Assembly (NCBI GenBank): GCA_022865905.1
Contig: JALHUM010000294.1
Location: forward strand, 1-35,213
Length of the DNA stretch: 35,213 bases
Direction of reading: 5' to 3'
DNA from: Anaerolineales bacterium
GTDB lineage: Bacteria > Chloroflexota > Anaerolineae > Anaerolineales > Villigracilaceae
The position numbers were made by a program, and so were the translations under genes. Shown piece by piece: positions 1 through 35,213 of the stretch (position 1 is its first letter; every line of letters begins with the position of its first letter). The notes beneath the pieces are model-generated. The model saw only the letters and a list, made by a program, of their open reading frames with translations. It made no database searches and was not told the origin of the DNA.

Positions 1-265
1 AGACGGAGACGATGCGACCGCCTGCTTTTGCGTAGCGAAAGAGGAGCCAGGAAAAGAGATGGGATTGAAGCTCGTTCTTGCCGGATTGACGCGGGAGGAC
101 AACGACGAAGGTGAGACCGAGGTTATGAATGATGGATGCTTTGATGGCGAGGGCGATCACCCGTTGGTAGGGGCGGAGGGCAACATGGCAGGCGGAGGCC
201 CAGGCGACGGGGCCGCGGCGGATGGTTTCACGCATCTTCAGGGCAAGGGGGGTCAAGGGTGGCAT
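1..265 (-). CDS. Partial terminase-large-subunit-like ATPase (N-terminal 88 codons, cut by window edge)
   Basis: Reverse-strand translation from ATG at 265: MPPLTPLALKMRETIRRGPVAWASACHVALRPYQRVIALAIKASIIHNLGLTFVVVLPRQSGKNELQSHLFSWLLFRYAKAGGRIVSV..., open to the window edge. 'LRPYQ...VVLPRQSGKNEL' resembles the Walker A region of phage terminase large subunits. Not in the ORF track. Confidence 0.55.
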   Translation of the reverse strand, partial: MPPLTPLALKMRETIRRGPVAWASACHVALRPYQRVIALAIKASIIHNLGLTFVVVLPRQSGKNELQSHLFSWLLFRYAKAGGRIVSV

Positions 266-334
266 GGTGTTCAGTGTTCAGTGATCAGTAATCAGTGATC
301 AGTGGATCGTGGGTGGGCTTCGGCGACTCACATT

Positions 335-461
335 GACGCCTCAAGGCGTCGATATGGCTGATGGCGGCTCGAAGCCGCCTCAGCCAATGTCGCCGGAGCA
401 GCCTGGCATCGGGCGCTCATGCGCCCGATACAGCCGATGACGGCATGACGCCGTCTCGGCT
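335..461. repeat. Multi-hairpin intergenic repeat, copy A
   Basis: Hairpins GACGCC-TCAA-GGCGTC (335-350), GGCTGAtGGCGGCtcgaaGCCGCCTCAGCC (356-385), ATCGGGCGCTCATGCGCCCGAT (408-429), AGCCGAtGACGGCatgacGCCGTCTCGGCT (432-461). Confidence 0.85.
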
Positions 462-732
462 AGTGGTGGGGGACGGGGTTGTGGACATGGGTTAACTTGC
501 ATTTCCTTTCGTTTTTAAGCCAAGTAAATAAAAATCGACACGGATAGCTTTATGCACCTCGCCGTGTCGCTTATATTATAGCACAATAGTTCTATTTTGC
601 AAGGGGTGGTTCCTTAATAAATGCCTTTAGTGACCCCCTCCGACCCCTTCGGGGGCACCTCCCCCAAATCCTTCGGATTTAGGGGAGGAAGGATTTACCT
701 ACGAGATGCTTACCCTTCACCCTTCACCCTTC

Positions 733-816
733 GGGTACTTCGCGGGTACTGCGCGGGCACCTCCCCCACCCCCTCCCCCCCTGCACCCTGCGGGTACTTC
801 GCGGGTACTGCGCGGG
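733..816. repeat. Direct repeat pair GGGTACTTCGCGGGTACTGCGCGGG
   Basis: Same 25-mer at 733-757 and 792-816, each preceded by C/T-rich 'ccctt/ccctgc' text. Confidence 0.85.
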
Positions 817-851
817 TACGATGTCGCAATAGGGGAGGAGCTTCGGCGATC

Positions 852-1012
852 TTCAGTGGCTTATACCACTGAAACGGCTGATGGCGGTTTGAGGCCGCCT
901 CAGCCAGTCGTGCCGCCGAAACAGCCTGGCATCGGGCGCTCATGCGCCCGATACAGCCGATGCCGGCTTGAGGCCGGCTCGGCTAGTGGCGGCATGACGC
1001 CGCCTCGGCTAG
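852..1012. repeat. Multi-hairpin intergenic repeat, copy B
   Basis: TTCAGTGGcttataCCACTGAA (852-873), GGCTGATGGCGGTTTGAGGCCGCCTCAGCC (876-905), ATCGGGCGCTCATGCGCCCGAT (931-952), AGCCGATGCCGGCTTGAGGCCGGCTCGGCT (955-984), then GTGGCGGCATGACGCCGCC. Confidence 0.85.
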
Positions 1013-1061
1013 GGTGCGCGTGGGGGTCTGGTGGGTCCGAGGATCAGGAAGATTTTGGAAA

Positions 1062-1787
1062 CTACAACAGGGAATGGCGTTCCCCAGTGATCGCCTCGAG
1101 CGCCGTTGCAGCAGACCTGCGTACATTCTTCAGACCGAGAGGATTCTTGAGTAACAATCTTAGCGGTTCAATTGAACCGGGGTCTTTGATCTTCCCCAGG
1201 GCTTCAGCAGCGGCATCGCTGACGAAACTGTGTTTCGCTTGAAGCGCTTTGAATAGCGGCTTGACTGCCTGCGACCCGCCGAATTTTCCCAGGGCATCAA
1301 TCGCAGGCCCAACAGTAGTCATATCCCAGACGCCAAGAACATTGGGTTCGATGAGCTCCGCCAAGAAGTCAATGCCGCGTGGGTCTTTCAACGTTGCCAA
1401 CCCAAGCGCAGCGTGCCAACGGACAAGTCCATTGGCATCATTGAGTGCGTTAGCCAGCGGTTCGACCACACCTGGATCTGGAAGCATCAACAGTGCATCT
1501 ATAGCGAATTGTCGTACATCGACCTCGCTGTCGTGCAGGGCAGCGCTCAACTGTTCGAGGTAGCGCACATTTCCGGTTAATCCCAGGGCACGGATGGCAC
1601 CACGGCGCAAGGTTGGCTTATCCAGGGCTTCCAGGAGCAGACCACCCACCTGGGGATCCCTCAAGTTACCCAAAGCAGAGGCTGCCTGCTCTGCGATTTG
1701 GGAGTCGTTATCGCCCAACGCCTCGATCAGGCCATGCATGTCTTTTTTGGCCAGCAACTTGGATATATTCGGTTTGAAGAGTCTCAT
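1062..1787 (-). CDS. HEAT-repeat (PBS-lyase-like) protein
   Basis: Repeats such as 'ALGNLRDPQVGGLLLEALDKPTLRRGAIRALGLTG' and 'ALGKIKDPGSIEPLRLLLKNP'. Confidence 0.85.
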   Translation of the reverse strand: MRLFKPNISKLLAKKDMHGLIEALGDNDSQIAEQAASALGNLRDPQVGGLLLEALDKPTLRRGAIRALGLTGNVRYLEQLSAALHDSEVDVRQFAIDALLMLPDPGVVEPLANALNDANGLVRWHAALGLATLKDPRGIDFLAELIEPNVLGVWDMTTVGPAIDALGKFGGSQAVKPLFKALQAKHSFVSDAAAEALGKIKDPGSIEPLRLLLKNPLGLKNVRRSAATALEAITGERHSLL

Positions 1788-2067
1788 CTCTCACCTCCCG
1801 GTACTTATTTAACCCTTTCCAGGTAACTGCCTATATCGGTCAACCGATTGTTTTCGCCAAATCCATTAAAGACTTGGGTATTTGCTATGAAAAACTGTGA
1901 TTTTACAGAGCGAACCAACTTTGTAAGCAGTCGCCATTTAGCAAATTAATAGCTTATGGGCGGATTTACATGCGGGCTGACATCTTAAAGTATAGCATCT
2001 TGTGGGGAAAGGGGCAATAGACCCCCACCGCCCTCTTCGGCGCCTCGTGGCGCCGGAACAGCCTGAC

Positions 2068-2146
2068 ATCGGGCGCTCATGCGCCCGATACAGCCGATGG
2101 CGGCATGACGCCGTCTCGGCTAGTGGCGGCTTGTCGCCGCCTCGGT
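2068..2146. repeat. Multi-hairpin intergenic repeat, copy C
   Basis: ATCGGGCGCTCATGCGCCCGAT (2068-2089), AGCCGATGGCGGCATGACGCCGTCTCGGCT (2092-2121), GTGGCGGCTTGTCGCCGCCTCGGTT. Confidence 0.85.
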
Positions 2147-2237
2147 TAGGGGCACCTCCCCCAAATCCTTTGGAATTCCCTACGGGATGCTTCGCGATAG
2201 GGGAGGAGGAGAGAGAGGGAGGCGCGGTGGGCGGGCG

Positions 2238-2272
2238 CAGACCTCCGAGTTCTTGAAGAACTCGGAGGTCTG
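2238..2272. repeat. 35-bp perfect inverted repeat
   Basis: CAGACCTCCGAGTTCTT-G-AAGAACTCGGAGGTCTG: 17-bp arms around one central base. Confidence 0.95.
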
Positions 2273-2371
2273 CCTTGAGGCCGCCTCGGCTAGGGCGCGC
2301 GCGGGGGAGGGACTTCGCGTCGCGAAGCACCCCCGCAGCGCAGCGGAGGGGGTAGCATCCCCCAAGCCAGC

Positions 2372-2698
2372 TCAAACGCTGTGCTTCACGTCGAACCAGT
2401 GGAACTCGCCTGTCGGCGTTTCCCATTCCACGCGCGCCGCATCCACATGGGAGCCGCTCGGGCCGGTTTGGACCGCCCGGGCGAATTCCTCCAGCGCGGC
2501 GCGCTCGCCCTCGGCCAGCGTCTCGACCTGGTCGTAACCCAGGTTGCGCACCCAGCCGGTCAGGCCCAGCATCATCCCGGTCTGTTGGACGAAGGCGCGG
2601 AAACTCACACCCTGCACCCGTCCACTCACCCAGATGTGGACTCTGGCCTGCTCACTTGCCTGCACTGGCGCAGGTTCAAGTGGATCGGTTTGCGTCAT
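2372..2698 (-). CDS. Acylphosphatase
   Basis: Internal start at 2698 gives a 108-aa protein with 'VHIWVSGRVQGVSFRAFVQQTGMMLGLTGWVRNLGYDQVETLAEG', the acylphosphatase signature. Confidence 0.9.
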   Translation of the reverse strand: MTQTDPLEPAPVQASEQARVHIWVSGRVQGVSFRAFVQQTGMMLGLTGWVRNLGYDQVETLAEGERAALEEFARAVQTGPSGSHVDAARVEWETPTGEFHWFDVKHSV

Positions 2699-3009
2699 GC
2701 CTTGCTCCTCTTCCTGGCGACCCAAAAGCCCCAGGCCGGGAAGGCCAGGATCACGACCAGGACGACCAGATAGGGAAGAAGGTTGCGAAAGGCCAGGTCG
2801 CCCACGTTTTCGCCGAGTGCTTCCTGCCGCCATTGTTGGTCCATCTGCGAGAGCGGGCTGCCAAAGAGGCGCGCCGTGAAGGTGATCTCTTCTCCGAAGC
2901 TGTAATCTACCCCCGCGTCGGATACGTTGACAGCGGACTGCGCCTGGGCTGGTTTGCAGAATCCAAGCGTGATCGAGGCCGTAACGATGAGGCAAAGGAC
3001 GCGGCGCAA
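2695..3009 (-). CDS. Small secreted/membrane-anchored protein of unknown function
   Basis: N-terminal signal-like segment (MRRVLCLIVTASITLGFCKPAQAQS), C-terminal TM helix (LLPYLVVLVVILAFPAWGFWVARKRSKA); ATGA-type overlap with acylphosphatase. Confidence 0.65.
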   Translation of the reverse strand: MRRVLCLIVTASITLGFCKPAQAQSAVNVSDAGVDYSFGEEITFTARLFGSPLSQMDQQWRQEALGENVGDLAFRNLLPYLVVLVVILAFPAWGFWVARKRSKA

Positions 3010-3010
3010 G

Positions 3011-3922
3011 TTACCTCCCCAGGTAGAGCAGGAGCGGGGTCAGGGTGAGCGGACTGAGCAGGGTCGTGGTGAAGACAATGGCGGTCACCAGGGACGAGTC
3101 CAGGTCATATTCGCTGGCCAGCACAGTGGTCAGCACCGCGCTCGGCATGGCCGCTTCGGTGATGCCGGCCTGGCGGGCGGAGGCATTCAATCCGAACAGG
3201 CTGCTCAGCCCCATCCCGACGAAAGGCCCGACGAGCAAGCGCAGGACGGCAACGATGGTCAGGGCACGCACGTTCCTGGTCCATACGGCGCGCTGTAATT
3301 CTAATCCAAGCAGGACGAGCATGACAGGGATGGCCGCGTTGGCTGCCAGTGAGACGGTGCGCGCCAGCGGCGTGGGCAGTTGCCAGCCCATGCGCATCAT
3401 GAGCATGGCTACCAGGATGGCGTAGGTGGCAGGCACTTTCAACAGGCCGAGCAGGCTCTCTTTCAGGTTCAGGTGCCCTAGCGAGGCGATCAGCACACCG
3501 ACGGTGTTGATCAGGATGGCGTTGGTTACGAAATAGACACTGGCATAAGCCAGCGCCTCCTGCCCGAAGGCGAACGAGATCAGCGGCAGGCCGTAATTGC
3601 CAGCGTTGGAGAATAAGGTGGTCAGCACCACCACGGCTAACCCGATACGGTCGAGGCGGAAGATGCGCCCGGCCAGGTAGGCAAGACCGGCCACCAGGAA
3701 GTTGACCGCCGCAGCGTAGCCCATCATCAGGCCGATCCGGTCGAGCGTGAGCTGGCTTTCCATGAGCAGGTTGAAGACCAGGATCGGGCTGAGGATGTAG
3801 AACGTTACCCGGCCTATCGGACGAGGTTCAACTTTGAGAAATTTGCCGAGCAGGAAGCCCGCGCCGCTGATGATCAGGATGGGCAGCAGGTTGTTCGAGA
3901 AGGTTTGTAAAAGTTCGGTCAA
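3011..3922 (-). CDS. AEC family (auxin efflux carrier-like) transporter
   Basis: About 10 hydrophobic segments; 'LFSNAGNYGLPLISFAFG' and 'EAAMPSAVLTTVLASEYDLDSSLVTAIVFTTTLLSPLTL' are typical AEC motifs. Confidence 0.9.
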   Translation of the reverse strand: MTELLQTFSNNLLPILIISGAGFLLGKFLKVEPRPIGRVTFYILSPILVFNLLMESQLTLDRIGLMMGYAAAVNFLVAGLAYLAGRIFRLDRIGLAVVVLTTLFSNAGNYGLPLISFAFGQEALAYASVYFVTNAILINTVGVLIASLGHLNLKESLLGLLKVPATYAILVAMLMMRMGWQLPTPLARTVSLAANAAIPVMLVLLGLELQRAVWTRNVRALTIVAVLRLLVGPFVGMGLSSLFGLNASARQAGITEAAMPSAVLTTVLASEYDLDSSLVTAIVFTTTLLSPLTLTPLLLYLGR

Positions 3923-3949
3923 GGGAATTCCTGTGCGATGTAATCTTTA

Positions 3950-4005
3950 GTAGGTCGGGTTTCCAAACCCGACGTTGCAGGCGGCGGCTAAGAAAGCCGC
4001 CCTAC
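3950..4005. repeat. Two-hairpin intergenic element with enclosing stem
   Basis: GTAGG [TCGGGTTTccAAACCCGA] cgttgcagg [GGCGGCtaagaaaGCCGCC] CCTAC. Confidence 0.75.
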
Positions 4006-4007
4006 AG

Positions 4008-4961
4008 CTAATCGTCCTCGAAGGCGAGAAAGTCGAAATTGCTGTCCTCATCGGTGAAGACCAGGTTCTCCAGCGCCTCTTCAAGGAATTCGGTCTCTTC
4101 CTCGTCATCTTCCGCCATTTCCAAAAGCTCCAGGAGCCGGTTGTTGACTTCCGCGCCGCCGATCTTGGTCAGCGCCCAGATGATCTCATGCCGGGTCTCC
4201 ACGTCCTCCTCGTCGGCTAGCATGTGGAGCAGGATCGGCCGGGCGGAGGCGAGGGCCAACTCTCCGGTGGCGCGCATGGCTTCCAGGCGGATGGCCTCAT
4301 TCCGGTTGCGCAGGTTGGAAAGCACCTGCTTCCCCCAGCGTTCGTCGCTCGAGCGGCCCATGGCGAACAGGGCGCTGACTTTCCAGTCCGGTTCTTTTTC
4401 GCCATAGGCGGCCTCGATCAGGGCCGGCACCTCCGGCCGCGACGACCAGCCCAGCGCTTCCAGGGCGCGCCGCCGTACCAGGGTATCTTCGTTAGAATTG
4501 ATGACCGCAAGCAGGCTATCTTTGACTTTATGGAGAGTCTGCTCCGCTATTTCCTCGATCTCACCCAGGTAGATGAACAAGCCCAGGGCGGTGGCGGCCG
4601 CCGCGCGGACGTTGGAGTCGCTGTCCTCGGTCAGGATTTCAAGGAATGTCGGCACCAGTTTGGCATCCTCACATTCCCACAGCAGGCGCAAGGCTTGGAC
4701 GCGCACCTGAGGGTCGGGGTCTTGCAGCAGGGCGCGCGCCAGGTCGTCGAAGCAAAGCAGAGTATCGTCTTCGGTCAGTTCTTCCAGGTCTTCGAGCAGG
4801 GCGAGTTGGCGGGCGACAGAGACTTGGGACCAGGCCTTGAGCAAGAGCTTCAGTTGCCCTGGCTCGATGTCCGAGAACAGATACAGGTAGTGGTGCGGGA
4901 AGGGATTGGAGTCATCCAGTAATGCATCCAGCACAGTTTGGAAAGCGATGTTCTTGGTCAT
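4008..4961 (-). CDS. HEAT-repeat protein
   Basis: Repeats 'LLQDPDPQVRVQALRLLWECEDAKLVPTFLEILTEDSDSNVRAAAATALG', acidic C-terminus. Confidence 0.85.
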   Translation of the reverse strand: MTKNIAFQTVLDALLDDSNPFPHHYLYLFSDIEPGQLKLLLKAWSQVSVARQLALLEDLEELTEDDTLLCFDDLARALLQDPDPQVRVQALRLLWECEDAKLVPTFLEILTEDSDSNVRAAAATALGLFIYLGEIEEIAEQTLHKVKDSLLAVINSNEDTLVRRRALEALGWSSRPEVPALIEAAYGEKEPDWKVSALFAMGRSSDERWGKQVLSNLRNRNEAIRLEAMRATGELALASARPILLHMLADEEDVETRHEIIWALTKIGGAEVNNRLLELLEMAEDDEEETEFLEEALENLVFTDEDSNFDFLAFEDD

Positions 4962-4979
4962 CTTGTAAATTTCTTTACC

Positions 4980-5010
4980 AGGCGACAGTCACTTTAAGTG
5001 ACTGTCACCT
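4980..5010. repeat. Inverted repeat AGGCGACAGTCACTT-T-AAGTGACTGTCACCT
   Basis: 15-bp arms with one mismatch, between the HEAT and M50 protease genes. Confidence 0.9.
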
Positions 5011-5015
5011 TATTA

Positions 5016-6416
5016 TTATGGAAAGTTGATCGTCACCGGGTGGATAAAATCCAGTATGTAAAAATATCCGAGCAAAGCCATGAGAACCATCAAGCCGACG
5101 CCGTGGACGACAGCCTCGAACTTAGGCGGGATGCGCCGCCGGATGACGATCTCCGGCAGGGTAAACAAGATGCGCCCGCCGTCCAGGGCCGGGATCGGCA
5201 GCAGGTTCAGAACGCCCAGCGAGATAGTGAGCGAGATGACGGCCAGCAGCGTGTAATTCGTCGGATGCTGGGTTTCGCTCGTCGAGGGGGTCTCGCGGCT
5301 CTGAACATCGCGCGAGACGGTTTGTTGGAACAGGTTCCAGATGCTGCGCGGCCCGGCCAGTTGCGCTTCCTGCGGCTGGATCACCCAGGCGATGATCTGG
5401 CCCGGAAGCGCCAGCAGCTCGCGGATGCTCCCGTAGGTAGCCTGAAAACTAGTGGGGATGGTCCCTAGCCAGCTATTCACTGGCTGGAGTGGATTCCCCA
5501 GCAAGACTCCGATGGCGCCTTGCTTCTTCGTACGGCTGCTCAACGGGGTCACACTGATCTCGACCTGCTGGTCGCCGCGCTGGAGGCTGAGGCTGACCGG
5601 CTGGTCAAGGTGGGTGCGGATGATGGCCTGCAGCCTGGAGACACTGGAAATGCTCTCTCCGGCCGCGGCCAGGACGGTGTCGCCGCTTTGTATCCCGGCC
5701 ATTTCAGCCGGCGATTCGGGCGAGACATCCGCGATGACTACGATGTGGGTATTGGGTAAGCCGATTTGATAGAAAAGGAACGTGTAGGCCATTACCGCCG
5801 CCAGCAGGTTCATGGTCGGGCCGGCCAGCAGCACGGCGATGCGCTTCCAGGGACTGGCAGCCGCCATACCGCCCGGCACGGAAGGGTCGTTTTCGCCCTT
5901 GATGCGGTTGAACCCCCCCAGCGGGATCCAGTTCAAGGTGACTTCGGTGCCGGGTCTGACTTCGTTGAGAATCCCGCTCACGTGAACTTTGCCGGGTTGG
6001 GGGAAATCTTTCGAGTCCTTTACCGACGCAGCTGCAGGCTGGCTGGCGGCTAGGTCGTTCCCAGAGTGCGGGTCAGGCTGGTACTGCCCATCTTCCGTGG
6101 CCGCAAAGGCAATGGTGCGCAGCACCAGCCTGCCTTTGACGGAATCGGCGGTGGCCTCCACCAGGCGATGGATGGATGTCTTGGGATCGAACAGCAGGTC
6201 GAAATTGAGAGGCAGGATCAGGCGTTCTTTCCCGATCAGGATCGTTCCTTTGCCGCGCCAGAGCCGCAGCAGGCGCGGCGGGAAGCCAATGCCAAACTCT
6301 TCCACTTCGATCCGCAGCAGGCGCGCGGCGATAAAATGGCCTAACTCGTGGACGAGGAGCATGCCGGCGAACACCAGCACGAAAACCAGCCCACCCAGAA
6401 AACCTGTATTGATCAC
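5016..6416 (-). CDS. Site-2 / RseP-type zinc metalloprotease with PDZ domain
   Basis: 'MLLVHELGHFIAARLL' (HExxH), PDZ-like 'VIADVSPESPAEMAGIQSGDTVLAAAGESI', 'LLPIPALDGGRILF'. GTG start near 6416 preferred over the ORF-track ATG at 6497, which lies inside a strong hairpin. Confidence 0.88.
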   Translation of the reverse strand: MINTGFLGGLVFVLVFAGMLLVHELGHFIAARLLRIEVEEFGIGFPPRLLRLWRGKGTILIGKERLILPLNFDLLFDPKTSIHRLVEATADSVKGRLVLRTIAFAATEDGQYQPDPHSGNDLAASQPAAASVKDSKDFPQPGKVHVSGILNEVRPGTEVTLNWIPLGGFNRIKGENDPSVPGGMAAASPWKRIAVLLAGPTMNLLAAVMAYTFLFYQIGLPNTHIVVIADVSPESPAEMAGIQSGDTVLAAAGESISSVSRLQAIIRTHLDQPVSLSLQRGDQQVEISVTPLSSRTKKQGAIGVLLGNPLQPVNSWLGTIPTSFQATYGSIRELLALPGQIIAWVIQPQEAQLAGPRSIWNLFQQTVSRDVQSRETPSTSETQHPTNYTLLAVISLTISLGVLNLLPIPALDGGRILFTLPEIVIRRRIPPKFEAVVHGVGLMVLMALLGYFYILDFIHPVTINFP

Positions 6417-6456
6417 ATACACCTCGTAAACAATAAACGTATCATCTATGGGGAGC

Positions 6457-6495
6457 GGGGGGTGTGCGGACGGCTCCGCCGTCTGCACACCCCCC
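6457..6495. repeat. Long GC hairpin upstream of the M50 protease gene
   Basis: GGGGGGTGTGCGGACGGC-TCC-GCCGTCTGCACACCCCCC, 18-bp arms with one mismatch. Confidence 0.85.
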
Positions 6496-6591
6496 ATCTT
6501 CCCCTATTTATTGAAAATGCCATTAAATCCTCGCGCCGTATCCGGCGTGGCAAGGGCGATTATATCCTTTTTTATGGATCGGGGGAAATAA

Positions 6592-6690
6592 ACCGCGAAG
6601 GGCGAGAAGATTCTTCGCGTCCACGAAGAAAACTCCGCGTTCGCCTGCCCCCGTTCTTTAGGGGTCGTCGCTTCGCGGAAAATCTTCGGT
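6592..6690. repeat. CGCGAAG-type repeat remnant with inverted ends
   Basis: ACCGCGAAGGGCGAGAAG on the left; CTTCGCGGAAAATCTTCGG on the right, in opposite orientation. Confidence 0.6.
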
Positions 6691-6694
6691 GGAC

Positions 6695-7672
6695 TTACTT
6701 GACGAGCCGCGCCGGCCCCCCCACAGGCGCGACGAGCACTTTCTGGATCCCGGGAACTGCTCCCAGCAAATCGGCCACGCGCCCCGCTGCGGCCCTTTCC
6801 GTGATCACGTGGACGTTTGGCCCGGCGTCTATGCTGTAGCAGACCGGCAGCCCGCCGAGTCGCCATTCGCGCACCCACCGCATCACGGTCAACGTGGACT
6901 CTTGCCAGTAGAAGAGCGGCGGCGTGGAGGTCATCATCACGGCGTGCATCAGGTTCGAGTCCAGTTCGACGATCCCGGCCAGGGCGTCGAAATCGCGGGA
7001 CAGGAGGGCGCGGCGGCAGATGTCCAGGCGGTGGGGCGCATCCGCCACGCGCCCGGCTTGCAGCGGACTGGTATCTGCGAGCGCATGACCCTCGGTCGAG
7101 CCGGTTGTTTTATACTCGGCGCTGACCACGGCGATGCAGTCGGCCAGCTCCCAGTGTTCGGGTGAGGCAATGGACGCGGCGAAGGAATCCTCGTCGCCCG
7201 CGCCCGCCTGCCACTCGACAAAGCCGCCGGGAATGGAACGGCAGGCCGAGCCGGAGCCGCGCCGCGCCAGGCGGGAGAGGGCAGCCGGCTCCAGATCCAG
7301 CCTGGCTGCGATGCTGGCCGCCAGAGCCAAAGCGGCAAAGGCTGAAGCCGAGGAGGCGATCCCGGTCCCGGCAGGGAAGTTGTTTTCGCTCACTACTTCG
7401 GCGCGCCAGTCCATACCTGCCATGTTGCGGACGAGGGCCAGGAAATCGGAAACACGCTGCAATGCCGTTCCCCTCACCGGCAAGCCATTGATAATCAGCG
7501 AGTCTTCTTTGAACCCCTCCCTCCACGCCACTCGTGTGCGCGTGAACAGCCCCTCCAGGTTCATGGAAATGGAGCCGTTGGCGGGCAGGCGCTGGGCAGC
7601 GTCGCGGTTGCCCCAGTATTTGATGAGGGCGATGTTGGCACAAGCGACAGCTGTAGCGGATTGATCAGACAT
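6695..7672 (-). CDS. mvaD: Diphosphomevalonate decarboxylase
   Basis: 'ANIALIKYWGNRDAAQRLPANGSISMNLEGL', 'FPAGTGIASSASAFAALALA', 'GSGSACRSIPGGFVEW'. Confidence 0.92.
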   Translation of the reverse strand: MSDQSATAVACANIALIKYWGNRDAAQRLPANGSISMNLEGLFTRTRVAWREGFKEDSLIINGLPVRGTALQRVSDFLALVRNMAGMDWRAEVVSENNFPAGTGIASSASAFAALALAASIAARLDLEPAALSRLARRGSGSACRSIPGGFVEWQAGAGDEDSFAASIASPEHWELADCIAVVSAEYKTTGSTEGHALADTSPLQAGRVADAPHRLDICRRALLSRDFDALAGIVELDSNLMHAVMMTSTPPLFYWQESTLTVMRWVREWRLGGLPVCYSIDAGPNVHVITERAAAGRVADLLGAVPGIQKVLVAPVGGPARLVK

Positions 7673-7727
7673 TTACACAGGTAACCTTTTCATGATCTTC
7701 GAGCGTTAGTTTACCACGATCTTACTC

Positions 7728-7756
7728 TTGACGAATTTCAAAGCAAGCAATATACT
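7728..7756 (+). promoter_or_regulatory. Sigma70-type promoter of marR-ABC operon
   Basis: TTGACG - 17 bp - TATACT, 33 bp upstream of the MarR ATG. Confidence 0.75.
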
Positions 7757-7764
7757 TAGGCGCA

Positions 7765-7786
7765 TTTAACTATTTAGAAGGTTAAA
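7765..7786. promoter_or_regulatory. Candidate MarR operator
   Basis: Inverted repeat TTTAAC-N10-GTTAAA between the -10 and the start codon at 7789. Confidence 0.5.
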
Positions 7787-7788
7787 GT

Positions 7789-8241
7789 ATGCCGCCCTCT
7801 GACCCATTTATCACGACCCTGCACGAGTGGATTGGGATCTTCATGCGCCGTTCAATGCGCAACTTCCTCCATTACTCCAAGGAGAAAGGGTTTTCCATGT
7901 CGCAGATTGGCGCCCTATTCCATCTCCACCGCATGGGTGCCTGCGATGTCTCCGAAATCGGCGACGACCTGGGTGTGACCAACGCGGCCGCCAGCCAGAT
8001 GCTGGAACGCCTGGTTCAGCAGCAAATGATCACACGCTCGGAAGACCCCAACGACCGGCGCGTCAAGCAGATCGTCCTGACCGACAAAGGCCGCCAGGTT
8101 TTGCAGGAGAGCATCCACGCCCACCAGGACTGGTTGGAGGAGCTGGAGCGCGCGCTGTCTCCAGAAGAACAGGACCAGGTGGTAGCAGCTTTGCACATCC
8201 TGATCGAGAAAGCCAGCCAACTCGAAAAACACCCCGACTGA
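7789..8241 (+). CDS. MarR family transcriptional regulator
   Basis: 'GACDVSEIGDDLGVTNAAASQMLERLVQQQMITRSEDPNDRRVKQIVLTDKG' winged-helix signature. Confidence 0.95.
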   Translation: MPPSDPFITTLHEWIGIFMRRSMRNFLHYSKEKGFSMSQIGALFHLHRMGACDVSEIGDDLGVTNAAASQMLERLVQQQMITRSEDPNDRRVKQIVLTDKGRQVLQESIHAHQDWLEELERALSPEEQDQVVAALHILIEKASQLEKHPD

Positions 8242-8323
8242 TAAATCTAATTCTCAGATTAGAATTTACCTCTCCGCTGTTAGATTGAGCGGAATAGTTC
8301 GTTCGCGAGGAGCAAACGCCACC

Positions 8324-10564
8324 ATGATTCGATTAGTCAAATACCTGAAACCTTATATCCTCTTGATCCTGCTTACCATCGCCCTGCTGTTCGTGCAGGC
8401 CAATGCCGATCTGGCGCTGCCCGACTACCTGTCCCGCATCATCAACAACGGCATCCAGCAGGGCGGTGTGGAAAACGCTGTGCCGAAGGCAATCCGCCAG
8501 AGCGCAATGGACAAGCTTGTCCTCTTTCTGAGCGCGGAGGACAAGGCAGCCGTGTTGGGCGATTACACCCTCGTGGATAGGAACTCGCCCGACTACGACG
8601 AGTATGCTAAGGATTATCCCGCCCTCGCTAATGAACCTGTCTATGTGCTGAATAGCATTGATAAGGCAGAAACCGACAAACTGAACCCGATCATGGGCAA
8701 GGCGCTCCTGGTCGTTTCCTTCATCCAGCAGGTGATGGCGGACCCGGCCAAGGCGGCCGCGCTGGGCCAGGGCATGGGCTTCGACCTGTCCAGGCTGCCT
8801 GCGGGCATGGACCTTTTTAGCATGTTGAGCAAGCTCCCCGCCTCGCAACTAACGATGATAACCGCCGCGATTGACCAGAAGTTCGCTGCGCTGGGCGACA
8901 GGATGATCACCCAAACGGCGGTCGCGGCCGTCAAAGCCGAGTATGACGCCCTGGGCATGGATACCGGCAAGTTGCAAAGCGACTACATCCTGCACGTGGG
9001 CGGCCTGATGCTGCTGGTGACCTTGATTTCCGTTTCCTGTACGGTGACTGTCGGCTTCCTTTCGGCCAGGACAGCCGCCGGGATGGCCCGCGACGTGCGC
9101 AAGAAGGTTTTCACAAAGGTGGAGAGCTTCTCCAGCGCCGAATTCGACCGCTTTTCCACGGCCTCGCTGATCACACGCTCCACCAACGACATAACGCAGA
9201 TCCAAATGGTCGTCATCATGATCATGCGCATGGTCTTCTATGCGCCCATCATCGGGGTCGGCGGCATCATCCGCGCGCTGGGCAAGGACACCTCCATGTG
9301 GTGGATCATCGCGGTGGCAGTTGGAGTGCTGTTGACGCTGATCCTGATCGTGTTTTCGATTGCACTGCCCAAGTTCAGGAGCATACAGAACCTGATTGAC
9401 CGGCTCAACCTGGTGATGCGCGAAAACCTGTCCGGCATGATGGTCATCCGCGCCTTCAACCGGCAGGCATTCGAGTTGGAGCGCTTCGACAAGGCCAACG
9501 TGGACCTGACGGCCGTCATGCTGTTCATCAACCGCATCATGGTCATCATGATGCCGCTGATGATGCTCATCATGAACGGCATATCCATATTGATCATCTG
9601 GATCGGCGCGCACCAGGTCGCCCTGTCGAACATGCAGGTCGGCGACATGATGGCGTTCTTGCAGTACGCCATGCAGATCGTTTTTGCCTTCCTCATGCTT
9701 TCGATGATGTTCCTCATCTTGCCGCGCGCTTCGGTGTCCGCCGGCCGCGTCGCTGACGTGCTGGAGACCAAGCCGGCGATCCAGGACCCGCAAGTCCCGC
9801 AGCGGTTCGGCGACCCGTTCAAGGGTACGGTCGAGTTCCGCAACGTATCGTTCTGTTATCCGGGCGCGGAAGAGGATGTGCTGCACGACATCAGCTTTAC
9901 CGCCAGGCCCGGCCAGACCACAGCCTTCATCGGCTCCACCGGTTCGGGCAAATCCACCGTCGTCAACCTGATCCCGCGCTTTTACGATGTCACCGGCGGC
10001 TCGATCCTCCTGGATGGCGTGGACATCCGCCAGGTCACGCAGCACGACCTGCGGGACAAGATCGGCTACATCCCGCAAAAGGGCATGCTGTTCTCCGGCA
10101 CGATCGGGAGCAACCTGCTGTATGCCGACGAAAATGCCAGCGAGGAGGCGCTGAATGAAGCCGCCGAAATCGCCCAGGCGACCGAGTTCATCTCTGCCAA
10201 TCCGGAGGGATTCGCGGCCGAGATTTCCCAAGGCGGGACGAACGTCTCCGGCGGCGAGAAGCAGCGGCTTTCGATTGCGCGCGCCCTGGTCAAGAAGCCG
10301 CCCATCTACATCTTCGACGACAGCTTTTCTTCTGTAGACTTCAAGACCGACGCGGCCTTGCGCAAGGCGCTCAAGGAGAAAACCGCTGCAAGCACCCTGT
10401 TGATCGTGACCCAGCGCGTTTCGACCATCAAAAACGCCGAGCAGATCATCGTGCTGGAGGAGGGCAGGGTCATTGGCAAGGGCACGCACCGTGCACTGAT
10501 GGAAGATTGCGAGACCTATCGGGAGATTGCCTTATCGCAGCTAAACAAGGAGGAACTGGCATGA
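8324..10564 (+). CDS. ABC exporter half-transporter (TMD-NBD), degenerate catalytic Glu
   Basis: Walker A 'GSTGSGKST', signature 'VSGGEKQRLSIARAL', Walker B 'IYIFDDSFSSVD'. Start at 8324 (MIRLVKYLKPY). Confidence 0.95.
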   Translation: MIRLVKYLKPYILLILLTIALLFVQANADLALPDYLSRIINNGIQQGGVENAVPKAIRQSAMDKLVLFLSAEDKAAVLGDYTLVDRNSPDYDEYAKDYPALANEPVYVLNSIDKAETDKLNPIMGKALLVVSFIQQVMADPAKAAALGQGMGFDLSRLPAGMDLFSMLSKLPASQLTMITAAIDQKFAALGDRMITQTAVAAVKAEYDALGMDTGKLQSDYILHVGGLMLLVTLISVSCTVTVGFLSARTAAGMARDVRKKVFTKVESFSSAEFDRFSTASLITRSTNDITQIQMVVIMIMRMVFYAPIIGVGGIIRALGKDTSMWWIIAVAVGVLLTLILIVFSIALPKFRSIQNLIDRLNLVMRENLSGMMVIRAFNRQAFELERFDKANVDLTAVMLFINRIMVIMMPLMMLIMNGISILIIWIGAHQVALSNMQVGDMMAFLQYAMQIVFAFLMLSMMFLILPRASVSAGRVADVLETKPAIQDPQVPQRFGDPFKGTVEFRNVSFCYPGAEEDVLHDISFTARPGQTTAFIGSTGSGKSTVVNLIPRFYDVTGGSILLDGVDIRQVTQHDLRDKIGYIPQKGMLFSGTIGSNLLYADENASEEALNEAAEIAQATEFISANPEGFAAEISQGGTNVSGGEKQRLSIARALVKKPPIYIFDDSFSSVDFKTDAALRKALKEKTAASTLLIVTQRVSTIKNAEQIIVLEEGRVIGKGTHRALMEDCETYREIALSQLNKEELA

Positions 10565-12462
10565 GCGCGCAAGATAGAAACACAACTTTTGGTCGCGGCC
10601 CGGTGGGTGGCCGTGGCCCAATGGGCGGGCACGGCCCGATGGGACGCGGCGGCCCGATGGCGATGATGAAGGGTGAAAAAGCCCACGATTTCAAGGGCAC
10701 CATGCTCAAGCTGATCAAATACCTCGGCGCGTACCGGGTACCGATCGTAGTCGTGATGCTTGTCGCTGCAGCGTCCACGCTGTTCACCATCGTCGGCCCA
10801 AAGATCCTGGGCAAGGCCACCACCAGACTGTTCGAAGGCGTGATGAGCATGATCGCCGGTACCGGTTCGATTGATTTTGGCTACATCGGCCAAATCCTCC
10901 TGATCACCGGCGGCCTGTACCTCCTTTCGGCAGCATTGAGTTACCTCCAGGGTTGGATCATGACCGGCGTATCCATGGATATCACCTACCGCTTCCGCAA
11001 GGACATATCCGAAAAGATCAACCGGATGCCGCTCAAATACTTCGACGGCACCAACCACGGCGAGATCCTCTCCCGCGTCACCAACGACGTGGACACGGTC
11101 AGCCAGACCCTCAGCCAGAGCCTCACCCAGATCATCACCTCGGTGACGAGCGTGGTCGGCGTGCTGATCATGATGTTCACCATCAACTGGTTGATGACCC
11201 TGGCGGCTTTGTTGATCGTCCCGCTTTCGATGGTCATCATCGGCCTGGTGGTCAACCAATCCCAAAAATACTTCAAGCAGCAGCAGGATTACCTGGGCCA
11301 CATCAACGGGCATGTAGAGGAAATGTTCGGCGGCCACATCGTGATGAAGGCCTTCAACGGCGAGGAAAAGAGCGTCGCAAAGTTCGACAGTTACAACAAC
11401 ACTCTCTACGAGTCGGCTTGGAAATCTCAGTTCCTCTCCGGCATGATGTTCCCCGTCATGAACTTCATCGGCAACCTGGGTTACGTTGCGGTGTGCATCC
11501 TCGGCGGCTGGCTGGCGATCAAGAAAGCCATCACCGTCGGCGACATCCAGGCGTTCATCCAGTATGTCCGCTCGTTCACGCAACCGATCATGCAGATCGC
11601 CAACATCTCGAACATCCTCCAGCAGACCGCCGCGGCCGCCGAGCGCGTGTTCGAATTCTTGAATGTGGCGGAGGAAGTTCCCGAAACAGAAAGTCCCATC
11701 GAGTTAGCCATGGTGGACGGCCGCGTGGAGTTCAAGGATGTTCACTTCGGTTACAGCCCGGACAAGATCATCATCAATGACTTCTGCGCGGCTGTCGCGC
11801 CTGGCCAGAAAATTGCCATCGTCGGTCCGACCGGCGCGGGCAAGACCACCATGGTCAAGCTGCTGATGCGCTTCTATGACGTAAACAGCGGCGCGATCCA
11901 GGTGGACGGCCACGACATCCGCGATTTCACCCGCTTCGACCTGCGCAAGCTGTTCGGCATGGTCTTGCAGGATACCTGGCTCTACAACGGTACCATCATG
12001 GAAAATATCCGCTATGGCCGCCCCGATGCGACCGACGAAGAGGTCGTCGCCGCAGCCAGGGCCGCTCACGTGGATCACTTCGTCCGTACTTTACCGGAAG
12101 GCTACCATCTAGTGCTCAACGAGGAAACCACCAACATATCCCAAGGCCAGATGCAGCTCATGACCATCGCCCGCGCCATCCTGGCTGACCCCAAGATGCT
12201 CATCTTGGACGAAGCCACCAGTTCCGTGGATACCCGCACTGAAATCCTGATCCAGAAAGCCATGGATAACCTGTTGAAAGGTCGCACCAGCTTTATCATC
12301 GCCCACCGCCTGTCCACGATCCGCAATGCAGACTGGATTTTGGTGATGAACAACGGTGATATCGTGGAGCAAGGTAAACATGAGGAACTGCTGGCTCACA
12401 ACGGTTTCTATGCCGAGTTGTACAACAGCCAGTTCGAGAATGCGCAAATGGCGGCTGCGTAG
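10561..12462 (+). CDS. ABC exporter half-transporter (TMD-NBD), partner subunit
   Basis: ATGA overlap with upstream gene; Walker A 'GPTGAGKTT', 'ISQGQMQLMTIARAI', Walker B 'MLILDEATSSVD'; Gly/Pro/Met-rich N-terminus. Confidence 0.95.
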   Translation: MSAQDRNTTFGRGPVGGRGPMGGHGPMGRGGPMAMMKGEKAHDFKGTMLKLIKYLGAYRVPIVVVMLVAAASTLFTIVGPKILGKATTRLFEGVMSMIAGTGSIDFGYIGQILLITGGLYLLSAALSYLQGWIMTGVSMDITYRFRKDISEKINRMPLKYFDGTNHGEILSRVTNDVDTVSQTLSQSLTQIITSVTSVVGVLIMMFTINWLMTLAALLIVPLSMVIIGLVVNQSQKYFKQQQDYLGHINGHVEEMFGGHIVMKAFNGEEKSVAKFDSYNNTLYESAWKSQFLSGMMFPVMNFIGNLGYVAVCILGGWLAIKKAITVGDIQAFIQYVRSFTQPIMQIANISNILQQTAAAAERVFEFLNVAEEVPETESPIELAMVDGRVEFKDVHFGYSPDKIIINDFCAAVAPGQKIAIVGPTGAGKTTMVKLLMRFYDVNSGAIQVDGHDIRDFTRFDLRKLFGMVLQDTWLYNGTIMENIRYGRPDATDEEVVAAARAAHVDHFVRTLPEGYHLVLNEETTNISQGQMQLMTIARAILADPKMLILDEATSSVDTRTEILIQKAMDNLLKGRTSFIIAHRLSTIRNADWILVMNNGDIVEQGKHEELLAHNGFYAELYNSQFENAQMAAA

Positions 12463-12552
12463 GCGCGACGATTCGCTATCTTGCAGTCTTTTTCTTTCGA
12501 TCTTTCATAAGGAAAATACTGCCGGGTTGTCCACTCGGACACCGCCTTCAAA

Positions 12553-13448
12553 TCAGGGAGCGTCCAGGGTGCTTTCGCCGTACGTCAGCACATAAAGACT
12601 GCGCGGCCGTTCACACCGTCCCGGTGTCCTTGCGGGAGCCGCCCGGTCGAAAAGAAAATCGGTGACCAAGTAGCCAGCTGCAAAGACCGTCTCGAAAACC
12701 TCACGGGCATAAAAACGCCAATCGCGCGCCATAGAGAGGTCAGCCTCTTTCAACGCCAGGAAGTCAACCGGGATCTCGACCAATAGCAGCCGTCCGCCCA
12801 GGATGGGATTATCCTCGGGGGGACGCAGCCAGCCCGCAGGGTCCGGAACGGCGGCGCTCAGGGAAACATCCGCAGCCAGGAAATGATCAGAGCGAGGGCC
12901 GGCCGCCGGCGACGGCTGAGTCTGTGTTCCACCCGACGTGTGTTCACCCACCAGTCCACCTGGAAACGGTCGGAGGGCAGGCCAACGTTCAGGCCATCGC
13001 GCATGTCGCCGTATTCGGAGCGGCGATAGGTGTTGCAGACCGCCCCGAGCTTGGCGATGTTGAGGTGGGCGTTGCGGCTGAGCAGGGGATCGTACGTCCA
13101 GGTGATGAGGTCGAGGCCCTGATGGCGCACCATCTGCCATTGGGCGCGCTTGAGGCCGAAGCCGAGGCCGGAATCACGCCATTCGGGGTGGACGGCCAGG
13201 ATGTGCGAACAGTGCTTGAGGCGTGGCCCATCCGGCGTGGAATAGAAGCCGGGAAAACCCCAGGCCGCGCCGACCAATTTCTCGTTGACGAACGCGCCCA
13301 GTAGCAGACCACCGTTGTGCACCACGGCCAGCAGGGCATGGGCGGGGATAACCTCCGTCTCGGATCCAGGCCAGACCAGGCGTTGAAGCTCCTGGACGGA
13401 GTCCATCTCCTCAGGGGTTTCGATCAAGCGGATGATCCACTCAGGCAT
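12553..13448 (-). pseudogene. GNAT-type acetyltransferase, frameshifted (two overlapping ORFs)
   Basis: N-terminal GNAT part in the frame of ORF 12858..13508 (MPEWIIRLIETPEEMDSVQELQRLVWPG...VEHRLSRR); C-terminal continuation (LLLVEIPVDFLALKEADLSMARDWRFYAREVFETVFAAGYLVTDFLFD...SLYVLTYGES) in the frame of ORF 12553..13140. Confidence 0.75.
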
Positions 13449-14379
13449 GGCGGATGAAGAGCGAGCGGAGGAATTCGCGATACCAGTTGACGCCGCGCAG
13501 GTAGTCAATGTGCGTGGCGAAGCGCGCCGGCATCAGCCCAAAGATGCGCTGGACAGTATCCACTGCGCAGGTGCGGTTGACGGCCAGGTAGTCCATCCAA
13601 AAGACAGAAGCGGGGAAATGCGGGAAAGCCATTTCGAGAATGACGGTCAGGGCGCGCATGTAGGGATTCGGCCAGGCCCTCAAGGCGCGGCGCTTCTTGA
13701 TCACGTCCATGACAAGCTCAGTGATCTGGCTCAAGCTGAAGTACTCGCCCCCGCCGACCTCGAAGGTTTGATTGATCGTGTCAGGCATGTCCAGCGCCCA
13801 GATCAAACAGGTGACCATATCCTCGACCCACAGCGGCTGGAGCAGGGTCTTGCCGCGACCCGGCAGAGGCAGGAAGCCCGGCGCGAGGGCCAACAGCATG
13901 GCCAGGCCGGTGGTGAAGTTATCCTGCGGGCCAAAGAGGATCGAGGCGCGCAGAATGGTGTGGGGTACGCCACTCTGGCGGATGGACTCCTCGGCAATGC
14001 CCTTGGCTTTGAGCACGGGGAAGGCCGAGGCGCGGTCGGCATCCAGGTGGCTGAGGTAGAACAGGCGCTGGATCCTGGCGTCGGCGGCAGCACGCACCAG
14101 GTTGCGCGTGCCTTCGATATCCACGGCCATCAGGTTGGCGCGCCCGCCCTGCCCCTCGCCACCCGCCATGTGATAGACCACGTCCACGCCGTGCATGGCG
14201 GCGCGCAGACCGCGTTCGTCGTTCAGGCTGGCGACCGCCACTTCCACCGGCACTTTCAGCGGCAGGTTGGGCGTGCGCGGCGAGGGGCGCAGGAGTATGC
14301 GCACCTGATGCCCCGACTCTGCGAGATGACGTACCAGGGCGCGGCCAATGAAGCCGGTTCCACCCGTGACAAGGATCAT
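13441..14379 (-). CDS. NAD(P)-binding epimerase/NDUFA9-like SDR protein
   Basis: 'MILVTGGTGFIGRALVRHLAESGHQVRILLR' Rossmann start; 'VDIEGTRNLVRAA'. Confidence 0.9.
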   Translation of the reverse strand: MILVTGGTGFIGRALVRHLAESGHQVRILLRPSPRTPNLPLKVPVEVAVASLNDERGLRAAMHGVDVVYHMAGGEGQGGRANLMAVDIEGTRNLVRAAADARIQRLFYLSHLDADRASAFPVLKAKGIAEESIRQSGVPHTILRASILFGPQDNFTTGLAMLLALAPGFLPLPGRGKTLLQPLWVEDMVTCLIWALDMPDTINQTFEVGGGEYFSLSQITELVMDVIKKRRALRAWPNPYMRALTVILEMAFPHFPASVFWMDYLAVNRTCAVDTVQRIFGLMPARFATHIDYLRGVNWYREFLRSLFIRHA

Positions 14380-14514
14380 GGGCCAGATTATAGCAGAGAC
14401 TCATCCTGGGCCGCCTGCCCCGCGTCTTATTTGGAACACGCCTTCCATGTGCCGCCTTCGTTGCCGCAATGCCCAGAATTCGGAGATCTGCGATTATAAC
14501 CACAGATGAAAACA

Positions 14515-14578
14515 GATAAACGCAGATAGGATTCGGGCGGCAGGTAGTTGGACTTGCTGCCCGGCTTTTGGTCTTGCC
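14515..14578 (+). repeat. Terminator-like repeat ending in a -35 box, copy 1
   Basis: GATAAACGCAGATAGGATTCGGGCGGCAGgtagttggacttGCTGCCCGGCTTTTGGTCTTGCC, parallel to 15274-15334. Confidence 0.7.
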
Positions 14579-14602
14579 CGTCGCTTCGTTTTGATGTATA
14601 TA
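14574..14602 (+). promoter_or_regulatory. Promoter for DUF4258/YgiT pair
   Basis: TTGCCC - 17 bp - TATATA, 28 bp before the GTG start at 14631. Confidence 0.5.
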
Positions 14603-14630
14603 TAGACTATCTCAGGAATGGAGCCATCTT

Positions 14631-14912
14631 GTGTTTGAGCGAATCCTTATCCGAATGCGTGAAAAAGTTCGCACACGCCGTTACGTGATGACTTTACACG
14701 CAGATGAAGAAATGGATGAAGATGGATTGACAATTTTTGATGTCGAAAGCGTGATTTTTTCGGGTAAGGTTGTTGAACGCCAGAAAGACCATGCAACTGG
14801 CGAATGGAAATACCTGGTCAAGGGTGAGACCTTGTCCGGCAATTCCGAAATCGTTGTTACAAAGATTAGCCCAACTGGAAAACTGGTATTCCTGACCGTG
14901 TATCGTGAATAA
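14631..14912 (+). CDS. DUF4258-type putative toxin
   Basis: 'RYVMTLHADEEMDEDGLTIFDVESVIFSGKVVERQKDHATGEWKYLVKG', characteristic of DUF4258; GTG start. Confidence 0.8.
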   Translation: MFERILIRMREKVRTRRYVMTLHADEEMDEDGLTIFDVESVIFSGKVVERQKDHATGEWKYLVKGETLSGNSEIVVTKISPTGKLVFLTVYRE

Positions 14913-14921
14913 GGAGAGACT

Positions 14922-15161
14922 ATGATTTGCGACATTTGCGGCAAAAATGGAGTTGAAATCCACTACATGACGCGCAGTTATGGCAAGGGCGCGAATTTGC
15001 TCATTATCGAAAATGTACCGATCGTATCCTGCCCAGAATGCGGTGAGAGTTATCTCACCGCTGAAACCCTACACGAAATCGAGCGCATCAAACTGCATCG
15101 CAAAAACCTGGCAAAGCCGCGCAGTGTGGCGGTAGCAGAGTTTGTACAGGCGCAGGTATGA
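14922..15161 (+). CDS. YgiT-type zinc finger antitoxin (MqsA-N-like)
   Basis: 'MICDICGKNGVEIHYMTRSYGKGANLLIIENVPIVSCPECGESYLTAETLHEIERI', two CxxC pairs. Confidence 0.88.
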   Translation: MICDICGKNGVEIHYMTRSYGKGANLLIIENVPIVSCPECGESYLTAETLHEIERIKLHRKNLAKPRSVAVAEFVQAQV

Positions 15162-15273
15162 CAAATGTGCTTTCTCTTGAGGGCAAGATGATGCCTGGCG
15201 ACAAGGGCGTGCTACTAACGAAGGCGGTGGTGGTGAGCAGATTCCCGAAGTTGTAGTCAGCGGATAGGAAGCG

Positions 15274-15334
15274 GATAAACGGAGAAAATGGATTCTGGCG
15301 GCAGTTGCACTGCCGCCTGTTTTTTGTGCTTGCC
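15274..15334 (+). repeat. Terminator-like repeat ending in a -35 box, copy 2
   Basis: GATAAACGGAGAAAATGGATTCTGGCGGCAGttgcaCTGCCGCCTGTTTTTTGTGCTTGCC: intrinsic-terminator shape. Confidence 0.75.
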
Positions 15335-15463
15335 ATTAGGCTTTATTTCGTGCATAATTGATACAATGAAGAGGCTGCGCATGAGTAATAGTATTGGCTT
15401 TAGCCCCGACGGCGCCGTGGAAAAAACGGAAGTTGTTTTTACACGACTCCTTACCTGTGGGAC

Positions 15464-15679
15464 ATGCGCGAAGCGGTCAGCGAAATCGTCGCTTTCGTGA
15501 AAGGCGTCAAGTATGCCAGGTTCATCCAAAACCGAATGATTCGCTACGCGGTGGAACGGCAACTGCTGGTAATTGGCGAGGCTGCTAACCACGTTTCAGC
15601 GGAGTTCCAGAAGACTCACCCTGAAATCCCATGGCGGCAGATGATCGGCCTGCGCAATTTACTGGCACATGACTACTGA
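15464..15679 (+). pseudogene. HepT-like (DUF86) remnant
   Basis: 'MREAVSEIVAFVKGVKYARFIQNRMIRYAVERQLLVIGEAANHVSAEFQKTHPEIPWRQMIGLRNLLAHDY' with the RX4HXY motif, then TGA followed in frame by 'EIKVDRIWNALTK', which still matches the family. No full-length start in frame. Confidence 0.75.
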
Positions 15680-15900
15680 GAAATCAAGGTGGATCGTATC
15701 TGGAACGCCCTCACAAAAACCCGGTGCATCGGTTATTTTTTCGCCAATTTTGGTTCTGCCCACAACCTTGACAGACCCACCATCATCGGTTAACGTACTT
15801 ACATTAACCAAATTAGTTCAGCAGTCGCTTGCTGTTGCACGTTCTGAGCATCGCTCGATCCCCCCAACACCCGTTTGACTTCTGAAGAAAAGGAATACAC

Positions 15901-17160
15901 GTGAACTTCAACCAGTTCAATCTGGATTCTCGCCTGTTGGCGGGGATCAACCGCCTCGGCTATACCGAGCCGACGCCTGTTCAAATCGCCGCCATTCCAC
16001 CAGCCCTGGCCGGGGATGACCTGATCGCCACCGCCCAGACCGGCACCGGCAAAACGGCAGTGTTCGTGTTACCCATTCTGCAAAAGCTATTGACCGGTCC
16101 GCGCAACCGCACCCGTGCCTTGATCGTCACACCCACGCGTGAACTCGCCGAGCAGATCCACGAATCCATCCGGGACCTGGGGACGGGTACGAAAATCCGC
16201 AGCGCCACCATCTACGGCGGCGTGGGCGCCGCGCCGCAGGTCAAAGCCTTGCGCGACGGCGTCGAAATTCTCGTCGCCTGTCCTGGCCGCCTGCTGGATC
16301 ATATCCAACAAGGCAACGCCCGGCTCGGCAGCGTGGAAATCCTAGTGTTAGACGAAGGCGACCGCATGTTGGACATGGGCTTCCTGCCCGACGTGAAGCG
16401 CATCCTCAAGCACGTCCCCGCCCAACGGCAGACGATGCTGTTCTCGGCCACCTTCCCACCTGAGATCGAAGGACTGGCGGCCCAGACCCTTCGCCACCCG
16501 AAGCGCATCGCCATCGGCCTGAGCCGACCGGCGCACACCGTGGCGCACGCCCTCTTCCCGGTGCCGCAGCAATTGAAGACCGCGCTGCTGCTGGCGCTGC
16601 TCAAGCAGACCGATACCGATTCGGTGCTGATCTTTACCCGCACCAAGCACCGCGCCGAGAAACTGTCCCGGCAGATCGGGCAGGCCGGGTTCCGCGCCAC
16701 CAGCCTGCACAGCGACCGGACGCAGGGCCAGCGCCAGTCCGCGCTGAACGGCTTCAAGAGCGGCCATTATCAGGTCATGGTTGCCACCGACATCGCCGCG
16801 CGCGGCCTGGACGTGGAGGCCATCTCGCACGTCATCAACTACGACATGCCTGCCACCGCCGACGATTACATCCACCGCATCGGGCGCACCGGCCGCGCTG
16901 AACGTACCGGCGACGCCTTCACGCTGGTCGCGCCGGATGACAAAGACATGGTTCGCACGCTAGAAAAAATCATGGGCCAGCCGCTGGCGCGGCAGACGTT
17001 GGCGGACTTCGATTACGACGCGCCGGCCTCGCCTATATCATCCCCAAAGGGAAGACTTGCTCCCGCTATCAGGGAGGCGCACCACACCCCGGCCGTGCGG
17101 CGAATAAAGCCATTGGGCCACCGGATGCTGCACGCCAAACCTGGTCGAAGGTCGCTGTAG
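15901..17160 (+). CDS. DEAD-box ATP-dependent RNA helicase
   Basis: Q-motif region, 'AQTGTGKTAVFVLP', 'PTRELAEQI', 'VLDEGDRMLDMGF', 'SATFP', 'ATDIAARGLDVEAISHVINYDMP', 'HRIGRTGR'. Confidence 0.96.
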   Translation: MNFNQFNLDSRLLAGINRLGYTEPTPVQIAAIPPALAGDDLIATAQTGTGKTAVFVLPILQKLLTGPRNRTRALIVTPTRELAEQIHESIRDLGTGTKIRSATIYGGVGAAPQVKALRDGVEILVACPGRLLDHIQQGNARLGSVEILVLDEGDRMLDMGFLPDVKRILKHVPAQRQTMLFSATFPPEIEGLAAQTLRHPKRIAIGLSRPAHTVAHALFPVPQQLKTALLLALLKQTDTDSVLIFTRTKHRAEKLSRQIGQAGFRATSLHSDRTQGQRQSALNGFKSGHYQVMVATDIAARGLDVEAISHVINYDMPATADDYIHRIGRTGRAERTGDAFTLVAPDDKDMVRTLEKIMGQPLARQTLADFDYDAPASPISSPKGRLAPAIREAHHTPAVRRIKPLGHRMLHAKPGRRSL

Positions 17161-17190
17161 AAACAAGCGGGTGAAACCCTGGAAAATGAC

Positions 17191-17233
17191 AAAATGCGGA
17201 AAGCACCAGTAAGAGGCGCTGCCCGCATTTTTT
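17191..17233. terminator. Bidirectional intrinsic terminator between convergent genes
   Basis: AAAATGCGG...CCGCATTTTTT enclosing stem between the helicase (+) and the fusion gene (-). Confidence 0.6.
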
Positions 17234-17251
17234 GATCAGACAACAGTTTGT

Positions 17252-20200
17252 TTACGCCATGCTGGCGCCGATTTCCTTCAGCGTCTTGACCAGGTCGTCC
17301 GGTATAAGCGCCGGGGTGACGCCCAGCATCTTGCAGGTCAGCATTTTATGCGCCGTCACCTCGACCACATCGGTCATGTCGGCCGCTCGGCGCAGGCTGC
17401 TGCCCGCCACTACCAGGCCGTGATTCTGCATCAGCGCGGCGATGCCAGTGGCGCCCATCGCCGCGGCGACCGCCTCGCCCAGCTCGTCCGTGCCGGGCAT
17501 GATGAACGGCACGACCGGCACGTCGCCGATGAAGGCCGCTTCGGTGGAGATGGGCAGGAAGTGGGTGCCGGTCAGCGCCATCAGCGTGGCTTGTGGGGCG
17601 TGGGTGTGGATGACGGCGGTGATCTCCGGTCTCATTTTGTAAATGGCACAGTGGACGCGCCGCTCGCTGGAGGCGGTGTAATCCGTCTCGTTGAGCATCT
17701 TGCCATTCAGGTCAATGCGCACCATCATGTCGGGGCGCAGATCGCCTTTGAAGATGGCGCTGGGGGTGATCCAGACCTCGTTCGGGTTGTCCTCGCAGCG
17801 GGCGCTGATGTTACCGCCGGTTGAAGTGATCAACCCTTTGGCGTATAAATCATTCGTGAGCTGTAAAATCTGGTCGCGCACGTCGCCGGTCTTGACCACG
17901 GCGGGGGCAACCTGACCTAACCCCCCCATCCCCCCTTCCCTACCAGGGAAGGGGGGTGCAGAGGGGATAGGTACAACACCCAATTTCGTCAAATCTCCGG
18001 GATCGCCAATCTTTGCGCGCGCCTCGCTGTACAGCCGCCCCATGTTCCCCTGGATGCGCATGAAAACCATCGCCTTTCCGGTATCGCCGCTGAAGGAGAG
18101 TTTTCCGCTCGTAGCTGCTTTGGTGGCGTTGACGCGGCCGGTGAACATTCCGTCCAAAATGTCAGCCACCATCTTGAGTTTCACGTCCGGCTCGCGCGGC
18201 GGAGCCTCCAGCCCGGCGCCGACCTTACCGTCCACGAAACTCAGGTAAAAGGCCTGGTCAATATCCTTGACAGTGAAGGAGAAGACCACGTTCTTGCCTT
18301 TGGCGAAATCGGCCATCGCCTTGTCCGCCGCGATGCGGGCGGTGAACTCCTTCAGGATTTGGATCATCTTCTCGCGTACAGCGCTTGTGTTGGTTGTCGG
18401 GGTGACCATTTCTTCCACCTTTCCAGTAATTGAGACTGTTTGTCTATCTGCGTACAGGACCGGCTCGGCGGCCTGTTGTTTTTGCGCGACCACATCCAGG
18501 TCGGTTGCGCCCGGACCTGGTTCCTGCACCAGTACTTTCAGCCTTTTCTCATCCCTGGGCCGCGCGCCGCTCCAAGTAAAGGAGTCGAGGGCAGCGGCGT
18601 TGAGGAGATATTTAGGCTTCCTGCCCGCCAGCAGCGCCTTCAACTCGCTGACGATGATCTCGCCCTGGTGGGCGGCCACCTCGAGGGTATTCCCGGCCAT
18701 GTGCGGTGTGGCGATGACATTCGGGAAGGCCAGCAGCGGATCGTCCGCGCCGGGCGGCTCGACCGGGAACACGTCATTGGCGAGGCCGCCCAACTTGCCA
18801 GATCGAAGCGCTGCCAGCAGCGCATCCTGATCCACCAGCGCGGCGCGGGCGGTGTTGACCAGGAACGCGCCGGGTTTCATGCGGGCGAAAGCGTCGGCGT
18901 TCATCATGCCGCTCGTTTCATCCGTGACCGGCGCGTGCAGGCTGATGAATTCGCTCTCAGCCAGCAACTGCTCGAAGGAGACTTTCTCCGCGCCCATCAG
19001 CGTGACTTGCCCGGCGGTCAGGTACGGATCGAAGAGCAGGAGGCGCGCCCCGAAGGGCAGCAGGCGCTGGATAACCTTGCGCCCGATTGCCCCGCCGCCG
19101 ACTAAACCAATCGTCTTGCGCCACAGTTCGACGCCCAGGAATTCCTCGTGCGCCTGGCCCATGCGTCCCAGGTCGCCGGCCTCGCCGCCGGGCTGGCGCA
19201 GGAACGCAGCCGCTCCCTGCAACTTGCGCGCCAGCATCAGCATGAAACTGACGGCTAAATCGGCGACGGCGTCTGCGTTGCGCGCCGGGGTGTTGACCAC
19301 CGGTACGCTAGCGGCGGTACAGGCGCGGAGGTCAATATTGACCGGGTTGCCGCGGCAGACGACGATCATACGCAGGTCGGGCAGCTTGAGCAGGCTCTCG
19401 GCATCCACAATATCTACCTCGGTGACGAAGACCTGGGTATCCTTCAGCGTCCGCACCAAGTCGTCGCCGGTGAGCAGGATTCCCTCCTGCCGGTATGGTT
19501 TGTAAACCACTTCGCCCAACTCACGCAACTGCTTCAGCGCGGCCTCGTCCACTTCGGCGCTGATGTAAATACGCGGGTGGAAGGAGGCAGTCGCCGCCAA
19601 CGAATTCATTACACCGCTCTCCGCGGCCGCTGCGCCTGACATCATCATCCCTGCGAACTGGCTGGCAGCGACCATGTCTGCCGGGCGGCGCTCCTGGCGC
19701 AGCGACTGCCAGTCGGCGTAGAGGGCCTGGTAGGTCTCCGAGTCCGCGCCGGGCTGGTGCTCACGGGAGATGTGCGCCAATTTTTTCGCGCCCGTTGCCA
19801 GGTCCGGGAAGAGACCGGCGCCAACCCCGGCGCAAATGGCCGCGCCCAGGGCGGAGGCCTCCACCGAGGCGCTGACGCGTACCCGGCATCCCATCACCTC
19901 GCTGACGATCCCCGTCCATGCGGCGCAGCGGGTGATCCCGCCGCCCAGCCAGAGGTCCGCGAGAGTCCCGCCTGAAACCTGCAGCACCTGTTCGACATTG
20001 GCGCGCACGGCGTAGGCCATACCTTCCAGGAGCGCCCGCGCCACGTCCGCCCGGCCTGCCTGGCCGTCGCGCGCCATGATGGACGAGAAGGTGAGGGTAT
20101 CCACCGGCGGTTCCAGGGCGGAGGCGTTGAAGACCGCCGCGCCGATGGTCGAGAGCATCCCGTGCGCGCCAGGCGGTGAGGCCTCGGCCTCGGCGCACAG

Positions 20201-21175
20201 CATGGCAACCGGCTCCGACGCGCTGGTGTGGATCATGCGGGCAACCCACTCCAGGCTGGAGCCCATCTGCCCAGCGTTGCTTTCCATCACGTATAGGCCG
20301 GGGATGATATGCAGGCCGGTCCAAATGCGCATCTCACCATCCACGACCGGTTTAGCGATGACCATCTGGACCGGGGTGGTTGTCCCGGCGATGACGGCCA
20401 TCTGCCCGGAGGAGACGACGCCCGCGCCGAGCAATCCGCACTGCGTATCCGGACCTCCGACCGCCACCGGGATCCCGGCGGTCAGTCCCAGGCTGGCGGC
20501 GGCTTCTTTCGTCAATTTGCCAAGGCGCGTCCCGGCGGCTTTGAGTTTAGGAAGGATACGCTCCGGCAATCCGGTCAGACTGAGAATCTCCGCCGACCAC
20601 TTGCGAGTATGCAGGTCGAAGAGCAGCGACTCGGCGGCCTGGGCCGGTTCAGCGGCGAACTCGCCGGTCAGCATGTAGCCAGCCCAGTCGCTGATGCTCA
20701 AGGCAGCGTGCGTTGACTTGAACGTCAGCGGGCGGCTATCTCTCAGCCACATCAGCCGGGCAGCCATGAAGACCGGGTTGGGGGCGTGGCCGGTGATCTG
20801 GTAGATCTCCGCGCCGTGATCCATAGCCAGCCCCATGCCCTGCTCGATGGCGCGTCCGTCCCGGTTCGGCATCGCCGCCAGGGCGTTCCCCTTGCGGTCG
20901 AGCACGGCCATCCCGTGGCGGAAACTGGTGGCGGCGACCCCGGCCACGTCCTGCGCGCTGATACCGGCCTTGTGGAGTGCTTCTTTTACCGTCTCGCCCA
21001 GGATGCGCCAGACGCCCTGCGTATCGAAGTCGAAGGCGAAGCCGCCCACGTCCGGCGCGGGGGAGTGGCTCCAGGCGCGGAAGGCGCTGACCGTCTCACC
21101 GCTCTCCACGTTGACCAGCAAACATCGTCCGCCTCCGCCGCCGATGTCGAGACCCATCAGATATTTTGCAGTCAT
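17252..21175 (-). CDS. Four-domain fusion: FGGY kinase (LsrK-like) - D-2-hydroxyacid dehydrogenase - SCP2 - class II aldolase
   Basis: Uninterrupted 1307 codons. FGGY aa ~1-495 ('GGPDTQCGLLGAG'); dehydrogenase aa ~530-860 ('GLVGGGAIGRKV', 'NTARAALVD', 'FPVEPP', 'TPHMAG'); SCP2 aa ~930-1055; class II aldolase aa ~1095-1307 ('TGGNISAR', 'ASSERRVHCAIYK', 'HTHAPQA', 'QNHGL'). Confidence 0.9.
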   Translation of the reverse strand: MTAKYLMGLDIGGGGGRCLLVNVESGETVSAFRAWSHSPAPDVGGFAFDFDTQGVWRILGETVKEALHKAGISAQDVAGVAATSFRHGMAVLDRKGNALAAMPNRDGRAIEQGMGLAMDHGAEIYQITGHAPNPVFMAARLMWLRDSRPLTFKSTHAALSISDWAGYMLTGEFAAEPAQAAESLLFDLHTRKWSAEILSLTGLPERILPKLKAAGTRLGKLTKEAAASLGLTAGIPVAVGGPDTQCGLLGAGVVSSGQMAVIAGTTTPVQMVIAKPVVDGEMRIWTGLHIIPGLYVMESNAGQMGSSLEWVARMIHTSASEPVAMLCAEAEASPPGAHGMLSTIGAAVFNASALEPPVDTLTFSSIMARDGQAGRADVARALLEGMAYAVRANVEQVLQVSGGTLADLWLGGGITRCAAWTGIVSEVMGCRVRVSASVEASALGAAICAGVGAGLFPDLATGAKKLAHISREHQPGADSETYQALYADWQSLRQERRPADMVAASQFAGMMMSGAAAAESGVMNSLAATASFHPRIYISAEVDEAALKQLRELGEVVYKPYRQEGILLTGDDLVRTLKDTQVFVTEVDIVDAESLLKLPDLRMIVVCRGNPVNIDLRACTAASVPVVNTPARNADAVADLAVSFMLMLARKLQGAAAFLRQPGGEAGDLGRMGQAHEEFLGVELWRKTIGLVGGGAIGRKVIQRLLPFGARLLLFDPYLTAGQVTLMGAEKVSFEQLLAESEFISLHAPVTDETSGMMNADAFARMKPGAFLVNTARAALVDQDALLAALRSGKLGGLANDVFPVEPPGADDPLLAFPNVIATPHMAGNTLEVAAHQGEIIVSELKALLAGRKPKYLLNAAALDSFTWSGARPRDEKRLKVLVQEPGPGATDLDVVAQKQQAAEPVLYADRQTVSITGKVEEMVTPTTNTSAVREKMIQILKEFTARIAADKAMADFAKGKNVVFSFTVKDIDQAFYLSFVDGKVGAGLEAPPREPDVKLKMVADILDGMFTGRVNATKAATSGKLSFSGDTGKAMVFMRIQGNMGRLYSEARAKIGDPGDLTKLGVVPIPSAPPFPGREGGMGGLGQVAPAVVKTGDVRDQILQLTNDLYAKGLITSTGGNISARCEDNPNEVWITPSAIFKGDLRPDMMVRIDLNGKMLNETDYTASSERRVHCAIYKMRPEITAVIHTHAPQATLMALTGTHFLPISTEAAFIGDVPVVPFIMPGTDELGEAVAAAMGATGIAALMQNHGLVVAGSSLRRAADMTDVVEVTAHKMLTCKMLGVTPALIPDDLVKTLKEIGASMA
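17917..17971. repeat. REP-like palindrome inside the fusion ORF
   Basis: CCTAACCCCCCCATCCCCCCTTCCCTaccAGGGAAGGGGGGTGCAGAGGGGATAGG; perfect 12-bp arms at 17930-17956. Confidence 0.9.
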
Positions 21176-21189
21176 ATCCTTGCTCCTTA

Positions 21190-21210
21190 GTCAGGTGACA
21201 GTCACCTGAC
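21190..21210. repeat. Perfect palindrome GTCAGGTGAC-A-GTCACCTGAC
   Basis: 10-bp arms; contains the stop codon of the epimerase gene. Confidence 0.95.
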
Positions 21211-22191
21211 ATACTCGTTTGCCCGGTACCACGCCACCGATTTGCGCAGCGCCTCGCGCGCCGGGATAAAAGTGTATCCAAGTTCGCGCGCCGCCTTGCT
21301 CGAATAGTAGTACTCCTTCTGACGCGAGAGGCGCACCTTCTCCGGCGTGGCGGCCGGGACGTGACGTGGGTTCAGACGCGCCAGGCCAGTGTCCACGTAG
21401 GACCAGGCCAGCGCGACGCCGTGCGGGATGCGCATCCACACCTGCGGCAGCCCGGAGACCTCCGAGAGCAGGTCGAGCACCTGCTTGAGCGTCAGGTTCT
21501 CCCCGCCCAGGATATAGCGCTGCCCTACGCGTCCGCGCTCGGCAGCCAGCAGATGACCGGCAGCCACATCCTCCACGTCCACAATGTTCATGCCGGTCTC
21601 TACGTAGGCAGGCATCTTCCCGTTGAGAAAGTCCACGATCATCTGGCCGGTGGCAGTCGGCTTGTGGTCGCCCACCCCAACCGGCGCGGCGGGATTGACG
21701 ATGACCAGCGGCAATCCCTGGCGGGCAAATTCACGGGCGACTTCCTCGGCCATGAACTTGGAGCGCTTGTAGTGGCCTGTCTTGTCCGCCAGCGTGACGG
21801 GCGTCTCCTCATCCGCTGGAACGTCGTCCCTGGGCAGCCCCAGGGTGGCAATCGAGCTGGTGTAGACGATGCGGCGAGCTCCGGCTTGACAGGCGACATC
21901 CAGCACGCGCCGCGTGCCTTCGACATTGGTCTGGTAGAACTCTTCCCACTCGTGGCCCCAATAACTATACAGGGCGGCGACGTGGAAGACCCACTCGCAG
22001 CCGACCATCGCCTGCTGAAGGATGGAGACATCGCTCAGGTCGCCGCTCACACGTTCGACGGGAAGACTGTCCAGCATACGGGTATTTGTCCCGGGTCGCA
22101 CCAGGGCGCGGACCTCGAGACCAGCTGCCAGTAATTTGCGGATTACCGCGCTGCCAACAAAACCGGTGCCGCCGGTTACAAAGGCTTTCAT
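21202..22191 (-). CDS. NAD-dependent epimerase/dehydratase (dihydroflavonol-reductase/HpnA-like)
   Basis: 'MKAFVTGGTGFVGSAVIRKLLAAGLEVRALVRPG', 'YKRSKFMAEEVAREF' (YxxxK). Confidence 0.92.
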   Translation of the reverse strand: MKAFVTGGTGFVGSAVIRKLLAAGLEVRALVRPGTNTRMLDSLPVERVSGDLSDVSILQQAMVGCEWVFHVAALYSYWGHEWEEFYQTNVEGTRRVLDVACQAGARRIVYTSSIATLGLPRDDVPADEETPVTLADKTGHYKRSKFMAEEVAREFARQGLPLVIVNPAAPVGVGDHKPTATGQMIVDFLNGKMPAYVETGMNIVDVEDVAAGHLLAAERGRVGQRYILGGENLTLKQVLDLLSEVSGLPQVWMRIPHGVALAWSYVDTGLARLNPRHVPAATPEKVRLSRQKEYYYSSKAARELGYTFIPAREALRKSVAWYRANEYVR

Positions 22192-22204
22192 ATTAGCTCC
22201 TTAG

Positions 22205-22300
22205 GACCTCACTCTCCCCCCCCCCGTCCCTCCCCTTCCCTCTCCTATAAGGAGATGGAAGGGGAGAGTGGCCGAAGGCCGGGAGGGGTAGGGTGAGGTC
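22205..22300. repeat. REP-like intergenic hairpin
   Basis: Outer GACCTCAC...GTGAGGTC, inner CCCCTTCC...GGAAGGGG. Confidence 0.8.
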
Positions 22301-23456
22301 AATCTATCTCCATCAACATCGCACACAAAATATCCGTCGCCTGCCACAGGGTCTCCTCGGAAACAGTGTCCGGCGTATCGTCAGGGCGGTGCCAGTGCGG
22401 CAGGCTGCCAGTCTGCGGGTCGCGCCCGGCAATGCCGATGGCGCGGTAACCGCGCCCGCGCAAGGTGCGGACATCGTCCTCCGCCAGCATTTGCGCTGGC
22501 CGGAATTCGAGTTCCGGGCGGCTTTTGGAAACACGTTCGGCGACAGCCAGCAGGTCGGTGGTGGGATGGTAGGGCGCGCAGATGCCCTGCCGCGTCAAGT
22601 AGACGATCTCGCCGCTGCCCAGTCCCTCCAGGCCGATAAAAGCCGCCTCCCGCAGGTCAGGGCCGTGGCGGCGCAGCAGGTTGAGCGTCCCGGCGTGGTC
22701 GGTCTCCTCGGCGCCGTCGAAGACGAACCAGACTTCCGTGTTTTGCAATGGCGCAGTCGAGATACGGGCAGCCACTGCCAGGGCTACGGCCACGCTAGAG
22801 GCGTTGTCGTGCGCGCCTGGGCTGTAGGGCGTGCGGTCGTCCCGGATCAAGGTAATGAATGCCCCGAGCTCGTAGGCCGCCAGCGGGAGCGACAGCCACC
22901 AGGACCAGGCCGGACCGCCGAGCATTGCCCCGACCAGGTAGAGCGCACCCATGCAAACCGGGACGGCAAGCGTCAGCCAGGTCATTGGCTCGATTTTCTT
23001 CACTGCCAGGGACTGCCAGACCAGGCGGCAGCAGTTGGTATCCAGGTGCGCCAGGAGAACAACCTTCCGGTGCGGTTCACCCTTCGGCTTGAGTCGCGCT
23101 TCGACGTTCTGGCTGGACACCTTGGGCAGCAGCGCGACCAGCGGATTGAAAGCCGCGTTGCGGATGGTCTGCCAGAGCAACCAGCCTGCAATCAGGCTGA
23201 AGGCGGATGCCAGCCCGCGGGTGATGACCCTGCCCAGGGGGTAGATCAGCGCTGCTAGTACCGCGATCAGGCTGATGGCAATCGGAAAGGCGTTCTGGCT
23301 GGGGACTGAGCGAAAGGTGTGTTTTTCGGGGACGAGTCCCAGGTCCGCGAGACGCATCGCCACGTAGTCGGCCGCGGCTGCCTCGGCGGGGGTGCCGGTG
23401 CCGCGCGGGCCGATGATCCCGGCCAGGGTACGGACATCATCCAGTGGTGTGCTCAT
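22299..23456 (-). CDS. M28 family metallopeptidase with internal TM segments
   Basis: 'VVLLAHLDTN', 'GAHDNASSVAVAL', 'FDGAEETDHAG', 'PHWHRPDDT'; start at 23456 (MSTPLDD) overlapping the upstream stop. Confidence 0.85.
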   Translation of the reverse strand: MSTPLDDVRTLAGIIGPRGTGTPAEAAAADYVAMRLADLGLVPEKHTFRSVPSQNAFPIAISLIAVLAALIYPLGRVITRGLASAFSLIAGWLLWQTIRNAAFNPLVALLPKVSSQNVEARLKPKGEPHRKVVLLAHLDTNCCRLVWQSLAVKKIEPMTWLTLAVPVCMGALYLVGAMLGGPAWSWWLSLPLAAYELGAFITLIRDDRTPYSPGAHDNASSVAVALAVAARISTAPLQNTEVWFVFDGAEETDHAGTLNLLRRHGPDLREAAFIGLEGLGSGEIVYLTRQGICAPYHPTTDLLAVAERVSKSRPELEFRPAQMLAEDDVRTLRGRGYRAIGIAGRDPQTGSLPHWHRPDDTPDTVSEETLWQATDILCAMLMEID

Positions 23457-24838
23457 GAACTCATGGCTTGTTTGATGAGTTCGCCGCTTGTGGCCCACAC
23501 ACGGCCTTTTAGGTTTTTGGTCTCATGCATGATCGTATCGAAGGCCTTGACGATGGCATCCACTTCTTCGTCGCCGATGATGAGCGGAGGCAGCAACTTG
23601 ACGATGTTGACACCCGGGCCGCCGACCTGGGTCAACATGCGATGGTCGCGCATCAAGGACATGACAACCAGTTGTGTAAAGAGGCCTTTCTCGGCCGCTT
23701 CGATGGCCGTCCAGGCGGCCCTGAGGCCGAGGGCGCTCGGCGGACGGAACTCGATGCCGATGATCAGACCCTTGCCGCGCACGTCGGCGATCATCTCGTG
23801 GTGGTCTTTGAGAGCAGCCAGCCTGGCGAGCAGCTTCGCCCCGACCGTGGCGGAGCGTTCGATGATCTTCTCCTCGTCCATCACGTAGAGGGTCGCCAGC
23901 CCGGCGGCCATGCCCATCTCGTTCTGGCCGAAGGTGGTCGAGTGAACCTGGGCGCGCTTCAGGTGGCCGAAGACCTTGTTGTTTATCTCCCGCCGCATGA
24001 TGACCGCGCTGACCGGGACGTACCCACCGCCCAGCGACTTGGCGAGCGTGACCATGTCGGGTTCCAAGTTCCAGTGCTCGCAGCACAGGAATTTACCGGC
24101 GCGCCCCATCCCAACTTGTACTTCATCGCAGATGAACAGCGTGCCATACTTGCGGCACAGACGCTGCTCCTCGGGCAGGTAATCATCTTCTGGAATATAC
24201 ACGCCCTTGCCCTGGATCGGCTCGACGATGAAAGCGGCCACGTCGCCCTTGCGCAGCTCCTTTTCCAGCGCATCCAGGTCGTTCATCGCGACCATCGCGG
24301 CGCCGGGGATGAGCGGCTCGAAGCCCTTGCGGAAAGCCTCCCCGCCGTTGATCGAGAGCGTGCCGAGCGTCAGGCCGTGGAAGGCGTGGTCGAGGAAGAC
24401 GATGCGCGGCCTTTTTGTAGCGTAACGGGCAAACTTGAGGGCGGTGTCCACGGCATCGGCCCCGGAGTTGGCGAAGAAGATCGCCTCCAGTCCCGGCGGC
24501 ATACGCTTTACCAGCTCCTCCGCCAGCAGACCGGCCAGCAGCGGACAGTCCATCTTGACCAGGTTAGGCCGCTCGAGCATGAGCGCCTCCTGCATGGCCT
24601 TTTTGATGACCGGGTGGCCGCGCCCCAGGTTGAAGACGCTGAATCCGGCGAGCAGGTCGAGGTAGCGGTTGCCGTCCGCATCCCACAGATAAGCGCCTTC
24701 CCCGCGCGTGTACAGCTTGTCGAAGCCGATGATCTCCTGAACGCGCGCCATTTGCGGGCTGATGAAACGCGTGTGCAGGGAATATTGATTGGCTTGGCGC
24801 GCCTCGATAAGTTGGGTTAAAGAGAATGTCATGGTCAT
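23453..24838 (-). CDS. Class III PLP-dependent aminotransferase
   Basis: 'FFANSGADAVDTALKFAR', 'FICDEVQVGMGRAGKF', 'TLAKSLGGGYVPVSAVIMR', 'HSTTFGQNEMGMAAGLA'. Confidence 0.93.
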   Translation of the reverse strand: MTMTFSLTQLIEARQANQYSLHTRFISPQMARVQEIIGFDKLYTRGEGAYLWDADGNRYLDLLAGFSVFNLGRGHPVIKKAMQEALMLERPNLVKMDCPLLAGLLAEELVKRMPPGLEAIFFANSGADAVDTALKFARYATKRPRIVFLDHAFHGLTLGTLSINGGEAFRKGFEPLIPGAAMVAMNDLDALEKELRKGDVAAFIVEPIQGKGVYIPEDDYLPEEQRLCRKYGTLFICDEVQVGMGRAGKFLCCEHWNLEPDMVTLAKSLGGGYVPVSAVIMRREINNKVFGHLKRAQVHSTTFGQNEMGMAAGLATLYVMDEEKIIERSATVGAKLLARLAALKDHHEMIADVRGKGLIIGIEFRPPSALGLRAAWTAIEAAEKGLFTQLVVMSLMRDHRMLTQVGGPGVNIVKLLPPLIIGDEEVDAIVKAFDTIMHETKNLKGRVWATSGELIKQAMSS

Positions 24839-24854
24839 ACCTCCATGAGTGTCT

Positions 24855-24927
24855 CCCTCATCCCCGCCCCTTCTCACGAGGGGAGAAGGGAGTCCCCTCT
24901 CCCTCCGGGAGAGGGCTAGGGTGAGGG
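24855..24927. repeat. REP-like intergenic hairpin
   Basis: Outer CCCTCA...TGAGGG; inner CCCCTTCTCacgagGGGAGAAGGG and CCCTCTCCCtccGGGAGAGGG. Confidence 0.8.
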
Positions 24928-26868
24928 AACTGTTTCCAGCCCCAATTCCTTCACCGTCTCCGGCAGGGGCAGGCCGGTGAGGGGGTCGAGTCCGAGCGTG
25001 GCGAAATACCCGGCAGCCATGGCATCCATGTCGAGGGTGCGGTTGGCGACCGGGCCGAGGGTCTGCGGTGGGTCGCCGCGCTCGCGCCCCGGCAGCGGGA
25101 ACTGCGCCGGTAATCCATGCCTAGCGTTGAAGGCGTGGCGCATCACCTGGATGCGCCTGCCAATGAGATAAAACTCCGCTTCATCCACGCCCCAGCCTGT
25201 CGCAGAGTTCAACCACGCCAGGAAGGGAGGCTGCCCCATCGCCAGGGCGAACTGGCACAGGCCAAGCGAATCAAAGGTGCGGTAGAGCGACATCGAGATG
25301 GCCTGTGTGACACCCTTCCCGGCGTAGTCGTAGCGCTTGGCAGGCTGGCGGCCGAGCAGGGCGAAGTAGGGGGCAAAGGAAGCGACTTCGGCATTGCCGG
25401 AATTGGTGGATGTGTGGCGGCCCGGCGCCGGGTCGAGGGCGTAACCGGCCGCGACGCCCGGCTCGTAGAGGCCACGGTGCATCGAGAGCTCCTGTCCCCC
25501 GGCGTGCATGGCGGCTTCCTGGGCTTCGGGGCCAAGTTGACGGACAGCCTTCGCCACGCCGTCCGCCAGCCAGTCGCCCAGGCCGGGGGTCCGTGCGGCG
25601 ATGCGCTGGGTTAGTTCCAGGATGACCTCGCCGCTCCCCCATTCCAACGGCAGTTCAGCGGCCAGTTCGGGCGGCAGCCAGCCCTTTTCGGCGCATTCCA
25701 GCGCGAAGGCGACCGCCACACCCGCCGAGATCGAATCCAGCCCGGCCATATTGCAGACGTGATTACAGCGCATGATCGTCCCCAGGTCGCTGTTCATCAA
25801 CAGCGGCCCGAAGGCGGCCAGCGCCTCGTACTCGGACTTGTAGCTTGTCCCGCCATCCGGCGCGTTGACGATGCCCCCGCACGCCACCGGGCAGGCGTGG
25901 CAGGCGTAAGGCTTGACCATCGGGCGGATGACAGCCCGGTCGCTCAGGCCTTCGGAAAGCTCCAGCGGGAAGTCGCGGAACCCGATTCCGCTCCAGTTGC
26001 GCACCGGCGTGTCACCCAACTCGACCAGTATCGCGGTCCCAGCGGATGTTCCGTACCGCTTGTACGAATCCACCACCATCTCGGCCGGGCCGCTGCTGAT
26101 CTGCCCTCGCAGCCTCCGGATGATGGGCAGAAGGAAGCCCATGAAAGCCGGGACTCGGGCGGACATTGTGGAGGGTTTGCGCTGGAATAAGGGAAGATAG
26201 CCAGCCGAGGCATCCTTGAACGCCTTCGCGTCAGCCAGCGGCAATCGCGACCTGCCACGTGCCACCACTGCCTTGAGCCTTTTCGACCCCATGACCGCCC
26301 CCAGCCCGCAACGCGCCGCCAGTCTCCCATCGTCGTTGACGATGCCGGAGATGAGCGAAAGCCTCTCACCCGCCGGGCCGATGCAGGCGACTTTGGCCTG
26401 CGGGCTGATTTCTTTGTGCAGGGCTTCTTCTGTTTGGCGCACATCCAGCCCCCACAAATGGGAGGCGTCTTTGATCTCGGTTTTCTCACCGTCCACAAAC
26501 AGGTAGACCGGCGATTCCGCCTGCCCGCTGATAAACAGGCCGTCATAGCCTGCGCCGCGCAGCGCCGGGCCAAAATTCCCGCCACAGTTGGCGTCCCCCC
26601 ACGCGCCGGTCAGGGGCGAGCGCGCCGCCACCATGAAGCGTCCGCTGAACTGCGCTCCAGAGCCGGTCAGCAGGCCGGGGAGGAAGGCAAGAATGTTATC
26701 GGGGCCGAGCGGATCGGCGTTGGCCGGGATGCGTTGATAGAGATAATGCACGCCCAATCCGTAACCGCCAAGGTAACGGCGGTAGATTTCCTCCGGCGGC
26801 TGCTCTACTTCGATTTGACCGGTGGAAAGGTTGACTAAGATGATTTTGCCCCAGAAACCGTTTGGCAT
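24916..26868 (-). CDS. Aldehyde:ferredoxin oxidoreductase family protein (tungstopterin type)
   Basis: 'NGFWGKIILVNLSTGQIEVE...RYLGGYGLG', 'CHACPVACGG' cluster ligands, 'DSLGLCQFA' C-terminal Cys. Confidence 0.93.
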   Translation of the reverse strand: MPNGFWGKIILVNLSTGQIEVEQPPEEIYRRYLGGYGLGVHYLYQRIPANADPLGPDNILAFLPGLLTGSGAQFSGRFMVAARSPLTGAWGDANCGGNFGPALRGAGYDGLFISGQAESPVYLFVDGEKTEIKDASHLWGLDVRQTEEALHKEISPQAKVACIGPAGERLSLISGIVNDDGRLAARCGLGAVMGSKRLKAVVARGRSRLPLADAKAFKDASAGYLPLFQRKPSTMSARVPAFMGFLLPIIRRLRGQISSGPAEMVVDSYKRYGTSAGTAILVELGDTPVRNWSGIGFRDFPLELSEGLSDRAVIRPMVKPYACHACPVACGGIVNAPDGGTSYKSEYEALAAFGPLLMNSDLGTIMRCNHVCNMAGLDSISAGVAVAFALECAEKGWLPPELAAELPLEWGSGEVILELTQRIAARTPGLGDWLADGVAKAVRQLGPEAQEAAMHAGGQELSMHRGLYEPGVAAGYALDPAPGRHTSTNSGNAEVASFAPYFALLGRQPAKRYDYAGKGVTQAISMSLYRTFDSLGLCQFALAMGQPPFLAWLNSATGWGVDEAEFYLIGRRIQVMRHAFNARHGLPAQFPLPGRERGDPPQTLGPVANRTLDMDAMAAGYFATLGLDPLTGLPLPETVKELGLETVPSP

Positions 26869-26886
26869 TAATCCTCTATTTCACTT

Positions 26887-27633
26887 TTACTTTCGCCGCT
26901 CCCGCCGCAGGCTGGCGCGGAAGCGGTCGCCGCGGTGGATGGTCTGTGTGAAGACGACCGGCGTGTCATTGGCCAGACAGCCCAGGGTGGTGACCAGCAC
27001 GATTGGCGCGCCCTCGTTGACTTTAAAGTTCTCAGCTTCGTATGCCCCGGCGACTGAAATCTCGATGGTATCCACGGCATAGGCTGGCGCAATGCCGTAG
27101 CGTTGCTCGAGAAAGCGGTAGATGCTGGCGTCGGTCAAGTCGGCTTCGGCCAGGTCAGGGAAAAGTGAATGCGGATAGAACGATGTTTCCAGCGACATGA
27201 TCTCACCGGCGGCCAAGCGCGTACGCACGATGCGAATGATTCGCTCGCCAGTGGCAAGCCTCAATTGCGCCGCGACCTCGGCAGAGGCAGGGAGTACTTC
27301 TTGCGCCAGAACCCGCGCCCCTGCGCTCATGCCAGCCTGGCCCATGATCTCGGTGTAACTCATGCCCGTCACCTGCACGTTCGGCAGGATAGTTTTTGGG
27401 GCGGCGACGAACGTCCCCCGGCCGCGCTGACGGATGACCAGCCCCTCATTAGCAAGTTGCGTCAGCGCCTGGCGTGCGGTCATGCGAGAGACGCCCGTCT
27501 CGGTGCAGAGTTGCGCTTCGGAGGGCAGCGTGTCGCCAGGCTCGAGTTGGCCGCTCGTGATCTGCTGGCGTAGTTGTTCGCGGATTTGATAGTAAAAGGG
27601 GATGGGGCTGGTTGTGTCGAGGCGTAGAGGCAT
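26887..27633 (-). CDS. GntR family regulator, HutC/UTRA subfamily
   Basis: 'YYQIREQLRQQITSGQLEPGDTLPSEAQLCTETGVSRMTARQALTQLANEGLVIRQRGRGTFVA' plus a UTRA-like C-terminal domain. Confidence 0.96.
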   Translation of the reverse strand: MPLRLDTTSPIPFYYQIREQLRQQITSGQLEPGDTLPSEAQLCTETGVSRMTARQALTQLANEGLVIRQRGRGTFVAAPKTILPNVQVTGMSYTEIMGQAGMSAGARVLAQEVLPASAEVAAQLRLATGERIIRIVRTRLAAGEIMSLETSFYPHSLFPDLAEADLTDASIYRFLEQRYGIAPAYAVDTIEISVAGAYEAENFKVNEGAPIVLVTTLGCLANDTPVVFTQTIHRGDRFRASLRRERRK

Positions 27634-27644
27634 TGGAGTCTCCG

Positions 27645-27668
27645 GTAAAATGTATATACATTATACCA
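27645..27668. promoter_or_regulatory. GntR/HutC-type operator overlapping a -10 box
   Basis: GGTAAAATGTATATACATTATACC, near-perfect 24-bp palindrome containing GTATATAC; minus-strand TATAAT lies inside it. Confidence 0.75.
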
Positions 27669-27724
27669 TCTCATCGAAAAAAACAAGTTTTGTCTTTTCC
27701 TCTCCCCCTCATGCGTGCAACTAT

Positions 27725-28261
27725 TCAGCCTCCCTTCGCCTGGCTGAAGAACTCTTCCCGTTCAACCCAATAGCGGCACAACTCGATGCCAAAATAGAAC
27801 TGCCGGTCAATCAATGCCATCCTGCATTTTTCGAGCACGCGCCGGGAGGCGACGTTCTCTGGGTGGGTCAGGCCGATGATCTTATCGAGGCTGCAATTCG
27901 TGAAGCCGAACTGGAGCGCGGCCCGGGCTGCCTCGGTGGCGTAACCGTGCCCCCAGACCTCCCGGCTCAAGAGGTAAGCCACTTCTGTCTCGCCGGTTTC
28001 GGGCAGGAACTCCAGCCCGTTCCATCCGACCACCTGCCCGTCCGCGGGAGTGACGACCGCCCAGTGACCGCAGCCGCGTTCCTGCCAGTGGGACAGGTGA
28101 TGGGCAATATAGCGGTCCGCACCTTCGCTCGGCCAGGGTTCAGTGCGAGGGAAGTAGCGCAGGATGTCCGGTTCTTGCAGGATGCCAAGCAGCCGGTCGG
28201 CGTCCTCCGGTGTCCAGGGACGCAGGAGCAGGCGCGGGGTGCAGAGCGTGGGGATATCCAT
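27725..28261 (-). CDS. GNAT family N-acetyltransferase (RimJ/RimL-like)
   Basis: 'MDIPTLCTPRLLLRPWTPEDADRLLGILQEPDILRYFP', 'EVAYLLSREVWGHGYATEAARAAL', 'NVASRRVLEKCRM'. Confidence 0.92.
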   Translation of the reverse strand: MDIPTLCTPRLLLRPWTPEDADRLLGILQEPDILRYFPRTEPWPSEGADRYIAHHLSHWQERGCGHWAVVTPADGQVVGWNGLEFLPETGETEVAYLLSREVWGHGYATEAARAALQFGFTNCSLDKIIGLTHPENVASRRVLEKCRMALIDRQFYFGIELCRYWVEREEFFSQAKGG

Positions 28262-28269
28262 GCCTGTCC

Positions 28270-28833
28270 CTATGCCTGGCTTCCCAGCTTCTGCCCGAGC
28301 TGGAAGGCCTGTTCGAGCAGTTCGGGGCGCTTGTCCGCGTCCCCCACATCCATCAATGAGCCGTAGACCATCCCAACGATCTCGCAACGCAGGAAGCGAA
28401 ACATGGTCTCGAAGGTATGGATGGCATTGATCCCGCCGGAGGTGTATAGGTCGGTATCGCCGTAGGTCAGGATGACCCCAACCTGCTTGCCGTGAAATTC
28501 CTTCCAGCGCGACGCCTGGAACGCGTACCAGCGGTCTATGCACAGCTTGAGCTGGGCGCTGACGGTGAACCAGTAGATCGGGCTGGCGAGTACGATGGCG
28601 TCCGCTGCGGATATTTTCGAGTAGAGCGGCTGCATATCGTCCTCGATGATGCAAGTGCCTTTCTCCTGGCACTCGTCGCAGGCGTCGCAGGGACGTATGT
28701 CTAGGCTGTGCAGGTAAACGCTCTCGACCTGCGCGCCGGCCTCGCGCGCGCCAGCCGCGACCCGCTCCGCCAATGTGGCGCTGTTGCCCTTCTCGCGCGG
28801 GCTGCCTTTGAGGATGAGTACTTTTTTTGTCAT
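28270..28833 (-). CDS. Flavodoxin-fold NAD(P)H-dependent FMN reductase family protein
   Basis: 'MTKKVLILKGSPREKGNSATLAERVAAGAREAGAQVE', 'CDACDECQEKGTCIIEDDMQPLYSKI', 'ASPIYWFTVSAQLK'. Confidence 0.92.
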   Translation of the reverse strand: MTKKVLILKGSPREKGNSATLAERVAAGAREAGAQVESVYLHSLDIRPCDACDECQEKGTCIIEDDMQPLYSKISAADAIVLASPIYWFTVSAQLKLCIDRWYAFQASRWKEFHGKQVGVILTYGDTDLYTSGGINAIHTFETMFRFLRCEIVGMVYGSLMDVGDADKRPELLEQAFQLGQKLGSQA

Positions 28834-28844
28834 GCGTTGAACTC

Positions 28845-29612
28845 CTATTTTGCCACCCAGCCGCAGTCCACCAGCCAGTCCGCGCCGGTTACGAAAGACG
28901 CGCCCTCGCTGGCCAGGAAGTAGACCGGCTCGGCAATTTCAGCCGGGTCGGCCCAGCGCTGGAAGGCCTGCTCGGCCTCGCGCTCCTTCTTAACCTGCTC
29001 GAAGGGAATGCCAGTACGCTTCGACTCCAGTTCGATGTCGCCGCGCAGCATGGGCGTATCCACCGAGCCGGGGCTGATCGAGTTGACACGGATGTTGTAC
29101 GGGGCCAGCTCCCAGGCCAGGGCGCGCGTCATGGCGATGATCGCCCCCTTCGTTGCCCCGTACATGACGTGGTCGGTCTGCCCGACGTGCCCCGAAACCG
29201 ATCCCATGTTGACGATCACGCCGCTCTTCTGCGCTTTCATGTACGGCAGCACGTACTTGCACAGCAGAAAGTGCCCGCCCAGGTTGATGTCAACGGTGCG
29301 CTTGAACTCGTCCCAGGTGATCTGGTCGAAGGGCTTGACCAGCACCACCCCGGCGTTGTTGACCAGCACGTCCACTCGCCCGTATTTTTCTCCAACCTTG
29401 TGGATGCAATCCGCCACCTGTTTCTCATCGGATACATCGCAGACGAAGAAAGCGCATTCTCCCCCATGCCCGCTGACCTGCTCCGCGACTTTTTGCCCCT
29501 CTGGTAATATATCCAGCCCGATGACGGCGTAATCGTGTTTTGCAAAAACTTGCACGCACGCCGCGCCGATTCCCCGCGCCGAGCCGGTGATGATGGCAAC
29601 TTTCATACTCAT
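28845..29612 (-). CDS. Short-chain dehydrogenase/reductase (SDR)
   Basis: 'VAIITGSARGIGAACVQVFA', 'NNAGVV', 'YGATKGAIIAMTRALAWELAPYNIRVNSISPG'. Confidence 0.95.
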   Translation of the reverse strand: MSMKVAIITGSARGIGAACVQVFAKHDYAVIGLDILPEGQKVAEQVSGHGGECAFFVCDVSDEKQVADCIHKVGEKYGRVDVLVNNAGVVLVKPFDQITWDEFKRTVDINLGGHFLLCKYVLPYMKAQKSGVIVNMGSVSGHVGQTDHVMYGATKGAIIAMTRALAWELAPYNIRVNSISPGSVDTPMLRGDIELESKRTGIPFEQVKKEREAEQAFQRWADPAEIAEPVYFLASEGASFVTGADWLVDCGWVAK

Positions 29613-29630
29613 GATACCTCCTCGCACTCA

Positions 29631-29672
29631 CGGCGGGGCTTCGCGAAGTACTCCCGAAGGGAGAAGCCCCGC
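29631..29672. terminator. Intergenic GC hairpin downstream of BKACE gene
   Basis: CGGCGGGGCTTC...GAAGCCCCGCCG; no clear U-tract. Confidence 0.45.
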
Positions 29673-29679
29673 CGGAAGC

Positions 29680-30483
29680 TTATAAACCGATCATCTTCCT
29701 CGCCTGTTGGACAGTCGCCAGCGGACGGCCGAGGGCGCGCGCCATCTCAGCGGTTTCCTTGACCAACTCGTGCGTTGGCACCACCTTCCCGCTGTGGTCG
29801 TAGGGATGATCCTCTGTCCCGACGCGCACATGGTCGCCGCTAACGATAGCGGCGGTCAAGATGTCGCGCTGCCCCTCGCCCAAGGTGGTCGCGTGGTCGG
29901 CGACCATAATGCTGACGTTGCAGACGCAGCCCTCCGGCATGAGTCTACGGCGGTAGAGATACTCCTCAACGGTGGGCGGACTCCACGTCCCGCCCGGCCA
30001 GCCGAAGAACAGGGTGGCCACATAGGGGGGCTTGAGCAGTTTCCTGCCGATAAGATAGTCCAGGTTCCAGACCGACCCGGCGTGCCAGACCTCCCATTCG
30101 GGGATGACGCCATACTTCCTGCACAGGAGGCAGTATTCTACCAGTTCCTGGCGCAGGTGCAGAACGTTGCACTCGGTCTGGGTGAAGGCCTCGTCGTGAT
30201 GGTTCAGGATGACCGAGATCATATCCGCTTTATTCTCGTAAACCTCCATCCGCTCTGAGATGGGCAGGCTGGACATGCCGCACTGCACGATGATGTCGCA
30301 GCGAGCGCGCACGGAGTCGATGGTCTCCTTCCACTTGCCTTCGGCATGGGTGTGCAGGATGGCCGCGCCGTTCTCGCAGCAAAGCCGGGCTTCTTCGGCG
30401 ATGGCTTGCGGCGTGCGCGGGTAGTCCACCTGCGGGTGCAGCCAGGAGATGTTGGGCGTGGCGGTGATGATGAGAGGGGGCAT
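29680..30483 (-). CDS. BKACE (3-keto-5-aminohexanoate cleavage-like, DUF849) family protein
   Basis: 'MPPLIITATPNISWLHPQVDYPRTPQAIAEEARLCCENGAAILHTHAEG', 'VRVGTEDHPYD'. Confidence 0.88.
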   Translation of the reverse strand: MPPLIITATPNISWLHPQVDYPRTPQAIAEEARLCCENGAAILHTHAEGKWKETIDSVRARCDIIVQCGMSSLPISERMEVYENKADMISVILNHHDEAFTQTECNVLHLRQELVEYCLLCRKYGVIPEWEVWHAGSVWNLDYLIGRKLLKPPYVATLFFGWPGGTWSPPTVEEYLYRRRLMPEGCVCNVSIMVADHATTLGEGQRDILTAAIVSGDHVRVGTEDHPYDHSGKVVPTHELVKETAEMARALGRPLATVQQARKMIGL

Positions 30484-30494
30484 GGGGGATTTCT

Positions 30495-30563
30495 TTACTC
30501 GCCACGCAGCGCCTGTCCCAGGTTGCCAATGCCATACGCGACTTTCGAAAATCTGCTATTCAT
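30495..30563 (-). CDS. 22-aa short ORF (leader peptide or truncated transporter start)
   Basis: MNSRFSKVAYGIGNLGQALRGE*, preceded by AGGAGGT SD about 7 nt before the ATG. Below the ORF-track length cutoff. Confidence 0.45.
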   Translation of the reverse strand: MNSRFSKVAYGIGNLGQALRGE

Positions 30564-30609
30564 GGGATGTACCTCCTGAACCGATCTAAATCACCGTAGA
30601 AGCTTTGTC

Positions 30610-30638
30610 ACTATAGCATATTCGTATTACGGATGCAA
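30610..30638 (-). promoter_or_regulatory. Sigma70-type promoter upstream of the short ORF/BKACE
   Basis: Minus strand TTGCAT - 17 bp - TATAGT. Confidence 0.6.
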
Positions 30639-30706
30639 CGGGGGAACTCAGCTCGCTGTCGTATGGCAAGCTCTTTCAATGCGAATTCCGCATCCTCTGG
30701 AAGCCG

Positions 30707-31480
30707 CTATCCTCGTATCACGGCCAGCATCTTCGAATGCAGCTCGGCTGGCGCAGCGAGAATAGACTGCGGTGGGGAGATGTAATCCGGCTTGCCGTCA
30801 ATATCGGTGACGCGCGCGCCGGCTTCCTCGGCGATGAGACCGGCCGCGGCGATGTCCCACGCGTGGATGCTGATCTCCCAAAATCCGTCCAGGCGGCCCG
30901 CGGCGACGTAGCACAAGTCGAGGGCGGCTGAACCGAGGCGGCGCACGCCCTGGGTCAATCTGGCGAAGCGGCCAAAATATTCCAGGTTATTGCGCGGCGA
31001 ATTCCACGTGTCATATGGGAAACCGGTCACCAGCAGGCTATCTTTCAGCTCGCAGGCATCCGAGACATGGATGAGTCGTCCGTTCAGCCAGGCGCCGCGC
31101 CCGCGCTCGGCGGTGAAGGCCTCGTCACGCAGCGGGTCATAGACCACGCCCAAGGTCGTCACACCCCGGCAGGCATAGCCGATGGAGACGCAAAAGATGG
31201 GCACGCCATGCGCGTAATTGACGGTGCCGTCCAATGGGTCCACGTACCAGAGGTGTTCTTCATCCCCCGCCAGGCTACCCGCTTCCTCAGACAGGATACT
31301 ACTGCCAGGGAAACGACGCTGGATTTCGGCCAGCAGGAATGCCTCGGATTGGTGGTCAACTTCCGTTACCAGGTCAATCGCGCCTTTATATTCCACCTTG
31401 TGCTCGCGCTCGAAACCAGCGCGCAATACCTCACCCGCGCGGCGGGCGATCTCTTCTACTTCCGATAGTGTAGGCGGCAT
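30707..31480 (-). CDS. Inositol monophosphatase family protein
   Basis: 'DLVTEVDHQSEAFLLAEI', 'WYVDPLDGTVNYAHGVP', 'WDIAAAGLIAEEAGARVTD'. Confidence 0.94.
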   Translation of the reverse strand: MPPTLSEVEEIARRAGEVLRAGFEREHKVEYKGAIDLVTEVDHQSEAFLLAEIQRRFPGSSILSEEAGSLAGDEEHLWYVDPLDGTVNYAHGVPIFCVSIGYACRGVTTLGVVYDPLRDEAFTAERGRGAWLNGRLIHVSDACELKDSLLVTGFPYDTWNSPRNNLEYFGRFARLTQGVRRLGSAALDLCYVAAGRLDGFWEISIHAWDIAAAGLIAEEAGARVTDIDGKPDYISPPQSILAAPAELHSKMLAVIRG

Positions 31481-31578
31481 GTCAGTTGCACATATGTTTG
31501 AATGCATCGAGGATCTGGTAGATGAGGATTATTATAGTCTGCTTTAAAAAAAAGCAAGCAAGATTGTCGTCTCTCTGA

Positions 31579-32214
31579 CTACCTTTCCCCTTCCCATTCG
31601 GCTATCAATCGCTCGAAGAATTCATCCAGGTAGCGCAGTCGTTCTTCGGCAATCGCCCGCGCTGTGGGCGTGAACATGCGTTCGCGCACCTTGCGCAGCT
31701 TGAACAGGTGCTCGTGGTACGAGCTGTGCGGCTCGCCGGGTAGTTCCCTGCCGGTCTGGATGAACTGCTCGGATGGTTCAGCGTACCAGGGCTGACAAGC
31801 CAGCGTAGCGTAGGCTATGACGCGCGCCACGCCGATCGCGCCGAGAACGTCCAGTTTATCGGCATCGAACAGGATTTTCGCCTCGATGGACTGCGGAGGC
31901 TCGGAGGTATCGCGATAACGATGGGCGCGGATGCAATGCTGGACAGCGGCGATGCGTTCCGGACCCCAGCCCTCGGTGCGCAAAACTTCGGCCGCGAACC
32001 CGGCTGAAGCGTGATGGTGATCGGTGCGCGAGTCCGCGCCGGGCATGGTGCCCTCGGCATCGTGCAGCAAGGCTGCGGTGCGGACGATCTCCAGGTCCGC
32101 GCCTTCGGCCAGGGCAAGGCGTTCAGCCATACGGTAGACGCGCAGCACGTGGTCGAAGTCGTGGACGGCGTCGGCGTTTTGATACCATTGGCGGGCTTGA
32201 TCGATTGTTGGCAT
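31579..32214 (-). CDS. HD domain phosphohydrolase
   Basis: 'DFDHVLRVYRMAERLALAEGADLEIVRTAALLHDAEG', later 'DADKLDVLGAIG'. Confidence 0.92.
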   Translation of the reverse strand: MPTIDQARQWYQNADAVHDFDHVLRVYRMAERLALAEGADLEIVRTAALLHDAEGTMPGADSRTDHHHASAGFAAEVLRTEGWGPERIAAVQHCIRAHRYRDTSEPPQSIEAKILFDADKLDVLGAIGVARVIAYATLACQPWYAEPSEQFIQTGRELPGEPHSSYHEHLFKLRKVRERMFTPTARAIAEERLRYLDEFFERLIAEWEGER

Positions 32215-32233
32215 GGAACTCCAGCTTAGTTTT

Positions 32234-32279
32234 ACCGCGAAGAAGCGAAGGGCGCGAAGGGGTATTTATGAACGCGAAG
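32234..32279 (+). repeat. 46-bp terminal inverted repeat, left arm of GxxExxY cassette
   Basis: ACCGCGAAGAAGCGAAGGGCGCGAAGGGGTATTTATGAACGCGAAG; aligns without gaps to the reverse complement of 32709-32754 (35/46 identical by eye). Confidence 0.85.
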
Positions 32280-32285
32280 AAAGGC

Positions 32286-32699
32286 TTATTTCTTTCTCAC
32301 CGGATAGAGGGTTGGGCCGGAGAGGTTGTAGACGACCCGGCGGATGCCGTCTTTCATCAACCTGACGTTCCAATTCAAGAGAAAGCCGATTTTGCAGCCG
32401 CTCAGTTTCAGGTAAGTCAGCAATTGCGCCTGATGGATGGGCAGCAGGCTTTCAACCGTTTTGTTTTCGACGATGACGAGATCGTCCACGAGGGTGTCAA
32501 TGCGATAGCCCACGTCGATTTTCTGATCCGCATAGGTGAGAGGCAGGGTGACCTCTGTCAGCACTTTTCTCCCGCGTTGCCGCAGTTCGTAGGCGTGGCA
32601 CTGCTGATATGCGGACTCGAGCAACCCTGGTCCCAACGCTTTATGAACTTTGATGGCTGCATCCACAACATCTTTCGCAATCTCCTCAATATCGGCCAC
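32286..32699 (-). CDS. GxxExxY family protein
   Basis: 'AAIKVHKALGPGLLESAYQQCHAYELRQRG', 'VGYRIDTLVDDLVIVENKTVESLLPIHQAQLLTYLKLSGCKIGFLLNWNVRLMKDGIRRVV'. Confidence 0.95.
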   Translation of the reverse strand: MADIEEIAKDVVDAAIKVHKALGPGLLESAYQQCHAYELRQRGRKVLTEVTLPLTYADQKIDVGYRIDTLVDDLVIVENKTVESLLPIHQAQLLTYLKLSGCKIGFLLNWNVRLMKDGIRRVVYNLSGPTLYPVRKK

Positions 32700-32708
32700 G
32701 CTCTCCTC

Positions 32709-32754
32709 CTTCGCGAATTTAAACTCCTCTTCGCGCTCTTCGTCCCTTCGCGGT
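32709..32754 (-). repeat. 46-bp terminal inverted repeat, right arm of GxxExxY cassette
   Basis: Reverse complement ACCGCGAAGGGACGAAGAGCGCGAAGAGGAGTTTAAATTCGCGAAG. Confidence 0.85.
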
Positions 32755-32758
32755 TAAA

Positions 32759-34033
32759 TTACGCGGTGCGGTAGTAGCCCACATCCACCGAGTAGACGCG
32801 GCCGCGCTTGACGACCTGCTTGACCAGGTTCGTGCCGAAGCGATAGCCGAGGTGGCGGTAATCCGGCACGGAGAGCACCAGCAGATCGGCTTGTTTGCCG
32901 GGTTCGATGGAACCGATCTTATCTGCGCGGCAGATAGCCTGGGCAGAATTGATCGTTGAGGCGGCAATGGCCTGCGCCGGGGAAAGCCCCATGTAGCGGC
33001 AGGCGAGCACGATGGCGAATTGCATCGTCTCGCACCAGGCCGTGCCGGGGTTGCAGTCAGTCGCCAGCGCCAGGATGCAACCCGCATCGAGGATCTTCCG
33101 GGCAGGTGTGTAATTGTGTTCGGCCAGGCCAAAAGGCGTGCAGGGCAAGGAGACAGCTACGGTATCGCTCTTCCCCAGCGCCTGGATATCCGCATCGGAG
33201 GTTTTCACCAAATGATCTGCCGAGGCCGCGCCCAATTCGACCGCCAGGCTGGCGCCGCCCAGGTTGTCGAACTCGTCGGCGTGGATCTTGAGCGGAAAGC
33301 CCAGCTCGCGCGCTTTGCTCAAAATTTGGCGTGACTGCGCCAGGTCGAAGGCTTTGTTCTCGCAGAAGACATCCACGAACGGAAGGGACAGGCGCGGGGC
33401 ATGGGTCTGCCACCACTGGCAGACGATGGGCAGCATGGTCTCGCAGATCAGGTCGGTGTAACCCTGTGGGTTATCCTTATATTCGGGCGCGATGGCGTGA
33501 GCGCCGAGGAAGGTGATGGCCAGGTCCAGCGGACCTTCGTCGTCGAGCCTCAGGAGGGCTTTGAGCAGCCTTAATTCAGTTGCAGTTTGCAGGCCGTAGC
33601 CGGTCTTGGCTTCGGCGGTGGTCGTACCGCAGGCGAACATGCGCAGCAGGCGCGAGCGCGTCTGGGCGATGAGCGTCTCTATGGAGGCGGTGCGCGTGGC
33701 GCGGACTGTCGAAATAATGCCACCGCCAGCGGCGAGGATATCGAGATACTTTGCACCTGCCATTTTCATCTCGAATTCGTTGGCCCGGTCGCCGCCCCAG
33801 ATGAGGTGCGTGTGCGGGTCAACGAAGCCGGGCATCACCACGCAGCCTGAGGCATCCAGGGTCGGTTCGCCGGGGTAGGCGGCGCGCAGTTCGGCGCTCG
33901 AGCCGACGGCGGCGATCTTCTCGTCGCGGATGAGGACAGCGCCGTTCTCGAGGAGGCCGAGTTTGCCGAGGTCGCGGCCTCGCTGCGGGCCGCCTTGCAG
34001 TGTAAGGAGTTGAGTGGCGGAATGGATTAACAT
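32759..34033 (-). CDS. hutI: Imidazolonepropionase
   Basis: 'VVMPGFVDPHTHLIWGGDRANEFEMKMAGAKYLDILAAGGGIISTVRATR', 'KTGYGL', 'IHADEFDNLGGASLAVELGAASADHL', 'ALATDCNPGT'. Confidence 0.95.
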   Translation of the reverse strand: MLIHSATQLLTLQGGPQRGRDLGKLGLLENGAVLIRDEKIAAVGSSAELRAAYPGEPTLDASGCVVMPGFVDPHTHLIWGGDRANEFEMKMAGAKYLDILAAGGGIISTVRATRTASIETLIAQTRSRLLRMFACGTTTAEAKTGYGLQTATELRLLKALLRLDDEGPLDLAITFLGAHAIAPEYKDNPQGYTDLICETMLPIVCQWWQTHAPRLSLPFVDVFCENKAFDLAQSRQILSKARELGFPLKIHADEFDNLGGASLAVELGAASADHLVKTSDADIQALGKSDTVAVSLPCTPFGLAEHNYTPARKILDAGCILALATDCNPGTAWCETMQFAIVLACRYMGLSPAQAIAASTINSAQAICRADKIGSIEPGKQADLLVLSVPDYRHLGYRFGTNLVKQVVKRGRVYSVDVGYYRTA

Positions 34034-34104
34034 AGTGACCAGTGATCAGTGATCAGTTATCAGTCCTTAATGGGTTGTGTTAATTTTACCCCAGGAATAA
34101 GATT

Positions 34105-34291
34105 GTCCCGGCGGGAGTTGCCGGGACGGATTTATGCCCAACGGTGTGGCTCACTTGCCTCCGTATGCGGTAGCCTGATCTCAGGCTACCATTGGCGGGT
34201 GAAAAGGCTTATGGGCGGCGCAAGATTTAACTGCCAGAATCATAATGGTAGCCAGCCTGCCCTGGCGGGCTAGGCTAGGGTAGGCTACCAT
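34105..34291. repeat. Cluster of intergenic hairpins
   Basis: GTCCCGGCgggagttGCCGGGAC (34105-34127), GGTAGCCTGATCTCAGGCTACC (34169-34190), ATGGTAGCC...GGCTACCAT (34245-34291). Confidence 0.75.
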
Positions 34292-34304
34292 AAAAGCACG
34301 CCCG

Positions 34305-35213
34305 TCAAGAGGACACCGCCGTCTGGCTTCTATGCAATTTCTGCAAGGCCAGCAGCGCCAGGGCATTGAACACCACCGCCCCTGCCGCGACCGCCAGGAA
34401 GCCAAAGCCATAGAGCAGCGGCGCAAGCGGCGCGCCCAGGGCGCGGCCAAGCGAGAGGGCCGCCACGTTGAAGGACATCAGCGTGGCGCGCGCGCCGGGC
34501 AGCACCTCGGTCATCAGCGGGATGATACTGACAAGTGTGAATTCAAAAGAGATGTAAAAAAAGAAAAGCCCGGTCAGCGCGCCGGCTTCCGTCCGCCCGA
34601 TGAACGGCAGGGACAGCGCGGCCAGGCTGTTCGCCAGCAGGCCGATGGCGATGGCACGCGGCTTGCCGAGCCGATCCACAAAGGCGGCCACCAACCCTTC
34701 GCCGCCCAATTCCGAAAGTCCGATGACCGCCGAAGCCGCTCCCAGGGCAGCAATCTTCAAGCCAAAGGAATCCTCCAGCCAGACGCCGAAGATGAGATTG
34801 ACCACCTCGTTGGCGGTGCTGGCGAAAAGTCCGACAGCAAGGCCGGCCAGCGCAGGGACGTAGGTCAGCACCGAGCGGAAGTTCACCCAGAGAGGCTTGC
34901 CCTCCTCGCGCGGCTTTGCATCCTTCGGCAGCATGAGCACGATCCCGACGAACGTCAGCGCGCCGAGCAGGGCCAGGAGCGGGAAGGGCGCCATCCAGCC
35001 GGCGCGGGCGATCAGGAAACCCATCAGCGGTACGCCGAGGACAAAGGCCAGCGACCAGCCGAACTCGGTCACGGCGATGGCCAGTCCGCGCCGTTGGTAA
35101 GAAATGCGGTCGCTGAGGTAGGCCTGCATCGCCGGGTCGAAGATGTATTTGCCAAGCGTGGCCAGGGAGAGCGCCACGGCGAGCACCCAAAAGGTCGGCC
35201 AGAAGACGACCAA
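34305..35213 (-). CDS. MFS transporter, truncated at the window edge
   Basis: Multiple TM helices; 'DPAMQAYLSDRISYQRRGLAIAVTEFGWSLAFVLGVPLMGFLI', 'RATLMSFNVAALSLGRALGAPLAPLLY'. Confidence 0.85.
   Translation of the reverse strand: MVVFWPTFWVLAVALSLATLGKYIFDPAMQAYLSDRISYQRRGLAIAVTEFGWSLAFVLGVPLMGFLIARAGWMAPFPLLALLGALTFVGIVLMLPKDAKPREEGKPLWVNFRSVLTYVPALAGLAVGLFASTANEVVNLIFGVWLEDSFGLKIAALGAASAVIGLSELGGEGLVAAFVDRLGKPRAIAIGLLANSLAALSLPFIGRTEAGALTGLFFFYISFEFTLVSIIPLMTEVLPGARATLMSFNVAALSLGRALGAPLAPLLYGFGFLAVAAGAVVFNALALLALQKLHRSQTAVSS

Follow-up and report, generated by a model that had tools for sequence, protein, structure and literature searches.

One gene in the window, by which we mean the whole 35,213-nucleotide stretch of DNA that was analysed, encodes an FGGY kinase, a D-2-hydroxyacid dehydrogenase, an SCP2 domain and a class II aldolase in a single polypeptide. 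The preliminary description had recognised a stop-free ORF of 1307 codons with four domains; this is correct, and the ORF, for which no strand had been given, lies on the minus strand, starts with ATG and contains no internal stops (Table 1). The Pfam search that it had proposed recovered all four parts, each domain scoring above its gathering cut-off. In the kinase part, which reaches to about aa 497, FGGY_N spans aa 5-250 and FGGY_C aa 259-452. The architecture had rightly been called unusual for a single protein, and it occurs as one full-length ORF in 16 other genomes (17 in all), with homologues of about 48–75% identity from about ten families in two classes. Since the fusion is conserved and often lies in the same six-gene operon, it represents a preassembled catabolic pathway in these bacteria, which appears to be undescribed. 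The open-access literature yielded no paper combining FGGY, SCP2 and 'class II aldolase', nor one combining FGGY, 2-hydroxyacid dehydrogenase, class II aldolase and operon. We give an about even chance to the reading that the gene arose when the genes of an ancestral operon were joined, creating one multifunctional catabolic enzyme that would unite kinase, aldolase and dehydrogenase steps with SCP2 binding, an AFOR (aldehyde:ferredoxin oxidoreductase) or ALDH (aldehyde dehydrogenase) step and an internal start. This would be a naturally occurring pathway enzyme of four parts, retained throughout a bacterial class seen here mostly through metagenome-assembled genomes, with a lipid-binding-type module placed within a sugar-type pathway.

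Table 1. Features of the fusion gene and its operon (positions in the window).
Feature	Position	Strand	Basis or remark
Fusion gene FGGY kinase–D-2-hydroxyacid dehydrogenase–SCP2–class II aldolase	17252..21175	minus	1307 aa
FGGY kinase domains, aa 5-452	19820..21163	minus	Pfam PF00370/PF02782
D-2-hydroxyacid dehydrogenase, aa 538-859	18599..19564	minus	Pfam PF00389/PF02826 (2-Hacid_dh/2-Hacid_dh_C)
Internal Shine-Dalgarno-like site GGAAAGGTGG, codons 918-921	18415..18424	minus	Synonymous identity and anti-SD energy
Predicted internal start codon ATG (Met923), SCP2 start	18407..18409	minus	Predicted 385-aa SCP2-aldolase product
SCP2 lipid-binding-type domain, Pfam core aa 943-1041	18053..18349	minus	PF02036, 1.8e-14
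Palindromic genome repeat, in-frame insert in SCP2-aldolase linker	17911..17975		38 own-genome matches
Class II aldolase, aa 1102-1276	17348..17872	minus	PF00596; FucA-type E + HxH + H site
HpnA-like SDR, operon member	21202..22191	minus	TIGR03466, 431.6 bits
M28-family metallopeptidase-like protein, operon member	22299..23498	minus	PF04389
Class III aminotransferase, operon member	23453..24877	minus	PF00202
AFOR, operon member	24916..26868	minus	PF01314/PF02730; 1aor, 1.5e-96
GntR-UTRA regulator, operon gene 1	26887..27633	minus	PF00392/PF07702

A frame break or assembly artefact, feared initially, is ruled out by the 16 further unbroken ORFs and by low dN/dS values, which range from about 0.07 to 0.41 in every computable segment of the fusion, linkers included. 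Judged by these ratios, the fusion domains are under purifying selection. A frame break in the fusion of G700 consists of an extra C within a C run and is probably a sequencing error. Locus L010 (G001), where a Ser/Thr-kinase-like N-terminus is joined to the dehydrogenase half, is probably a chimeric contig; it was excluded as evidence of fusion and entered only the dN/dS comparison, as coding sequence. The fused kinases form one clade in the kinase tree (100/96). In the aldolase tree, unfused aldolases are nested among the fused ones, so parts must have been lost or exchanged after the fusion arose.

The catalytic motifs had been reported as intact, and the catalytic positions are indeed present in all three enzymes. 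They comprise R86 and D243 in the kinase, the GxGxxG motif GGGAIG (residues 693-698) and the Arg/Glu/His triad R777/E806/H825 in the dehydrogenase, and, aligned to FucA, the catalytic Glu E1171 and the metal-binding H1190, H1192 and H1252 in the aldolase. These residues are invariant in all fusions covering the respective positions (20 sequences). Against curated models, all equivalog scores of the fusion parts fall well under the cut-off and none names a substrate.

The kinase had been described as LsrK-like, with an AI-2-like compound among the suggested substrates. It has the FGGY kinase fold and catalytic Asp, LsrK, the E. coli AI-2 kinase (5ya0), is its nearest solved structure by a wide margin (1.7e-73 versus 2.6e-34 for the next), and the equivalents of Ser91, Arg93, Asp253 and Glu308 are retained. 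A SorC/LsrR-type regulator moreover precedes both the fusion of G036 and an unfused operon in G360. Such data could fit AI-2 degradation, in which the kinase would make phospho-DPD and the remaining domains would degrade it. SorC regulators, however, serve many different sugars. The window operon carries a GntR-type regulator, the gene has neither an lsr-type transporter nor lsrF or lsrG as a neighbour, and the kinase, unlike LsrK, is joined to three extra domains. The kinase scores 308.6 bits with the NCBIfam AI-2 kinase model NF008187, below the cut-off of 528. Furthermore, six of ten putative DPD-pocket residues, as listed in PMC8016206, are replaced (T21, M92, V254, F276, Q278 and I310 by G, F, T, T, P and N). 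On the putative pocket and the curated score we reject an AI-2 kinase identity: the likeness to LsrK holds at the level of the nearest solved relative, the suggested substrate is weakened, and AI-2 degradation is highly improbable.

More is suggested by the operon, in which the fusion is the last of six genes (GntR–AFOR–aminotransferase–M28–HpnA-like SDR–fusion). The preliminary description had mentioned neither this conserved operon and the AFOR or ALDH partner nor the tandem SCP2 variants and the conserved internal start treated below. The identical operon is found in the window and in G946 and G804, from distant families, and G009 matches up to the contig end. The regulator has an equivalent position in L049, L127 and L128, as does the SDR (67-68% conserved) in the latter two. 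The aminotransferase is closest to PigE (PDB 4ppm, 271 bits versus 227 for the next). The score of the SDR exceeds the HpnA cut-off of 367.65 bits; hopanoid synthesis is nonetheless unsupported, as a squalene-hopene cyclase (PF13249) has no match in its own genome (94.7% complete). Genes for AFOR or ALDH accompany the fusion more often than any other. Outside the six-gene arrangement, AFOR adjoins it directly upstream in G357, G411 and G877 and directly downstream in G078, while ALDH takes this upstream place in L038, L044, G541, G700 and G1078. At the fusion loci of G036, G1033, G857, G1029 and L041, no aldehyde-oxidising gene is in view.

From this we infer a substrate class and an order of steps. 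The FGGY kinase would phosphorylate a ketose-like substrate, which the C-terminal aldolase would split into a triose phosphate and an aldehyde. The aldehyde would then be oxidised by the AFOR of the same operon, or by ALDH in other lineages, and the dehydrogenase would interconvert the resulting 2-hydroxyacid and 2-oxoacid. The aldolase shares with L-fuculose-1-phosphate aldolase (FucA; 1dzw and others) the class II fold, the HxH + H metal site and the catalytic Glu, but it is the C-terminal domain of a fusion and scores far under the curated cut-off of the FucA family. Among the 25 families listed, it reaches the curated cut-off of no named aldolase, epimerase or decarboxylase, and its scores are about equal for 3-oxo-tetronate-4-phosphate decarboxylase (100.7 bits), fuculose-phosphate aldolase (96) and ribulose-phosphate epimerase (113.7). 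These scores would suit a sugar-acid pathway that opens with the dehydrogenase, working on an aldonate or keto-aldonate. The kinase would then phosphorylate the keto acid, and the 'aldolase' would in fact be a 3-oxo-tetronate-4-phosphate-type decarboxylase. Also in favour of this pathway, genes for uronate use occur near L038 (beta-glucuronidase, uxaC, mannonate oxidoreductase), L087 and L119 have a beta-glucuronidase close by, and L041 has KDG kinase together with Eda. Such a decarboxylase would yield no aldehyde, though AFOR or ALDH is the most frequent partner, and the FucA-type catalytic Glu is retained; we regard this pathway as unlikely.

An unfused relative supports the preassembled pathway that had been suggested. 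In G360, a SorC regulator, kinase, dehydrogenase, AFOR, SCP2 and aldolase are separate genes of one operon, and because its SCP2 stands alone there, SCP2 is a genuine part of the pathway. In G133, SCP2 adjoins an unfused aldolase. A counterpoint comes from Alphaproteobacteria: in Paracoccus, Shinella and Sinorhizobium, operons contain the three enzyme families in the same order, yet as separate genes near ABC transporter genes, with both SCP2 and an aldehyde oxidase absent nearby. Only their dehydrogenases group with the counterpart in the fusion (99/96); their kinases and aldolases are distant. A plasmid search returned this unfused three-gene operon and no fused form. Fusion and operon together act as a Rosetta stone tying several activities to one undescribed pathway, which makes the substrate directly searchable.

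The SCP2 part scores 54.4 bits with PF02036 (gathering score 21.3) and matches SCP2/fatty-acid-binding proteins in the PDB at 2.4e-5 to 4.4e-4. AlphaFold models of the two fusion halves, built from 7- and 8-row alignments, are of poor quality (mean pLDDT 41 and 45). The linkers between the domains are Ala/Pro-rich, vary strongly in length and sequence, and tolerate insertion of a palindromic genome repeat, of which many of the own-genome matches lie on both strands. This variability, and the renewed splitting off of the aldolase in G359, G016 and G020, would suit domains that act separately in a fusion that is a neutral by-product of operon compaction, with SCP2 as a structural spacer or dimerisation module. 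Such neutrality appears improbable to us, as the fusion is retained across many families and SCP2, which has its own gene where the operon is unfused, shows about the same conservation as the dehydrogenase and aldolase (80-87% identity among close relatives; dN/dS 0.07-0.15). Under the preferred reading of one multifunctional enzyme, SCP2 would sit on flexible linkers beside the aldolase and bind a hydrophobic substrate, product or partner. The linkers and the tandem SCP2 copies of some fusions also fit a mobile carrier comparable to acyl-carrier or lipoyl domains. It would hold an amphiphilic substrate by its hydrophobic tail while the kinase, aldolase and dehydrogenase, with the AFOR, aminotransferase and SDR of the operon, process the head group, and the same frame would also give SCP2-aldolase from an internal start. 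The substrate may then be a lipid whose head is a sugar-like polyol or amino-polyol, e.g., of the sphingoid base or bacteriohopanepolyol type. This version is distinctly a long shot; if SCP2 does carry intermediates, a non-covalent carrier domain would join the short list of swinging-domain systems. Peroxisomal SCPx and MFE-2 likewise couple SCP2 to catabolic enzymes, but they serve fatty-acid oxidation, carry SCP2 at the C-terminus rather than between dehydrogenase and aldolase, and have enzyme parts not homologous to those of the fusion. The Scp2 gene also has two products, one fused and one short (PMC4762939).

A short product is also predicted here. Concern that internal starts might give four separate proteins is borne out in part, by one strong site at Met923. 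The Shine-Dalgarno-like site before it binds the anti-SD with -11.8 kcal/mol, ranking first among 53 internal in-frame ATG sites, and the GGAAAGGTGG region is the best 5-codon window of the gene for synonymous identity (20/20 codons versus a 56% background). The synonymous sites of this SD-ATG are frozen in the window's clade only; the start is absent from the deep-branching fusions G036, G541, G411, G946 and G804. In that clade, Met923 would add a short SCP2–aldolase, probably as extra aldolase subunits for oligomers. In cas8 genes, an in-frame internal SD-ATG gives the C-terminal part, cas11, as a second protein (PMC11899642); those proteins are unrelated to the fusion, whose own short product is a prediction from sequence. 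The site offers a clear test case for how a fusion enzyme tunes the dose of one part. A short gene of G359 (L074) begins at the ATG equivalent to Met923, behind AGAAAGGTAGAAGGC.

The fusion gene of the window, for which the preliminary description had claimed four recognisable domains with intact catalytic motifs in one polypeptide, indeed proves to be an uninterrupted ORF. FGGY_N/FGGY_C, 2-Hacid_dh, SCP2 and Aldolase_II follow each other in this order, each above its Pfam cut-off, and none of the three enzymes lacks its catalytic residues. When relatives and genome contigs were searched, the fusion was retrieved as one ORF in several Anaerolineales, and wider searches in the order, phylum, family and class added further ones. 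Among the loci read (L numbers; G numbers denote genomes), the full-length architecture occurs as a single ORF in 17 genomes (the window, G036, L038/G313, L039/G780, L040/G781, L041/G782, L044/G843, G357, G541, G1078, G411, G1033, G857, G1029, G877, G946 and G804), of which G411 belongs to another class of the same phylum; several more copies are interrupted at contig ends. As the fusion's aldolase subfamily is present in 20 out of 396 genomes of a class sample (E ≤ 1e-60), the fusion is a widespread yet minority trait. Pairwise dN/dS values are 0.07–0.41 wherever computable, and 0.07–0.15 for SCP2. This is an old fusion and a genuine, conserved multifunctional enzyme with a conserved operon. 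It is apparently undescribed so far, and no paper describing it was found in the open-access literature.

The kinase part had been considered LsrK-like, with a phosphorylated sugar, sugar-acid or AI-2-like compound suggested as the substrate channelled. LsrK is its nearest solved structure, but the pocket residues and the curated score do not fit an AI-2 kinase; this identity was rejected, and an AI-2 role of the fusion is unlikely. The aldolase keeps FucA-type residues, while none of the named subfamilies among the curated models compared fits this C-terminal domain.

In the window, the operon runs GntR, aldehyde:ferredoxin oxidoreductase (AFOR), class III aminotransferase, M28, HpnA-like SDR, fusion. 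The same order recurs in L049 (G009), where the fusion exceeds the contig end. It is also kept in L127 (G946) and L128 (G804), which represent other families; there, neighbouring genes overlap or are separated by about 10 bases. In G078, the gene set is reordered and accompanied by an MFS transporter, with GntR not in view. AFOR directly adjoins the fusion in G357, G411 and G877; an aldehyde dehydrogenase (ALDH) is located immediately upstream in L038, L044, G541, G700 and G1078. Mainly because such an aldehyde-oxidising partner recurs, the aldolase is proposed to release an aldehyde. PigE is linked to the aliphatic aldehyde 3-acetyloctanal, and SdmB and OleD, as their models' names also indicate, act on lipids. 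PigE, dealt with in papers such as PMC8341465, is the nearest relative of the operon's aminotransferase, and the SDR exceeds the HpnA cut-off, with SdmB and OleD as next relatives. Together with SCP2, these likenesses hint at a substrate with a hydrophobic part. The two genes just upstream of the window operon may share its metabolism, as both are also found upstream of the L041 fusion (SDR 82%, beta-keto acid cleavage enzyme 74% identical). Beta-glucuronidase genes recur near ALDH-type fusion loci, and in Paracoccus (L090) a GH2 gene, uxuA and an arylsulfatase gene lie close to an unfused operon.

Coordinates of the fusion gene and associated features
Feature	Location	Strand	Remark
Fusion ORF	window 17252..21175	minus	1307 aa, ATG start, no internal stop
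Palindromic repeat	window 17911-17975		~60 bases, in coding SCP2-aldolase linker
SDR, beta-keto acid cleavage enzyme	window 28845-30483		just upstream of operon
Beta-glucuronidase	L087:4284-6446	-	
Beta-glucuronidase	L088:5170-7320	-	
Beta-glucuronidase	L119:2573-4723	-	
Beta-glucuronidase	L038:13873-16023	+	
GntR–aldolase	L046:14221-15129	+	G020
GntR–aldolase	L047:6227-7777	-	G016
Ser/Thr-kinase-like–dehydrogenase	L045:4127-6124	-	G001

Unfused counterparts also exist. G360 (L081), of the same order as the window, carries consecutive one-strand genes for a SorC-type regulator, FGGY kinase, dehydrogenase, AFOR, stand-alone SCP2 and aldolase, the latter five showing 32–45% identity to the window parts, and in G133 an SCP2 gene lies divergent from an unfused aldolase. 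Hence, SCP2 is a member of the pathway rather than a chance insertion. In Alphaproteobacteria, the three enzymes are encoded by separate genes with ABC transporter genes nearby. Fused kinases form one clade (100/96) adjoining the operon kinases of G360 and G028, a grouping with which the dehydrogenase tree agrees weakly (77/68). Fused and unfused aldolases are intermingled, a pattern suggesting that parts were lost or exchanged at a later stage. G020 and G016 encode this aldolase subfamily behind a GntR-type DNA-binding domain in one protein (aldolase part 68–72% identical; GntR part 54–70% like the window operon's GntR), as if a deletion had joined the operon's first and last parts. Given their conserved catalytic residues, these proteins may be regulators sensing a ligand through the enzyme domain.

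Codons 918–921 (GGA AAG GTG GAA) do not differ in any of the five closest relatives (20/20 codons, counted over related and thus non-independent sequences), against a gene-wide background of 56% codon identity at identical residues, and their region is the gene's top 5-codon window for synonymous identity. They constitute an SD-like site five bases ahead of ATG 923, where the SCP2 region begins. Its anti-SD pairing (-11.8 kcal/mol) ranks strongest among 53 internal in-frame ATG sites of the window gene, a strength that synonymous reshuffling attains in only 2–4% of trials, and the equivalent site also ranks first in L039, L040, L041, L043 and G357, which as related sequences are likewise not independent. 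In G359, the corresponding ATG, preceded by AGAAAGGTAGAAGGC, is the start codon of a short gene that encodes an SCP2 stub plus aldolase. ATG 923 is a probable second translation start in the window's clade, as judged from these comparisons; the site is absent from deep-branching fusions. Analogues for the predicted start are cas8/cas11 (PMC11899642) and the Scp2 gene, which gives both a fused and a short product (PMC4762939).

The linkers on either side of SCP2 have an Ala plus Pro content of 30% and 32%, compared to 16–22% in the domains (pooled over 20 sequences, the second value including the SCP2 copy in double-SCP2 rows); the window's own linkers lie near the bottom of the range (18% and 24%). 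Two SCP2 domains occur in L039, L040, L041 and G357, and L044 has one full copy and one remnant. The window's linker repeat has 38 matches in its own genome. Linkers of G001 and L043 contain Pro-rich peptides of the form SPLPxLGEGxGVR, similar to that of the repeat, and L039 carries a related peptide.

The G357 fusion lacks about 41 dehydrogenase residues and the dehydrogenase is broken in G700, G078 and G046, so this part is locally either less constrained or harder to assemble. Frame breaks or deletions concentrate in the dehydrogenase part (about aa 640–850) of four copies (L072, L077, L083 and L088), reflecting either real decay or assembly trouble. In L045, the second half of the dehydrogenase is preceded in frame by a Ser/Thr-kinase-like N-terminus, probably due to a chimeric contig.
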